Source: Xanthobacteraceae bacterium (lineage in GTDB: Bacteria > Pseudomonadota > Alphaproteobacteria > Rhizobiales > Xanthobacteraceae). From it: a stretch of DNA of 64,000 bases. Positions within the stretch are counted from its first letter, which is position 1. Each line of letters opens with the position of its first letter. The DNA lies in NCBI GenBank assembly GCA_030041005.1, contig JASHOR010000032.1, forward strand, positions 41,326 to 105,325. Direction: 5' to 3'. A program made the position numbers and the translations under genes. This document shows positions 1 to 64,000 of the stretch, piece after piece. Under the pieces are notes generated by a model. That model had not been told where the DNA came from. It searched no databases and saw only the letters and a program-made list of their open reading frames with translations.

Positions 1-138
1 ACGTCCGACCAACGGAACGAGATGCAATCCGACAAAGTAGACGCCGCAGAAAAATGGCCCAAGACCAGTCAGGAACGGCGCAATGTCTGGCATGATTTCG
101 AGCTACGCCGCTGCGTCAGCCGCGCAGGCAATATCGCT

Positions 139-459
139 TCAGCTTTGCGCGCTACCGTCACGTTCGACGACCAAAAGATCCGCGAGACCGGCCGTGGTTA
201 TCACTTCGGCAACGGCCGCGTTCGGGTTGAGCAGCACCAAACGCCCGCCGCGCCGACCAATCGCCTTGGCCGCTGAAACCAAGTGCCTGAGCCCGATCGA
301 GGCGACAAAAGTTACGGCCGCCATGTCGATGATCAGAGCGTTTTTGCTGCCGGAGAGCGTCGCCAGCGGCAGCGCAACAACTTCCGCACCCGATATATCC
401 AGTCGTCCGACCATCGTCACCGTGGCCGTCGACCCCGCATCATTGATCGCGATTTGCAT
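139..459 (-). CDS. STAS-domain protein (anti-sigma factor antagonist-like)
   Basis: 106-aa ORF; GRLDISGAEVVAL...LIIDMAAVTFVASIGLRHLV matches the STAS-domain pattern. Confidence 0.8.
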   Translation of the reverse strand: MQIAINDAGSTATVTMVGRLDISGAEVVALPLATLSGSKNALIIDMAAVTFVASIGLRHLVSAAKAIGRRGGRLVLLNPNAAVAEVITTAGLADLLVVERDGSAQS

Positions 460-665
460 GGTCGCCCTCGGAACCGATGAAGACTAAAACAACTTTATAT
501 GACGGTCCGGTGACCGCGCCAATGTGCAGACCGTCGTCGGGCTGCCAGCCGGTGCGAGCGTTTTGCGCATCTGCGCGCCCCATTGCCCCGGTGATGGCGC
601 AGGGCGGATCGTCGATGTATCGTCCCCGGCGCAGCAGCTATCAGGGACGCAGTGGCGCAAAAATA

Positions 666-1631
666 ATGCAGACGTATCGTTTGGATGCCGGCCCCGACAC
701 GGTGCATTGGGGCTTTTTCGACGCCGCATTGAAACCGCTGGTCACGATCGAAACGGGCGATACTGTCGTGATATCGACCGTATCGGGCACGCCCGCGCAG
801 ATGCCGGACGCCGCTTCGCGGTTTCGTGTGCCCGAGGCACTGCCCGCGATTCACAGGAACGTGCCGCAGCGACTGAACGGTCCGCACATTTTGACCGGGC
901 CGATCGCGGTGCGCGGCGCCAGGGCCGGGCAGGTACTCGAAGTTCGCATCAGGTCGATCGAGCTGCACTACGACTGGGGATACAACGTCATCCGGCTGCT
1001 CGCCGGCGCCTTGCCGGACGATTTCCAAACTGCGCGGATCATCCACATCCCGCTCGATCGGACGCGCATGATCGGCAAGCTGCCATGGGGACTGGAACTG
1101 TCGCTCAAACCGTTCTTCGGTATCATGGCAGTGGCACCGCCGCCGGCCTGGGGTCCGGTAGCCTCGCCGCCGCCGCGGCGCAACGGCGGCAACATGGACA
1201 ACAAGGAGCTGGTCGCGGGCACCACGCTCTATTTGCCGATCCACGTCGACGGCGCCCTGTTCTCGGTCGGAGACGGCCACGCCGCCCAGGGTGACGGCGA
1301 GGTCTGCATAACCGCGATCGAGACCGGCCTCGTCGGGACGTTCGAGCTGCACGTGCGCACCGATATGGCGTTGGAATGGCCGCTGGCCGAGACGCCGACG
1401 CACGTCATCACCATGGCATTCGATCCGGACCTCGACGATGCGGTCGTGATCGCGTTGCGTGACATGATCAAACTCATCTGCGCACGCACCGGCATCTCGC
1501 GCGAGGATGCCTACACGCTGTGCAGCCTGGCAGCCGACCTGCGGGTCACACAAGTGGTCAATGGCGCCAAGGGCATCCATGTCATGCTGGACAAGGTGCA
1601 CCTGCGCAGCGCAGCCGGCGCGGCGCGATGA
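666..1631 (+). CDS. Acetamidase/formamidase family protein
   Basis: Internal ATG at 666 of ORF 477..1631; HWGFFDAALKPLVTIETGDTV...GDGHAAQGDGEVCITAIET typical of the FmdA_AmdA family. Confidence 0.85.
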   Translation: MQTYRLDAGPDTVHWGFFDAALKPLVTIETGDTVVISTVSGTPAQMPDAASRFRVPEALPAIHRNVPQRLNGPHILTGPIAVRGARAGQVLEVRIRSIELHYDWGYNVIRLLAGALPDDFQTARIIHIPLDRTRMIGKLPWGLELSLKPFFGIMAVAPPPAWGPVASPPPRRNGGNMDNKELVAGTTLYLPIHVDGALFSVGDGHAAQGDGEVCITAIETGLVGTFELHVRTDMALEWPLAETPTHVITMAFDPDLDDAVVIALRDMIKLICARTGISREDAYTLCSLAADLRVTQVVNGAKGIHVMLDKVHLRSAAGAAR

Positions 1632-1640
1632 GCGTCGCGT

Positions 1641-2519
1641 TCAGTGCCCGCGGACAAGCGTGACGATGGCGGAAAAATCCATGCCGCTGTGCCCCTGTTG
1701 GACGAAGCTCTGGTAAATCTCCTCGGCGTGGGCGCCGAGCGCGGTTTGAACGCCGACCGACTGAGCCGCCTGCTGGGCGAGTTTCAAATCCTTCAACATC
1801 AACGCCGCGGTAAAGCCCGCCTTGTAGCCGTTATTGGCCGGGCTCGCCGGCACAGGCCCGGGCACGGGACAATAGCTGGTCAGCGACCAGCACTGGCCGG
1901 AAGAGGCCGAAGCCACGTCGAACAGCGCCTGGTGCGAAAGCCCGAGCTTTTCGCCGAGCACGAAGGCTTCGCTGACTGCGATCATGGAGGCGCCGAGAAT
2001 CAAATTGTTGCAGATTTTGGCTGCTTGTCCGTTGCCGCCATCGCCGCAATGAACGATGCGTTTGCCCATGAATTCGAGCACCGGTTTTCCGCGCGCGAAG
2101 ACTTCCGGCGAACCGCCGACCATGAAGGTGAGCGTCGCCGCCTGCGCGCCGCCGACGCCGCCCGAAACCGGGGCGTCGAGCGATCCGATACCGCGCTCCG
2201 CTGCCAGAGCGTGCGCAACGCGCGCGCTCGCGACATCGATGGTCGAGCAATCGATGAACAGCGCGCCGCTCTTGGCGGCCGGCAGTACATCCTTCCAGAC
2301 CGACAGCACCTGTTCGCTGCCCGGCAGCATTGTGATCACGACGTCGGCGTCCTCGACGGAACGCCGCGCGCTCGCCACGACCTGCACGCCATGTTCGGCG
2401 GAAGCCCAGCGCGACCCCGGCAAGACGTCAAAGCCGAGAACGCGCTCCCCCGCCCGCACCAGATTTGCGGCCATCGGCATGCCCATATTGCCAAGACCGA
2501 TAAAGCCGATTGTCGCCAT
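1641..2519 (-). CDS. mmsB: 3-hydroxyisobutyrate dehydrogenase
   Basis: N-terminal GFIGLGNMGMPMAANLVRAG Rossmann motif, DAPVSGGVGGAQAATLTFMVGG and GNGQAAKICNNLILG motifs; neighbours are valine-catabolism enzymes. Confidence 0.88.
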   Translation of the reverse strand: MATIGFIGLGNMGMPMAANLVRAGERVLGFDVLPGSRWASAEHGVQVVASARRSVEDADVVITMLPGSEQVLSVWKDVLPAAKSGALFIDCSTIDVASARVAHALAAERGIGSLDAPVSGGVGGAQAATLTFMVGGSPEVFARGKPVLEFMGKRIVHCGDGGNGQAAKICNNLILGASMIAVSEAFVLGEKLGLSHQALFDVASASSGQCWSLTSYCPVPGPVPASPANNGYKAGFTAALMLKDLKLAQQAAQSVGVQTALGAHAEEIYQSFVQQGHSGMDFSAIVTLVRGH

Positions 2520-2531
2520 TTGCGTTTCCTC

Positions 2532-3620
2532 TCAATTGTCGAATTTCAGTTCGAACGAACCTCGCGGCCTGAAGTAACCGTTGACGATGTCAGGGGTGAC
2601 ATCCTCAAGCTTATCCGGCCGCCACACCGGACTGCGGTCCTTGTCGATGATGGCCGCTCGAATGCCTTCGACGAAATCATGTTCGGCAATGCACGCGAGA
2701 GAAAGGCGGAAATCTTGCTCGAAGCTTTGCTCGACCGCGGTAAATGTTACCGCCGTGCGTATATTTCGCAACGTGATCTTGAGCGCGGTGGGCGAGATTG
2801 CCTGCAAGGTCGCGAGCGCTGCCCGGGCACCCTCGACATTGCTGGCGCGCAGACGGCCAACGATCTCCTCGACTTCCTCAGCGCCGTAGCAGACATCGAT
2901 CCATGGCCGCGCGGCCGGCAAAAAGCCTGCCGGCGGTGGAACCGCGATCCGATCGAGGCTTATGCGGACGCCCGGCGCCTCGCGACAATCGGCCAACAAC
3001 GCCGGCAGATCGGTTATTCTTTCCGCTGGAATGTGAACGTCGGCAAGTCCGCAATAGATCGCGTCGGCGGCTCCGATGCGGCACCCGGTCAGCGCCAGGT
3101 GGGTGCCTGCCTGCCCCGGCGCGCGCGCCAACAGGTAGCTGGCGCCGACATCGGGAAAATATCCGATGCCAGCCTCCGGCATGCCGATGGAGGAGCGTTC
3201 CGTCACCACGCGGTGCGCCGCGTGCGCCGACAGGCCGACACCGCCGCCCATGACCATTCCGTCCATCAGGGCAATGACCGGCTTGCGATAGCGCGCGATC
3301 AGTACGTCGAGGCGATATTCGGTCGACCAGAATCGTTCCGGCAGCGAAAGGTCTCCCCGCCGGGTGGCGTCATAGAGCGCGCGCAGGTCCCCACCGGCGC
3401 AGAACCCGCGTTCGCCGGCGCCGTCGATCAGCACGACACCGACCTGCGCATCGTCTTCCCACGCGCGAAGGCGCGCCGTTATCGCCGCCGCCATGTCGAG
3501 CGTGAGGGCATTCAACGCCTGCGGCCGGTTCAGCGTGATCCGCCGCAAAGCGCCCAGTTCACGGACCAGAACATCGCCGCCCGCGACAATCCTCTCGGCC
3601 GTTTCGGCATGTGCGCTCAT
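2532..3620 (-). CDS. Enoyl-CoA hydratase/isomerase family, probable 3-hydroxyisobutyryl-CoA hydrolase
   Basis: GAGERGFCAGGDLRALYD and MDGMVMGGGVGLSAHAAHRVVTE crotonase motifs; about 360 aa as in HIBYL-CoA hydrolases; 4-bp overlap with the upstream acyl-CoA dehydrogenase. Confidence 0.85.
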   Translation of the reverse strand: MSAHAETAERIVAGGDVLVRELGALRRITLNRPQALNALTLDMAAAITARLRAWEDDAQVGVVLIDGAGERGFCAGGDLRALYDATRRGDLSLPERFWSTEYRLDVLIARYRKPVIALMDGMVMGGGVGLSAHAAHRVVTERSSIGMPEAGIGYFPDVGASYLLARAPGQAGTHLALTGCRIGAADAIYCGLADVHIPAERITDLPALLADCREAPGVRISLDRIAVPPPAGFLPAARPWIDVCYGAEEVEEIVGRLRASNVEGARAALATLQAISPTALKITLRNIRTAVTFTAVEQSFEQDFRLSLACIAEHDFVEGIRAAIIDKDRSPVWRPDKLEDVTPDIVNGYFRPRGSFELKFDN

Positions 3621-4780
3621 CGCCCGAGGAGGCTTCTGGCGACGATGAGCCGCATGATTTCGTTCGTTCCTTCGAGGATCTGGTGCACGCGCAGATCGCG
3701 TACGATTTTCTCGATACCGAACTCAGAGAGATAGCCGTAGCCGCCATGCAATTGCAGCGCCTGGTTGGCGATTTCGAAACAACTGTCGGTGACGAAGCGC
3801 TTGGCCATCGCGCAAAGGGCGGTCGCATTGGCCTCCTGGCGATCGAGCGCAGCCGCCGCCCGTCGCAACAAGGTACGCGATGCCTCGAGCTCGGTGGCCA
3901 TATCGGCCAATCGGAACTGCAGTGCCTGGAATTCATCGAGACGCTTGCCGAAGGCGCGCCGCTCTTTCACGTAGCGCAACGACTTTTCCAGCGCGGCCTG
4001 CGCGCCGCCGAGAGAGCAGGCCGCAATGTTGAGGCGGCCGCCGTCGAGCGCGGACATGGCGATCTTGAAACCAGCGCCTTCAGAGCCAAGCCGGTCGGTC
4101 TCCGGCACGCGCACGTCCTCGAAATTGACCGCGCGCGTCGGCTGCGCGTTCCAGCCCATCTTCCTTTCGTTAACGCCGAAGGCGAGGCCCGGCGCATCCC
4201 CCGGAACGATAAAGGCCGAAATCCCGTTCGCACCCTCACCGCCGGTTCGCGCCATGACCACATAAAGACCGCTGACGCCGGCGCCGGAAATGAAAAGCTT
4301 CTGGCCGCTGAGAACGTAATGATCGCCGTCGCGCCGCGCTCGAGTCTTCAGCGCCGCCGCGTCTGAGCCCGCGCTCGGCTCGGTCAAGCAGTAACTTGCG
4401 CAAAACTCCATGTCGCACAGGTGCGGCAGCCAGCGCTGGCGCTGCTCATCCGACCCGTAGGCGTCGATCATCCACGCCACCATGTTGTGGATCGACATAT
4501 AGGCCGCGACCGCCGGACAGCCGGTCGCCAGCGCCTCAAAGATCAAGGTCGCGGCAAGCCGCGATAGCCCCGATCCGCCCACATTCTCCGCCACATAGAT
4601 TCCGCCCATGCCGAGTTCGGCGGCCTTGCGCATTTCGACAATAGGAAAATGTTTGGCTTCGTCCCACGCTAGCGCGTTGGGCGCGAAAATGTCATCGGCA
4701 AAGGCGCGCGTGGCTTCGGCGAGCGCGACCTGCTCCTCGTCGAGCGAAAACTGCGGCGCGGCTGCACACGGATCGGGCAT
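3617..4780 (-). CDS. Acyl-CoA dehydrogenase (probable isobutyryl-CoA dehydrogenase)
   Basis: CLTEPSAGSDAAALKTRA, RRAFGKRLDEFQALQFRLADM, LHGGYGYLSEFGIEKIVRDLRVHQILEGTNEIMR motifs; gene context. Confidence 0.88.
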   Translation of the reverse strand: MPDPCAAAPQFSLDEEQVALAEATRAFADDIFAPNALAWDEAKHFPIVEMRKAAELGMGGIYVAENVGGSGLSRLAATLIFEALATGCPAVAAYMSIHNMVAWMIDAYGSDEQRQRWLPHLCDMEFCASYCLTEPSAGSDAAALKTRARRDGDHYVLSGQKLFISGAGVSGLYVVMARTGGEGANGISAFIVPGDAPGLAFGVNERKMGWNAQPTRAVNFEDVRVPETDRLGSEGAGFKIAMSALDGGRLNIAACSLGGAQAALEKSLRYVKERRAFGKRLDEFQALQFRLADMATELEASRTLLRRAAAALDRQEANATALCAMAKRFVTDSCFEIANQALQLHGGYGYLSEFGIEKIVRDLRVHQILEGTNEIMRLIVARSLLGR

Positions 4781-4836
4781 GGCGGCACTGCCTATCCTGC
4801 GGCGCGCCGGTGCCGGCCGTCAATGTCGCCGTCGAC

Positions 4837-4911
4837 GCTAGTGTCCCGTTTCCGAAGTTCGCATCATTATGCGGCACCCTCGTTTGCGAACTTCGGAATC
4901 GAAGGACACTA
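4837..4911. repeat. 75-bp MITE-like inverted-repeat element with CTAG ends
   Basis: Left arm CTAGTGTCCCGTTTCCGAAGTTCGCA (4837-4862); right arm TGCGAACTTCGGAATCGAAGGACACTAG (4884-4911) is its near-perfect reverse complement with one 2-nt indel and one mismatch. Confidence 0.8.
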
Positions 4912-4997
4912 GCAACTTATTGATCTCGTGTGGCTTTGGTTCCGAATCCGCATGACGAGGTCGCGGCAGGAATGATGCGGACTGCTGAACCGCCACA

Positions 4998-5249
4998 CTA
5001 GCGCCAATCGCGGCGCTCCGGGTGCGGCCGATATGTGGGATTCATCTGGCAAAAGCCGCGATTGCCGGCGATCACGTTGGGAGTGCAATCCTGGACCGAA
5101 TAATACTCGCAGTCATGCACCACCTCGCCGGAGCCCAGTTCCATTACCGCGCACCAGGGCGCATCGCCATAGCTCTGCGCTCGACTCGGCGCACTTCCAA
5201 AGCAAAGCATTGCTGCCACCGCGATGACCGCAAGCGTAATCCGGGTCAT
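4998..5249 (-). CDS. Small secreted DUF3551-like protein
   Basis: Internal Met at 5249; signal peptide MTRITLAVIAVAAMLCFGSAPSRAQ, then WCAVMELGSGEVVHDCEYYSVQDCTPNVIAGNRGFCQMNP, a four-Cys pattern typical of DUF3551. Confidence 0.7.
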   Translation of the reverse strand: MTRITLAVIAVAAMLCFGSAPSRAQSYGDAPWCAVMELGSGEVVHDCEYYSVQDCTPNVIAGNRGFCQMNPTYRPHPERRDWR

Positions 5250-5412
5250 GTTTTCCACCCTGCTCTCCACGATTGAAACGGCCGCTACTGTCGTAATGGA
5301 CTCAGTTATAATGCCGGGCGGAAAAATCAATCGTGGGATGGGAACGCGCGAGCCGTCGGCGCAGCCACAATTGTCGCAACCAAGGCGATATCAAGGACCT
5401 AAAGGGGCGTGC

Positions 5413-6624
5413 ATGGACTTCAGCATTCCGGCCGAAATCGAGGATTTGCGGCTGCGGGTGGCAGCCTTCGTCGAGGCACACGTCCTGCCGCTGGAAGCCG
5501 ATCCGCAGAATTTCTCCGAGCACGAGAACATTCCGCTTGCTCGGCTCGCACCGGTTCAGGAGAAGGCGAGGAAGGCCGGGTTGTGGGCGCCGCAATCGCC
5601 GAAGGAATTTGGCGGCATGGCGCTGCCGATCGCCGCTTGGGCGGTGATGTACGAGGAGGCGGCGCGTTCGATTTTCGGGGCGCTGGCGATGAACTGCATG
5701 GCGCCGGACGACGGCAACATGAATCTGCTGTCACGTATCGGCACGCCGGCGCAGAAGCAATGGTGGCTGCGTCCGATTGTCGAGGGCAAGGTGAAATCGG
5801 CCTTCGCCATGACCGAACCGGCACCGGGCGGCGGCTCCGATCCGAGCATGATCCGTACCTCCGCCGAGCGGAAGGGTGGGAAATGGATCATCCGCGGCCG
5901 CAAATGGTTCATCACCGGCGCCGGCGAGGCGACAAATTTCATCGTCGTAGCGCGCACCTCCGACGACAGGCGCAAAGGGCTCACTGCCTTTCTCTACCAC
6001 CGCGACCAGCCCGGCTGGCACATCGTCCGTCGCATTCCCATCATGGGACCCGAGGAGCACGGCGGCCATTGCGAGCTGGAATTCGACGGGCTCGAAGTCG
6101 ATGACGACAACGTGCTGCTCGGTGTCGGCGAGGGGCTCAAGGTCACGCAGATCAGGCTTGGCCCCGCGCGGCTCACCCATTGCATGCGCTGGCTCGGCCA
6201 ATCCAAACGCTGCCTGGAGATCGCGCAGGCCTACGTCAACAATCGCGAGGGCTTCGGCATCAAGCTCGCCGATCGTGAGAGCGTCCAGATCAAGCTTGGC
6301 CAGGTCGCCCAACAGATCCAGATTGGCCGCCTCCTGACCATGCACGCGGCGTGGACGCTCGACCGCGGCGGCCTCGCGCGCAAGGAAGTCTCCATGGCGA
6401 AAGTGCACGTCGCCGACACGCTGCATAACGCCGCCGACACCGCGATCCAGCTCAATGGCGCGCGCGGCTATTCGAAGGATACCGTCCTCGAATGGATTTA
6501 CCGCGCTGCCCGCGCCGCCCGCCTTGTCGACGGGGCCTCCGAGGTGCACAACATGGTGCTGGCGCGCCTTTTGCGCGAGGAAGGCCGCGACTTCTGGAGC
6601 TGGAGCGCGGGCAACAAACTGTAG
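5413..6624 (+). CDS. Acyl-CoA dehydrogenase family protein
   Basis: Start MDFSIPAEIEDLRLRVAAF at 5413; FAMTEPAPGGGSDPSMIRTSAER, GRKWFITGAGEATNFIVVARTS, LNGARGYSKDTVLEWIYRAARAARLVDGASEVH. Confidence 0.88.
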   Translation: MDFSIPAEIEDLRLRVAAFVEAHVLPLEADPQNFSEHENIPLARLAPVQEKARKAGLWAPQSPKEFGGMALPIAAWAVMYEEAARSIFGALAMNCMAPDDGNMNLLSRIGTPAQKQWWLRPIVEGKVKSAFAMTEPAPGGGSDPSMIRTSAERKGGKWIIRGRKWFITGAGEATNFIVVARTSDDRRKGLTAFLYHRDQPGWHIVRRIPIMGPEEHGGHCELEFDGLEVDDDNVLLGVGEGLKVTQIRLGPARLTHCMRWLGQSKRCLEIAQAYVNNREGFGIKLADRESVQIKLGQVAQQIQIGRLLTMHAAWTLDRGGLARKEVSMAKVHVADTLHNAADTAIQLNGARGYSKDTVLEWIYRAARAARLVDGASEVHNMVLARLLREEGRDFWSWSAGNKL

Positions 6625-6715
6625 GATGGGTCAGCCGCGCAGTAGCTCAATCAGCGGCGCAACGACAACTTCGCTGGAAGCTGAGCCATTCAGCTCCACA
6701 CCTCGAGGAGAAGCC

Positions 6716-7648
6716 ATGAAACTTGCGTTTTTCGACGATTACAGGCTGGGCGTGGTGACGGGCGACAAAGTGGTCGACGTGACGGACCTGGTGAAGGACG
6801 TGCCGCGGCTCGGCCCGCAGGACGTCATGCGCGGCGTCATCGAACGGTTCGACGCGCTCAAGGCCAAGCTCGCCGACGCCGCGAAAGGCGCGGGCAAGCC
6901 GATCTCCCAGATCAGATTTCGACCGCCCCTGCCCAAGCCCGAGAACATCATCTGCATGGCGGTAAATTACATGGAAAACGGCACGCTCAAGGAGCCGGCG
7001 CCGATCAACGCGTTCATGAAATCGCCAAGCTCCATCATCGGCGACGGCGATACCATGGCGCTGCCCGACATGGCGGCCTCGATTTTCGAAGGTGAAGCCG
7101 AGCTGGCGCTGGTGATCGGCAAGCATGCCTCTCACGTCAAGGCAGCCGACGCCATGAACTACATCTTCGGCTATACCAACTTCATCGACGGTTCGGCACG
7201 GGGCGTGGTGCCACCGACCAACGTGTTCTATCAGATGAAATCGCGCGACACGTTCGCGCCTATCGGCCCATACGTCGTCACCGCGGACGAGATCAAGAAC
7301 CCGCAAAAACTGCAAATTACACTCACCAACAACGGCGTGGTCTATCAGAACTTCAATACCGACGACATGGCGCACAACATTCCGCGCTGCGTCGAATGGG
7401 TCACCTCGATCCACGCGCTGGAGCCCGGCGACATCCTCGCCACCGGCACCAATCATCGTGGCCTCAATCCGTTCATGGACGGCGACAAGATCGAGCTGAC
7501 TTGCGAAGGTTGCGGCACGCTGCACATCACCGTGCGCGACGACCTCAAGCGCAGTTGGGCGCGCATCACGCGGCTGCAGCACAGGGAGAGCGGCGGCGAA
7601 GGCGTTCACACAAAGCAGACCGGCGGCAAATACGCGGCGGGACGATAG
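6716..7648 (+). CDS. Fumarylacetoacetate hydrolase family protein
   Basis: Start MKLAFFDDYRLGVV at 6716 preceded by GAGGAGAAGCC; FEGEAELALVIGKHASHV and PGDILATGTNHRG FAH-superfamily motifs. Confidence 0.87.
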   Translation: MKLAFFDDYRLGVVTGDKVVDVTDLVKDVPRLGPQDVMRGVIERFDALKAKLADAAKGAGKPISQIRFRPPLPKPENIICMAVNYMENGTLKEPAPINAFMKSPSSIIGDGDTMALPDMAASIFEGEAELALVIGKHASHVKAADAMNYIFGYTNFIDGSARGVVPPTNVFYQMKSRDTFAPIGPYVVTADEIKNPQKLQITLTNNGVVYQNFNTDDMAHNIPRCVEWVTSIHALEPGDILATGTNHRGLNPFMDGDKIELTCEGCGTLHITVRDDLKRSWARITRLQHRESGGEGVHTKQTGGKYAAGR

Positions 7649-7655
7649 CCGACTG

Positions 7656-8435
7656 CTACCGTGCCGCCCGCGCCGAACGGACGGGCGCGGACGGCGGCGC
7701 CGTTCGCGAAATTTCGGCGATGAGCTTGTTGGTCATCGCCTCGGAGAAGGTATCGAAATTGACGATCTGCAATACGAAGGACCCGGGACCGCCAATGACG
7801 TTGTCGTGGTAGTAGCGCGGCAGGCCTCCCGGCGGATGGGTATGCGAGTAGAGGAACGTGCCCTGCATGCCACCGGTCTTCTCGTTGATGATGGCGAGGC
7901 CGTTAATGGTAATGCCCTTGGCCACCGCATCATCGCGTGCATCGGTGACCGAGCGGCCCGAATTGTCGGTTCCGTCGCCTGAGACGTCGATGATCCGCCG
8001 GGCGGCGGTCACTCCATCTGCGGCAAGCTGTGCAGCGGCAAAATCGATGCCGTCGCCGATCGCCGTGCGGCCGGCGAAGGAGCGCGGCGCGGCGCGCAGA
8101 ATCTTGGCAAACTCGGCAGCCCCTTCGCCGTCGCGGACGACCATCCATTTGGCCACGACGGCCTGCTGACCCGGTCCGGCCCATTCGAGAAAACACAAGG
8201 CGACGGCGCCGTTCGCGCCCGACTGAACGGCATGCATGAACTGCGGGCTCGTAATCGCCGCGGCATAGCCGCGGCGCTGCAACTGAAATTCGTCATCATC
8301 GATGCTGCGCGAGACATCGGCCGCAAGCGCGATCGCGGCATCGACCGTCTGCGCCTGCGCAGCCGCAGCCGCGCGCTGGGCGAACAGCACGGCCGCCGCA
8401 AACAACAAAACCGGCAACTTGTGTTTTGCCTTCAT
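7656..8435 (-). CDS. DUF1194-like von Willebrand A-type secreted protein
   Basis: N-terminal signal peptide; DVSRSIDDDEFQLQRRGYAAAI (DxSxS MIDAS-like) and RRIIDVSGDGTDNSG motifs. Confidence 0.75.
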   Translation of the reverse strand: MKAKHKLPVLLFAAAVLFAQRAAAAAQAQTVDAAIALAADVSRSIDDDEFQLQRRGYAAAITSPQFMHAVQSGANGAVALCFLEWAGPGQQAVVAKWMVVRDGEGAAEFAKILRAAPRSFAGRTAIGDGIDFAAAQLAADGVTAARRIIDVSGDGTDNSGRSVTDARDDAVAKGITINGLAIINEKTGGMQGTFLYSHTHPPGGLPRYYHDNVIGGPGSFVLQIVNFDTFSEAMTNKLIAEISRTAPPSAPVRSARAAR

Positions 8436-8465
8436 ATGCCGCTCCGAGCCGCCCGTTTGCCCGGA

Positions 8466-9230
8466 TCAGCCCCGCCAGTTCGCGTCGATTGCATCGAGCA
8501 TGCGCAAGTAGGCCGGCCAATCCGCCGCCCCGCGGCCTGAATCGTGATGCCCGTACTGGCGCGCGGTCTTCTCGCAAATCTCGGCCGGAATTTCGATCAA
8601 CGCGCTGCCGGTCGCCTCCATCTTCAACTGAATCCGTGCAGCCTCGATCAGCGATTTCATCAATACAAAGGCCTCACGCGCGCTTCTACCCACCGTAAGC
8701 AGCCCGTGATTGCGCATGATCAGCGCGCGATTGTTTCCGAGTGCCTTGTTGATGCGTTCGCGCTCGCCGAAATCCTCGGTGATGCCCTCATAATCGTGAT
8801 ATCCAACCCGGTTGTAGAAGCGAACAGCCGGCTGGGCGACCATGCGCAAGCCGTGCTTCAATCCCGAAATCGCCATCCCGATCTCAGTATGGACGTGGAC
8901 AGCACAGTTCACGTCCGGTCGGGCCGAAAGCACGCCGCCATGCAGAGTGAAACCCGGCCGGTTGACGCCGGCGGACTCGTTGAGGTCATCGTCCATGCTC
9001 ACTTTGACGAGATTTGCCGGCGTGACCTCCTCATAGAGGAGCTCGTGCCGCTTGATGAGAAACTTGCGTTCCTCGCCCGGCACCCGCAGCGAGGAATGGT
9101 TGTATATGACATCGCCCCAACCGTAATGCGCAACCAGCCGGTAAACGGCGGCGAGATCGACGCGCGCTTGCCATTCGGCGGGCGAGACGACCGGTCGATC
9201 GGTGGTAGCGGGCTTGACATGCGTATTCAT
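8466..9230 (-). CDS. Class II aldolase/adducin family protein
   Basis: Start MNTHVKPATTDRPV at 9230; YNHSSLRVPGEERKFLIKRHELLYEEVTPANLVKV, AVHVHTEIGMAISGLKHGL, ALIMRNHGLLTVGRSAREAF. Confidence 0.85.
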   Translation of the reverse strand: MNTHVKPATTDRPVVSPAEWQARVDLAAVYRLVAHYGWGDVIYNHSSLRVPGEERKFLIKRHELLYEEVTPANLVKVSMDDDLNESAGVNRPGFTLHGGVLSARPDVNCAVHVHTEIGMAISGLKHGLRMVAQPAVRFYNRVGYHDYEGITEDFGERERINKALGNNRALIMRNHGLLTVGRSAREAFVLMKSLIEAARIQLKMEATGSALIEIPAEICEKTARQYGHHDSGRGAADWPAYLRMLDAIDANWRG

Positions 9231-9418
9231 TGGGCCGGTTCCTCCGCATAAAACCTTACCATAGCATGCTGGACTGAGCGGCGAAATCAATCCGCAACGA
9301 TAAGTTTTAACCCTTTCCTATCTACGTTCGAATTGTCCGGCGCCGTGGAATAAAGAATTGAAAGCGTTGCGGGCTAGGTTGCCGCCCACTTCGTGTGTGG
9401 CGGATCGTTCAGTTCCCG

Positions 9419-12064
9419 ATGAAATTGCACGTTGCCCAGTTGCCGAGGCTGATTGCGGAGCGAAGAAGCTCCGCAATCCTCGGCGTTCTCATAATCGTCA
9501 TTCTCTGGGTAGGCGTCTTCCTCAAATACGCGGAAGATGTGCACAGCGATCTTCTCGACGCCGTGCGCAGTGATCGAAGCTATGCCATGGTCTTTGAGGA
9601 GAACGTTCTTCGAACGATCGGGCAAGTCGACAATACGTTGCTGTACTTGCGCCGCGCCGTCGAAACCGAGGAGGGCGTGAAGGATTACAACAGCATTGCG
9701 CGCTCCACCGATATCTTGAGCGATATCATCGTCCAGGTCGCCATCATCAACGCGCATGGTAAACTGCTCGCATCCAATGTCGGGCCGGATCCGACGGTTC
9801 AGATCGATCTGAGTGATCGCCCGCACTTCAAGGCGCACCTTCACAACCCGAAGGACTTTCTGTACATCAGCCCGCCGATGATCGGACGGGTCAGCGAGAA
9901 ATGGTCCATCCAGCTCTCCAGACGGTTTTTAAAGCGCGACGGCAGCTTCGGCGGCGTCGTCGTCGCTTCGCTCAATCCGGAGCACTTCACCAATTTCTAC
10001 GATAAGGTGGACTTTGCGTCGTCGGGCTCGATTGCGCTGGTCGGCGATGACGGCGTGGTCCGCTCGGCCGGCGGCCAGTCCAGCGAGTTGCAGATGGGTC
10101 AGAACATCCGCGGCACCAAGCTGTTCGCCCGGATGCAGAGCGCCCTCAACAGCACCTTCGAAGAGCGCGACAACAAAACAGGAAAGATCCATCTGTTTGC
10201 TCTGCGCAAAGTCAGCCGCCAGCCGCTTTGGGTCTGCGTCAGTGTCGACCGCAACGAGGTGCTCGCAAACTCGTGGGCCAATCTGCGGCTCGATTGCATC
10301 GCCGCGGCTCTGCTCAGCTTCATCATCCTGGCGGCCATGGAGCGCATTTTGCGGACGGAAGCTGCGGCCAGGCAAAAATCGAACCAGCTCGAGCTCACGC
10401 TCGAGAGCATGAGCCAGGGCATCATGCTCGTAACCAAGGACCTGGAAATTCCGATCATCAACAAGAAATGCGGGCAGCTTCTCAAATTACCCGACGCGTT
10501 CGTCAAAAACCCGCCGCGTTTCGATCGACTGGTAGAATATAAGCGATCCCAGCTCTCCGGCACGACGGCTGAACCGATGGCAGCCTGGGACTTCAATACG
10601 CTGTTTGCGCCGCGGGCACACCCGATCGACGAATGGACAATGCCCGATGGAGCGGTGCTCGAGGTTCGCAATGGGCACCTGCCCGACGGCGGTGTGGTGC
10701 AGACCTTTACCGACATCACCAAACGCGTACAGGCCGAGGCGCACATCGCCCGATTGGCTTCGGAAGATTCGCTGACCGGCCTGCTCAATCTTCGCGGTTT
10801 CCGTTCGGCGCTGGCGGAAATTCTGCATCAGAATGCGGCGGCGGCCGATATGCCGGACCACGTCGAGTACGCGGTGCTGTTCCTTGACCTCGACCGTTTC
10901 AAGGTGATCAACGACACGCTGGGCCATCGCATCGGCGATCTGTTGCTGCAGGAAACGGCGCAGCGTTTGGGCGCCTTGCTGCAACCGGCCGATGTCCTGG
11001 CCCGCCTCGGCGGCGATGAGTTCGCCGTCATTGCCCGTTCCGTAAAAACGCGCAAGGCGCTCGACAAGCTTGCCAGCCGGCTGATCAATGCGATCCGCGA
11101 GCCGTTCGATCTCGCCGGGCACCATGTGCGCACGACCATCAGCATCGGCATCGCGGTAAGCCCCGCCGATGCGGGCAGCGCCGAGGACCTGGTGGTGGCT
11201 GCGGACCTCGCGCTCTATGCCGCAAAGGAGCGAAACCGCAACAGCTACGAGTTCTATCAAGCCTCAATGACCAAGGAGCTGCTCGATCGCCGCGAGATCG
11301 AGATGGACCTTCGCGAAGCCATAGAACGCAACGAGCTGGAGCTTTATTATCAGCCGATCGTCAGCCTGCAAGACGACAGCGTCATCGGGGTCGAGGCGCT
11401 TGCCAGATGGAGGCATCCAACCAAAGGGTTCATACCTCCATCGCAATTCATCCCGGTGGCGGAAGATACCGGGCTGATAAATCGGATTGGCGAATGGGCG
11501 CTAGCCGAGGCTTGCCGCAAGATCGTTCAATTGCCCGGCGAAGTCAGCCTCGCGGTCAACCTCTCGCCGGTGCAGTTTGCGGCGCCCGACCTCGTCGCCG
11601 TCATCCAAAGGGCGCTCGCCGCCAGCGGACTGGAGCCGCAGCGCCTTGAACTCGAAATCACCGAGAGCCTGCTGCTCGAAAATAGCGAGCACATCCTCTC
11701 CATTCTGCGCCGCCTGCGGCAGCTCGGCGTCCGCATTGCGCTGGACGATTTCGGGACCGGTTATTCCTCCTTGAGCTATCTGCGGAAATTCCCGCTGGAC
11801 AAGATCAAGATCGATCGCAGCTTCGTCACCGACATGGCGTCGCAGAGCGATCAGGTTGCCATCGTACAAGCGCTGCTCAATATCGCCCGGGCGCTCGGGA
11901 TGACGGTAACCGCCGAGGGAGTCGAGAGCGCGATTCAGAAGGACTTCCTCAGGGCTCTGGGATGCGACAACGCCCAGGGCTTTCTGTTCGGCAAACCGGT
12001 CCCGTTCGATCAGCTCGCCGCTCTCCTCGCCGATCGTCCCGCGAGAAAGTTCATGGCGGCGTGA
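9419..12064 (+). CDS. Membrane diguanylate cyclase/phosphodiesterase (extracytoplasmic sensor, PAS-like, GGDEF, EAL)
   Basis: N-terminal TM plus Cache-like region; LARLGGDEFAVIARS and IGVEALARWRHP ... DDFGTGYSSLSYLRKFPLDKIKIDRSFV intact. GTG at 9395 is an alternative start. Confidence 0.88.
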   Translation: MKLHVAQLPRLIAERRSSAILGVLIIVILWVGVFLKYAEDVHSDLLDAVRSDRSYAMVFEENVLRTIGQVDNTLLYLRRAVETEEGVKDYNSIARSTDILSDIIVQVAIINAHGKLLASNVGPDPTVQIDLSDRPHFKAHLHNPKDFLYISPPMIGRVSEKWSIQLSRRFLKRDGSFGGVVVASLNPEHFTNFYDKVDFASSGSIALVGDDGVVRSAGGQSSELQMGQNIRGTKLFARMQSALNSTFEERDNKTGKIHLFALRKVSRQPLWVCVSVDRNEVLANSWANLRLDCIAAALLSFIILAAMERILRTEAAARQKSNQLELTLESMSQGIMLVTKDLEIPIINKKCGQLLKLPDAFVKNPPRFDRLVEYKRSQLSGTTAEPMAAWDFNTLFAPRAHPIDEWTMPDGAVLEVRNGHLPDGGVVQTFTDITKRVQAEAHIARLASEDSLTGLLNLRGFRSALAEILHQNAAAADMPDHVEYAVLFLDLDRFKVINDTLGHRIGDLLLQETAQRLGALLQPADVLARLGGDEFAVIARSVKTRKALDKLASRLINAIREPFDLAGHHVRTTISIGIAVSPADAGSAEDLVVAADLALYAAKERNRNSYEFYQASMTKELLDRREIEMDLREAIERNELELYYQPIVSLQDDSVIGVEALARWRHPTKGFIPPSQFIPVAEDTGLINRIGEWALAEACRKIVQLPGEVSLAVNLSPVQFAAPDLVAVIQRALAASGLEPQRLELEITESLLLENSEHILSILRRLRQLGVRIALDDFGTGYSSLSYLRKFPLDKIKIDRSFVTDMASQSDQVAIVQALLNIARALGMTVTAEGVESAIQKDFLRALGCDNAQGFLFGKPVPFDQLAALLADRPARKFMAA

Positions 12065-12083
12065 CGGCCGCTTCCCAACCCGA

Positions 12084-13097
12084 TTACAATTTGCCTGCCG
12101 CTGATCGCCGCGCCAACGGGTCGTCGGCGATCGGCCCGCTTGCCGACGAAGTCGCGTTCGCCGCCGCTCGGTGGGCCTCGCTGAAGAGCAGGACCAGGCC
12201 CGAAGCGACGACGATGGCGGACCCGGCGACCAACGCAAGCGTCGGCACGTCCCCCCAAACGAGGAACCCGATGATCGCCGACCATACCAGAACGAAGTAG
12301 TAGAACGGCGACACGGCCGTCGCCGGCGCGGCGTGCAGCGCCTTGGTCCACAGATATTGCGCAACTGCGTTGACGATCCCCATCGACAAGAACAGCAATC
12401 CATCTTCGAAGCCTGGCCAACGGAAGCCGAACAACAGCAGCCCGGCATGCAGGACCGCCAGCGTCGCCATCTGCCACATCAACAGCGTGTTGGCCGACTC
12501 GGTCTTGCTCATCCCGCGAACGGCCACAATCACACTGCCGTACATCACCGCGTTGGCGAGCGCGAACAAGGCCCCCAACTGGAACGTGCCCGCACCTGGC
12601 CTGACCACGATCAGAACGCCGATAAAGCCGACAAACAACGCGCCCCAGCGCGCCAGCCCGGGCCGCTCCTTCAGCCAGATGACGGACACAAGCGCAGAGA
12701 ACAACGGCGCCGAGAAAGTGATGGCGACGGCGCCTGCCAGCGGCATCATGCTGAAGGCGAGGACGGTGAACGTCTGCGAAACCGCTTGCGACGCGCCGCG
12801 GGCGATATGAGCATAAACGCGTCGCGTCGCAAACACGGAGACGCCCGTCGCCGGCAGCACGAATGCCGCGCACACGACGAGCGAAGACAGCGAACGCCCG
12901 AACATCACCTCGCCGACCGGATATATTCCAACCAGCCATTTACTGAGGCCGTTCGAGATCGCGAACATGACCGTCGCGCCGATCATCAGCGCGATCCCGC
13001 GTACGATTTGGTCACTCGGCCGTGCGGCTGCGGCGTACTGCATTGGGATGCGTTCGATGAGCGCCATTCTCAGGTTGCCCGGCTCATGCCGCGGCAT
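12084..13097 (-). CDS. EamA/DMT-family transporter
   Basis: About ten hydrophobic segments in two repeats (GIALMIGATVMFAISNGLSKWLVG ... FYYFVLVWSAIIGFLVWGDVPTLALVAGSAIVVASGL); overlaps the end of pxpC. Confidence 0.83.
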   Translation of the reverse strand: MPRHEPGNLRMALIERIPMQYAAAARPSDQIVRGIALMIGATVMFAISNGLSKWLVGIYPVGEVMFGRSLSSLVVCAAFVLPATGVSVFATRRVYAHIARGASQAVSQTFTVLAFSMMPLAGAVAITFSAPLFSALVSVIWLKERPGLARWGALFVGFIGVLIVVRPGAGTFQLGALFALANAVMYGSVIVAVRGMSKTESANTLLMWQMATLAVLHAGLLLFGFRWPGFEDGLLFLSMGIVNAVAQYLWTKALHAAPATAVSPFYYFVLVWSAIIGFLVWGDVPTLALVAGSAIVVASGLVLLFSEAHRAAANATSSASGPIADDPLARRSAAGKL

Positions 13098-14121
13098 CGT
13101 GGACGCCGCTGATGAGGTTGCACTCGAAGAGCGGCGCCGCAGCGAGCGGCGGCCTCACGGGGACGATCTTTTCGCCGATGCGATCCAATGCGGCGGCAAG
13201 GTCCCGGCGGGCCTCTGCGGCGTGTTCCGCGGTTACGGACGCGAACGCGATCTTCGCCCCGATGGGCAACCGGCCGATCGCGGGGAGGTCCGCCGAAATG
13301 ACAGTGGCAATCTTCGGATAACCGCCGGTCGTCTGATGATCGGCCAACAGCACCATCGGCTGACCGCTCCCGGGCACCTGAATTGACCCGGTCACGATGG
13401 CATCTGACACAATATTGAATCCGCGCCGGGCGCGGATCGGGCTGCCTTGAAGGCGTATGCCCATGCGATTCGATCCGGCACTGACTTCATATTCGGAGAC
13501 CAGAAACCTCTTGATCTCGTCATCGGAGAAATAATCGCTTTGCGGACCAAGCATGACTCGGAAACGGCCGGGGGGAACCAGATCCAAGCTATCGATGCGA
13601 CATTCATTGCGCTCGGTTGCGGTCGCGCAGCGAAGCGGCAGGATGTCACCGGCCGTCAGCGCGCGGCCTTGCCAACCGCCGATCCGGCCGCGGCTGTCGG
13701 TGGCGACGCTGCCGAGCACGGCCGCAACCGCGAAGCCGCCCTCCACGGCGATGTACAAGCTTGATCCCGTCTTCAGCGAGCCGACGCGAACGACCTGACC
13801 GCGCCGCAGGCGAACGCTTTGCATGAGAGCAATCGCGTGGCCGCGGTCGCTGGCCGCATCGTCGAGAACCTCGACGGTTGCTTCGGTGCCGACAAAAGCC
13901 AGGCGCGCATCCTCGGCTTCGATCACGAATGTCGGCCCGACATAGAGCGCCTCCAGGGCTCCGAGATTCGCCGGATTGCCGACGAGCGCGTTCGCCGCCC
14001 GAAACGATACCGGATCGAGAGCCCCTCCGGTGGAAACGCCCAGCCGCTGGAAGCCGTGGCGCCCAAGGTCTTGAATGGTCGTCGACAACCCAGGCGAGAG
14101 GATGCGCAACGCCGGATTCAT
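13084..14121 (-). CDS. pxpC: 5-oxoprolinase subunit C / biotin-dependent carboxyltransferase family protein
   Basis: LRILSPGLSTTIQDLGRHGFQRLGVSTGGALDPVSFRAANALVGN typical of PxpC/KipA/urea-amidolyase family. Confidence 0.85.
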   Translation of the reverse strand: MNPALRILSPGLSTTIQDLGRHGFQRLGVSTGGALDPVSFRAANALVGNPANLGALEALYVGPTFVIEAEDARLAFVGTEATVEVLDDAASDRGHAIALMQSVRLRRGQVVRVGSLKTGSSLYIAVEGGFAVAAVLGSVATDSRGRIGGWQGRALTAGDILPLRCATATERNECRIDSLDLVPPGRFRVMLGPQSDYFSDDEIKRFLVSEYEVSAGSNRMGIRLQGSPIRARRGFNIVSDAIVTGSIQVPGSGQPMVLLADHQTTGGYPKIATVISADLPAIGRLPIGAKIAFASVTAEHAAEARRDLAAALDRIGEKIVPVRPPLAAAPLFECNLISGVHDAAA

Positions 14122-14852
14122 GCCGCCGCTCCAACAAATTCGTCTGCCGGCTCTATTCTGAAATCGGCTTGCGCCGCCTTGGCGCTGAGCTTTTCATGTT
14201 CGCTGGCGGACACCGGCACCAAGGCGACCTTGTCTCCAGGAGACATGAGCGCAGTGGCGCGGACATGATTCCATAGCGGAATCGGGCAGCACCCGATCAC
14301 GTGCCAGCCGCACGGAGTCTCCAGCGGAAACACGCACGACATGCTCCCCGCGATCGCAACTGAACCGGCGGGAATCTTCGTCCTCGGCGTCTCGAGCCGG
14401 TCGAGCGCCAACTCGCGCGGTACCTCGCCCATATACGCCTGGCCGGGGAGGAAGCCGAGCATATAGACGTGATAAAGCGGCGCGCTGTGGCGTTCGATCA
14501 CTTGCCGCTTCGACAGCCCGGCACGCCGAGCGACATCGTGCAGGTCGATGGCGAAGCTCTCGTCATAGCACACGGGCAAACGCCACAGATGGCCGGCGGC
14601 ATCGTTCGTTTTGAGATCTTTCATCCGATCGTCGATCCGTTCGGCGAGCGACGCCGCTGAGATCGCGAGCGGTTCATAATGGATCAGCAGCGAGCGGAAG
14701 GTGGGAACGGTTTCCACCACTCCCTCGATGCGATCCGCATCGAGAGAGTGGGCGAGCGAGAGCACGGCGCCGTTGAGCCTGCGGTCGATGCAGTCGCCGA
14801 ACTCGACAACCAGAGCCGTATCGCCGGCCGGAAGCACCCTGTAATCGTACAT
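14118..14852 (-). CDS. pxpB: 5-oxoprolinase subunit B (KipI/PxpB family)
   Basis: Start MYDYRVLPAGDTALVVEFGD at 14852 within the overlong ORF 14118..15500; HSAPLYHVYMLGFLPGQAYMGEVPRELALDRLETPRTKIPAGSVAIAG; 4-bp overlap with pxpC. Confidence 0.83.
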   Translation of the reverse strand: MYDYRVLPAGDTALVVEFGDCIDRRLNGAVLSLAHSLDADRIEGVVETVPTFRSLLIHYEPLAISAASLAERIDDRMKDLKTNDAAGHLWRLPVCYDESFAIDLHDVARRAGLSKRQVIERHSAPLYHVYMLGFLPGQAYMGEVPRELALDRLETPRTKIPAGSVAIAGSMSCVFPLETPCGWHVIGCCPIPLWNHVRATALMSPGDKVALVPVSASEHEKLSAKAAQADFRIEPADEFVGAAA

Positions 14853-14896
14853 GAGTGGCGCCCCTACTGAATTCTGGGATGGCCAATCAGCACGCT

Positions 14897-15808
14897 TCAA
14901 AGGGCGGCCGGTTCGGACGGATCGTGTTTCGACTCCGCAGTCACGCGCTCGGCCGGCAGGAACCAGGGCTTGACGCTGACGCCGCGGCGCAACGAGTACA
15001 TGTAGAAGATCGGCAATTGACGCGGGAACAGCGCCCGCAGCTCGCTGCCGTTGAAGGTGACGAAGATCGAGCCGGGAAACGCGCGCTCGACGGCGCGCTG
15101 CTCGACCAAATTCATCCGCAAATAAGTCAGCGCACCTTCCTGCACCGTGGCAGAGCCCCGATACCATTTCCGCGCGCTGACAATCAGCTTGTCCAGGATC
15201 TCGGACGAGACCGATGCTTCCGCCGCGGCCGGTGCCGCCGTTATCCCGGATGATTTGACGAGATGACCAAGCAGACACGTATCGAACCCGCGCTGCTCGG
15301 CCAATTTTTTGACCTCGTCGAAGTATTGCTGCATGTCGTGGCGGCGATGCCCGTTCAACTCGGCATGGGTGTCGGTTAGGATCAGCGTCATCGCCGCACC
15401 GGGCGCATAGACCCCGGCAACACGCGACGCCAAAACGGAAAGGAAATCGAGACACTGCAGCTCGGGCTCGCCCGCCCAGCACCGAGGGCCTTTGCCCCAA
15501 TAGAGCACGAAATGCACAGCCTCTCGCGCCGCGACTGCATCCGCAATTGCACGTAACATCAACTGCGTATCGGACGGCTGCTCGCGCTTGAATGCCCAGG
15601 TATTGAAGGCGCGCAGCACTCCTTCAGCGCTTGCCCCGATGTCCCGTTCCGCCTTTGCCGGCGATTTGGACGCCGGGCGGGATGGATGGAGCAGTTTGTA
15701 GTTGTTGAAGGAGGGTCGATCAGGATTCGAAATGGCGGATTTTGATCCAAATTCCTGCGCGAACGATAGCGCCGCCACGCTACCGTCATACGCAACGCCA
15801 CTTGCCAT
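14897..15808 (-). CDS. Divergent isonitrile synthase-like (DIT1/PvcA-family-like) protein
   Basis: Start MASGVAYDGSV at 15808; EAVHFVLYWGKGPR...ASRVAGVYAPGAAMTLILTDTHAELNG...Y...LAEQRGFDTCLLG and VERAFPGSIFVTFNGSELR resemble, in order, conserved blocks of PvcA-type isonitrile synthases as I remember them; not verified by search. Confidence 0.5.
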   Translation of the reverse strand: MASGVAYDGSVAALSFAQEFGSKSAISNPDRPSFNNYKLLHPSRPASKSPAKAERDIGASAEGVLRAFNTWAFKREQPSDTQLMLRAIADAVAAREAVHFVLYWGKGPRCWAGEPELQCLDFLSVLASRVAGVYAPGAAMTLILTDTHAELNGHRRHDMQQYFDEVKKLAEQRGFDTCLLGHLVKSSGITAAPAAAEASVSSEILDKLIVSARKWYRGSATVQEGALTYLRMNLVEQRAVERAFPGSIFVTFNGSELRALFPRQLPIFYMYSLRRGVSVKPWFLPAERVTAESKHDPSEPAAL

Positions 15809-16510
15809 AGCCTCACCGCACCAAATTAACGATCTGTTGAGGATGATTAAGAGCCCGTTAAAGGTCAATCTTAATCGTTAAGAAAGGTTAACCCGATCAT
15901 GACAATCGTAAGATCAACACAACTCACCACAACTAATGCTTGCGCGAAAATGCTCTGAATCCAACGATGCCGGCCGCCCGATCGGAAACAGACCGGCGAA
16001 TGCCTGTCCCTTCTCTCGCGGGAGCGAGTTGGCCTTGGCGTTGACGAAATCCTCCGTTCTCGTCTTGCAGTGGATGGGCAAGAAAACAAAAACGTCTCGA
16101 CAACGAGTAGGCACGAGCAGCCATCTCTCTCGTACATCCGTTGAGCATCTTGTTTCCGTCATGAAAGATTTTCACGCACGAAGATTAGGTGCGCTCTGCG
16201 AGACGACGTTCGCGCGCTTGTCGACCAACCTCACCCGACGTTGCGACGCCAAACACAGAGACATTTGCCATCGCGGACGCCCACGCTTGGCCGAGGCGCC
16301 GACGACGGCTCAATCCGTTGCCGGAAACACGGCGAACGTCAAACCGCGTCGAGCGCCCGGCGTTGCCGTGCGGACGTTGCACACTATATTTTTGGGGTCC
16401 GCTCCCCTCTGGCATTCTTGATGTCGTGAGGGCAAACTGACTGGATTTCCGGCAGGCATTCGCTGGGGAAAACGCTCGATTTTCCCGATCCTGCCTTGGA
16501 GGCCTGCGCA

Positions 16511-19500
16511 ATGGCGCTGCGCGACGTCAAGCTCGACGACAAATACGACCTTGGAAAGAATCGCGTCTTTGTCACCGGCTTTCAGGCGTTGGTGCGCTTG
16601 TGCCTGATGCAGAAGGAGTTGGACCGCCGCAATGGCCTTCGCACGGCGGGTTTTGTCACCGGCTATCGCGGCTCGCCGCTGGGCGGCCTCGATACTCAAT
16701 TTCTTCGCGCCCAGCCGTTCCTCGACAAAAGCGACATCCGCTTCCAGGGCGGCATCAATGAGGATTTGGCCGCAACCGCGGTATGGGGTTCGCAGCAGGC
16801 GGAACTGCGCGGCGAGGGCCGCTACGACGGCGTCTTCGCCATGTGGTACGGCAAGGGGCCGGGCGTCGATCGAACCGGCGACGTGTTCCGCCATGCCAAC
16901 CTGGCAGGGACCGCCAGAAATGGCGGCGTCCTGGCGCTCATGGGCGACGACCACACTGCCGAATCCTCGACCACGGCGCATCAATCCGAGTACCACTTCA
17001 TCGACGTGATGATCCCGGTTCTCAATCCCGCCGGAGTGCAGGAGGTCCTCGATTACGGGCTCTATGGTTGGGCGATGTCGCGCTTCACCGGCACCTGGGT
17101 GGCGCTCAAGACCATGCACGAGACGATCGAGTCGACGGCCGCAATCGATGCGAGCCTCGATCGCGTGAGCATCGTCGCGCCCGCCGATTTCCAGATGCCG
17201 GAAGGCGGTCTCAACATCCGCCTCAACGATCCGATCCTGGCGCAGGAGGCGCGTTTGCACGACTTCAAGCGCGACGCCATGCTCGCGTTCGTGCGTGCCA
17301 ACAAGCTCAATCGCATCATCACTTGCGGCGGACGCGATCCCAAGATCGGCATAATCACCACCGGCAAGAGCTATCTCGACGTGCGTCAGGCGTTCGATGA
17401 GCTTGGGATCGACGAGGTCAGATGTAACGAGCTCGGCATCCGCCTTTTCAAGGTGGCGTGCCCATGGCCGTTGAGCAGGCGCGAATTGCAGGAGTTTGCG
17501 CAAGGCCTCGATTTGATCGTTGTCGTCGAGGAAAAACGTTCGCTGATCGAAGTGCAAGTGCGCGAAGAATTGTACGGCAGCGCCAACCAGCCCTTGTGCA
17601 TCGGCAAGAAGGACGAACAGGGCAACTGGCTGTTCCCCGTCAAGGGCGCGCTCGATCCCAACGATGTCGCCATCTGCATCGGCGACCGCCTGCTGAAGTA
17701 TCATCGCAATGACGACATCGCCCGGCGCGTTGCCCGGCTCAAGGACTACCAGCGCATCGCCGCGGAAACCAAGGACGTGGCCCAGCGCATTCCCTATTTC
17801 TGCTCCGGCTGCCCGCATAATTCCTCGACGGTCGTGCCCGAGGGCATGCGCGCCTATGCGGGCATTGGCTGCCACTACATGGCGCAGTGGATGGACCGCT
17901 CGACGTTGGGCTACACCCAGATGGGCGGCGAAGGCGCCAACTGGATCGGAGAAGCGCCGTTTTCCACCCGCAAGCACGTTTTTCAGAATCTCGGCGACGG
18001 CACCTACAATCACTCGGGATACTTGGCGATCCGCGCCGCCATCGCCTCGAACACCAACATCACCTACAAGATCCTGTTCAACGATGCGGTGGCTATGACC
18101 GGCGGTCAGGCCAACGATGGCGGCCTTACTGTGCCGCAGATCGCGAGCCAAGTCGCGGCCGAAGGCGCCAAGCGCGTTGTCGTGGTCACCGACGAGCCTG
18201 GCAAATATGCGCGCAACATCGTGTGGCCGAAGGGCCTTTCGATCCATCATCGCGACGATCTGATCGCGGTGCAGAAGGAGCTTGCGGAAATTCCCGGCGT
18301 GACGGTGCTGATCTACGATCAGACCTGCGCGGCGGAAAAGCGGCGACGACGCAAGCGCGGCACTTTTCCGGACCCGCAAAAGCGCGTGATCATCAACGAG
18401 CTCGTATGCGAGGGCTGCGGCGATTGTGGCGTCAAGTCGAACTGCGTCTCAGTGCAGCCGCTGGAGACCGAATGGGGGCGCAAACGCACCATCGATCAAT
18501 CGAGTTGCAACAAGGATTTTTCCTGCATCAAGGGCTTCTGTCCGTCTTTCGTCACCATCCACGGCGCCAAACTGAAAAAGGGGCGAGGTGTCGCGGCCGA
18601 TCACGATCTGCCGCCGTTGCCCGAGCCGAAGCTGCCGACGATCGATCAAACCTACAACATCATCGTTACCGGAGTGGGCGGCACCGGAATCGTCACCACC
18701 GGCGGCATCCTGGGCATGGCGGCGCATCTGGAGGGCAAGGGCGTCGGAGTGCTCGATATGGCCGGACTCGCACAAAAGGGCGGGGCCGTATTCAGTCACA
18801 TCCGTATTTCCGATGGATCGGAAAAGATCCATGCTATCCGTGTCGCCGCCGGCCGCGCCGATCTCGTGCTCGGGGGTGACATTGTCGTCGCGGGCACGCG
18901 CAAGGTTCTTGCCGCGGTGAAGAACGGCGCCACCGAGGTGGTCGTCAATACGGCCGAGTTTCTGCCCGGCGAGTTTACCCGCAACGCCGATTTCTCGCTG
19001 CCGGGCGAACGGCTCAAACGGGCCATCATGGCCGATGCCGGTCGCGACAAGACGCATTTCATTGATGCTTCGCGCATTGCGATGGGCCTGTTCGGCCAAT
19101 CGATCGGCGCGAACATGCTCCTGGTCGGCTACGCCTATCAGCTCGGCGCGATCCCGCTCGCGGCTGCAGCGATAGAGAAAGCGATCGAGCTCAACGGCGA
19201 AGCCGTCGCCATGAACAAGGCAGCCTTCCATTGGGGCCGCCACATGGCTGTCGACCGCGCCGCCGTGGAGAGGCTTGCGCAGCCCACAGCGGCAGCCGCG
19301 AGCGATGCGCGGTTTTTATCGGAATCCTTCGAACAGACGGTGCAGAGGCGGGTCGATTTTCTCACTGCCTATCAGAACGAAACCTACGCCAGACGTTATC
19401 GGACAACGGTGGATAAAGTGAAGGCAACCGAGTCTGCGCGCGCTCCGGGCAAATGCGGCCTTGCCGAAGCTGTTGCACGTTATCTCTTCAAGTTGATGGC

Positions 19501-19990
19501 CTACAAGGACGAGTACGAGGTCGCGCGCCTTTTCACCGACGGCTCATTTGCCAATCAGGTCAAGTCGGAGTTCGACGGCGAAAATCTCCGTTTCGAGTTC
19601 CATCTGGCGCCGCCGCTCCTTGCGCGTCGCGACAAAGAGACCGGGCTGCCGCGCAAAATGAGCTTTGGCCCATGGATGCTGCCGGTCTTTCGTGTTCTGG
19701 CGAAGCTCAAGGTCTTGCGCGGGACGCCATTCGATCCGTTCGGCCGCACGCTCGAGCGGCGCACGGAGCGAACACTCGTCACCGATTACGAGACGCTGCT
19801 TGAGGAGATCATGGCGAAGTTGACGCCGGAGAACCATCAGGTTGCAGTGGGTCTCGCCGCGATTCCGGAAAAAATTCGCGGCTTCGGTCATATCAAACAG
19901 CGCCATGTTATGGCTGCCAAAGCCGACCAGGCTGAATTACTTGCGCAGTTTCGCGCCGGTGCGCCCGTGTTGCTTGATGCCGCAGAGTAG
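16511..19990 (+). CDS. Indolepyruvate ferredoxin oxidoreductase family protein (fused alpha/beta type)
   Basis: Start [23 protein letters not shown] at 16511; [85 protein letters not shown]-like gamma-domain motif. Confidence 0.92.
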   Translation: [1159 protein letters not shown]

Positions 19991-20135
19991 CACGCCTGTT
20001 CCGCGATCGGCCGTCGGGAGAGCGCATGATCTTGTTCCGCCCGGGGTCCTTGCGATCAACGGAAGGCGGCGGTAACGGCTGGTCCCATCGGCGGGGCCGA
20101 ACTGCAGTCTGATCATCGGGAAGTTTTGCAGAGTC

Positions 20136-21341
20136 ATGAGCGAATCGCAGCCAAGCCAGAAAGGCCAATTGGCCGACATTGCACGCGTTCTGGCCCCGAC
20201 GGAAGCCGCCGCGTCTGGCGAGGCTCCAGGCGCGGCCGCAGCAACCAAACCGGCGCCAGCGGAGGAGACCGTTGCAGCGCGACCGAGCGCCGGCGTCAAC
20301 GCATCTGCGCCGGAGATCGCGGCGCCTGCCGCCGCCGAACCGGCCCCGGTCGAAAACGGCATCGGCATACTTCTCGTCAACCTGGGCACGCCGGACGCCG
20401 CCAATCCGGCGGCAGTCCGCCGATACCTGAAGGAGTTCCTCAGCGATCGACGCGTTATCGAGAGGAACTCGCTGTTGTGGAAGATACTGCTCAACGGCGT
20501 CATTCTGCCGCTGCGCTCGCGCCGTCGGGCGCACGATTACCAGAAAATCTGGGATCGCGAGAAGAACGAGTCGCCGATCAAAGTCATCTCCCGCTCGCAA
20601 GCGGAAAAGCTTGCCATAAGGCTTGATCTGCTGGGCAAGAATGTCATCGTCGACTGGGCGATGCGCTATGCCAGTCCTTCCATCGCCTCGCGCCTTGAGG
20701 CTCTGATCAAGCGCGGTTGCAACCGCATCCTCGTCATGCCGCTTTATCCGCAATATGCGGCGGCCAGCACCGCCACCGCCTGCGACGAAGTCTATCGGTT
20801 TGTGATGAAGGTGCGGCGGCAGCCGGCCCTGCGCATCCTCCCCGCCTATTACGACGATCGCTGGTACATCGAGGTCCTGGCTTCCTCGCTACAGACACAG
20901 CTCAAGGCGCTGCGATTCGAACCGGACGTCATTCTTGCCTCCTATCACGGGATTCCAAAGCAATACGCCGACAAGGGCGATCCCTATGGAAGCCAATGCG
21001 TGAAAACGACGGAGCTGCTCCGCCAACAGCTCGGCTTCGATGAGAATAAGCTGAGGATGTCGTTTCAATCGCGCTTTGGCCGAGCCAAATGGATCGAGCC
21101 CTACACGATCAAGACCGTGAAAGCGCTGGCCAAGAAAGGCGTCAAGAACCTCGTCGTGATAACGCCCGGCTTCGCTGCCGATTGCCTGGAGACATTGGAA
21201 GAAATCGCGGTCGAGAACGCGCGCGTGTTCAAGCGCCACGGCGGCAAGAACTTCGCCGCGATCCCCTGTCTCAATGACAGCGAAGCCGGCATGATGCTTA
21301 TCTGGCAGCTCGCCATGCGCGAGCTGAAAGGCTGGGTGTAA
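20136..21341 (+). CDS. hemH: Ferrochelatase with N-terminal Ala/Pro-rich extension
   Basis: IGILLVNLGTPDAANPAAVRRYLKEFLSDRRVIE, LPAYYDDRWYIEVLASSL, SYHGIPKQYADKGDPYGSQC, SFQSRFGRAKWIEPYT, VVITPGFAADCLETLEEI. Confidence 0.93.
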   Translation: MSESQPSQKGQLADIARVLAPTEAAASGEAPGAAAATKPAPAEETVAARPSAGVNASAPEIAAPAAAEPAPVENGIGILLVNLGTPDAANPAAVRRYLKEFLSDRRVIERNSLLWKILLNGVILPLRSRRRAHDYQKIWDREKNESPIKVISRSQAEKLAIRLDLLGKNVIVDWAMRYASPSIASRLEALIKRGCNRILVMPLYPQYAAASTATACDEVYRFVMKVRRQPALRILPAYYDDRWYIEVLASSLQTQLKALRFEPDVILASYHGIPKQYADKGDPYGSQCVKTTELLRQQLGFDENKLRMSFQSRFGRAKWIEPYTIKTVKALAKKGVKNLVVITPGFAADCLETLEEIAVENARVFKRHGGKNFAAIPCLNDSEAGMMLIWQLAMRELKGWV

Positions 21342-21602
21342 GGCGCATCGGTTCCGCTGGTCGCACCCAACGACGAGGGCATCCCTCTACGGTCTCGGCG
21401 CTTTGAACCGGGCTGCGTCCGGTTTGCATAAACTCTTGCGGCGCCGCGGTCCTGGTTACCGCCGACGTCCGGTCAACCTCCCGTTAACCATAAGCGTTTT
21501 AGCTTCATTAACGATCGGACCGCGGTTCGGGGGCCGGTGCCGGTCCCGCGTGGGCCGGCGTGCGGCATGGCGGAATGATCGACCAGGACGAGGAGGTCGC
21601 CA

Positions 21603-23450
21603 GTGCCGCGCCGTCGCCGAGCGCTCAGCCTCACCGGCTTGGCCACCGTGGCCTCTGCGGCGTTCGCCCTCTATTGCGCCTCAGCCGCGGCACAAACGCC
21701 GCAGCTTGATTCCGACGTCGACCTGCTGGCGCCGTCTCCGAGCGAAAGTCTCACCCCCCTGCAACAGTTTCGTCGCTTTGACGGAACGAATGCGCAGGCT
21801 GCCGAGAAGCCGGCTCCCGAAGTTTTCACGCCCTCGCGCATCGGCGCCACGCCGCAGTATGGCACCCCGCCCGGCTTTGGCGCTGGCGCCACCGGGTTTG
21901 ACTCTACCAATACCGGCAGACGCAGCACGTTGGCGCAAGCCTCTATTCCAGGCGTTCCCAGCCAGGCGCAGCCCGACACCACATTCGAGCCGGTGCCGAC
22001 GCTGACGCCGCCGGTGCCACCGAAGCCTCCTTCGTCGCCGCCGTCGCCGCAGACGCCCGATATTGAGCCGTCCAAAGCAGCGACCCGAACGGGCGCCGCG
22101 TTACCGCCGCCCGCCGAGGCATTGCCGGTGAGCAATCCGCCAGCCCAGGTCTACCCAGCCGCCGCAGCAAATCGGCCCGGCGCCAAATTGCCCATACCGC
22201 CGCCGCTCGACTTCCAACCGTCGGCAAGCACGCCGCCGCCGGGGACGCCGCTGCTCAACACCCTGCCCTTGGGAGTGGTTCCGCAGCGGCCACTACCGAT
22301 CGCGGAAGGCGATCCCTATGCACCGCTCGGCATGCGGGCGGGATCGTTCATCCTCTATCCCGCGGTGGAACTGTCGACGGGATACAGCACCAATCCCGAG
22401 CACGTACCGGCCGGTCCCGGCTCGGCGTTCTTCGTCGTAGCGCCGGAATTGCAACTGCAATCCGATTGGTCGCGCCATTCGCTGACCGCCGATATAACGG
22501 GCAGCTACACGGATTATGGCACCAATCTCGTGCCCTCGTTGAACGTGCCCTATTTCAGCAGCACGATCGACGGTCGCATCGACGTACTGCGCGGCACGCA
22601 TATCCTGCTGGAGAACCGGGTCCTCGTGTCGACCGACAATCCAGGCAGCCCGAACATCCAGGCGGGCCTCGCCAAGCTTCCGATCTATACCGATGTCGGC
22701 GGTACGCTTGGCCTGCAGCAAACCTTCAACCGGTTGGAATTGACTGCAAAAGGCCTGTTCGACCGCACCACCTACGACAATTCCGTGCTCACCGATGGCG
22801 AGGTCGTGAGCAACACAGACCGCAATTACAACCAATATGGCGGCACTCTGCGCGTCGCCTATGAATTCAATCCCGGCCTGAAGCCATTCGTCGAGGTTGA
22901 GGGCGATGAGCGCGTCTATGATCAGGAATTCGATAGTGTCGGCCTCGAACGCGATTCCACCGGTACGAGCATCAAGGTCGGGGGCGACGTCAATCTGTTC
23001 GGTTCGCTCACTGGCGAGCTCGCGGCCGGCTATCTGCAGCGCGTCTACAAGGATCCGACCTTGCCGAACATCAGCGGTCCTACGCTCGACGGTTCACTGA
23101 TTTGGCAGGCGACGGCGCTGACCACGGCCAAATTCACCTCCGCTTCGACGGTGACCGAATCGGTTCTGCCGGGCACCTCGGGCGAGTTCAGCCGCGATTT
23201 CAATCTTCAAGTCGATCACGCCTTTCGGCTCTGGCTCATCGGCACCGGGCAGGTCGGTTATGGCCACGACGACTATGTCGGCCTCGGCCGGCAAGATAAT
23301 CGCTATTTCGTCTCGACCGGCCTGACCTACAAATTGACCCGGCAGATACAGATCAAAAGCACAATACGGCAAGACTGGCTTACGTCGAACGTGACCGGCG
23401 TCGCCTACGACGCGACCTCATTCCTCCTCGGCGTCCGCCTGCAACCGTAG
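21603..23450 (+). CDS. Outer-membrane beta-barrel protein with Pro-rich N-terminal region
   Basis: Signal peptide; about 200-aa Pro/Ala-rich stretch; C-terminal alternating beta segments (AGSFILYPAVELSTGYSTNPE ... QIKSTIRQDWLTSNVTGVAYDATSFLLGVRLQP). Confidence 0.78.
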   Translation: MPRRRRALSLTGLATVASAAFALYCASAAAQTPQLDSDVDLLAPSPSESLTPLQQFRRFDGTNAQAAEKPAPEVFTPSRIGATPQYGTPPGFGAGATGFDSTNTGRRSTLAQASIPGVPSQAQPDTTFEPVPTLTPPVPPKPPSSPPSPQTPDIEPSKAATRTGAALPPPAEALPVSNPPAQVYPAAAANRPGAKLPIPPPLDFQPSASTPPPGTPLLNTLPLGVVPQRPLPIAEGDPYAPLGMRAGSFILYPAVELSTGYSTNPEHVPAGPGSAFFVVAPELQLQSDWSRHSLTADITGSYTDYGTNLVPSLNVPYFSSTIDGRIDVLRGTHILLENRVLVSTDNPGSPNIQAGLAKLPIYTDVGGTLGLQQTFNRLELTAKGLFDRTTYDNSVLTDGEVVSNTDRNYNQYGGTLRVAYEFNPGLKPFVEVEGDERVYDQEFDSVGLERDSTGTSIKVGGDVNLFGSLTGELAAGYLQRVYKDPTLPNISGPTLDGSLIWQATALTTAKFTSASTVTESVLPGTSGEFSRDFNLQVDHAFRLWLIGTGQVGYGHDDYVGLGRQDNRYFVSTGLTYKLTRQIQIKSTIRQDWLTSNVTGVAYDATSFLLGVRLQP

Positions 23451-23457
23451 CCCGCGG

Positions 23458-24351
23458 TCAGCCGCCGTTGGGTTCGCCAAGAATCTTCTTGATCTCGGCC
23501 CGGAATCCGGGCGCGATGTCGCTGCGCTCGAGTGCATACGAAACGTTGGCGGCAAGGAAGCCGATCTTCGAGCCGCAATCGAAGCTCCGGCCTTCGAATT
23601 TCAAGCCGTAGAAGCTTTGCGTCCGCGACAGTTGGATCATGGCGTCGGTCAATTGGATCTCACCGCCGGCGCCGCGCTCTTGCGTGCCCAGGATATCAAG
23701 GATTTCCGGCTGCAGGATATAACGCCCGGTGAGGATGAGGTTGGAGGGCGCCCGGTTCGCTGGCGGCTTTTCCACCATTTGGGTAATGGCGAACATCTTG
23801 CCCTTTTGCGCTCCGACCCCGACGACGCCGTATTGATCCACGCGCTCGTGGGGTACTTCCTCGACCGCCACCACATTGGCTTTTTCGTCAATTTCGCGTG
23901 CGGCATCCAGCATCTGCGCAAGGCAGCCGCGGGAATGTTGAACGAGGACATCCGGCAGCAGCAACGCGAAAGGCTCGTGACCGATCAGTTCACGCGCGCA
24001 CCACACCGCGTGACCCAAGCCCAGCGGCTCCTGCTGGCGGGTGAAACTGGTCGACCCTGGAATCGGCAGGTCCTGGGTCATGAACTCGAGCGCGGCGTGC
24101 TTCTGGCGTTCGAGCAGCGCCATCTCCAGTTCGAACTGGCGGTCGAAGTGATCCTCGATGACGCCCTTGTTGCGGCCGGTAACGAAGATGAAATGCTCGA
24201 TTCCGGCTTCCCGCGCCTCGTCGACGACGTGCTGTATCAGCGGCCGGTCGACGACCGGCAGCATCTCCTTGGGCATGGCCTTGGTCGCAGGCAGGAATCG
24301 GGTGCCCAGGCCCGCCACCGGAAAAACGGCTTTGCGGACTGCTCGCGTCAT
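23458..24351 (-). CDS. galU: UTP--glucose-1-phosphate uridylyltransferase
   Basis: [63 protein letters not shown]. Confidence 0.94.
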
Positions 24352-24639
24352 CGTTCCCTGATCTTCGGGGTTGCGATCATGCGGTAGACTTTGCAGGGTC
24401 TACGGCTGGGCTGTGACCCTATCCAAACTCTTGCCTGATTGTCGATCCAGGAATGGAACCAAGCACGAAGCTGGCCCGGAATCCACTACCGAGAAGCAGT
24501 AGCGGCGGCATTGCCGCGGTCAGCGACGATTGGCGCCATTTCGACACCCTCGCGGGCCGACGAACCGTCTATAGATGCTTATGCGCCACAGAATAACGCT
24601 GCATTCCGCCGCGGTTGCATAGATCGAGCTCCCACCGCC

Positions 24640-25998
24640 ATGGCCCTCCGCATGTCGATATGGCGCCTCATGCTCGCCGCGTTTCTCGGCGGCGGGATCG
24701 CCTGTCCGGTATGGGCGCAGGACAATCCGGTCGGCTGGCTGAGCCGGTTCTTTCAAACCACCACACCTGTCTCGGCTCCAGCGTCCGAAAACGCGATGCG
24801 GCAGGAGCAGTGGAGCGGCCAATCCGGCGCCTCCGGCGACCCGCAAATGTCCGCGGATGCAATCCGCGCGGCCGCCGCCGATTTCGGCAATTGTCTCGCC
24901 GACCTTTGGCCGGCGGCCGAGCGGCGCGGCATTACGCGCGACAATTACCTGCGCTTCACCTCGGGTCTCACGCCGGATCTGAGCATCATGGACAAGCTCG
25001 ATGCACAGCCGGAATTCGACAAATCGACCTGGGACTATCTCGATCTGTTGGTCAGCGATGACCGCGTCGATCGCGGACAGCAATTGCTGGCGCAATACGC
25101 CCCGACATTCGCAGCGGTGCAACGCGCATACGGGGTCGCCCCCACCATCCTCGCGGCAATGTGGGGCGTCGAGTCGGATTACGGAACAAAGGGCGGCGAT
25201 CGGCCCGTGCTCCGTTCGACGGCGACGCTCGCATGCGTTGGCCGCCGCCGCGATTTCTTCCGTGGCGAGTTTTTGGCGGCGTTGGAAATCCTGCAGCGTG
25301 GCGATATCCCGCCCGACCGTTTGATTGGTTCCTGGGCCGGCGCTTTCGGCCCCACGCAATTCATGCCGACTTCATTTCTGCGCTATGCGGTCGATTTTGA
25401 CGGCAACGGACACCGCGACGTTATCGATTCGGTCGGCGATATGCTCGCCTCGACCGCCAACAATCTCAGGATGGATGGTTGGCTGAGCGGGCAGACGTGG
25501 GGCTACGAGGTCGCGCTGCCGGCTAATTTCAACTATCTCCTTGCCGGCGAATCCCGATGGATGCGTGTCCGGGAATGGGAAGGCCTGGGCATCCGCCGGG
25601 CCGACGGCCAGCCGTTCCCACGCCCGGCCGAAAGCGCCAGCCTGTTCCTACCGGCCGGCGCCCGCGGCCCTGCGTTCCTGATCCTGCAGAATTTCCGCGT
25701 TGTGATGAAATACAACCCGGCGGAAGCCTACGCGCTCGCGATCGGACGCTTGGCCGATCGACTGGCGGGCGGCGGCCCATTGGTGCATTCCTGGCCGCGC
25801 GATGAACGCGTCCTCACGGTGGCCGAACGCTATGAGATGCAGGAACTTCTGGCGCGGCACGGCTTCAAAATCGGCGAGCCGGACGGCCTGATCGGGCCGG
25901 AGACCCGTCTCGCGATCCGCAAATTCCAAACCTCGGTCGGTGAAGTCCCGGACGGTTTTGCGTCAAGCGAAGTCCTTGACCGGTTGCTGCAGCCGTAA
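24640..25998 (+). CDS. Lytic murein transglycosylase (MltB-like) with C-terminal peptidoglycan-binding domain
   Basis: ILAAMWGVESDYGTKGGDRPVLRSTATLACVGRR, GAFGPTQFMPTSFLRYAVDFDGNGHRDVIDS; C-terminal ELLARHGFKIGEPDGLIGPETRLAIRKFQ PG-binding repeat. Confidence 0.88.
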   Translation: MALRMSIWRLMLAAFLGGGIACPVWAQDNPVGWLSRFFQTTTPVSAPASENAMRQEQWSGQSGASGDPQMSADAIRAAAADFGNCLADLWPAAERRGITRDNYLRFTSGLTPDLSIMDKLDAQPEFDKSTWDYLDLLVSDDRVDRGQQLLAQYAPTFAAVQRAYGVAPTILAAMWGVESDYGTKGGDRPVLRSTATLACVGRRRDFFRGEFLAALEILQRGDIPPDRLIGSWAGAFGPTQFMPTSFLRYAVDFDGNGHRDVIDSVGDMLASTANNLRMDGWLSGQTWGYEVALPANFNYLLAGESRWMRVREWEGLGIRRADGQPFPRPAESASLFLPAGARGPAFLILQNFRVVMKYNPAEAYALAIGRLADRLAGGGPLVHSWPRDERVLTVAERYEMQELLARHGFKIGEPDGLIGPETRLAIRKFQTSVGEVPDGFASSEVLDRLLQP

Positions 25999-26027
25999 GC
26001 CGTCCGCGCAGTTGCAACGATAGCCGG

Positions 26028-26984
26028 TCAAGCCGCATTGCGTGCGGACGTTCGGCTCATCAGTCGAGCCTCGATCAAGGCGTCGCGAATACGGTCAATC
26101 TCGGCGCGCGAAAGCTTGACCAACGGAGGGCGCACGACCGCACGCGGCAGGCGACCGAGCAGTACCAGCGCCTCTTTCATGCGGTTGTGCATGTCGGCCC
26201 AAGGATCGGCATAGAAGACGCGCGCCAGCGGATAGATGCGGTCGTTGAGACGGCGTGCCTTGGCCAGATCGTTGTCCTTGACAGCCTGAAACAGCCCCGA
26301 TTGGAGGTCGGCAATTATGCTGCCGGAGCCGGAGAGCAGCCCGTTGCAGCCGAGCACCAGCGAGCTGAATAGCCACGCGCTGTGGGTCGTCAGCACGTTG
26401 ACCGCCGGGTTACGGCCTTGCAGGTCGCGGATATGCATTTCATGTTGCGAGACGTTGCCCGCCCAGTCCTTGATCGCACGGATCGACGGCACTTCCTCGC
26501 ACATTCTCATGAGTGTTTCGCGCGGATAACCCTGGCCGGTCGCGAGCGGATATTGGAACGCGATCAGCGGCAGGCCGGTCGCGTCGGCAATACGGCGGAA
26601 GTGCTCGATTGCCATGGCCGGCGACTGTCCCAGCGTGAATGGAGCCGGCGGGAACACCAACAGAGCAGATGCCCCACCCTCCTCCGCCATGCGGGCAATG
26701 CGCGCCGCCTCCAGACTGCCATCGGCCCAGATGCCATTGACGAGCGGCAGTCGGGCGCCGATTTCGTCCTGGGCGATGGCCAGCACACGCCGCTGCTCGT
26801 CAAAGGTGCAGGACGCGACCTCGGTCGAGTGGGCGTTCACGGTGATTGCGGAGATGCCGTCAGTCGCCGCAACATCCTGCAGGTGCTTGCGAAAGCTCTT
26901 TTCGTCAATGGAAAGATCGTCCGCGAAAGGCAGGATCACGGCCGGAATGACGCCATGCGGAACATAATGGGAATGGCGGGGCAT
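26028..26984 (-). CDS. Dihydrodipicolinate synthase (DapA) family protein
   Basis: Start MPRHSHYVPHGVIPAVILPF at 26984; KHLQDVAATDGISAITVNAHSTEVASCTFDEQRRVL, PLIAFQYPLATGQGYPRETL, IRAIKDWAGN. Confidence 0.83.
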   Translation of the reverse strand: MPRHSHYVPHGVIPAVILPFADDLSIDEKSFRKHLQDVAATDGISAITVNAHSTEVASCTFDEQRRVLAIAQDEIGARLPLVNGIWADGSLEAARIARMAEEGGASALLVFPPAPFTLGQSPAMAIEHFRRIADATGLPLIAFQYPLATGQGYPRETLMRMCEEVPSIRAIKDWAGNVSQHEMHIRDLQGRNPAVNVLTTHSAWLFSSLVLGCNGLLSGSGSIIADLQSGLFQAVKDNDLAKARRLNDRIYPLARVFYADPWADMHNRMKEALVLLGRLPRAVVRPPLVKLSRAEIDRIRDALIEARLMSRTSARNAA

Positions 26985-27120
26985 TCGTACTCTCCTCTCC
27001 CGAACTTCGGCCATCGCCGGTCGGACCAAGAGTCCGGCCAAGCCCTGCGATCGGGCCATCTGGGCCCGGCATCTGCACGACATATATCACGTCGGCTTCC
27101 GCATTTGCTAAGACCGTGCG

Positions 27121-29193
27121 ATGACCCCACCCGTCATGTCCGACAACCCCCTATTGGCCGATTGGACCCGCGCCGACGGCGTACCGCCGTTCGACCGCAT
27201 CATGCCCGAGCACTTCCGACCGGCCTATGACCGCGCGCTCGCCGAGCACGAGGCCGAAATTGCGGCCATTGCCGCCGATCCCGAACCGCCAACCTTTGCC
27301 AATACGATCGGGGCGATGGAACGGGGCGGCCGGGCGCTGACCCGCGTCGGCAACGTCTTCCATGTGCTCGCTGGCGCGCACAGCAACGACGAGCTGCTTG
27401 CCATCGAGCGCGACATCGCACCGCAAATCGCCAGGCACTGGAACAGGATTCACACCAACGAGGCGCTGTTTCGCCGGATCGACGCGCTGGCGAAAGTGGC
27501 CGGGACGCTTGGGCTTGATGCCGAGCAGAAACGCGTGCTCGAACGCTACCACATCAGTTTCCGCCGCGCCGGCGCCGGGCTCGACGCAGCCGCAAAGAAA
27601 CGGCTGGCCGAGATCATCGAGCGGCTCGCCGCCCTCGGCACCGCATTCAGCCAGAACGTACTCGCCGACGAGCAGGCTTTTGTACTGTCGTTTCACGAAG
27701 AAGCCGAACTCGCCGGACTGCCGGCCTTCATGCGCGATGCAATGAAATCCGAGGCACAAGAGCGCGGCCGTGACGGATATGCGGTGACGCTGTCGCGTTC
27801 GAGCGTCGAACCGTTTCTGCAGTTTTCCGACCGCCGCGATCTGCGCGAGAAGGTTTTCCGCGCATTTGTTTCGCGCGGCGACAATGGCGGCCCGACCGAC
27901 AACAAATCGATCATTGCCGAAACCGTGCTGTTGCGCGCCGAGCGCGCCCGGCTCCTCGGCTTTGCCGATTTCGCCCATTACCGGCTGGACGATGCCATGG
28001 CCAAGAGCCCCGACGCCGTGCGGGACCTGCTCGACACCGTGTGGACACGCGCGCGCAAGAAGACATTGGCCGACCGCGACGATCTGCAGGCGCTCGTCCA
28101 GGAGGAAGGAGGCAATTTCAAGCTGGCGCCGTGGGATTGGCGCTATTACGCGGAGAAGCTGCGGCGGCGCCGCTGCGATTTCGATGAAATGGCTGTGAAG
28201 CCGTATTTGAACCTCGATCAAATGATCGAGGCCGTCTTCTACGCGGCGAAGCGGCTATTCGGCCTGACCTTCCGACCGCGAACCGACGTGCCGGTTTGGC
28301 ATCCCGACGTGCGCGTGTGGGAGGTCCGCGGCCGCGACGACAAGCTGTTCGGCCTCTTTTTTGGCGATTACTTTGCGCGGCCGTCGAAGCACAGCGGCGC
28401 CTGGATGACCTCGCTGCGCGATCAGCAAAGGCTGACCGGCGACGTGCGGCCGCTGATCGTCAATGTATGCAATTTTGCCAAGGGGGCCGAAGGCGAGACT
28501 ACGCTTCTGAGTTTCGACGACGCCCGCACGTTGTTTCATGAGTTCGGCCACGCTCTGCACGGGCTGTTGTCCAACGTGACATACCCGGAAATCTCGGGCA
28601 CCAACGTCGCCACCGATTTCGTCGAACTGCCGTCGCAGCTCTACGAGCATTGGCTCGAACAGCCGGACCTGCTCCGGCGCTTCGCCCTGCATTACCGCAG
28701 TGGCGAGCCGATGCCGGAAGATCTGCTGGCGCGGCTGCTCGCGGCGCGCAACTTCAACCGCGGCTTCGCCACGGTCGAATACGTCGCCTGCGCCCTCGTC
28801 GATCTCGATTTCCATTCGCTGTCTGCCGCCGATCGCATCGAGTCGGCCGCATTCGAGGCACAGGCCTTGTCGCGCATCGGCATGCCGGACGAGATCGTCA
28901 TGCGCCACCGTCCTTCGCACTTCGCCCACATCTTCTCCGGCGAGGGTTATGCGGCCGGTTATTACAGCTACATGTGGTCGGAAGTGCTCGATGCCGACGC
29001 ATTCGAGGCGTTCGAGGAGGCCGGTGACATATTCGATCCCGCCATAGCGAAGCGGTTGCACGACTACATCTATGCGGCCGGCGGCTCGCGCGATCCGGCG
29101 GAAGCCTACAAACTGTTCCGCGGACGGCTGCCGAGCGCCGATGCGCTCTTGCGCAAGCGCGGTTTCGCCGCGCCCGCGGCCGCGGCGGCATAG
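27121..29193 (+). CDS. M3 family metallopeptidase (peptidyl-dipeptidase/oligopeptidase A type)
   Basis: LFHEFGHALHGLLSNVTYPEISGTNVATDFVELPSQLYEHW zinc-peptidase motif; about 690 aa. Confidence 0.92.
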   Translation: MTPPVMSDNPLLADWTRADGVPPFDRIMPEHFRPAYDRALAEHEAEIAAIAADPEPPTFANTIGAMERGGRALTRVGNVFHVLAGAHSNDELLAIERDIAPQIARHWNRIHTNEALFRRIDALAKVAGTLGLDAEQKRVLERYHISFRRAGAGLDAAAKKRLAEIIERLAALGTAFSQNVLADEQAFVLSFHEEAELAGLPAFMRDAMKSEAQERGRDGYAVTLSRSSVEPFLQFSDRRDLREKVFRAFVSRGDNGGPTDNKSIIAETVLLRAERARLLGFADFAHYRLDDAMAKSPDAVRDLLDTVWTRARKKTLADRDDLQALVQEEGGNFKLAPWDWRYYAEKLRRRRCDFDEMAVKPYLNLDQMIEAVFYAAKRLFGLTFRPRTDVPVWHPDVRVWEVRGRDDKLFGLFFGDYFARPSKHSGAWMTSLRDQQRLTGDVRPLIVNVCNFAKGAEGETTLLSFDDARTLFHEFGHALHGLLSNVTYPEISGTNVATDFVELPSQLYEHWLEQPDLLRRFALHYRSGEPMPEDLLARLLAARNFNRGFATVEYVACALVDLDFHSLSAADRIESAAFEAQALSRIGMPDEIVMRHRPSHFAHIFSGEGYAAGYYSYMWSEVLDADAFEAFEEAGDIFDPAIAKRLHDYIYAAGGSRDPAEAYKLFRGRLPSADALLRKRGFAAPAAAAA

Positions 29194-29196
29194 ATC

Positions 29197-30789
29197 ATGG
29201 TCGACCTGCACAGCGCCGGCCACCGCCGCGGCGTCGTGTGCGCGCCGCATTATTCCGCCGTCGAGGCTGGAAGCAGCATCCTTGCGGCAGGCGGCAATGC
29301 GCTCGAGGCCATGCTGGCCATGGCGGCAACGATTGCCGCCGTCTATCCGCACATGAACCACTTGGGCGGAGACGGCTTCTGGCTTATCCGCGAACCCAGT
29401 GGCCGGGTGCGCGCGATCATGGCGGCAGGTCCGGCGGGCCGAAATGCGGAACGGGAGCTTTATCGGGATTACGACGCCATACCGCCGCGCGGCCCGCTGG
29501 CGGCGCTGACCGTGCCGGGCGCGGTCGGCGGCTGGATGCTGGCGCTGGAAGCCGCGCGGGCGCAAGGCGGAAGGTTGCCGCTCGACATGCTGCTCGCGCC
29601 GGCCATTGCGTGCGCTCGCGACGGCTACGCAGTGACGCGCAGCCAGGCGCGGCTCACACAGGAGCACCTTGACGACCTGAACGATGTCCCGTGGTTTGCG
29701 CCGACGTTCCTCTCTCACGGCAATGTGCCGGCTGTCGGCACGGTCTTGAAGCAGGAGCAACTGGCCGAAACGCTCGCCCATCTCGCCCATACGGGCCTCG
29801 ACGACTTCTATCGCGGCGATGTTGGCCGCGAGATCGCCGTAGATCTCAAACGGCTCGGCAGCCCGGTGACCCGCGAGGATCTTGCGCGCTACAGCGCGAC
29901 GCTGGCCGAACCGCTGCAGCTCACTCTGCGATCCGGTACCATCTACAATACCGATGCGCCCACCCAGGGCATCGTCTCGCTGATGATTCTCGCACTGTTC
30001 GAGCGGTTCGACGTCGGCGAGGCCGAAGGTTTCGATCATGTGCATCTGCTGATCGAAGCGATCAAACGGGGATTGCGGGTACGCGATCGCGCGGTCACCG
30101 ATCCGAACCATCTGTCGCATCCGCTCGAACGCTATCTGGACGCGCGGTTCATCGCCGGCGAGGCAATGAAGATCGATCGTCGCAGGGCGGGGCCGTGGCA
30201 ATTGCAGCCCGGCAAGAGCGATACGATCTGGATGGGCGCGGCGGACTCGGACGGGCGGGTCGTGTCCTACATCCAATCGCTATACTGGGAATTCGGCTCC
30301 GGCTGCGTGCTGCCGCGCACCGGGGTTCTGATGCAAAACCGCGGCGCGAGCTTTTCGCTGGAGGCCGGCGCGCTCAATCTGCTGGCGCCCGGACGATTGC
30401 CGTTCCACACGCTCAATCCTGCGCTTGCCGTGCTCAATGACGGGCGCATCATGGCCTACGGCTGCATGGGCGGCGACGGTCAGCCGCAGACTCAGTCCGC
30501 GTTGTTTACCCGGCACGTCCAATTCCGCGAACCGTTGGCGGATGCGATCGATCGGCCGCGTTGGGTTCTCGGGCGGACCTGGGGGGCGGCACGTACAACG
30601 CTAAGGCTGGAATCGCGTTTCAGTGACCGGCTTCTTGAGACGTTGGCCGAGGCCGGCCATGAACTCGATGTCCTGGCAGAACCCTATTCCGACGTCATGG
30701 GTCACGCCGGCGCCGTCGTGTTGCATCCGAACGGCACCTGCGAGGGCGCTCACGACCCGCGTGCCGATGGCGGCGCGGCGGGGGTGTGA
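29197..30789 (+). CDS. ggt: Gamma-glutamyltransferase family protein
   Basis: NHLGGDGFWLIREPSGRVRAI, SDTIWMGAADSDGRVVSYIQSLYWEFGSGCVLPRTGVLMQNRGASFSL; starts 4 bp after the upstream stop. Confidence 0.86.
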   Translation: MVDLHSAGHRRGVVCAPHYSAVEAGSSILAAGGNALEAMLAMAATIAAVYPHMNHLGGDGFWLIREPSGRVRAIMAAGPAGRNAERELYRDYDAIPPRGPLAALTVPGAVGGWMLALEAARAQGGRLPLDMLLAPAIACARDGYAVTRSQARLTQEHLDDLNDVPWFAPTFLSHGNVPAVGTVLKQEQLAETLAHLAHTGLDDFYRGDVGREIAVDLKRLGSPVTREDLARYSATLAEPLQLTLRSGTIYNTDAPTQGIVSLMILALFERFDVGEAEGFDHVHLLIEAIKRGLRVRDRAVTDPNHLSHPLERYLDARFIAGEAMKIDRRRAGPWQLQPGKSDTIWMGAADSDGRVVSYIQSLYWEFGSGCVLPRTGVLMQNRGASFSLEAGALNLLAPGRLPFHTLNPALAVLNDGRIMAYGCMGGDGQPQTQSALFTRHVQFREPLADAIDRPRWVLGRTWGAARTTLRLESRFSDRLLETLAEAGHELDVLAEPYSDVMGHAGAVVLHPNGTCEGAHDPRADGGAAGV

Positions 30790-30825
30790 CCGTTCGGCAG
30801 TAGAGCCAATCGCTGTTGTTCCTCT

Positions 30826-31920
30826 TCAATCTCCTGGCTCCAGCGCCCTCATTCCAAGCCGCTCCATCAGATCGCGATCGCGATCGCGCCCAGGATTGGA
30901 TGTGGTCAAAAGCTTCGGCCCATAGAAAATGGAGTTGGCGCCGGCGAGAAAGCAAAGCGCCTGCGTTTCCTCGCTCATGTCTTCGCGGCCGGCCGACAAA
31001 CGCACCATCGAACGCGGCATGGTAATGCGGGCGACCGCGATGGTGCGTACGAATTCGAGCGGATCGAGTTTAGGTTCGCCTGCAAGCGGGGTACCGCCGA
31101 CGCGCACCAGCATGTTGATCGGCACCGATTCCGGGTGCGCCGGCAGGCTGGCGAGCGTGGCAATCATGCCGACGCGGTCCTCACGCGTCTCCCCCATGCC
31201 GACGATGCCGCCGCAACAGACGTGGATACCCGCTTCGCGCACGCGCTGGAGCGTGTCCAGGCGATCTTGATAGGTCCGCGTCGTGATGATGTCGCCATAA
31301 AACTCCGGCGAGGTGTCGATGTTGTGGTTATAAAAGTCCAATCCCGCCGCCTTCAGCCGCTGCGCCTGCGCGGCCGTGAGCATGCCCAGTGTTGCACAGG
31401 TCTCGAGTCCGAGCGCCTTGACGCCCTCCACCATGGCACAAACGTTGTCGAGGTCGCGTTCCTTCGGTTCGCGCCACGCCGCGCCCATGCAGAAGCGGCT
31501 GGCGCCGGCTGCTCTTGCCGTGCGTGCCTCGGCAAGCACGGCATCGAGGCTCATCAGCTTTTCCGCGCGCACGCCGGCGTCGTAGCGCGCGCTCTGTGGA
31601 CAATAGGCGCAGTCCTCCGGGCAGCCCCCGGTCTTGATCGACAGCAGGGTAGAGATTTGCACCGCGCCGGGGTCGAAATTTCGTCGATGGATCTCCTGCG
31701 CGCGAAACATCAGTTCCGGGAACGGCAGATCGAACAATGCGCGCACTTGCTCGCGCGTCCAGTCGTGACGGGGCGCACCACCTCCGCCCGGCGAGGAGAG
31801 GTCGACGCGCGGCGCGCGCGTCGGGTGAGGGAATTCGGACCTCTCGGCCGGAGTCCCCTCACCCCAATCCTCTCCCCGCCGGGGAGAGCGAGTTCGCCGC
31901 GAATGTTCCGCTTCCGACAC
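30826..31920 (-). CDS. bioB: Biotin synthase
   Basis: [27 protein letters not shown] radical-SAM motif, [43 protein letters not shown] start at 31920 with GGAGGA just upstream. Confidence 0.92.
31782..31889. repeat. GC-rich palindromic repeat element (GGGTGAGGG / CCCCTCACCC family) inside the bioB 5' region
   Basis: gaggagaggtcgacgcg...gtcgggtgaggg facing cccctcaccccaatcctctccccgccggggagag; shares motifs with 45122..45246. Confidence 0.65.
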
Positions 31921-32045
31921 AGCACTTCCTCCACATCAGCAATGCAAGTTTATCCTGGATCACCGCGAAGCGAAATCCAGGCTATAATGAAGATTGTATC
32001 CTCGCCCGGCACAGCCGCGGTGATGTCGGCCAAATGAGAGAGACC

Positions 32046-32429
32046 ATGCCGGATACCCCACCCGACCATCTGTCCAATAATCCGCGCAGCCCCTTCTTCA
32101 AAGAGGACGTGCTCAAGCGAGACATTGGCGTGCGGTTCAATGGCGCGGAAAAGACCAATGTCGAAGAATACTGCGTTAGCGAAGGTTGGATTCGCGTCCA
32201 GGCCGGCAAATCCAAGGACCGATACGGCAATCCGATGACCGTCAGGTTGAACGGCAAGGTTGAGCCGTACTTCAAGGGCACGACGCCTGCGGCTGAGCAG
32301 GCGCCGAAGGAGGACGAGAAACCGGCAAAGGCGGAAGCGCCCGCCAAGACTGATAAGGCCGAGAAGAGCAAAAAAGGCCGACGAGCCGGCAAAGGCGACC
32401 AGGCCCGCGAAGGTGGGCAAGGCCGATAG
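32046..32429 (+). CDS. DUF3297 family protein with Lys/Ala-rich tail (possible C-terminal frameshift)
   Basis: Start MPDTPPDHLSNNPRSPFFKEDVLKRDIGVRFNGAEKTNVEEYC at 32046; low-complexity tail changes character at an A6 run. Confidence 0.78.
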   Translation: MPDTPPDHLSNNPRSPFFKEDVLKRDIGVRFNGAEKTNVEEYCVSEGWIRVQAGKSKDRYGNPMTVRLNGKVEPYFKGTTPAAEQAPKEDEKPAKAEAPAKTDKAEKSKKGRRAGKGDQAREGGQGR

Positions 32430-32475
32430 GGCGGCCAAGACCAAGCCGAAGAACAAGAAGAGGTACTAACTCAGT

Positions 32476-33522
32476 TCACCCGCAAGCGAGCGCGTAGACG
32501 TGCTGCACGCCGGCCGGCAACGGCGTTTCCCGCCAACTTTCACCGCCATCGACGGTGCCGAACACCTCGCCGTAGCGCGCGGCGATGTAGACCTGCTTGG
32601 CATCGCTGTGATGCAGGCCGACCGACATCAGCGTGCCGTGCGGCTTGACCTTGTCGAAGCGCTGCCAAGTTTTGCCGATATCGCGGCTGCGGTAAAGCGC
32701 TCCATCTTTCGACGAGGCGGCTACGGACAAACAGGCGTAGAGCGTGCTCGGGTCCTGCGGCGCGACCTTTATGTCGCGCCCGTAAGTGAACGGCGAGAAG
32801 CGGTCCACGCGCAGATCCTCCCAGAACTTGCCTTGGTCAGTGCTGCGGAACAGGCCCATGCGCGCCGCCAGGATAACGCCTTCGGGATCGGCGGCGCTCA
32901 TGCAGATGGCGTGACCGTCGAGCATGCCTTCGGCTTCGGTATCGCTGACGATCTTGCTGCGCAGCCGCGGTTCGTCGATCGAGAGGCGAATGAGGTGGTC
33001 GCTGCAGTCGCTCCAGCTTTCGCCGCCGTCGGTGGAACGCATCACCCCGCCGATCTCAAGTGCCGCATAAATCTCATGCGGCCGGTTCGGGTCGCGAGCA
33101 AGTCGCATGACGCGGACTGCGAACGGCGCCTTGCCGCGATCCGGCAATTGCGGTTGGGCCTGCCGCGTCCAGGTGGCGCCGGCATCGTTGCTGCGATAGA
33201 TCGAAACCGGCGAGCCGCCGGCGAGCAGGTGCCGCGCATCGGCGGGGTCCGGCAGGAACGACCAGATTTGCACGCCGCTGTCGGGAAAGTTTGCCCGTTT
33301 GAACGTCGCGCCACGATCGGCGCTCCGATAGATGCCGTCCTTGGTGCCGGCGAGCACGATATTCGGGTCGCGCGGATGCACGAAGATCGTATAGGCTTCC
33401 GGCTCCGCGAGCACCTGCTGCCAGTGCGCGTCCTCGGCTGCGCGGCGAAACACGCCGGCGAGATGACCCTCATTGCCGCCGTAATAGCCGCCGACGCCAG
33501 CATAGATGTACGATTGGGCCAT
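32476..33522 (-). CDS. BNR/sialidase-like beta-propeller repeat protein
   Basis: Repeats GIYRSADRGATFKR, SIYRSNDAGATWTR, VMRSTDGGESWSD, LFRSTDQGKFWED, LYRSRDIGKTWQR; start MAQSYIYAGVGG at 33522. Confidence 0.78.
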   Translation of the reverse strand: MAQSYIYAGVGGYYGGNEGHLAGVFRRAAEDAHWQQVLAEPEAYTIFVHPRDPNIVLAGTKDGIYRSADRGATFKRANFPDSGVQIWSFLPDPADARHLLAGGSPVSIYRSNDAGATWTRQAQPQLPDRGKAPFAVRVMRLARDPNRPHEIYAALEIGGVMRSTDGGESWSDCSDHLIRLSIDEPRLRSKIVSDTEAEGMLDGHAICMSAADPEGVILAARMGLFRSTDQGKFWEDLRVDRFSPFTYGRDIKVAPQDPSTLYACLSVAASSKDGALYRSRDIGKTWQRFDKVKPHGTLMSVGLHHSDAKQVYIAARYGEVFGTVDGGESWRETPLPAGVQHVYALACG

Positions 33523-33584
33523 GGCGCGCCCTCCTCCACTTTTCGCGAATTTTATTGCCCAGCCGCGGGTTCGACAATGCCGTG

Positions 33585-33938
33585 TCAATGCAGCGTCGGC
33601 CGTTCCTCAATGAGATGAAGATCGAGGCTCGCAATCAAAACCGCGCGCTCCGCCTCGGTCTTTTCCAATTCGGCTGCCGCTTCCTCTGCCGTCGAATGGT
33701 TCGAGCCCCACAGCACGATACCGCCGAGCAACGCAGCGATTGCCGCCAACAGCAGCCGCGCATCGAACGCGATAGCGCCGAGCAGAACGGCAGCGAGCAC
33801 AATAGCGCCCCCTGTTACGGCCACGCGGGCCGCAAGAATAAATTTGCGGCAGCTTTCAAGCCTGGAGCCTATGTCCTCGATTTGCGCTTCCAGGCGCTCG
33901 ATCTCATCGTGCGGGTCTGCATCGGAAATGCCGTCCAT
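33585..33938 (-). CDS. Small protein with coiled coil plus two transmembrane segments, unknown function
   Basis: Start MDGISDADPHDEIERLEAQIEDIGSRLE at 33938; hydrophobic AVTGGAIVLAAVLLGAIAFDARLLLAAIAALLGGIVLW. Confidence 0.55.
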   Translation of the reverse strand: MDGISDADPHDEIERLEAQIEDIGSRLESCRKFILAARVAVTGGAIVLAAVLLGAIAFDARLLLAAIAALLGGIVLWGSNHSTAEEAAAELEKTEAERAVLIASLDLHLIEERPTLH

Positions 33939-34104
33939 TGGCGCAGTATAGGCCGCACTTTGCCTTCCTCGGAGGCCAAAGATCGGTGCGATCAATGCGG
34001 TGACACGCCATACCGAGCGGGGGGTGAACGGCCGCAAACGCGCCGCAACCCGCCGCCTCGCTCGCGCGTCGCCTCGTCAGCCGATGCTGACGTTCTATCT
34101 ACCC

Positions 34105-36897
34105 TTATTCCGCCGCGATCCGCGTCGCCGGATCGACCGCCTCGACGCGCGCGGCGCAAAACTTGAATTCGGGGATTTTGCCGAACGGATCGAGCTTTGG
34201 ATTGGTGAGCAGGTTCGCCGCCGCTTCGACATAGGCGAACGGGATGAACACCACCCCGTCGGGGATGGCGTCGTCTTGGCGCGCGGCGAGTTCGACGGCG
34301 CCCCGACGCGTCGTGACGCGGATCAGGTCCCCCGGACTTATGCCGAGCTTGGCGATGGTGCCGCGCGATACCGACGCCACGGCGCTGGGTTCGAGCGCGT
34401 CGAGCGTCGTGGCGCGGCGCGTCATCGCGCCGGTGTGCCAGTGCTCGAGCTGCCGGCCGGTGGTGAGGATGAACGGATAGTCCTCGTTCGGCGTCTCGGC
34501 GGGCGGCTGCAGCTTGGCGGCAACCAGCTTGCCGAAGCCGCCTGGGCGCGGAAAGCCCTTGTCGAAGACGACGTCTTTGCCAGGCCGGTCCGGCGCTTCG
34601 GCGGGATAGGTCACCGAGCTTTCGCGCTCGACACGGTCCCATGAAATATTGTCGAGCGAAGGCATCAGTGACGCCATCTCGGTGAAAATATCGCTCGGGT
34701 GCTGATAGTTCCAGTTGAGCCCCATGCGGCGCCCGATTTCCTGGATCAGCGACCAATCCTGCCGCGCGTCGCCCGGCGTCGGCAGCGCCTTGCGGCCCAT
34801 CTGCACCTGCCGATTGGTGTTGGTGACGGTGCCGTCCTTTTCCGGCCACGCCGAGGCCGGCAGCACCACGTCGGCGTACATCGCCGTCTCGGTGAGGAAC
34901 AGGTCCTGCACCACGAGATGTTCGAGGTGCGCCAGCGCCTCGCGCGCATGGTTGAGGTCGGGGTCCGACATCGCGGGGTTCTCCCCCATGATGTACATTC
35001 CTTTGATCACCCCGGCGTGGATCGCATCCATGATCTCGACGACGGTCAGGCCGGTTTTTGGATCGAGTTTGGTGCCCCAGGCATCCTCGTAGCGGGCGCG
35101 GATCTGCGGGTCGGTGACCGACTTGTAGTCGGGGAAGAACATCGGGACGAGCCCGACATCGGAAGCGCCCTGCACGTTGTTCTGGCCGCGCAGCGGATGC
35201 AGCCCGGTGCCGGGCCGGCCAATCTGGCCAGTGATCAGCGACAGCGCGATCAGACAGCGGGCATTATCGGTGCCGTGGGTGTGCTGGGAAACGCCCATGC
35301 CCCAGAAGATGATCGCCGATTTGGCGCGCGCGAACTTGCGCGCGACGGTGCGCAGCACGTCGGCTTCGATGCCGCAGATCGGCGCCATCTCCTCTGGCGT
35401 GAATTCCTTGACGCTTTCGGCGAACGCCTTGAAGCCTTCGACGTAGGTCTGAATATACTGTTCGTCGTAGAGCTTTTCAGTGACGATGGTGTTGAGCATG
35501 CCGTTGAGCATCGCCACATCGGTGCCGTTCTTGAACTGCAGCATGTGGGTGGCATGGCGCTTGAGCGCCTGGCCGCGCGGATCGGCGACGATCAGCGTGG
35601 CGCCGCGCTTTTTCGCCTGCTTGAAGAACGTTGCCGCAACCGGATGATTTTCGGTCGGATTGGCGCCGATGACGAAGATCACCTCGGCATTCTTGCACTC
35701 GTTGAATGAGGCCGACACCGCGCCCGAGCCGATGCCCTCCATCAGCGCCGCCACCGAGGAGGCGTGGCAAAGCCGCGTGCAATGATCGACGTTGTTGGTG
35801 CCGAAGCCGGTGCGCACGAGTTTCTGAAAGAGATAGGCCTCTTCATTGGAGCCCTTGGCCGAGCCGAAACCGGCGAGCGCCTTCGATCCATCGCGGTCGC
35901 GGATCTCCTTCAGGCCCGCGGCGGCGCGGTCGAGCGCCTCTTCCCAGGTCGCTTCGCGGAAATGCGTCCAGGGATTCGACGGATCGATGGACTCGTGCGG
36001 CACCTTCGGCGCGCCATCCTTGCGGATCATCGGCTTTTTGAGCCGCTGCGGGTTGTGAACATAGTCGAAGCCGAAGCGGCCCTTTACGCACAGCCGATTT
36101 TCGTTCGAGGGGCCGTTGCGACCGCTGACATAGAGCAGCTTGTCGTCCTTGATGTGATAGGTGAGCTGACAGCCGACGCCGCAATACGGGCACACGCTGT
36201 CGACCGTGCGGTCGGCCTTGCCCTTGAAGATGTTCTTGGCGTCGACAAGCGTCGCCGGCATCAGCGCTCCGGTCGGGCAGGCTTGCACGCATTCGCCGCA
36301 GGCTACGCAGGTCGAAGCTCCCATCGGGTCGTCGAAGTCGAACACGATCTTTTCGCCGTGACCGCGTCCGGCCATGCCGATCACGTCGTTGACCTGCACT
36401 TCGCGGCAGGCGCGGACGCACAGATTGCAATGAATACAGGCATCGAGATTGACCGCCATCGCCGGATGGCTACGGTCAGGCGCGGGCGAATGGCGGCGCG
36501 GGAAGCGGCCCTGTTTGAGCTGCATGTCGGTCACGATCTTCCAGAGCTGGGAAGCGGGATCGTGAGCGTGCGCCTGATCGGGCTGATCGGTGAGCAGAAG
36601 CTCGGCCACCATGCGGCGCGCGGTCTCGGCACGCTCGGTCCCGGTCCTGACCTTCATGCCCGGTGCAGGGTTGCGGATACAGCTTGCCGCCAGCACCCGC
36701 TCGCCCTCGATCTCGACCATGCAGACGCGGCAATTGCCATCCGGCCGATAGCCGGGCGCCGGCGAATAGCACAGATGCGGGATGTCAATGCCGAGCCGGG
36801 CCGCAGCGCGGAAAATTGTTTCACCCGGCCTGATATCGATTTCGCGATCGTCGATGGTAAAGGTGTTGGGATTTTGTGCGTTGGCATCACTCATCAA
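34105..36897 (-). CDS. fdhA: NAD-dependent formate dehydrogenase alpha subunit (Mo/W-bisPGD enzyme)
   Basis: N-terminal 2Fe-2S and 4Fe-4S domains (CVACGECVQACPTGAL), SVCPYCGVGCQLTYH, DHCTRLCHASSVAALMEGIGSGAVSASF with Cys at the metal-ligand position; pairs with a NuoEF-like subunit. Confidence 0.92.
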   Translation of the reverse strand: MMSDANAQNPNTFTIDDREIDIRPGETIFRAAARLGIDIPHLCYSPAPGYRPDGNCRVCMVEIEGERVLAASCIRNPAPGMKVRTGTERAETARRMVAELLLTDQPDQAHAHDPASQLWKIVTDMQLKQGRFPRRHSPAPDRSHPAMAVNLDACIHCNLCVRACREVQVNDVIGMAGRGHGEKIVFDFDDPMGASTCVACGECVQACPTGALMPATLVDAKNIFKGKADRTVDSVCPYCGVGCQLTYHIKDDKLLYVSGRNGPSNENRLCVKGRFGFDYVHNPQRLKKPMIRKDGAPKVPHESIDPSNPWTHFREATWEEALDRAAAGLKEIRDRDGSKALAGFGSAKGSNEEAYLFQKLVRTGFGTNNVDHCTRLCHASSVAALMEGIGSGAVSASFNECKNAEVIFVIGANPTENHPVAATFFKQAKKRGATLIVADPRGQALKRHATHMLQFKNGTDVAMLNGMLNTIVTEKLYDEQYIQTYVEGFKAFAESVKEFTPEEMAPICGIEADVLRTVARKFARAKSAIIFWGMGVSQHTHGTDNARCLIALSLITGQIGRPGTGLHPLRGQNNVQGASDVGLVPMFFPDYKSVTDPQIRARYEDAWGTKLDPKTGLTVVEIMDAIHAGVIKGMYIMGENPAMSDPDLNHAREALAHLEHLVVQDLFLTETAMYADVVLPASAWPEKDGTVTNTNRQVQMGRKALPTPGDARQDWSLIQEIGRRMGLNWNYQHPSDIFTEMASLMPSLDNISWDRVERESSVTYPAEAPDRPGKDVVFDKGFPRPGGFGKLVAAKLQPPAETPNEDYPFILTTGRQLEHWHTGAMTRRATTLDALEPSAVASVSRGTIAKLGISPGDLIRVTTRRGAVELAARQDDAIPDGVVFIPFAYVEAAANLLTNPKLDPFGKIPEFKFCAARVEAVDPATRIAAE

Positions 36898-36910
36898 GCA
36901 GGCCTTTCAG

Positions 36911-38644
36911 TCACCAGCGTCCTAGCGGCTTCGTTAAATCGTCCGGAAAGTATTTCAGCACACACAGCAACGGATTTGGCGCCGCCTGGCCAAGACCGCA
37001 GATCGATGCATCGCGCATCAGCGCGGAGAGCTCCACGAGTAGCGCGGCGTCCCACGGTCCATTGGCCATCAACTGCGCGGCCTTCTCCGTGCCGACGCGG
37101 CACGGTGTACACTGGCCGCAGCTCTCATCCTCGAAGAACCTGAGGAGGTTGAGCGCCACGGCTTTCATGTCGTCCTTGTCTGACAGGATCACAACGGCGT
37201 GCGACCCGACGAAGCAGCCGTATTTTTCCAAGGTTCCGAAGTCCAGCGGGATGTCGGCCATCGACGCCGGCAAAATGCCGCCTGAAGCGCCGCCCGGCAG
37301 ATAGGCCTTGAACGTGTGGCCGTCAGCCATGCCGCCGCAGAACTCGGCAATAAGTTCGCGCGCGGTGACGCCGGCCGGTGCGAGCTTGACGCCCGGGTTC
37401 TTGACCCGGCCTGAGACTGAGAAGCTGCGAAACCCCTTGCGCTCGTGGCGGCCTTGCGAGGTGAACCAGTCCACGCCCTTCTCGACGATGTCGCGAACCC
37501 AGAACAAGGTCTCGACGTTCTGCTCCAGCGTCGGCCGGCCGAACAGGCCGACCTGCGCCACATAAGGCGGCCGATGGCGCGGCAGGCCGCGCTTGCCTTC
37601 GATCGACTCGATCATCGCCGACTCTTCGCCGCAGATATAGGCGCCGGCGCCACGCCGGAGATGGAGACGACTGTGCTTGGCGAGCCCGGCCTCCTCCACC
37701 TTGGCAAACTCCTCGGCGAGCAGAAGACGCACCTCAGGATATTCATCGCGGATGTAAATGTACGTGTCGGGCGCTTCGACAACCCAGGCCGCGATCAGCA
37801 TCCCCTCGATGAACCGGTGCGGATCGCGTTCGAGATAATGACGATCCTTGAAGGTTCCCGGTTCTCCTTCGTCGGCATTGACCGCGAACAGCCGCGGCGC
37901 CCGCTCGGCGCGCACCAGCGACCATTTGCGCCCGGTCGGAAAGCCGGCGCCGCCGAGGCCGCGCAAGCCGGAATCGCTCACGAGCTTGATGATGTCGTCG
38001 CGCGTGCGCTTGCCGGCAACGCAAGCCTTGAGAAGCTCATAGCCTCCATCGCGGACATAAGCGTCGAACGTCGCCGGCGTCGGATAGACGTGCGGATGCG
38101 CCGGCTTGGCAGCCGCGGCGACGACGCCGGCCGCCTTTGCCTGAAAGATTTGCGTGTGGCCGACGGCACAGACCGGAGCCTGGTCGCAGGCGCCCATGCA
38201 CGGCGCCCGCACCACGCGCACGCCGCCGCCAAGTTTCGTCGGCAATTGTTCAAACAACCGCTCGGCACCAGCCAGCGCACAGGACAGCGAATCGCAGACA
38301 CGCACTGTCACGGGTGGTGGCGGCGTCTCGCCTTCCTTCACCACATCGAAGTGGGCGTAGAAGGTTGCCACTTCGTAGACCTCGGTCAGCGCAAGCCGCA
38401 TCTCCTGCGCCAACGCCGCCAAATGTCCGGCGGAAAGATAACCGTAACGATCCTGGATGAGGTGCAAATGTTCGATGAGCAGATCGCGCCGCCGCTCCCG
38501 CTCGCCAAGTAGGGCACCCACCTCGGCGAGCGCGGTCGGGTCAACTTGTCTGCCCTTGGGGGTGCGCGGCGGCCGGCGGCGGCCACTTCGGCCGCCATCT
38601 TGGCGATGCAAGTTTGCAGCCGGATGTGGTTCGGTCAGATTCAT
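36911..38644 (-). CDS. fdhB: Formate dehydrogenase beta subunit (fused NuoE/NuoF-like)
   Basis: N-terminal NuoE-like CDSLSCALAGAERLFEQ...RAPCMGACDQAPVCAVG; NuoF-like GLRGLGGAGFPTGRKWSLVRAERAPRLFAVNADEGEPGTFKDRHYLERDPHRFIEG, ESCGQCTPCRVGTEK; start at 38644 or 38665. Confidence 0.9.
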   Translation of the reverse strand: MNLTEPHPAANLHRQDGGRSGRRRPPRTPKGRQVDPTALAEVGALLGERERRRDLLIEHLHLIQDRYGYLSAGHLAALAQEMRLALTEVYEVATFYAHFDVVKEGETPPPPVTVRVCDSLSCALAGAERLFEQLPTKLGGGVRVVRAPCMGACDQAPVCAVGHTQIFQAKAAGVVAAAAKPAHPHVYPTPATFDAYVRDGGYELLKACVAGKRTRDDIIKLVSDSGLRGLGGAGFPTGRKWSLVRAERAPRLFAVNADEGEPGTFKDRHYLERDPHRFIEGMLIAAWVVEAPDTYIYIRDEYPEVRLLLAEEFAKVEEAGLAKHSRLHLRRGAGAYICGEESAMIESIEGKRGLPRHRPPYVAQVGLFGRPTLEQNVETLFWVRDIVEKGVDWFTSQGRHERKGFRSFSVSGRVKNPGVKLAPAGVTARELIAEFCGGMADGHTFKAYLPGGASGGILPASMADIPLDFGTLEKYGCFVGSHAVVILSDKDDMKAVALNLLRFFEDESCGQCTPCRVGTEKAAQLMANGPWDAALLVELSALMRDASICGLGQAAPNPLLCVLKYFPDDLTKPLGRW

Positions 38645-38702
38645 TTTTTTCCAAGTTTCTCCCAAGGTGAAACGATCGGCGTCATAGCCGTTTGTCGGCG
38701 AG

Positions 38703-38723
38703 TCAATAGGTTTCTTCTATTGA
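38703..38723. promoter_or_regulatory. Perfect dyad TCAATAG-N7-CTATTGA, candidate LysR-type operator (contains T-N11-A)
   Basis: Read directly: tcaatag gtttctt ctattga, in the divergent interval between fdhB and the lysR-type gene; second dyad TATCC-N4-GGATA at 38733-38746. Confidence 0.65.
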
Positions 38724-38825
38724 ATGATTGGCTATCCTCTGGGATAATCTATCGAAAGACAGCGCCAAGATAGGCACTTTGGCGGGGATTTTCCAACCAA
38801 ATCATACATTAACAGGAACCGGGTC

Positions 38826-39719
38826 GTGATCGATAAGCTCGAATTTCTGTTAGCATTGGCACAGGAGCAGCATTTCGGCCGCGCAGCCGAAGCCTGCGGC
38901 GTCACCCAGCCGACGCTGTCGGCGGGCATCAAGCAACTCGAGCATGGCTTTGGCATTCCGCTGGTCAATCGCGGATCCCGCTTCCAGGACTTCACGCCCG
39001 AAGGCAAAAGGGTACTTGACTGGGCCCGCCGCATCGTCAGCGATACCCGTGCCATGCGAGAAGAGGTGCACGCGCTCAAGAACGGCCTCTCGGGCCGCTT
39101 GCGCATTGCCGCGATACCGGCGGCGCTCGTCATGATCGAGACTCTGACGACCCAATATCGCAAGCGGCACCCCGACGTGCAATTCACTGTTCTTTCCCGC
39201 AACGACGAACAGATTCTCGACCTTTTGGAAAATCTCGAAATCGAGGCCGGAGTAACTTACATCGATGACGAGCCGACCGGCCGGGTTGCCGCCACGCCGC
39301 TCTATCGCGAGCGTTATTGCCTGTTGACCGCCGTCGACGCGCCGTTCGGCGACCGAACCCAGGTGAGGTGGGCGGAAGTGGCGCAACTGCCGTTGTGCCT
39401 GCTGACCCCGGATACCCGGTCGCGGCGCCTTATCGAAGACCTGTTGCGCGCCGCCGGCGGCATCTCGCGTCCGAGCCTGGAATCGGATTCGATGATGGTG
39501 CTGTACGCGCACGTGCGCACGGGCCGCTGGGCGACCGTCATGCCCTCGCGGATAGCTGCGACACTCGGTCTCACCGATGTCCTGCGCGCCATCCCAATCG
39601 TGGAACCTGAGGCGAGCCACACGATCGGCCTGGTCGTCCCGGCCCGCCAGCCGATGAAACCGTTGACGGCGGCGCTGGTCGCCGAGGCCAGGCGAACCGC
39701 CCGGCGTTTAGTCGACTGA
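38826..39719 (+). CDS. LysR-family transcriptional regulator
   Basis: IDKLEFLLALAQEQHFGRAAEACGVTQPTLSAGIKQLEHGFGIPLVNRGSRF winged HTH; GTG start; divergent from the formate dehydrogenase genes. Confidence 0.92.
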   Translation: MIDKLEFLLALAQEQHFGRAAEACGVTQPTLSAGIKQLEHGFGIPLVNRGSRFQDFTPEGKRVLDWARRIVSDTRAMREEVHALKNGLSGRLRIAAIPAALVMIETLTTQYRKRHPDVQFTVLSRNDEQILDLLENLEIEAGVTYIDDEPTGRVAATPLYRERYCLLTAVDAPFGDRTQVRWAEVAQLPLCLLTPDTRSRRLIEDLLRAAGGISRPSLESDSMMVLYAHVRTGRWATVMPSRIAATLGLTDVLRAIPIVEPEASHTIGLVVPARQPMKPLTAALVAEARRTARRLVD

Positions 39720-39960
39720 CGGAATGCTCTGCGATCGACCGTTTTCCGCCTTTCGCGAGGTCGGCTCGCGCGACTGTCGCGCCGTTGCGCCCTGGAGTGA
39801 TGCGATTCGTCTATTGAGCGATAGGTGACGCCTTATTGATTCGCCAAAGTCCCGTCCGCACTCTGCGTGGAAGTCCGCTGCGCAAAATCCGCGGCGACGG
39901 CCGGGACGACGTATCCACGGCAAACAACAAGAAACGTTCAAACGAAAGGGAGAGCGAACT

Positions 39961-41361
39961 ATGAGTTTCTTCGATAAGAGCAACACGATTGCCGGACCCG
40001 GCTTTAACCGGTGGATGGTGCCGCCGGCGGCACTGTGCGTGCATCTGTGCATCGGCCAAGCCTACGCGTTCAGCGTGTTCAACCTGCCGATGACCAAACT
40101 GATCGGCATATCGCACTCGACGCCCAATGACTGGAAGCTTACTCAATTGGGCTGGATTTTTTCGCTCGGCATCTTTTTCCTCGGCGTGTCGTCGGCCGTG
40201 TTCGGCCGATGGGTCGAGGAAGGCGGTCCACGCCGGGCCATGTTCACGGCAGCGTGTTGCTGGGCCGGCGGTTTCTTCATCTCAGCGTTTGGCGTCTATA
40301 TTCACAATTTGTGGATCATCTATATCGGTTATGGCGTGATCGGCGGCTGCGGCCTCGGCATCGGCTACATTTCGCCAGTCTCGACATTGATCAAGTGGTT
40401 CCCTGACCGGCCCGGCATGGCGACCGGCATGGCCATCATGGGCTTTGGCGGTGGCGCCTTCATCGCCGCGCCGCTCTCGGTGTGGCTGATGAGCAGGTTC
40501 AACACCGCGACGCATGTCGGCGTCGCCGAAACGTTCATCGTCATGGGCGCGATCTACTTCGTCTTCATGATGGTCGGTGCGATCATCGTAAGGGTGCCGG
40601 CCCCGGGCTGGAAACCGGCCGGCTACACGCCGCCGGTGCAGGCAACAAAGCTGATCACGACCAAAGATGTGTTCGTCTACGATGCGTTGAAGACGCCGCA
40701 GTTCTGGCTGATCTGGTGGGTGCTCTGCCTCAACGTCACCGCCGGCATCGGCGTGCTCGGACAGGCTTCCGCCATGAGCCAGGAAATGTTCCCCGGCAAG
40801 GTCACCGTGGTGGCTGCGGCCGGATTTGTCGGCTTGATGAGCCTGTTCAACATGGGCGGCCGGTTCTGCTGGGCGACCGTCTCAGATTATATCGGTCGCA
40901 AGAACACCTACTTCGTGTTCATGGTGCTCGGCTTCATCTTGTACTGCACCGTGCCCACGATGGGAGCAATCGGCAGTGTCACTGGCTTTGTCCTGTGCTT
41001 CCTGGTCATCATCAGCATGTATGGCGGCGGCTTCTCCACCGTGCCGGCATACCTGAAAGACATGTTCGGCACGCGTTACGTCGGCGCCATTCACGGCTTG
41101 TTGCTGACGGCCTGGTCGATGGCCGGCATCTTCGGGCCGGTCCTGGTGAACTACATCCGAGCCTATAACGTTGCTCACGGCGTGCCCAAAGCCGACGCCT
41201 ATAATGTCACCATGTACATCATGGCCGGACTCCTGGTGATCGGCTTCATCTGCAATCTGCTGGTCAAGGCGGTTCACCATCGCTTCCATATGAGTCCGGA
41301 CCACGAGGCGGAAATGGCGCAGATCGAAGTCGGAGCAGCCGGCGAACCGGCCGGCGCGTAA
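39961..41361 (+). CDS. OFA-family MFS transporter, probable oxalate/formate antiporter
   Basis: GFNRWMVPPAALCVHLCIGQAYAFSVFNLPMTKLIG, LGIGYISPVSTLIKWFPDRPGMATGMAIMGFGGGAFI; adjacent oxalate genes; AAAGGGAGAG upstream of ATG. Confidence 0.88.
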   Translation: MSFFDKSNTIAGPGFNRWMVPPAALCVHLCIGQAYAFSVFNLPMTKLIGISHSTPNDWKLTQLGWIFSLGIFFLGVSSAVFGRWVEEGGPRRAMFTAACCWAGGFFISAFGVYIHNLWIIYIGYGVIGGCGLGIGYISPVSTLIKWFPDRPGMATGMAIMGFGGGAFIAAPLSVWLMSRFNTATHVGVAETFIVMGAIYFVFMMVGAIIVRVPAPGWKPAGYTPPVQATKLITTKDVFVYDALKTPQFWLIWWVLCLNVTAGIGVLGQASAMSQEMFPGKVTVVAAAGFVGLMSLFNMGGRFCWATVSDYIGRKNTYFVFMVLGFILYCTVPTMGAIGSVTGFVLCFLVIISMYGGGFSTVPAYLKDMFGTRYVGAIHGLLLTAWSMAGIFGPVLVNYIRAYNVAHGVPKADAYNVTMYIMAGLLVIGFICNLLVKAVHHRFHMSPDHEAEMAQIEVGAAGEPAGA

Positions 41362-41373
41362 GGGAGGAGAGCC

Positions 41374-41499
41374 ATGGCAAACGAGACCCAAAAGGGCACC
41401 ACGACACTGCATCTTGTATTGGCGTGGGCCTTTGTCGGAATTCCGCTCACCCTGGGCGTCATTCAGACACTCATCAACTCGATGAAGCTGTTCCAGTAG
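41374..41499 (+). CDS. 41-aa single-TM protein, putative small partner of the OFA/MFS transporter
   Basis: Absent from the supplied ORF track; read manually: MANETQKGTTTLHLVLAWAFVGIPLTLGVIQTLINSMKLFQ*; AGGGAGGAG SD-like sequence at 41361-41369; 12 bp after the transporter stop. Confidence 0.75.
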   Translation: MANETQKGTTTLHLVLAWAFVGIPLTLGVIQTLINSMKLFQ

Positions 41500-41519
41500 C
41501 CGCTTCATCGCCACAATAG

Positions 41520-41550
41520 AACGGCGCGGCCGTAAAGCCGCGCCGTTTCA
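41520..41550 (+). terminator. Rho-independent terminator-like hairpin
   Basis: AACGGCGCGGC (41520-41530) pairs perfectly with GCCGCGCCGTT (41537-41547), loop CGTAAA, followed by TCATTTTG. Confidence 0.7.
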
Positions 41551-41647
41551 TTTTGTCAAAATTCGGCGCACGCGCTGCTTGCCCACATGACGCGGCTCGG
41601 CAAAGCCGCGCCGCCTGTCGCGTTTTTGGCCTCGGCGCGAAGCGCTG

Positions 41648-42334
41648 TTACGCCACCCTCTCATTCAAGTGGGGGAACATGGCGCGCAGCGCTTCCTGGT
41701 CCATCTCGGTCTTGAACGTGTGGCGATCCTTGAGCGCGCTTGCTTTTTGCGCGGCAGGACGGGCATTGATCTCGTCGACCAGCCGCTTGAGGTTCTTGAA
41801 CTTGTCCCAGGCGCCCTCGCCCATCACGGCCGGCAGCAGGCGCGCCCAGCCCCAAACGTTCATATCGACGATCGTGTAGCCTTCGCCCAACATGTACTTC
41901 TGCCGGCCAAGCCGCGCATCGAGGATGCCGGCGTGCCGTCGCGCCTCGAATGCGTAGCGGTTGATGGCGTAAGGAATCTTCTCCGGCGCATAATTGCGGA
42001 AGTGCACGGACTGTCCGAAATACGGCCCCACTCCCGAGGAGACGAAGAACATCCATGACAGCAATTCGCCGCGTGCCTTGTCAGTCTTCGCCGGCAGGAA
42101 TTTTCCGGTCTTCTCGGCCAAGTAGAGCAGAATCGCGCTCGAATCGAACACGGTCACATCGCCGTCGACGATGGCGGGCAGCTTGGCGTTTGGATTGATC
42201 GCCAGAAACTCCGGCTTGTGCTGCTCGCCTTTGCGGGTATCGACCGGGATGGCATCGTAGGGCGTACCGGTTTCTTCCAGAAACAACGCCACCTTAGTCG
42301 GGTTCGGCGCACCGCTGTAATAGAATTTCAACAT
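41648..42334 (-). CDS. Glutathione S-transferase family protein
   Basis: MLKFYYSGAPNPTKVALFLEETGTPYDAIPVDTRKGEQHKPEFLAINPNAKLPAIVDGDVTVFDSSAILLYLAEKTGKFLP. Confidence 0.92.
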   Translation of the reverse strand: MLKFYYSGAPNPTKVALFLEETGTPYDAIPVDTRKGEQHKPEFLAINPNAKLPAIVDGDVTVFDSSAILLYLAEKTGKFLPAKTDKARGELLSWMFFVSSGVGPYFGQSVHFRNYAPEKIPYAINRYAFEARRHAGILDARLGRQKYMLGEGYTIVDMNVWGWARLLPAVMGEGAWDKFKNLKRLVDEINARPAAQKASALKDRHTFKTEMDQEALRAMFPHLNERVA

Positions 42335-42435
42335 CGTTTGACTCCGTCGTTAACGCATGCGCATTCACGCCGCTCTCGCAAGCGGGAAGCTAGAAACTCA
42401 TTCCACGCCCCCACGGGGACGAGCGGACAAGACGC

Positions 42436-44169
42436 TTAGAATAACCCGACGATGTGGCCATCCGGGCCAATATCGATGTTGTCTGCCGACGGCACCCGCG
42501 GCAGACCGGGCATGGTGAGAAGCTCGCCGCAGATCACCACCACGAACTCGGCACCCGCCGACAGCCTCACCTCGCGCACCGGGATGATGTGGTCGCTCGG
42601 CGCCCCCTTGGCGTCGGGATTGGTGGTGAAGCTGTATTGCGTCTTGGCCATACAGATCGGGAACTTGCCGGCGCCCATCGCCTCGAACGAGGCGAGCTGA
42701 TCGCGCACCGACTTGTCCATCGATATGTCCTTGGCGCGATAGACTTCCCGGCAGATGGTTCGGATCTTCTCAACGAGCGGCATGTCGTCGGGGTAAAGGT
42801 ATTTGAGCTTGCTCTTGCCGCTGTCGGCGATCTTGACGACCGCGCGCGCGACATCGGCCGCGCCCTTGCCGCCTTCGGCCCAATGGTCGGCCATGAACGC
42901 TTCGACGCCGAGCGCCTGGCATTTGTCCTCGACCAGCTTGATCTCGGCTTCGGTGTCGGCGGAGAAACGATTGATCGACACCACCGGCACGATGCCGAAC
43001 TTGCGCACGTTCTCGACGTGCCGCTGCAGATTGGCGATGCCGGCTTCGAGCGCTTTGAGGTTTTCGGCCTTGAGGTCTTCCTTCTTGACGCCGCCGTGCA
43101 TCTTCAGCGCGCGGATGGTGGCGACCAACACCGCGCAATCGGGCGCGATCCCCGCTTTCCGGCATTTGATGTCCATGAACTTCTCGGCGCCAAGATCGGC
43201 ACCGAAGCCCGCTTCGGTCACGACGTAATCGGCGAGTTTGAGCGCCGTAGTGGTTGCCAGCACCGAGTTGCAACCATGGGCGATATTGGCGAACGGGCCG
43301 CCGTGGATGAACGCGGGCGTGCCCTCCATTGTCTGCACCAGGTTCGGCGCCAGCGCGTCCTTGAGCAACACCGCCATGGCGCCGTTGGCCTTAAGATCCG
43401 ATGCGCGCACCGGCTTGCGGTCGCGCGTATAGCCGACGACAATGTTGCCCAGCCGCTTTTTGAGATCATCGAGGTTGCGGGAGAGGCAGAAGATCGCCAT
43501 GACTTCGGACGCCACCGTGATGTCGAAGCCGTCCTCGCGCGGGAATCCGTTGGCCGCGCCGCCCAGCGAATTGACGATCTGCCGCAACGCGCGGTCGTTC
43601 ATGTCCATGACCCGGCGCCAGGTTACGCGGCGGGCGTCGATGCCGAGCGCATTGCCCCAATAGATGTGGTTGTCGAGCATCGCGGCGAGCAGATTGTTCG
43701 CCGAGGTAATGGCGTGGAAGTCGCCGGTGAAGTGAAGATTGATGTCCTCCATCGGCACGACTTGCGCATATCCGCCGCCGGCGGCGCCGCCCTTGACGCC
43801 GAAGCAGGGCCCGAGGCTCGCCTCGCGGATGCACAGCATCGCCTTTTTGCCGATGTAATTGAGCGCGTCAGTGAGACCCACTGTCGTCGTGGTCTTGCCC
43901 TCGCCGGCCGGCGTGGGATTAATAGCGGTGACGAGAATGAGCTTGCCGTTCGGCCGGTTCTGTATCGACTTGATGAAGTCCATCGACACCTTGGCCTTGT
44001 AATGGCCGAAGGGCTCGAGGTTTTCAGGCGTTATGCCGAGCCGCTCGCGCGCGACGTCGACGATCGGCCGCATTTTGGCGGCCTGCGCAATCTCGATGTT
44101 GGACAGTGGATTGACGTGCTGCGATGCCGCCTCAGGAGCCTTCGCCGCAGTGGGGAGAGTTACAGTCAT
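42436..44169 (-). CDS. fhs: Formate--tetrahydrofolate ligase
   Basis: Start [15 protein letters not shown] at 44169; [84 protein letters not shown]. Confidence 0.96.
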
Positions 44170-45092
44170 GAAAACCTCATTCCGGAGTTGAGCTTGACGT
44201 TTGTTGCAAATTCGCCGGCTGACAGTTTCGGGCCGTCGACCTGCACGCGGGTGACCTTGAAGCGGCCGTCGGCGCAAACCACGGTAAAGCCGTGTGCGTC
44301 GACCTCGACAATGGCGCCAAGCTTGCCGCCGATCCCCTTGGGGTCTCGCGCCGGCAACGGCTTGGCGTCGAAGATTTTCAGCGTTTTGCCATCGAGCGTA
44401 GTCCACGCTCCCGGCGCCGGATTACAGCCGCGAATGAGACGATCGATCTGCACCCAGGGCTTGCCCCAGTCGATCCTGGCATTCTCGGCGCCGCAGCGGC
44501 CCTCGTAGGTAGCAAGCGCCTCGTTCTGCTTGATGCGCGGCGCCTTACCGGCCTTCACGAGATCGACCGATTCCATCATTGCCTCGACCCCCATGGGGAA
44601 CAGCCGATCGAAATAGACCGTACCGAGCGTGTCGGTGTCGCTGATCGGCGTTCTCTTCTGGATCAGCACGTCGCCGGTGTCGAGGCCGTTATCGGGCCAG
44701 AAGATCGAAAGCCCGGTCTCCTTGTCGCCCTTGATGATCGCCCAGTTGATCGCGCTCGCGCCGCGGTACGCCGGCAACAACGAGGGGTGATATTGGATCG
44801 AACCGTGCGTGGGGATGTTGAGGAATTCTTCCGGCACGAACAGCGTGACGAAAGCCATCACCTGCAGGTCCGGCTTGAGCGCCTTGAATTGCTCCCAGAC
44901 TTCGGGCTTTTTGTACGAATCCGGTTGATGAACGGGCAGTCCCGCAGCCAGCGCCGCCTCTTTCAACGGATCGGCTTTGGCGCCCGGCTTCTCGGGCGCG
45001 ACATAGACGGCGACGACATTTTCACCGCGCTTGAGCAGCGCCTCAAACACCGCCTTCCCGAACGCCTGTTGGCCGTGAACGACGATACGCAT
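44166..45092 (-). CDS. Formyltransferase/hydrolase resembling the N-terminal domain of 10-formyl-THF dehydrogenase (would likely auto-annotate as methionyl-tRNA formyltransferase)
   Basis: [55 protein letters not shown] closely parallels the hydrolase domain of ALDH1L1-type enzymes; 4-bp overlap with fhs. Confidence 0.8.
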
Positions 45093-45121
45093 GGCCTTTA
45101 GCTCTCCTACTGCGTCCCTTT

Positions 45122-45246
45122 GCCTCTCCCCATTGGAGAGGCCGGCGAGGCGCTGCGCGCCGAGCCGAGTGAGGGGATCACCCCCCGATTATGCCCCCTC
45201 ACCCGACATCGCTTCGCTCGGTCGACATCTCCCCATTGGGAGAGGC
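45122..45246. repeat. Inverted pair of palindromic repeat units between frc and the formyltransferase gene
   Basis: gcctctccccattggagag...gagtgagggg and its inverted partner cccctcacccgacatcgcttcgctcggtcgacatctccccattgggagaggc. Confidence 0.7.
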
Positions 45247-45278
45247 GATGAACGTGCGCATCGTGGCGAGGAAATTTA

Positions 45279-46730
45279 TTACGCTGCCGCGGCCTTCGCC
45301 GGCTTCTCGGGGGCGGCAATTGCGCCGGAGACCTTGATCTCCGCGATTTCCTTCTCCGAATAGCCTAGCACCTTGCGCAACACCTCATCGGTGTGCTCGC
45401 CGAGCAGCGGCGAACGCCGCACGTCAGGAACGGTATCCGACAGCTTCACCGGGCTGCCGACGGTCAAATACCTGCCGCGCGTTGGATGATCGAGCTCAAC
45501 CACCGTGCCGTTCAGACGCAATGACGGCTCCTCTGCAATCTCCTTCATCGACAGGATCGGACCGGCCGGCACGTCGACCTTGTTGCAGATTTCCATGACT
45601 TCGAATTTGGTCTTGGTCATGGTCCATTGTTCGATGGTGTCGAAGATTTGCCGCAGCCGCGGCAGGCGTGCCGGCGGCGTGGCGTAATCCGGATCGGTCT
45701 TCCATTCCGGCTTGCCGATCAGATCGCAGATCGCGCCCCACACCGGCGCCTGAGTGATAAAGTAGACGTAGGAATTCGGGTCGTTCTCCCAACCCTTGCA
45801 TTTGAGGATCCAACCCGGCTGGCCGCCGCCGGAATCATTGCCGGCGCGCGGGGTCGCATCCCCGAATGGGACATTCTCGCCATACTGGCTGTATTCGGTG
45901 AGCGGGCCGTGCTTGAGCCGCTGCTGATCGCGCAACTTGACGCGCGCGAGATTGAGAACCCCATCCTGCATGGCCGCAAGGACCTTCTGGCCGCGGCCGG
46001 TCCGATGACGCTGCAAGAGAGCACAGGCAATGCCGAAGGCGAGATGCAGGCCGGTTCCGGAGTCGCCAATCTGAGCGCCGGTGACGAGCGGCGGGCCTTC
46101 GCGAAAGCCGGTGGTCGAGGCCGACCCGCCAGCACATTGCGCGATGTTCTCGTACACCTTGCAATCCTCGTAGGGGCCGGGACCGAAGCCCTTCACCGAC
46201 GCGACCACCATGCGCGGATTGAGCTTGTTGATGTGCTCGAAAGTGAGCCCCATGCGATCGAGCGCGCCTGGCGCGAAGTTCTCGACCAGGACGTCGCATT
46301 GCTTGATCAGGCGGTCGAGGATTTCCTTGCCCTTGGGATGCTTGGAATCGATCGTGATCGAGCGCTTGGAGCCGTTGAGCATGGTGAAATAGAGGCTGTC
46401 GGCGCCCTTGACATCGCGCAATTGGCCGCGCGTGACGTCGCCCACGCCGGGTCGTTCGACCTTGATCACGTCGGCACCCAAATAGGCGAGAAGCTGCGTA
46501 CAGGTCGGGCCGGACTGCACGTGGGTGAAGTCGAGGACGCGTATGCCTTCAAGCGCCCTGCCCGCCTGCCCCCATGGCTTCGTGCTTGGCCGCGGCAGAG
46601 CATTGCCGTTCGCCGGCTTGGCCGCCGGCTTGCGGGCCTTCAACTTCACGACCTTCTTCGCCGTCGCCTTGGACTTAACCTTGAATTTCGCCTTGGATTT
46701 TGCCGTTCGCGCATTCTTCTTCGCTGCCAT
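45279..46730 (-). CDS. frc: Formyl-CoA:oxalate CoA-transferase with Lys-rich N-terminal extension
   Basis: [98 protein letters not shown]; start at 46730 with GAGGGG SD-like sequence. Confidence 0.93.
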
Positions 46731-46791
46731 GATTTCCCCTCTTGGCCGGTCGGGAGCAGGCCGCGCGAGGCGGCCGGGAATGGTCGACTGC

Positions 46792-48537
46792 CTATTTCCT
46801 GGCAAGTTTACTTTGCGGGTTGAGGTTGCCGATGCGGCCGCTCTCGCTGCCGGCCGCAGGATCGATCACCGCGTTGATCAGCGTCGGCTTGCCGGTATCC
46901 ATCGCCACGTTCACGGCGCGCTTGAGTTCGTCGGGGCTTGTGGCATTGACGCCGACGCCGCCGAACGCCTCGATCATCTTGTCGTAGCGCGATCCCTTGA
47001 CGAAAACGGTCGTCGCCGGGTCCGAACCAGCCTTGTTGACGTCGGTGCCGCGATAGATACCGTCGTTGTTGAAGACGACGACGCAGACCGGCAGCTTGTA
47101 CCGGCAGATCGTCTCGATCTCCATGCCGGAGAAACCGAAGGCGGAATCGCCTTCGATCGCCAGAACGGGCTTGCCGGTTTCGACAGCGGCGCCGATGGCG
47201 TAACCCATGCCGATGCCCATGGCCCCCCAGGTGCCGACGTCGATGCGCTTACGCGGCCGATACACGTCGATGATGCCACGGGCGAGATCGAGCGTGTTGG
47301 CGCCTTCGTTGACAAGTACGGCATCCGGTCGCTCTTTGACGATGGTGCGCAGCACGCCGAGCGCGCCATGGTAGTCCATCGGCGAATTGTTGTTCATCAG
47401 CCGCGGCGCCATTTTGGCGACGTTCTCTTCGCGTTTCGATGTGACGGTCTTGATCCAGTCCGCGGGCGGCGTCGGCCAGCTACCGCCCATGGCGCCGAGG
47501 AGCGCGGAAACGCAAGAGCCGATGTCGCCAACGAGCGGAGCGGCGATCTCGACGTTCGAATCCATCTCCCTGGGTTCGATGTCGACCTGGATGAATTTCC
47601 TCGGCGCCTCGCCCCAAACCTTGCCTTTGCCGTGCGACAGCAGCCAATTGAGACGAGCGCCGATCAGCATGACGGCGTCGGAGTCCCGCAGCACGGTCGA
47701 GCGCGCGGCTCCCGCGCATTGCGGATGGGTGTCGGGCAGAAGACCCTTGGCCATGCTCATCGGCAGAAACGGAATGCCGCTTTTCTCGACGAAACTCTTG
47801 ATGACGTCATCGGCCTGAGCGTAGGCCGCGCCCTTGCCCAGGATAATCAATGGACGCTTGGCGCTTCTGAGCGCATCGAGCGCGCGCTTCACTGCATCCG
47901 GAGCCGGAATCTGGGCCGGCGCCGGGTCGATCACCTTGACGAGAGACTTGTGTCCGGCCTCGGCATCCATCACCTGGCTGAACAGCCTGGCCGGCAGATC
48001 GAGATAAACGCCGCCCGGACGTCCCGAAACGGCAGCGCGGATCGCGCGCGCGAACCCGATGCCGATATCCTGCGCATGCAGCACGCGGAATGCCGCCTTG
48101 CATAGCGGCTTGGCGATGGCGAGTTGGTCCATCTCCTCGTAGTCGCCCTGCTGCAAGTCGACGATTTCGCGCTCGGATGAGCCCGAAATCAGGATCATCG
48201 GGAAGCAGTTCGTGGTCGCGTGTGCGAGCGCGGTGAGGCCGTTGAGGAAGCCCGGGGCCGATACGGTGAGGCACACGCCCGGCTTCTTGGTCAAGAAGCC
48301 GGCAATCGCGGCGGCATATCCGGCATTCTGTTCGTGCCGAAACGACAGCACGCGAATGCCCGAAGCCTGCGCCATGCGGCCGAAATCGGTAATCGGAATC
48401 CCCGGCACGCCGTAGATGGTATCCAGGCCGTTCAGTTTGAGCGCATCGATGACGAGATGAAAGCCGTCCGTCAGCTCCCGCTCGGCGGCGACTGCGCCTG
48501 CATCCGCACTTGTCTTCTTAAATGCCGCTTCAGCCAT
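46792..48537 (-). CDS. oxc: Oxalyl-CoA decarboxylase
   Basis: TPP-enzyme fold; [116 protein letters not shown]. Confidence 0.95.
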
Positions 48538-48561
48538 GGGGTTTCTCCTCGAACCTGAGGT

Positions 48562-49287
48562 TCAATCCAGATAATCCGCGTATTTCGCGACGTGGTCGGC
48601 GAGTCCCAGCGCGTGATCGCGGACCAGCTTCTCGGCGCGAGACGTATCACGCGCCTCGAGAGCCGCAATGATGTGAATGTGGTCGCGGATCGAACGATCG
48701 GCGCGATCCTTCTCGCCGATGGTCCTGCGCCGGATCATGCGCATGTGAGTAAAAAGGTTTTCGGCGAGATTTATCAGAACGCCATTTCGGCTCAGACGGA
48801 TGATGGTCTGGTGGAACTCGATGTTCACATCGGAATATTCGTCGAGGTGAGCGCGAACCTTGCCGTTTTCGAAAGTGGCGAACATCTTGCGCAGCGAAGC
48901 GATCTCGTCGTCGCTGGCATTATCGGTGATGAGCCGCGCTGCCATGCTCTCCAGAGCGGCCCAGGCGGTAATCAGCTCAATCACCTCGCGCTTGGTCTTG
49001 CGAACCACGTAAACGCCGCGGCGCGGCTCCGATCGCACAAAACCCTCGCGCTCGAGCTGCGCCATCGCCTCGCGCACTGGCGTGCGGCTGATGCCTAATT
49101 CAAGCGCCAGCCGCCGTTCGTCGAGCCTGATCTCCGTGTGGCTGCCATACACGTCCATGGCGGCGATGGCGCTTTTGATGGCCGCGTAGGCTTGCCGCTT
49201 CAAACTCGCCGGGCTGGACAGGGTATCCACGGCGATGCGTCGCTCCGACGGGGCGATGGATGGAAATTTCGTGGCGGCTGACAGCAT
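48562..49287 (-). CDS. GntR-family (FCD-type) transcriptional regulator
   Basis: EIRLDERRLALELGISRTPVREAMAQLEREGFVRSEPRRGVYVV wHTH plus alpha-helical C-terminal domain; start MLSAATKFPS at 49287 chosen over ORF start 49530. Confidence 0.88.
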   Translation of the reverse strand: MLSAATKFPSIAPSERRIAVDTLSSPASLKRQAYAAIKSAIAAMDVYGSHTEIRLDERRLALELGISRTPVREAMAQLEREGFVRSEPRRGVYVVRKTKREVIELITAWAALESMAARLITDNASDDEIASLRKMFATFENGKVRAHLDEYSDVNIEFHQTIIRLSRNGVLINLAENLFTHMRMIRRRTIGEKDRADRSIRDHIHIIAALEARDTSRAEKLVRDHALGLADHVAKYADYLD

Positions 49288-49306
49288 GGAAGCGTCTGAA
49301 GTTGCT

Positions 49307-49325
49307 CTGGTATACATTATTCCAG
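49307..49325. promoter_or_regulatory. Candidate GntR-type operator (CTGGTATACATTATTCCAG)
   Basis: GTATAC palindrome within CTGG...CCAG inverted ends, about 20-40 bp upstream of the gntR-type start; weak evidence. Confidence 0.35.
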
Positions 49326-49775
49326 CGGCCGCCCGCGTGCAAGCCGGCTTTGCTCGATTGTCCACGCCTGCTTCGCCCCAATGTCGAATGCCATGCGTCG
49401 TACGCCAAGTGCCGGCGTGAGATTTGATCGATTTCACCCCCGGAACCGGGAAGGCGAACGCCCTTTCGCGATGTAAAGCGGACAGAAATTCACGTTCGCG
49501 AACGTCGCCGGCCATGACCCGGAAGTCCATGGATTTGGCGCGATGTCAGACGCCCCCGACCGCCATCTCAAATACGCCACGGTGAAAATCCATATCGCCA
49601 TTGGCCCGAACGCGGAGCGCGCCTCGGCGAGGCCGCCTCTCGCGGTGTTAGCCGCGAACAAGACCGGGTGATCGACGTTGGGATGACGCTCGCGCTGCGG
49701 ACCAGATTTTCCGCGGTTGCCTGGCTTGGAATCGACCCGCGCAGACCCTGGTAGCCAGATAATGAACGGTAGGCG

Positions 49776-51968
49776 ATGAACCCGCAAAAAACCGGCGCAC
49801 AGGTTGCGCCCGCCCAGGCTCCGGCCGAAACCCCTTTCTATATCACCGCGGCGCAGGCGGCCGGCTGGTCGCCGCGCACGTTGAAGTATGGCGACACCTT
49901 TGCCGTCCTCGACGGTCGCGGCGATATCGCGGCTGCGCCAGGCGGTTCTGCCGGATTGTTCCACCTCGACACGCGTTACCTGTCGCGCCTCGAAGTGCAG
50001 ATGCAGGGGACAGTCCCGCTCCTGCTTGCATCGAACATGCGTGACGACAACTTGGCGCTGTTTGTCGACCTGACCAATCCAGATCTCGTTTCCGACGGGC
50101 GTATTCTCCTTGAAAAAGACAGCATCCACCTGCTGCGCACGGTGTTTTTGTGGCGTGGAACCGCGTATCAAAGGCTGCGCATCCGCAACTTTAGCGACCG
50201 TCCGGTTGCGTTAGATCTGTCGATTCTATTCGAAAACGACTTCGCCGATCTTTTTGAAGTGCGCGGATCGCACCGGGAACTGCACGGCAGTGCGAGCGCA
50301 AGATTGCACGGCAACCATGAGGTAGTGCTCAGCTACCATGGGCTCGACGCCAAGTTGCGGCGGACTACGCTGACTTTCGACCCGGCGCCCGAACGGCTGA
50401 CGACGAACAAAGCGATCTATCGGCTGCGCCTCGCGCCGAAAGAGATGCTGCGGTTCTTCGTCGCGGTGAGCTGCGACCTCACCCAGGCCCAGCCGATGCC
50501 GTTTCGCCGCAGCCTCATCGCCGCGCGTCGCGAACGGCGGCGTTCGGCGCGCAATCAGACGGCGGTCGAAACCTCGAATGACCACTTCAACGAGATATTG
50601 TGCCGCTCGGCCGCCGATCTTGCCATCCTGATGACGGAGACGCCGCAAGGCCGTTACCCTTACGCCGGCATCCCGTGGTTTTCGACCACGTTCGGGCGCG
50701 ACGGGCTGGTCACGGCGCTGCAGATGCTGTGGTGGAGCCCGGATGTGGCGCGTGGCGTTCTGCGCCGCTTGGCTGCGTTTCAGGCGACCAAGACCGATCC
50801 GCGCGCCGATGCGCAACCCGGAAAGATTCTGCATGAAATGCGCGGTGGCGAGATGGCGGCGCTGCACGAGGTGCCGTTCGGCCTGTATTACGGCAGTGTC
50901 GACTCTACGCCGCTGTTCGTTCTGCTCGCGGGACTGTATTTCGAGCGCACCGACGACCGCGAAACCATCACCGAGTTGTGGCCGAATATCGAAGCAGCGC
51001 TGGGTTGGATCGACGGACCGGGCGACCCGGACGGCGACGGATTCGTCGAATACAAGCGGGCCACCGAGCAGGGTCTTGCCAACCAGGGTTGGAAGGACTC
51101 CTACGATGCAATTTTCCACGCCGACGGCAGCCTGGCAGAAGGCGAGATCGCGCTCGCCGAAGTGCAGGGCTACGTCTATGCGGCAAAGCGACTGGCTGCG
51201 CGTTGCGCGCAGCGGCTGGGACATGAGGATCTCGCACATAGGCTCGACAAAGACGCGCAAAATCTCGCTGCCAAATTCGAAGCCGCGTTCTGGTGCCCGG
51301 AGATCGACACTTACGCGCTGGCGCTCGATGGGAACAAAAAACCATGTGCGGTGCGCACTTCGAATGCCGGACAGTTGCTGTTCAGCGGCATCGCTCGGCC
51401 CGAGCGTGCGGCGAAGGTCGCCGCCGGCCTGCTGGAACCGCATTTCTTCTCCGGCTGGGGCATCCGCACCGTCGCCGCCGGCGAGGCCCGCTATAATCCG
51501 ATGTCCTACCACAATGGATCAATCTGGCCGCACGACAATGCGCTGATCGCGCTCGGTTTGGCGCGCTACGGACAGGAACGCGCCATCGCCACATTATTCG
51601 AGGCTTTGTTCCGCGCCGGAACCTACATGGATCTGCGCCGGTTGCCGGAACTGTTTTGCGGCTTACGACGCCATCGCGGGCATGGGCCGACCCTTTACCC
51701 CGTCGCCTGTACCCCCCAGGCGTGGGCCAGCGCCACTCCGTTTACGTTGCTGGAAGCATCGCTCGGCCTCCAATTCGATCCGTTCAAGCGCGAAATCCGG
51801 CTCCGCAATCCGCAATTGCCGCCGTTCCTCGATGAAGTCACTCTGCGCAACCTGCGGCTTGGCTCCTCCAGCACCGATCTGCGGGTGCGACGTCACCGCG
51901 ACACCGTTTCACTGGAGACGCCGCGGATCAGCGACGATTTGAGTGTCGCCATCGTTTTTTCGCCTTAA
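49776..51968 (+). CDS. Glycogen-debranching N-terminal domain / amylo-alpha-1,6-glucosidase family protein
   Basis: LKYGDTFAVLDGRGDIAAAPGGSAGLFHLDTRYLSRLEVQ, YPYAGIPWFSTTFGRDGLVTALQMLWW, YNPMSYHNGSIWPHDNALIALGLARYG. Confidence 0.9.
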   Translation: MNPQKTGAQVAPAQAPAETPFYITAAQAAGWSPRTLKYGDTFAVLDGRGDIAAAPGGSAGLFHLDTRYLSRLEVQMQGTVPLLLASNMRDDNLALFVDLTNPDLVSDGRILLEKDSIHLLRTVFLWRGTAYQRLRIRNFSDRPVALDLSILFENDFADLFEVRGSHRELHGSASARLHGNHEVVLSYHGLDAKLRRTTLTFDPAPERLTTNKAIYRLRLAPKEMLRFFVAVSCDLTQAQPMPFRRSLIAARRERRRSARNQTAVETSNDHFNEILCRSAADLAILMTETPQGRYPYAGIPWFSTTFGRDGLVTALQMLWWSPDVARGVLRRLAAFQATKTDPRADAQPGKILHEMRGGEMAALHEVPFGLYYGSVDSTPLFVLLAGLYFERTDDRETITELWPNIEAALGWIDGPGDPDGDGFVEYKRATEQGLANQGWKDSYDAIFHADGSLAEGEIALAEVQGYVYAAKRLAARCAQRLGHEDLAHRLDKDAQNLAAKFEAAFWCPEIDTYALALDGNKKPCAVRTSNAGQLLFSGIARPERAAKVAAGLLEPHFFSGWGIRTVAAGEARYNPMSYHNGSIWPHDNALIALGLARYGQERAIATLFEALFRAGTYMDLRRLPELFCGLRRHRGHGPTLYPVACTPQAWASATPFTLLEASLGLQFDPFKREIRLRNPQLPPFLDEVTLRNLRLGSSSTDLRVRRHRDTVSLETPRISDDLSVAIVFSP

Positions 51969-52086
51969 CCGCGTTTTTTTGCCTCAAGCGCGCTTCAAGA
52001 GTCGGACGAAGACGAATGCGGATGGAACCGGCGGTCACTTGCCGGCTTGCTCATGTGGAACTTTGTCGGCGTTGCCGGAGGCGGTC

Positions 52087-52590
52087 ATGCGCGGAAAGAA
52101 TTGGCGCGCGAGGGCCATTGCTGCAGGCGGGATAATCCTGCTCTGCACACTGCCTGGCATCGACTGCGGTGCAAAGGCGCAGAACGCCGCTTCACCTGGA
52201 TCGGCACCGCCGGCATCTGCGCAAAATACGGCGCCGAAAACCACCCCTGAACTCACCGTTCTCAACGACCATGAAGTCCAGGGCATTCTCGGTCGGGAAG
52301 TACGCAGCTCAACCAATGAAAACATGGGCCGGATTGTGGATGTATTGGTGGATCGCAGCGGCCAGGTTCGCGCCGCGGTCATCGACTTCGGCGGTTTCCT
52401 CGGGGTGGGCAGTCGCAAAATTGCGGTTGATTGGAAGGCGCTGCACTTTCCGCCGCCGGGCAAACCCGATTCTTACATCAGCCTGGCATTGACCCGGGAC
52501 CAGGTGAAGGCGGCGCCTGAATATCAGGAAGGCAAACCGGTGGTCGTTCTGGGCGCGCTCGGCAAGCTTGAACGGCTACCTGACGAATAG
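52087..52590 (+). CDS. Secreted PRC-barrel domain protein
   Basis: Signal peptide; LNDHEVQGILGREVRSSTNENMGRIVDVLVDRSGQVRAAVIDFGGFLGVGSRKIAVDW. Confidence 0.83.
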   Translation: MRGKNWRARAIAAGGIILLCTLPGIDCGAKAQNAASPGSAPPASAQNTAPKTTPELTVLNDHEVQGILGREVRSSTNENMGRIVDVLVDRSGQVRAAVIDFGGFLGVGSRKIAVDWKALHFPPPGKPDSYISLALTRDQVKAAPEYQEGKPVVVLGALGKLERLPDE

Positions 52591-52717
52591 CAGCGTTCCT
52601 CGAACGCAGCCGGCCGGCCTTGAAGAACATCATGTGCAGATCTTAACTCGCTGGAGTGATGCCCTGCCCGCGAATCAAGCGCTCCGCGCGATAAACCGGT
52701 CGAATCAAGACGACCGG

Positions 52718-53989
52718 ATGTCAAACAGCCGGAACGAGGCGCCACAGCAGCCCGAGCGCCGCCTCACGCCTTTGACGCCGTCGCGGCGAAGCCTGCGTGG
52801 GCTTGATTGGTTCGTCTTTTTTGTCGCCGATGTGCAGACCGGGTTCGGCCCATTCGTGTCCGTCTATCTCACGGCGCAACATTGGACCCAGATCGACATC
52901 GGTCTTGTCCTGTCGGCGGGTGGGTTTGTCTCCTTGATCGGACAGATGCCGGGCGGTGCACTGGTCGACAGTGCTCGATCCGAGCGCGTGGTCGGCGCTA
53001 TTGCCATTGCAGCGATCTGCATCAGCGCGCTCGCGTATGCGGCGCTGCCGATCTTCCCCGTCGTGCTGTCGGCTTCGATCCTGCACGCGCTGGCAAGCTG
53101 CGTCCTCGGTCCGGCGATGGCCGCAATCAGCCTCGGCTTGGTCGGACACGCGGTGATCGGCGAAAGACTTGGGCGCAATGCGCGTTTCGCCTCGATCGGC
53201 AATGGACTGGCGGCGGCCGCCATGGGTGCCTGCGGCTATCTGCTTTCGGCGCGCGCGGTGTTCTTCGTTACCGTGCTGCTGCTTGGTCCGGCGCTCCTGG
53301 CGCTGCGCATGATTTCACCGGCCGAGATCAATGCGGAGCGGGCGCACGGCGCGCCGGTTGCCTTGAAAGACCGGAAGGATAAGCCGCGGGCCAAGGCCGG
53401 CGACCTGATGCGCAACCGGCCGCTGCTGATCTTCGCCGGCTGCCTTCTGCTGTTTCACCTCGGCAACGCCGCCATGCTGCCCCTGATGGGCAGCGTGCTG
53501 ACGATGCGCTCGGCGCAATGGGCGACGCTGTTGATCGCGGCCTGCATCGTGGTGCCTCAGCTTTTGGTGGCCGCCTTGTCGCCCTGGGTCGGCAAGCGCG
53601 CGCAAGCTTGGGGACGCCGCCCGCTCCTGCTCATCGGTTTCGCCGCATTGCCGCTGCGCGGCGTCCTGTTTGCCTTGGTCTCAAGTCCGGTGCCGCTCGT
53701 GTTCGTGCAGCTTCTCGACGGCGTCACTGCCGCCGTCTTTGCCGTCCTGGTGCCGCTGGTGGTTGCCGATCTCACGCGCGGTACGGGTCATTTCAATCTC
53801 GGCCAAGGCATCGTCGGCACGTTCATCGGCATCGGCGCTTCGATCAGCTCGACGCTTGCCGGCTTTCTGATTGACCGCTTCGGCAGCGCGGCGGCCTTTG
53901 CGGGGCTTGCGGTTATCGCACTTGCCGGGCTCGCTGCGGTGGTCCTGCTGATGCCGGAGACACGCCCAGCCATCGAGGAAGAAGCTTAG
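52718..53989 (+). CDS. MFS transporter
   Basis: Start MSNSRNEAPQQPER at 52718; 12-TM-like pattern with FVFFVADVQTGFGPFVSVYLTAQHWTQIDIGLVLSAGGFVSLIGQMPGGALVD. Confidence 0.88.
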   Translation: MSNSRNEAPQQPERRLTPLTPSRRSLRGLDWFVFFVADVQTGFGPFVSVYLTAQHWTQIDIGLVLSAGGFVSLIGQMPGGALVDSARSERVVGAIAIAAICISALAYAALPIFPVVLSASILHALASCVLGPAMAAISLGLVGHAVIGERLGRNARFASIGNGLAAAAMGACGYLLSARAVFFVTVLLLGPALLALRMISPAEINAERAHGAPVALKDRKDKPRAKAGDLMRNRPLLIFAGCLLLFHLGNAAMLPLMGSVLTMRSAQWATLLIAACIVVPQLLVAALSPWVGKRAQAWGRRPLLLIGFAALPLRGVLFALVSSPVPLVFVQLLDGVTAAVFAVLVPLVVADLTRGTGHFNLGQGIVGTFIGIGASISSTLAGFLIDRFGSAAAFAGLAVIALAGLAAVVLLMPETRPAIEEEA

Positions 53990-54068
53990 GGCGGATCACG
54001 CCGCCGCTTGCGCGCCTACGGCTCCGGTCGGAGGCTGCGACTCCCGGCGTCCCCGGCTCTCAGCGCCA

Positions 54069-55148
54069 CTACAAGGCGGGCGCGTCGTCGGCGACGAGCC
54101 GCAGGTGCGGTGCCGCCGCCCTGCTCATCAGGCTGCGGTAGACTGAAAGGTAATCCTGCGCCATGCGCCGCGCCGTAAAGCGGCTCTCGAACTGCTTGCG
54201 AATGCGCGGGCGCGACAATTGCCCCAATCGATCAACCGCACCGATGGCGCCGTTGACGTCTTCGACCACGAAACCGGTAACGCCGTCGTCGACAACCTCC
54301 GAGGCCGAACCGCGATTGAATGCGATTACCGGCGTCCCGCAGGCCATGGCTTCGATCATCACCAGGCCGAACGGTTCGGGCCAGTCGATCGGCACCAGCA
54401 GCGCCAGGGCCCCGCTCAAGAATTCCGATTTATCGCCGTCGCCGATTTCTCCGATGAACTCGACGCCGGTCCCCGCAGCCTTGATCATTGGGCTGATCTG
54501 TTCGTCGTAATATTCGCGATCGGCGCGGTCAACCTTGGCGGCAATCCGCAGCGGCGCTCCGCAATGTTGCGCGATGCTGATGGCGCGCTCCACGCCCTTT
54601 TCCGGCGCAATCCGCCCCAGGAACGCGAAATAGCTCGGCGTGACGGGCTTCGGCACCAGCAGCCCCTCCGGCAGACCGTGATGCACCGTACGCACCCAGT
54701 GCGCCTGGGCGAGCGGTCGACGCTGCGCATTGGAGATCGATACCACCGGTATCGACGAGAATGCATCGAACAGCGGCTGGTGCTCGGGCAAATCGAGGCG
54801 GCCATGCAATGTGGTGACGAATGGCGTCGGCTGTCGGGAAAACAGGGAGAACGGATAATAGTCGAGGTGGAAGTGCAGAAGGTCGAATTCGGAAGCCTGC
54901 CGATAGACCCGCTCCAGCATCAGCATGTGCAAGGCGTTGGGATCGCGTACGGCACCGTCGAGCCGCAAGGCCCGCGGCCAGACCGCATCAAGCCGCGCGG
55001 AAGTGAGCGAATCGCCGCTGGCGTACAGCGTCACCTCGTGACCGAGCGCGATGAGCTCCTCGGCCAGCCACGACACCACACGCTCGGTTCCACCGTAAAG
55101 CTTTGGCGGGATCGCCTCGGTCAACGGCGCAACTTGAGCGATATGCAT
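54069..55148 (-). CDS. Glycosyltransferase family 4-like protein
   Basis: Start MHIAQVAPLTEAIPPKLYGGTERVVSWLAEELIALGHEVTLYASGDS at 55148; FLGRIAPEKGVERAI, PIDWPEPFGLVMIEAMACGTPVIAFNRGSASEVVDDGVTGFVV. Confidence 0.92.
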   Translation of the reverse strand: MHIAQVAPLTEAIPPKLYGGTERVVSWLAEELIALGHEVTLYASGDSLTSARLDAVWPRALRLDGAVRDPNALHMLMLERVYRQASEFDLLHFHLDYYPFSLFSRQPTPFVTTLHGRLDLPEHQPLFDAFSSIPVVSISNAQRRPLAQAHWVRTVHHGLPEGLLVPKPVTPSYFAFLGRIAPEKGVERAISIAQHCGAPLRIAAKVDRADREYYDEQISPMIKAAGTGVEFIGEIGDGDKSEFLSGALALLVPIDWPEPFGLVMIEAMACGTPVIAFNRGSASEVVDDGVTGFVVEDVNGAIGAVDRLGQLSRPRIRKQFESRFTARRMAQDYLSVYRSLMSRAAAPHLRLVADDAPAL

Positions 55149-55230
55149 CGGATCGTCCTTTCTCTGGTTCATAAGAGCTGTCGCTCCGCGGCTCGCGGAT
55201 TACGACACTCCCGCGAAGCCGTCGGCAAAA

Positions 55231-55283
55231 CGGATAACGTTGAACCGGCAGAACCGATAACGTTCGACAGAACCGATAACGTT
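55231..55283. promoter_or_regulatory. Three direct repeats of CSGATAACGTT in a divergent promoter region
   Basis: CGGATAACGTT 55231-55241; CCGATAACGTT 55254-55264; CCGATAACGTT 55273-55283; the last two lie in a CAGAACCGATAACGTT unit repeated with 19-bp period. Confidence 0.65.
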
Positions 55284-55620
55284 AGAAATGGGAAATTTTT
55301 CAATTTGCCCAAGGAACTTTTTTTTGGAGCGGGCGGGAACCTTTTGCGGGCTCAAGCGTCGATATCATCGTTCAGCGGGTGAGGCCGTCAGGCCGAACGA
55401 ACAACGATGGGATCCGTGGGACAACGGGCCGGCGGCGCCCGGGCACCGGTCGGGCGAGCAAAGGCATTCCGCCCGCAATCGGTTGCGGGCCCGAAGGCAA
55501 ACGTCGGTACGTTTCAAGTCCCCGGTCTGATGTCGCGCTTCGGGGGTCTTGCAACGCCCTTGCAACGCCAAAGGAGGATTTTCGGGGGGACAGTTTCCTG
55601 CGAGCGGAGAGCCAAGACGC

Positions 55621-57378
55621 ATGCCGGATCTTTGTAAATACGCGAGCCGTCCCCTTTCCTTCATTTTCCGTTATCTACGCCAAAGACCGATCTCGCACGC
55701 GATCATTTTGCTGGCGGTGCTTGGCGCGGTCATCTGTTCGGTTGGTACTCAATACGGCGTCAAGTTTCTGGTCGATACCCTGGCGCGCGGAGCAAGCGCC
55801 GATGTGTGGCTGGCATTCCTGCTGCTTGGGTCCTTGATCGCTGCCGACAATCTGCTTTGGCGCGTGGCGAGTTTTGTCGCCAGCTTCACCTTTGTGGCGG
55901 TGACCGGCGACTTGCGGCGCGACCTCTTTCGCCATCTCACCGGACATTCGCCGGCCTACTTCGCAGATCGGCTGCCGGGGATGCTCACCAGCCGAGTCAC
56001 CGCCACCTCCAATGCGGTGTTCACCGCGGAGAACATGTTTATCTGGAACGTGCTGCCGCCCTGCGTTGCCACGGTGGCGGCGATCATGCTGGTCTGCACG
56101 ATCAGCCTCTCCATGGCCCTGACGCTGGGCACCATCGCCAGCATCATGGTCTATCTGATGTTCGGTCTTGCCGCCGCAGGCCGGTCGCTTCATCACGATT
56201 TCGCCAACAAGGCGGCGGCGGTGGACGGCGAGATGGTCGACGTCGTCAGCAACATGCCGCTGGTGCGGGCGTTCGGCGGATTCTTGCGCGAGCATCGCCG
56301 TTTCGACACGACCGTCGAGGTCGAGATGCAAGCCCGCCGCAGAAGTCTGCTTTACCTGGAGAAGCTGCGCGTGTTCCACGCCTCGGTGACGATCGTGCTC
56401 GTGCTCGGGCTGCTCGGCTGGGCGATCAAGCTCTGGAACCAGGGCCAGGCGACCACCGGCGACGTCGTTCTTGCCTGCACGCTCTCACTCGCAGTGCTCA
56501 GCGCCACGCGCGATCTGGCGGTGGCGCTGGTCGACATCACTCAGCATTTCGCGCGGCTGTCGGAGGCGATAGCGACACTTCTGGTGCCGCACGAATTGCG
56601 CGACCACCCGCAGGCCGAGCCGCTCATCCGACGCGGCGCCAGCGTGAAGTTCGATCGCATCACCTTCCGCTATGGCAAAGGCCAGCAAATTTTCGATGAC
56701 TTCTCGCTCTTCTTCAGAAGCAGCGAACGTGTCGGCCTGGTCGGCCCGTCCGGCGGCGGCAAGTCGACGTTGTTCGCGCTGTTGCAGCGCTTCTACGACG
56801 TGCAGGGCGGCCGTGTCCTCATCGATGGCCAGGATATCGCGCGCGTGACGCAGGAGAGCCTGCACGCCGCAATCGGCGTGGTACCGCAGGACATCTCGAT
56901 GTTTCACCGTTCCGTCATGGAAAATATCCGCTACGGCAGACCGGACGCCACCGACGACGAAGTGCTCGATGCCGCGCTCGCGGCGCGCTGCGATTTCATC
57001 CAATCACTGCCGGATGGAATGCGCACCATCGTCGGCAATCGCGGCGTGAAGCTTTCCGGCGGCCAGCGACAGCGCATCGCCATTGCGCGCGCATTTCTCA
57101 AGGACGCGCCGCTTCTGCTACTGGACGAAGCGACGTCCTCCCTCGACGGCGAATCCGAGGAGGCGATCCGGGAGGCGCTCGGCCGGCTGATGCGCGGTCG
57201 AACCGTCATCGCCATCGCCCACCGGCTTTCCACCGTGCGCAATTTCGACCGCATTGTCGTCTTGCAGACCGGACGCGTCGTTCAGGACGGCGCGCCAGAC
57301 GTCCTGATGCGCGGGGAAGGGCCCTATCGACGGCTGGTGCGGCGCGAGATGGAACGATTCTCCGAGGAGGCGGCGTAG
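55621..57378 (+). CDS. ABC transporter, fused permease and ATP-binding protein
   Basis: Start MPDLCKYASRPLSFIFRYLRQRP at 55621; VGLVGPSGGGKSTLFALLQRFYDVQGG Walker A, LSGGQRQRIAIARAFLKDAPLLLLDEATSSLD signature/Walker B. Confidence 0.92.
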   Translation: MPDLCKYASRPLSFIFRYLRQRPISHAIILLAVLGAVICSVGTQYGVKFLVDTLARGASADVWLAFLLLGSLIAADNLLWRVASFVASFTFVAVTGDLRRDLFRHLTGHSPAYFADRLPGMLTSRVTATSNAVFTAENMFIWNVLPPCVATVAAIMLVCTISLSMALTLGTIASIMVYLMFGLAAAGRSLHHDFANKAAAVDGEMVDVVSNMPLVRAFGGFLREHRRFDTTVEVEMQARRRSLLYLEKLRVFHASVTIVLVLGLLGWAIKLWNQGQATTGDVVLACTLSLAVLSATRDLAVALVDITQHFARLSEAIATLLVPHELRDHPQAEPLIRRGASVKFDRITFRYGKGQQIFDDFSLFFRSSERVGLVGPSGGGKSTLFALLQRFYDVQGGRVLIDGQDIARVTQESLHAAIGVVPQDISMFHRSVMENIRYGRPDATDDEVLDAALAARCDFIQSLPDGMRTIVGNRGVKLSGGQRQRIAIARAFLKDAPLLLLDEATSSLDGESEEAIREALGRLMRGRTVIAIAHRLSTVRNFDRIVVLQTGRVVQDGAPDVLMRGEGPYRRLVRREMERFSEEAA

Positions 57379-57487
57379 CCCTGAGGCCTGAGCCGAAATG
57401 CCCGGCTTCGCCGCCAACAAGTCTGAGTTCAGGCTTGCCTTCCGCTCGCGAACCCCGGGTTGGTATGTCCCGGGTGCCGAGCACCGA

Positions 57488-57679
57488 CTAATCGGTATCG
57501 AACGGACTCGCGAGAATAGTGCATCCGGGATCCACGCGGCGCAGCTCAAGCTCGATCCGCTTGGCCTCGCCGTCCATGCCCATCCAACGCAGCTTTAATA
57601 TCCGCATGATGAGTTCGTGCGATCGGCGTTCGTCGGGCGGAATGTCCGGGCGCTCTCGGACGTTCGCCAATATCTCCAT
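57488..57679 (-). CDS. Small conserved-looking hypothetical protein (63 aa)
   Basis: Start MEILANVRERPDIPPDERRSHELIMRILKLRWMGMDGEAKRIELELRRVDPG at 57679 preceded by GGGAGGCTGAAA; antisense ORF only weakly protein-like. Confidence 0.5.
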   Translation of the reverse strand: MEILANVRERPDIPPDERRSHELIMRILKLRWMGMDGEAKRIELELRRVDPGCTILASPFDTD

Positions 57680-58121
57680 TTTCAGCCTCCCTAGGGGCAT
57701 GCTCTTTCGGAGGCATGCTTGCTTGTTCGATCGCTTAGGCCGCGACGGCCTGGTACCGTGGCCCGCGAAATCGTGCGTCGTATAGCAATCGGAAGGGGCC
57801 GAATTATGGAGCAAATTGTTCTGCGGCAGCATCACCGCCGCTTCGACTGTGGGAACCCTCGAATAACACCGCTCGCGTCGCGCAACGCGCACAAGCACCC
57901 TTCCCCGCCGATCGCGACCGACGAATCCGCCAATCCCCCGAACGGGGAAGACAAAAGTGTCGGCTATTCGACGACGGAACTCAACTTTCTGTGACAGCGT
58001 TCGCAGCGTTTGGCGAGCCTCGAGGAGGACAAGCGGCGCGCATGAACGCTCGCGCTCAGCCTGTCGATACGCCCCGCTCGCCCCGCTGCGGAGCTAAGAT
58101 ATCAGGCTTGCCCGCCACCAA

Positions 58122-58472
58122 CTAATAGCAGCGGTACACCCATCGCCAGTGCGGCCGGCCGTAACGATAGTATCGCACGTGGACGTGACGACACGACGGT
58201 CCGTAATATCCGTAATAGTAAGGCCAGGGATAGGCGCCGTATCCCCACCAAGGATAAAGGCCGAAGCCGTAGCCGCCGAAATATCCGCCAAAACCGCGGT
58301 GGAAGTATCCGAAACCCCCTCCGGGATGGAATCCACCTGGTCCTCGATGGAAGCCCCCGGCGAAATGCCCGCCATGGCCCCCGCGCTGTGCTGACGCGTT
58401 AATAGGCATCAGCGCGATCGCGGCGACCAAGGCAGCCCCCGCGATTGCCGTCATCGCACTCCTCAACCGCAT
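58122..58472 (-). CDS. Secreted Gly/Tyr/His/Trp-rich small protein
   Basis: Start MRLRSAMTAIAGAALVAAIALMPINASAQ at 58472 (signal peptide); GGFHPGGGFGYFHRGFGGYFGGYGFGLYPWWGYGAYPWPYYYGYYG. Confidence 0.7.
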   Translation of the reverse strand: MRLRSAMTAIAGAALVAAIALMPINASAQRGGHGGHFAGGFHRGPGGFHPGGGFGYFHRGFGGYFGGYGFGLYPWWGYGAYPWPYYYGYYGPSCRHVHVRYYRYGRPHWRWVYRCY

Positions 58473-58576
58473 GGTTGCTCTCCGTTTGCTGAAGCGCGCG
58501 TGCTCGCCCCCGGCGCGACTATAGCTCGCGGCGAACCGGGCTCCACTCTTTCCGATCTGAATTATGGGTTTTTGTC

Positions 58577-59044
58577 TCAGTGATTGCGGATTTGTGAACG
58601 CAGATAGTCGACCCTCGGGGGCCGTTCGTTCAATACGAGCCAATAAAGACCAAGCTGCGTTACGGCGCGCGCAAATTCATTGAAATCCACCGGCTTGCGG
58701 ACATAGCTGTTGGCACCAAGACGATAGCCTTGAAGACGGTCCTCGTCCTCCACGGAGGTCGTGAGTATGACGACCGGCAGGAGTTTTGTTCGCTGGTTGC
58801 TGCGAATGCGGGTCAGGACCTCGAGGCCGTCGAGCTTGGGCAATTTCAAATCCAGCAAGATCAACTGCGGCTGCGCGCGGCCGGCAGCGCTCGGTTCGTC
58901 TGCAAGCAGATAATCGATCGCTTCGATTCCGTCGCGCGCAACGACGACCTGATTGGCGATATTCGCCTTCTTGAGTGCGCGCAACGTCAACGCCTCGTCG
59001 GCCGGATTATCCTCCACCAACAGAATGGTATCCTCCGCTGTCAT
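58577..59044 (-). CDS. Single-domain response regulator (Rcp1-like REC)
   Basis: TILLVEDNPADEALTLRALKKANIANQVVVARDGIEAIDYLL...LILLDLKLPKLDGLEVLTRIRS...VVILTTSVEDEDRLQGYRLGANSYVRKPVDF. Confidence 0.9.
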   Translation of the reverse strand: MTAEDTILLVEDNPADEALTLRALKKANIANQVVVARDGIEAIDYLLADEPSAAGRAQPQLILLDLKLPKLDGLEVLTRIRSNQRTKLLPVVILTTSVEDEDRLQGYRLGANSYVRKPVDFNEFARAVTQLGLYWLVLNERPPRVDYLRSQIRNH

Positions 59045-61098
59045 GCCGCACTCTCCTTCGCGATTGTGGATAATGACGGTTCCGAACCAAGCATTCCCGC
59101 GACCACGGCCGCGCCGCTGCCCGCTTCCAGCGTGAAGTAGAACGTCGCTCCACGCCCGACATGGCCCTCCGCCCAGATCCGTCCACCGTGTCGGCGGATG
59201 ATTCGCTGGACAGTTGCCAGCCCGATTCCCGTTCCTTCAAATTCGGATATCGAGTGAAGGCGCTGGAATACGCCGAACAGCTTCGACGCATAGGTCATGT
59301 CGAAGCCGGCGCCATTATCGCGCACAAAGATGGTGCGCGGAATTGTCTCGATTGTGCCGATCTCGATGCGTGCGCGATCGCGCTTTCCGGTGAACTTCCA
59401 CGCATTGCCGATGAGGTTTTCAAGTACCACTGTCAGCAGCCTGCAATCGCAATCGGCAACGATGCCGTCGGCCAGCAAAACGTCGATCTTGCGATCCGGA
59501 AAAGCCGTCGTCAGTCGGGCCACAACGCCGCGCGCAATCGCGCCGAGGTCCGTTTCTGACCGTTCAAGCGCGCTGCGCGTGACGCGCGAAAGCGCCAACA
59601 GGTCGTCTATCAGACGCGCCATATGCTGAGTCGATTGTCGAACGTAGTTGAGGTATCCCTTCCCCATCGCATCGAGCTTGTCGCCGCAATCCTCAAGCAA
59701 GGCGAGACTGAAACCATCGATACTGCGCAGCGGAGCGCGAAGATCGTGCGCCACCGAGTAGCTGAACGATTCGAGTTCGTCGTTTTTGATTTCGAGTTCG
59801 GCGTTCTTCAATTCGAGCTGTTCAGTGAGGGCGGCCCTTACCTTGGCGATCTCGAGCGCGGTCCGCGCCTCATTGGCTTCATACTCGGCGCGCAGCAACC
59901 GTTCGCGGACGGCTCGGTGCTCGTCTTCGAATTGCTTGCGCCTGATCTGTGCCAACACGCGCGCCCGCACCAGATCGAGATCGCTCGACTTGGCCATGTA
60001 ATCGTCCGCTCCGGCGCCGAGCCCGGCAATCATCGCCTCGCGATCCTCGACCGCGGTGAGCATGATGATCGGGATGTCGCGCAGCGCCGGTACGCTCTTG
60101 ACGCGCAGGCAGGCCTCGCGGCCGCCAATGCCGGGCATGATCAGGTCGAGCAACACGCAATCGACCTGCTGGACGGCCAGCAGCTCCAGCGCTTCTTCGC
60201 CCGAGCGCGCCAAAATCACTTCGTAGCCCTCCGAGCTCAGCGCCGCGGCGAGCTGTTGCAGGTAGGTTTCGCTGTCGTCGACGGCCAGCACCTTTTTCGG
60301 CCCCTGCAGGCTCGTGGTGCCGCCCAGGGCCGGTCGATCGCCGGCGCTCCGCAGCATGGCGCCGATCCGCGCCAGGATCACGCCGATGTTGTCGTCCTTC
60401 ACCGCGAACGCGTCGGCGCCGGCATCTAGCGCGCGAACCTCGGCGCTGCGATCTTCCGATCCGGTGAGAAGAAAGCATGGCAGCGCCCGCAGCACGGCAT
60501 CGAGGCGAATGCGCCTGATGAAGGTTGCGCCGTCGATTCCGGGAAGCACGCCATCGACGACGATGCCGGAGGGCCGCGAATCGGCAGCGACGCGCAAGCC
60601 CTCTTCGCCGCTGCCGGCGACCACGACGCGGTAGGAAGCCTGTTCCAGCGCGCTCTTGAGTTCATTGCGAAAGGTCACGCTGTCATCGATGAGCAGGATG
60701 GTTTCCTGGGACGGTGACGGCTGATCGCTGCCTCGGCCCACGAGTTCGCGGGCCCGCCCGGCAAGATAAGTCGGATCGTAAGGCTTGCCGACATATTCGT
60801 CAGCGCCGGTAGTCAGCCCGCGTACCCGGTCGCGGACTTCGGTTTCGCTCGACAGCATCATGACGGCCACCTTGCCGCCGCACGGCATGGCCCGGATTTC
60901 TTGCAACAGCTCGATGCCGTCGCCGTCCGGCAGCAGGACGTCGAGAACGACCAGCGCGAAGGTTTGCTCGGCGAGCGCGCGGCGCGCTTCGGCAAGGCTG
61001 GCACACGCGATTGCCTCCAGACCGGCGCCGTTGAGCAGTTCGAGCAGGTTCATGCGCACGGTCACGCTGTCGTCGACGATGAGTACCGGAGCGGTCAT
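59041..61098 (-). CDS. Hybrid histidine kinase with three N-terminal receiver domains
   Basis: True start MTAPVLIVDDSVTVRMNLLELL at 61098 (ORF upstream overlaps cheB); three REC domains, then YSVAHDLRAPLRSIDGFS HisKA and DNGAGFDMTYASKLFGVFQRLHSISEFEGTGIGLATVQRIIRRHGG HATPase. Confidence 0.9.
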   Translation of the reverse strand: MTAPVLIVDDSVTVRMNLLELLNGAGLEAIACASLAEARRALAEQTFALVVLDVLLPDGDGIELLQEIRAMPCGGKVAVMMLSSETEVRDRVRGLTTGADEYVGKPYDPTYLAGRARELVGRGSDQPSPSQETILLIDDSVTFRNELKSALEQASYRVVVAGSGEEGLRVAADSRPSGIVVDGVLPGIDGATFIRRIRLDAVLRALPCFLLTGSEDRSAEVRALDAGADAFAVKDDNIGVILARIGAMLRSAGDRPALGGTTSLQGPKKVLAVDDSETYLQQLAAALSSEGYEVILARSGEEALELLAVQQVDCVLLDLIMPGIGGREACLRVKSVPALRDIPIIMLTAVEDREAMIAGLGAGADDYMAKSSDLDLVRARVLAQIRRKQFEDEHRAVRERLLRAEYEANEARTALEIAKVRAALTEQLELKNAELEIKNDELESFSYSVAHDLRAPLRSIDGFSLALLEDCGDKLDAMGKGYLNYVRQSTQHMARLIDDLLALSRVTRSALERSETDLGAIARGVVARLTTAFPDRKIDVLLADGIVADCDCRLLTVVLENLIGNAWKFTGKRDRARIEIGTIETIPRTIFVRDNGAGFDMTYASKLFGVFQRLHSISEFEGTGIGLATVQRIIRRHGGRIWAEGHVGRGATFYFTLEAGSGAAVVAGMLGSEPSLSTIAKESAA

Positions 61099-62168
61099 TG
61101 CGTCACCTCCGCGAAGCTGCCCTGCAATGCCGCCAAGCGCGGGCCGATGTCCTTGAGCGGCGACACGCAAGCGACGGCGCCAAGCGCGACCGCCTCGCGT
61201 GGCATGCCGTAAACGACCGACGAGGCCTCGTCCTGGGCGATGGTCAAGCCGCCGGCTTGGCGAATCCGCAGGAGGCCGAGTGCTCCGTCTTTGCCCATTC
61301 CGGTGAGCAGGCACGCGGCAGCGCTGGCGCCGTATTCGGCGGCGATCGATTCGAACAGCACGTCGACCGAGGGCCGGCAGGAGTGCCGCTCCGCGTCGTC
61401 CGTGAGCAGAATGCGCCCGCTGCGCACGGTCAGGTGGCGGTCGCCCGGCGCCACCGCCACGCAGCCCTGCAAAGAAGCGACCAGCGCTCCATTTTGCGCG
61501 GTCACGACATGGCGCCCGCACTGCGCATCGAGCCAATCCGTGAGCGCGGAGGCAAAAGCCGCATTCATGTGCACCACGACGAGGACCGGAATCCTGAAGT
61601 GTCGCGGCAGCGATCGCAGCACCTCGCTGACCGCCCCCGGCCCGCCGGTGGAGGCGCCGATAGCGACGATTCTGCAGCGACGTTGCGGCTGTTGCGATGG
61701 CGTCGCCGGAGTAAGGATTTCGCTCGCGCTCAGGCGCGACTGAAGTCGCGCGCGGGGGTGACTGATGACCTTGATCTTGGCAACCAGCTTGACGGCGCTG
61801 CGCAGCCGGCGCGGCCATTCGCCGTCGAACTCCGCGCCGGTCGGTTTCTCCAGTACGTCGACCGCACCGGCCGACAACGCATCGTAGATTTTGAACAGTT
61901 CGCCGCGATTGAGCGAGGACGACACGATCAAGATCGGCGTCGGACAATGCGCCATGATGTATTCTGTGGCCGCCAGGCCGGACATGACCGGCATCATCAT
62001 GTCCATGGTGATCGCGTCGGGCCGGTGCAGCCGGCAGAGTTCGATGCCCTGCCTGCCGTCCTCCGCCACGCCGACGATTTCTATGTCGCGATCGTCCGCC
62101 AGCGCCTCGATCAGACGCTCGCGCACGGTTGCGGAATCCTCGACGACGAGAACGCGCGTGCGGGCCAC
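61095..62168 (-). CDS. cheB: Chemotaxis-type protein-glutamate methylesterase (REC-CheB)
   Basis: VLVVEDSATVRERLIEAL; VAIGASTGGPGAVSEVLRSLPRHFRIPVLVVVHMNAAFASALTDWLD; LLTGMGKDGALGLLRIRQAGGLTIAQDEASSVVYGMPREAV. Confidence 0.94.
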   Translation of the reverse strand: MARTRVLVVEDSATVRERLIEALADDRDIEIVGVAEDGRQGIELCRLHRPDAITMDMMMPVMSGLAATEYIMAHCPTPILIVSSSLNRGELFKIYDALSAGAVDVLEKPTGAEFDGEWPRRLRSAVKLVAKIKVISHPRARLQSRLSASEILTPATPSQQPQRRCRIVAIGASTGGPGAVSEVLRSLPRHFRIPVLVVVHMNAAFASALTDWLDAQCGRHVVTAQNGALVASLQGCVAVAPGDRHLTVRSGRILLTDDAERHSCRPSVDVLFESIAAEYGASAAACLLTGMGKDGALGLLRIRQAGGLTIAQDEASSVVYGMPREAVALGAVACVSPLKDIGPRLAALQGSFAEVTQ

Positions 62169-62169
62169 G

Positions 62170-64000
62170 TCACGCAGCCATCATTGGCTTGATCATCGAC
62201 AGCAGCTCGGCCTGGTCGAATTCGCTCTTGACGATATAGCCTTGGGCGCCGACCTCACGGCCGCGTTGGCGATGCTCGCGCTTGGCCAGAGAGGTGACCA
62301 GGATCGCCGGAATCTCGCGCGTTCTGCCGTCCGACCGGATGCGCTCGATGAAGGTAAATCCGTCGATGCCGGGCATTTCCACGTCGACCAGGATGAGCGC
62401 GTAATTCTTGCCGCGAACGCGCTCCAGCGCTTCTTCGCCGGACACCGCGAGGTCGACGTCATAGCCCGCCGATTCGAGAATGCTTTGCTCGAGCATGCGC
62501 GTCGTCAGCGAATCGTCGACGACCAGCACGCGGCGTTTCTCCTGCGGCGCCGGCGGCTCTGCGACGCCGCCGCGGCGGGCGGCGGCGACAAGCCCATCGG
62601 GATTGAGGACGAGTTGCGGATTGCCATCGACATCCAAGGCGGCCGCCATCACGGCGGGGCTTGCCGTCATCGACTGCGGCAGCGGGCGGACGACGATTTT
62701 GGCCGTTCCCAGCAACCGCCCCGCGCCGATCGCCGCGAGGCCGTCGGCGCCGGCAACGATTGCGGCGGCCCAATTGCTTGCGGACGACCGCGCCGCCCGG
62801 TCCAGTACGGCTGCGAGCGGCACAAACGGGATGACTGTCTCCCCGTGCAGAATCGACGCGCCGGACGCCGTCGACGTGATCTCGGCGGACGACAGGCGCA
62901 GCGTGCTGCGCACCGCATCGAGCGGTATGGCGACGGCGCCCCCACCGGCCGAGGCTTCCACGAGCAAAGCATCCATGGAAGACAGCGACGGTGGAATCAC
63001 GATCTCGAACGTCGTTCCCACTGCCGGCTCGCTGCGGCACGCAACCTGTCCGCCCAGCCGCTCGACCGATTCGCGAACGACGTCGAGGCCGATGCCGCGA
63101 CCGGACTCCTCCGTCACGGTCGTCGATGTGCTGATGCCGCCGCGAAGCAACATGCGCATGAGTTCGTCCGGCCCGGTCTCGGTCGTCGACGACCCGATCA
63201 ACCCGCGCTGCGCGGCGACCTGCCGCACCGCCTCGAGATTTATGCCGCTGCCGTCGTCGCGGCAGGAGAAGACGATGCGCCGACCGCGCCGGAAAACTTC
63301 GATGGCAACGTTGCCAACCGCGGATTTACCCGCCTTGGTTCGCTGCTCGCCTGATTCGATGCCATGCGCCACCGCATTGCGGACGATCTGAACCAGCGCT
63401 CCCTGGATCGCGTCGAGCACGTGCGCATCAAGCCGGATGCCGCCGCCGTCGGCCTTGAATGTCACGCGCTTGCCCTGGGCCCGAGCGGTATCGCGTGCCA
63501 TGCGCTCAAGTGTAGTGAACAGGTTTTCAGCCGACACCAATCGCAGACGTTCCGCGGCTTCCCGCAACTGTCGCAATTCGCGATCCATCTGCTCGATGGC
63601 CAACTCGCCGTTGCGGTCGAGCGCGGCTAGTTTTCGGCGCAGTTCCTCGGCGACAGCGGACGATTGCCTTGCGCGCGAGTTCGCGCCGCCATTGTCCGCG
63701 GCGCTGGATATCGACAGTTCGGAAACCAGAAGGTCGGCGAGTCGCGCGGCTTCCAACAAGTCGCGGGCCGCCATCCGCAAGCCGTTGAGCAGAGTGTGCG
63801 TTTCGACGACCCCGTCGAGTACTGCATCGGCTTCCGCAATTTCGGTTCTCACCGTCCGAGACGCATCCTCGGTCGCGCCATTTGGAGCTTGCGGACCAGA
63901 CGGCGCCGCCACGGGTGCCAGCGACTCCAATTGGCCGTTGATGGCGTCGAGATGCGCAAGGACGGCGTCGACCTGCCCGCGCCCGATCTTGTCGATGGAG
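62170..64000 (-). CDS. CheA-like histidine kinase fused to C-terminal receiver domain (5' end outside window)
   Basis: QIVRNAVAHGIESGEQRTKAGK, GRGIGLDVVRESVERLGGQVACRSEPAVGTTFEIVIP, CheW-like region, C-terminal VLVVDDSLTTRMLEQSILESAGYDVDLAVSGEEAL; the frame stays open to base 64000. Confidence 0.88.
   Translation of the reverse strand, partial: SIDKIGRGQVDAVLAHLDAINGQLESLAPVAAPSGPQAPNGATEDASRTVRTEIAEADAVLDGVVETHTLLNGLRMAARDLLEAARLADLLVSELSISSAADNGGANSRARQSSAVAEELRRKLAALDRNGELAIEQMDRELRQLREAAERLRLVSAENLFTTLERMARDTARAQGKRVTFKADGGGIRLDAHVLDAIQGALVQIVRNAVAHGIESGEQRTKAGKSAVGNVAIEVFRRGRRIVFSCRDDGSGINLEAVRQVAAQRGLIGSSTTETGPDELMRMLLRGGISTSTTVTEESGRGIGLDVVRESVERLGGQVACRSEPAVGTTFEIVIPPSLSSMDALLVEASAGGGAVAIPLDAVRSTLRLSSAEITSTASGASILHGETVIPFVPLAAVLDRAARSSASNWAAAIVAGADGLAAIGAGRLLGTAKIVVRPLPQSMTASPAVMAAALDVDGNPQLVLNPDGLVAAARRGGVAEPPAPQEKRRVLVVDDSLTTRMLEQSILESAGYDVDLAVSGEEALERVRGKNYALILVDVEMPGIDGFTFIERIRSDGRTREIPAILVTSLAKREHRQRGREVGAQGYIVKSEFDQAELLSMIKPMMAA

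Follow-up and report, generated by a model that had tools for sequence, protein, structure and literature searches.

Human MCT1 depends for both its delivery and its activity on basigin or embigin, partners that each contribute one helix (PMC11176948, PMC2409183). Basigin also carries Ig domains on the extracellular side, and its helix contributes a glutamate that pairs with TM6 of MCT1 (PMC11176948, PMC2409183). Among the bacterial relatives of these carriers, OxlT of Oxalobacter formigenes (8HPJ, 8HPK) was solved as a chain without a helix 13 and holds oxalate through Arg272 and Lys355, the latter engaging the second carboxylate (PMC10070484). On the side of small proteins, NCBIfam includes a family, NF047966 (MFS_OXA_tail_dom), named “MFS transporter small subunit”; the name comes from annotation, and a search of the open literature returned no paper on the family's function. 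A literature search for OFA carriers with small proteins was likewise without result. As a lead only, a Ribo-seq paper on Sinorhizobium reports 1 novel small open reading frame (ORF) in an MFS operon, and its main text mentions neither formate nor oxalate. MFS carriers are, to our knowledge, usually thought to work alone.

The stretch of DNA analyzed here (“the window”; 64,000 nucleotides from a Xanthobacteraceae bacterium) encodes a 466-aa MFS transporter of the OFA/MCT type with 12 transmembrane helices (39961 to 41361, + strand), assigned from NF049980 and from Foldseek. The ATG of a small ORF (41374 to 41499, + strand) lies 12 nt past the stop codon of the transporter gene (TAA, 41359 to 41361), in frame with that gene and separated from it by this single TAA. 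The ORF had been overlooked by the ORF track and was picked out in the original prediction, whose sequence and coordinates proved exact: its 41 codons translate to MANETQKGTTTLHLVLAWAFVGIPLTLGVIQTLINSMKLFQ. The proposed translation and termination signals were recovered as well, namely, the Shine-Dalgarno-like site AGGGAGGAG (41361 to 41369, + strand), the first A of which is the last base of the transporter stop, and, downstream, an intrinsic-terminator-like hairpin of 12 pairs, 9 of them GC, with a T-rich flank (41519 to 41548, + strand). The RNA from 41500 to 41570 folds with −29.6 kcal/mol (z = −3.7), and none of 200 shuffles was equally stable. The two genes would thus form one transcription unit ended by the hairpin, such that the partner would be made together with the transporter. 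A LysR-type regulator encoded upstream of the transporter gene (38826 to 39719, + strand; NCBIfam LysR-family matches) is a candidate regulator of the unit.

By score and position, the small ORF is a member of a family named earlier by NCBI rather than of an undescribed one. It scores 45.1 bits against NF047966 (cut-off, 24), with the match covering profile positions 3 to 31 of 31, and it sits right after an OFA-type MFS gene. A Pfam search with the small protein gave no match. Nor did a profile search of PDB chains (best E = 0.15, unrelated), among which neither the SfMCT chain nor basigin or embigin was matched, so that the likeness to the human partners is one of role only: in both cases, one helix would serve an MFS monocarboxylate carrier. 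Across 16 diverse sequences of the small protein, W18, P24, G28, and F40 are invariant; there is no conserved charge, unlike in basigin with its helix glutamate. The window genome has five profile matches to OFA/MCT carriers but a single copy of the NF047966 domain. The small gene of Inquilinus limosus (L160, 8368 to 8473) encodes only ∼30 residues, MRVLVYWLVVGIPLAYGVTMTLNNAAKLFH, near the minimal form of the family. Annotation of these genes is uneven: in Deinococcus deserti, the small gene (L111, 3483 to 3620) is labeled “hypothetical protein,” and in Palleronia (L114, 3471 to 3602), it is absent from the PLSDB table.

The pattern of substitution indicates that the small ORF is under purifying selection in its own frame only and is clearly coding. 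Among 15 copies from the window's own genus, gathered by protein profile, which biases the estimate somewhat toward low pN, the pooled pN/pS is 0.28, and 61% of the differences fall at third codon positions. The corresponding values are 1.5 and 1.7 for the two remaining sense frames and 1.2 for the antisense, and column shuffles give 0.92 ± 0.23 (mean and standard deviation), with none of 300 as low as the observed value. The prediction of a genuine gene, and of synonymous and nonsynonymous patterns that fit coding, was thus borne out, with the NF047966 match and recurrence in seven phyla pointing the same way.

A stop codon that is the only barrier between two frames, together with the fusion of the two proteins in other bacteria, raises the question of whether the small ORF is instead a C-terminal part of the transporter that is reached by read-through and not a separate protein. 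We consider this highly improbable. Among 78 distinct free copies, only 31 share the frame of the transporter, near one third; the intervening stop varies (TAA, TAG, or TGA); start codons lie a median of 13 nt past the stop, and ATG is used in 76. An SD-like core precedes 65 of the 78, compared with 3.5% of background positions, although this count is somewhat inflated given that starts were picked with a preference for such sites. Frame sharing and the separate SD and ATG starts rule out read-through as a conserved mode.

The domain is widespread, being found in 122 of 250 genomes of the window's family and in 53 of 399 genomes of a phylum sample. Within the window's family, it takes two forms, short frames of mostly 40 to 130 codons (stop to stop) and the ends of frames of ∼530 to 730 codons. 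At the loci read in detail, the free copies lie behind an MFS gene, except that one (L046) is too near a contig end to judge adjacency, and the long frames are MFS transporters with the domain at the C terminus. For an estimate unbiased toward the small domain, the query used on named genomes was an alignment of seven transporter sequences lacking the helix. Of 80 loci recovered, two were cut by contig ends, and of the remaining 78, 76 have the helix, 60 as a free small gene and 16 fused to the transporter C terminus. The other two, L164 and L185, belong to the transporter clade and have neither a free nor a fused helix; thus, the helix is not strictly required. Conversely, among other OFA carriers of the window's own family, none of 40 loci has the helix; this control set is interrelated and drawn entirely from one bacterial family. 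The expected conservation downstream of OFA homologs therefore holds for the branch of this transporter but does not extend to the helix-less paralogs. The named-genome loci come from Pseudomonadota, Planctomycetota, Acidobacteriota, Gemmatimonadota, and Bacteroidota, and plasmid records add Deinococcota and Actinomycetota, bringing to seven the phyla in which the small protein follows the transporter. At four loci, L116 (6949 to 10459), L118 (3606 to 7271), L033, and L040 (window's genus), a second OFA carrier, to which the helix is fused, comes directly after the transporter and free small gene. At another, L056, the transporter is split into two overlapping frames, probably through an assembly frameshift or gene decay, and the downstream small gene is intact.

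When a small protein becomes fused more than once to the same partner, this is a classic sequence sign of joint function. On a quick tree of 150 carriers, the distribution of the domain takes three changes in all, most simply read as a single gain with two losses. Two separate changes are needed for the fused form, both forced by well-supported branches. One fusion is found in Planctomycetes (492 aa, with a short linker) and the other in a Bradyrhizobium/betaproteobacterial group. The tree needs a single origin of the helix and no fewer than two separate events of fusion or splitting, and these are the best evidence that helix and transporter work as one unit. Together with conservation and adjacency, they support the proposal that the small protein is a cotranscribed subunit of the MFS transporter.

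The same evidence bears on two other roles that the helix might have. It could be a conditional regulator that inhibits or retunes the transporter instead of a standing structural subunit: most copies are separate genes, the expression of which could differ from that of the transporter, and several small membrane proteins known from bacteria act as regulators. However, the small gene lies within the unit of the transporter at a short distance, and the at least two independent fusions fix the helix permanently at 1:1, so that such a role seems decidedly unlikely. Alternatively, the helix could be a chaperone of biogenesis or membrane insertion that assists folding of the transporter and stays outside the working complex, much as human MCTs need the single-helix basigin to reach the plasma membrane (PMC11176948, PMC7996999). 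This too is unlikely, if somewhat less so, given that the fusions retain the helix on the mature protein. The small protein looks instead like a standing 13th-helix subunit, with a role comparable, by analogy, to that of basigin on human MCTs.

Structural models are consistent with such a subunit. Two proteins were modeled, a natural Bradyrhizobium fusion and the window pair joined by read-through, the TAA being taken as Gln for modeling only. Each was predicted as 12 MFS helices followed by one further helix of high confidence (pLDDT, about 90; pTM, 0.84). The linker before the last helix has low confidence in both models. In the small protein, the modeled helix spans residues 11 to 40 (pLDDT, about 82 to 90). 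The C terminus of MFS proteins is cytoplasmic, and because the fused helix follows this terminus, the small protein would have its N terminus inside and its C terminus outside. It would insert beside the transporter, probably in this orientation, and presumably bind it, and there the helix may stabilize or gate the carrier. As to the site of contact, the mutual information computed from 104 helix-transporter pairs (effective number, 55) was scattered over all helices with no localized contact, and the branch-specific conserved positions, mapped on the transmembrane helices, singled out no one face.

The original prediction took the upstream gene for an oxalate/formate antiporter, a label that is probably wrong for this transporter. 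Its score against the OxlT model TIGR04259 is 122.1 bits, far under the cut-off of 335, and TIGR00890 is also below its cut-off. By both sequence and fold, the best solved homolog is the L-lactate transporter SfMCT (6G9X). The score against the corresponding model, NF049980 (SfMCT/L-lactate MFS transporter), is 333.5 bits (cut-off, 320), a marginal pass with a model that does not separate the branches, given that helix-less paralogs score equally high. In Foldseek searches, the nearest solved folds are SfMCT and OxlT, followed by human MCT1/basigin and then by MCT8 and MCT2/embigin. With OxlT, the transporter shares the MFS fold and the TM8 arginine, Arg272 being R301 here; Lys355, however, is replaced by W385, such that only one of the two oxalate-holding residues is kept. 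The arginine is retained in all aligned rows. The lysine position is Trp in all 105 helix-bearing rows, whereas in helix-less rows it is Lys in 47 of 54, Gln in 6, and Trp in 1; L164 and L185, the clade members without the helix, also have Trp.

The neighborhood of the pair points to formate and oxalate. Upstream, on the − strand, are the genes for a formate dehydrogenase (FDH) alpha subunit (34105 to 36897; TIGR01591, 758 bits; cut-off, 666) and for a fused NuoE/NuoF-like gamma/beta subunit (36911 to 38665; NuoF and NuoE matches below cut-offs); the gamma (NuoE-like) and beta (NuoF-like) parts, in one 584-aa frame here, are separate genes in Palleronia (L114). Downstream are formate-THF ligase, formyl-CoA transferase, and oxalyl-CoA decarboxylase. 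The frame of the formyl-CoA transferase (45279 to 46805, − strand) begins ∼80 residues ahead of the family match, with a Lys/Ala-rich stretch; the start was likely called too far upstream, or the protein has an unusual basic leader.

These neighbors suggest a link with formate/oxalate metabolism rather than with L-lactate. The formyl-CoA transferase and oxalyl-CoA decarboxylase, ∼4 to 7 kb from the transporter, could indicate that the carrier transports oxalate or exchanges it for formate and that the small protein is a subunit of this oxalate carrier. We find this doubtful, considering the uniform Trp at the Lys355 position of helix-bearing carriers, the low OxlT score, and the fact that the OFA branch linked to formyl-CoA transferase is the helix-less, mostly Lys-bearing one. 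In the window's family, FDH genes lie within 6 kb of 9 of 16 helix-bearing versus 0 of 29 helix-less loci, and formyl-CoA transferase lies within 6 kb of 2 of 16 versus 17 of 29; the P values (10⁻⁵ for FDH and 0.004 for formyl-CoA transferase; Fisher test) are a guide only and overstate independence, the rows being related. Of the loci in named genomes that have full flanks, only 19 of 53 have FDH nearby; the pair adjoins FDH genes in Deinococcus deserti and on Palleronia and Neorhizobium plasmids. Because of the exchange of Trp for Lys and the FDH neighbors of helix-bearing carriers, the likelier substrate is a monocarboxylate, with formate as the best candidate, and by moving it the transporter would supply or relieve the nearby FDH and oxalate pathway.

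Overall, we think it quite probable that the small protein is a single-helix subunit, made together with the upstream MFS carrier as its 13th transmembrane helix, in what is likely formate or monocarboxylate transport. A broader reading, possible but tentative, is that a helix gained once, and swappable between free and fused forms, marks a bacterial branch of formate carriers within OFA/MCT, arose along with loss of the oxalate-binding lysine, and plays a basigin-like role. What the analysis adds is the picture at the level of the branch: one origin, repeated fusion, Lys-to-Trp exchange at the substrate site, and FDH neighbors. A protein of 30 to 45 residues, often unannotated, follows one MFS branch across seven phyla. 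For the annotation of OFA proteins, the Trp/Lys split offers a cheap and testable rule by which likely formate carriers can be told apart from likely oxalate carriers. Should these carriers require the small protein, attempts to express them heterologously or to engineer them for formate-based biotechnology could fail when it is missing, and the bacterial pair would then offer a simple system in which to study why human MCTs need a one-helix partner.
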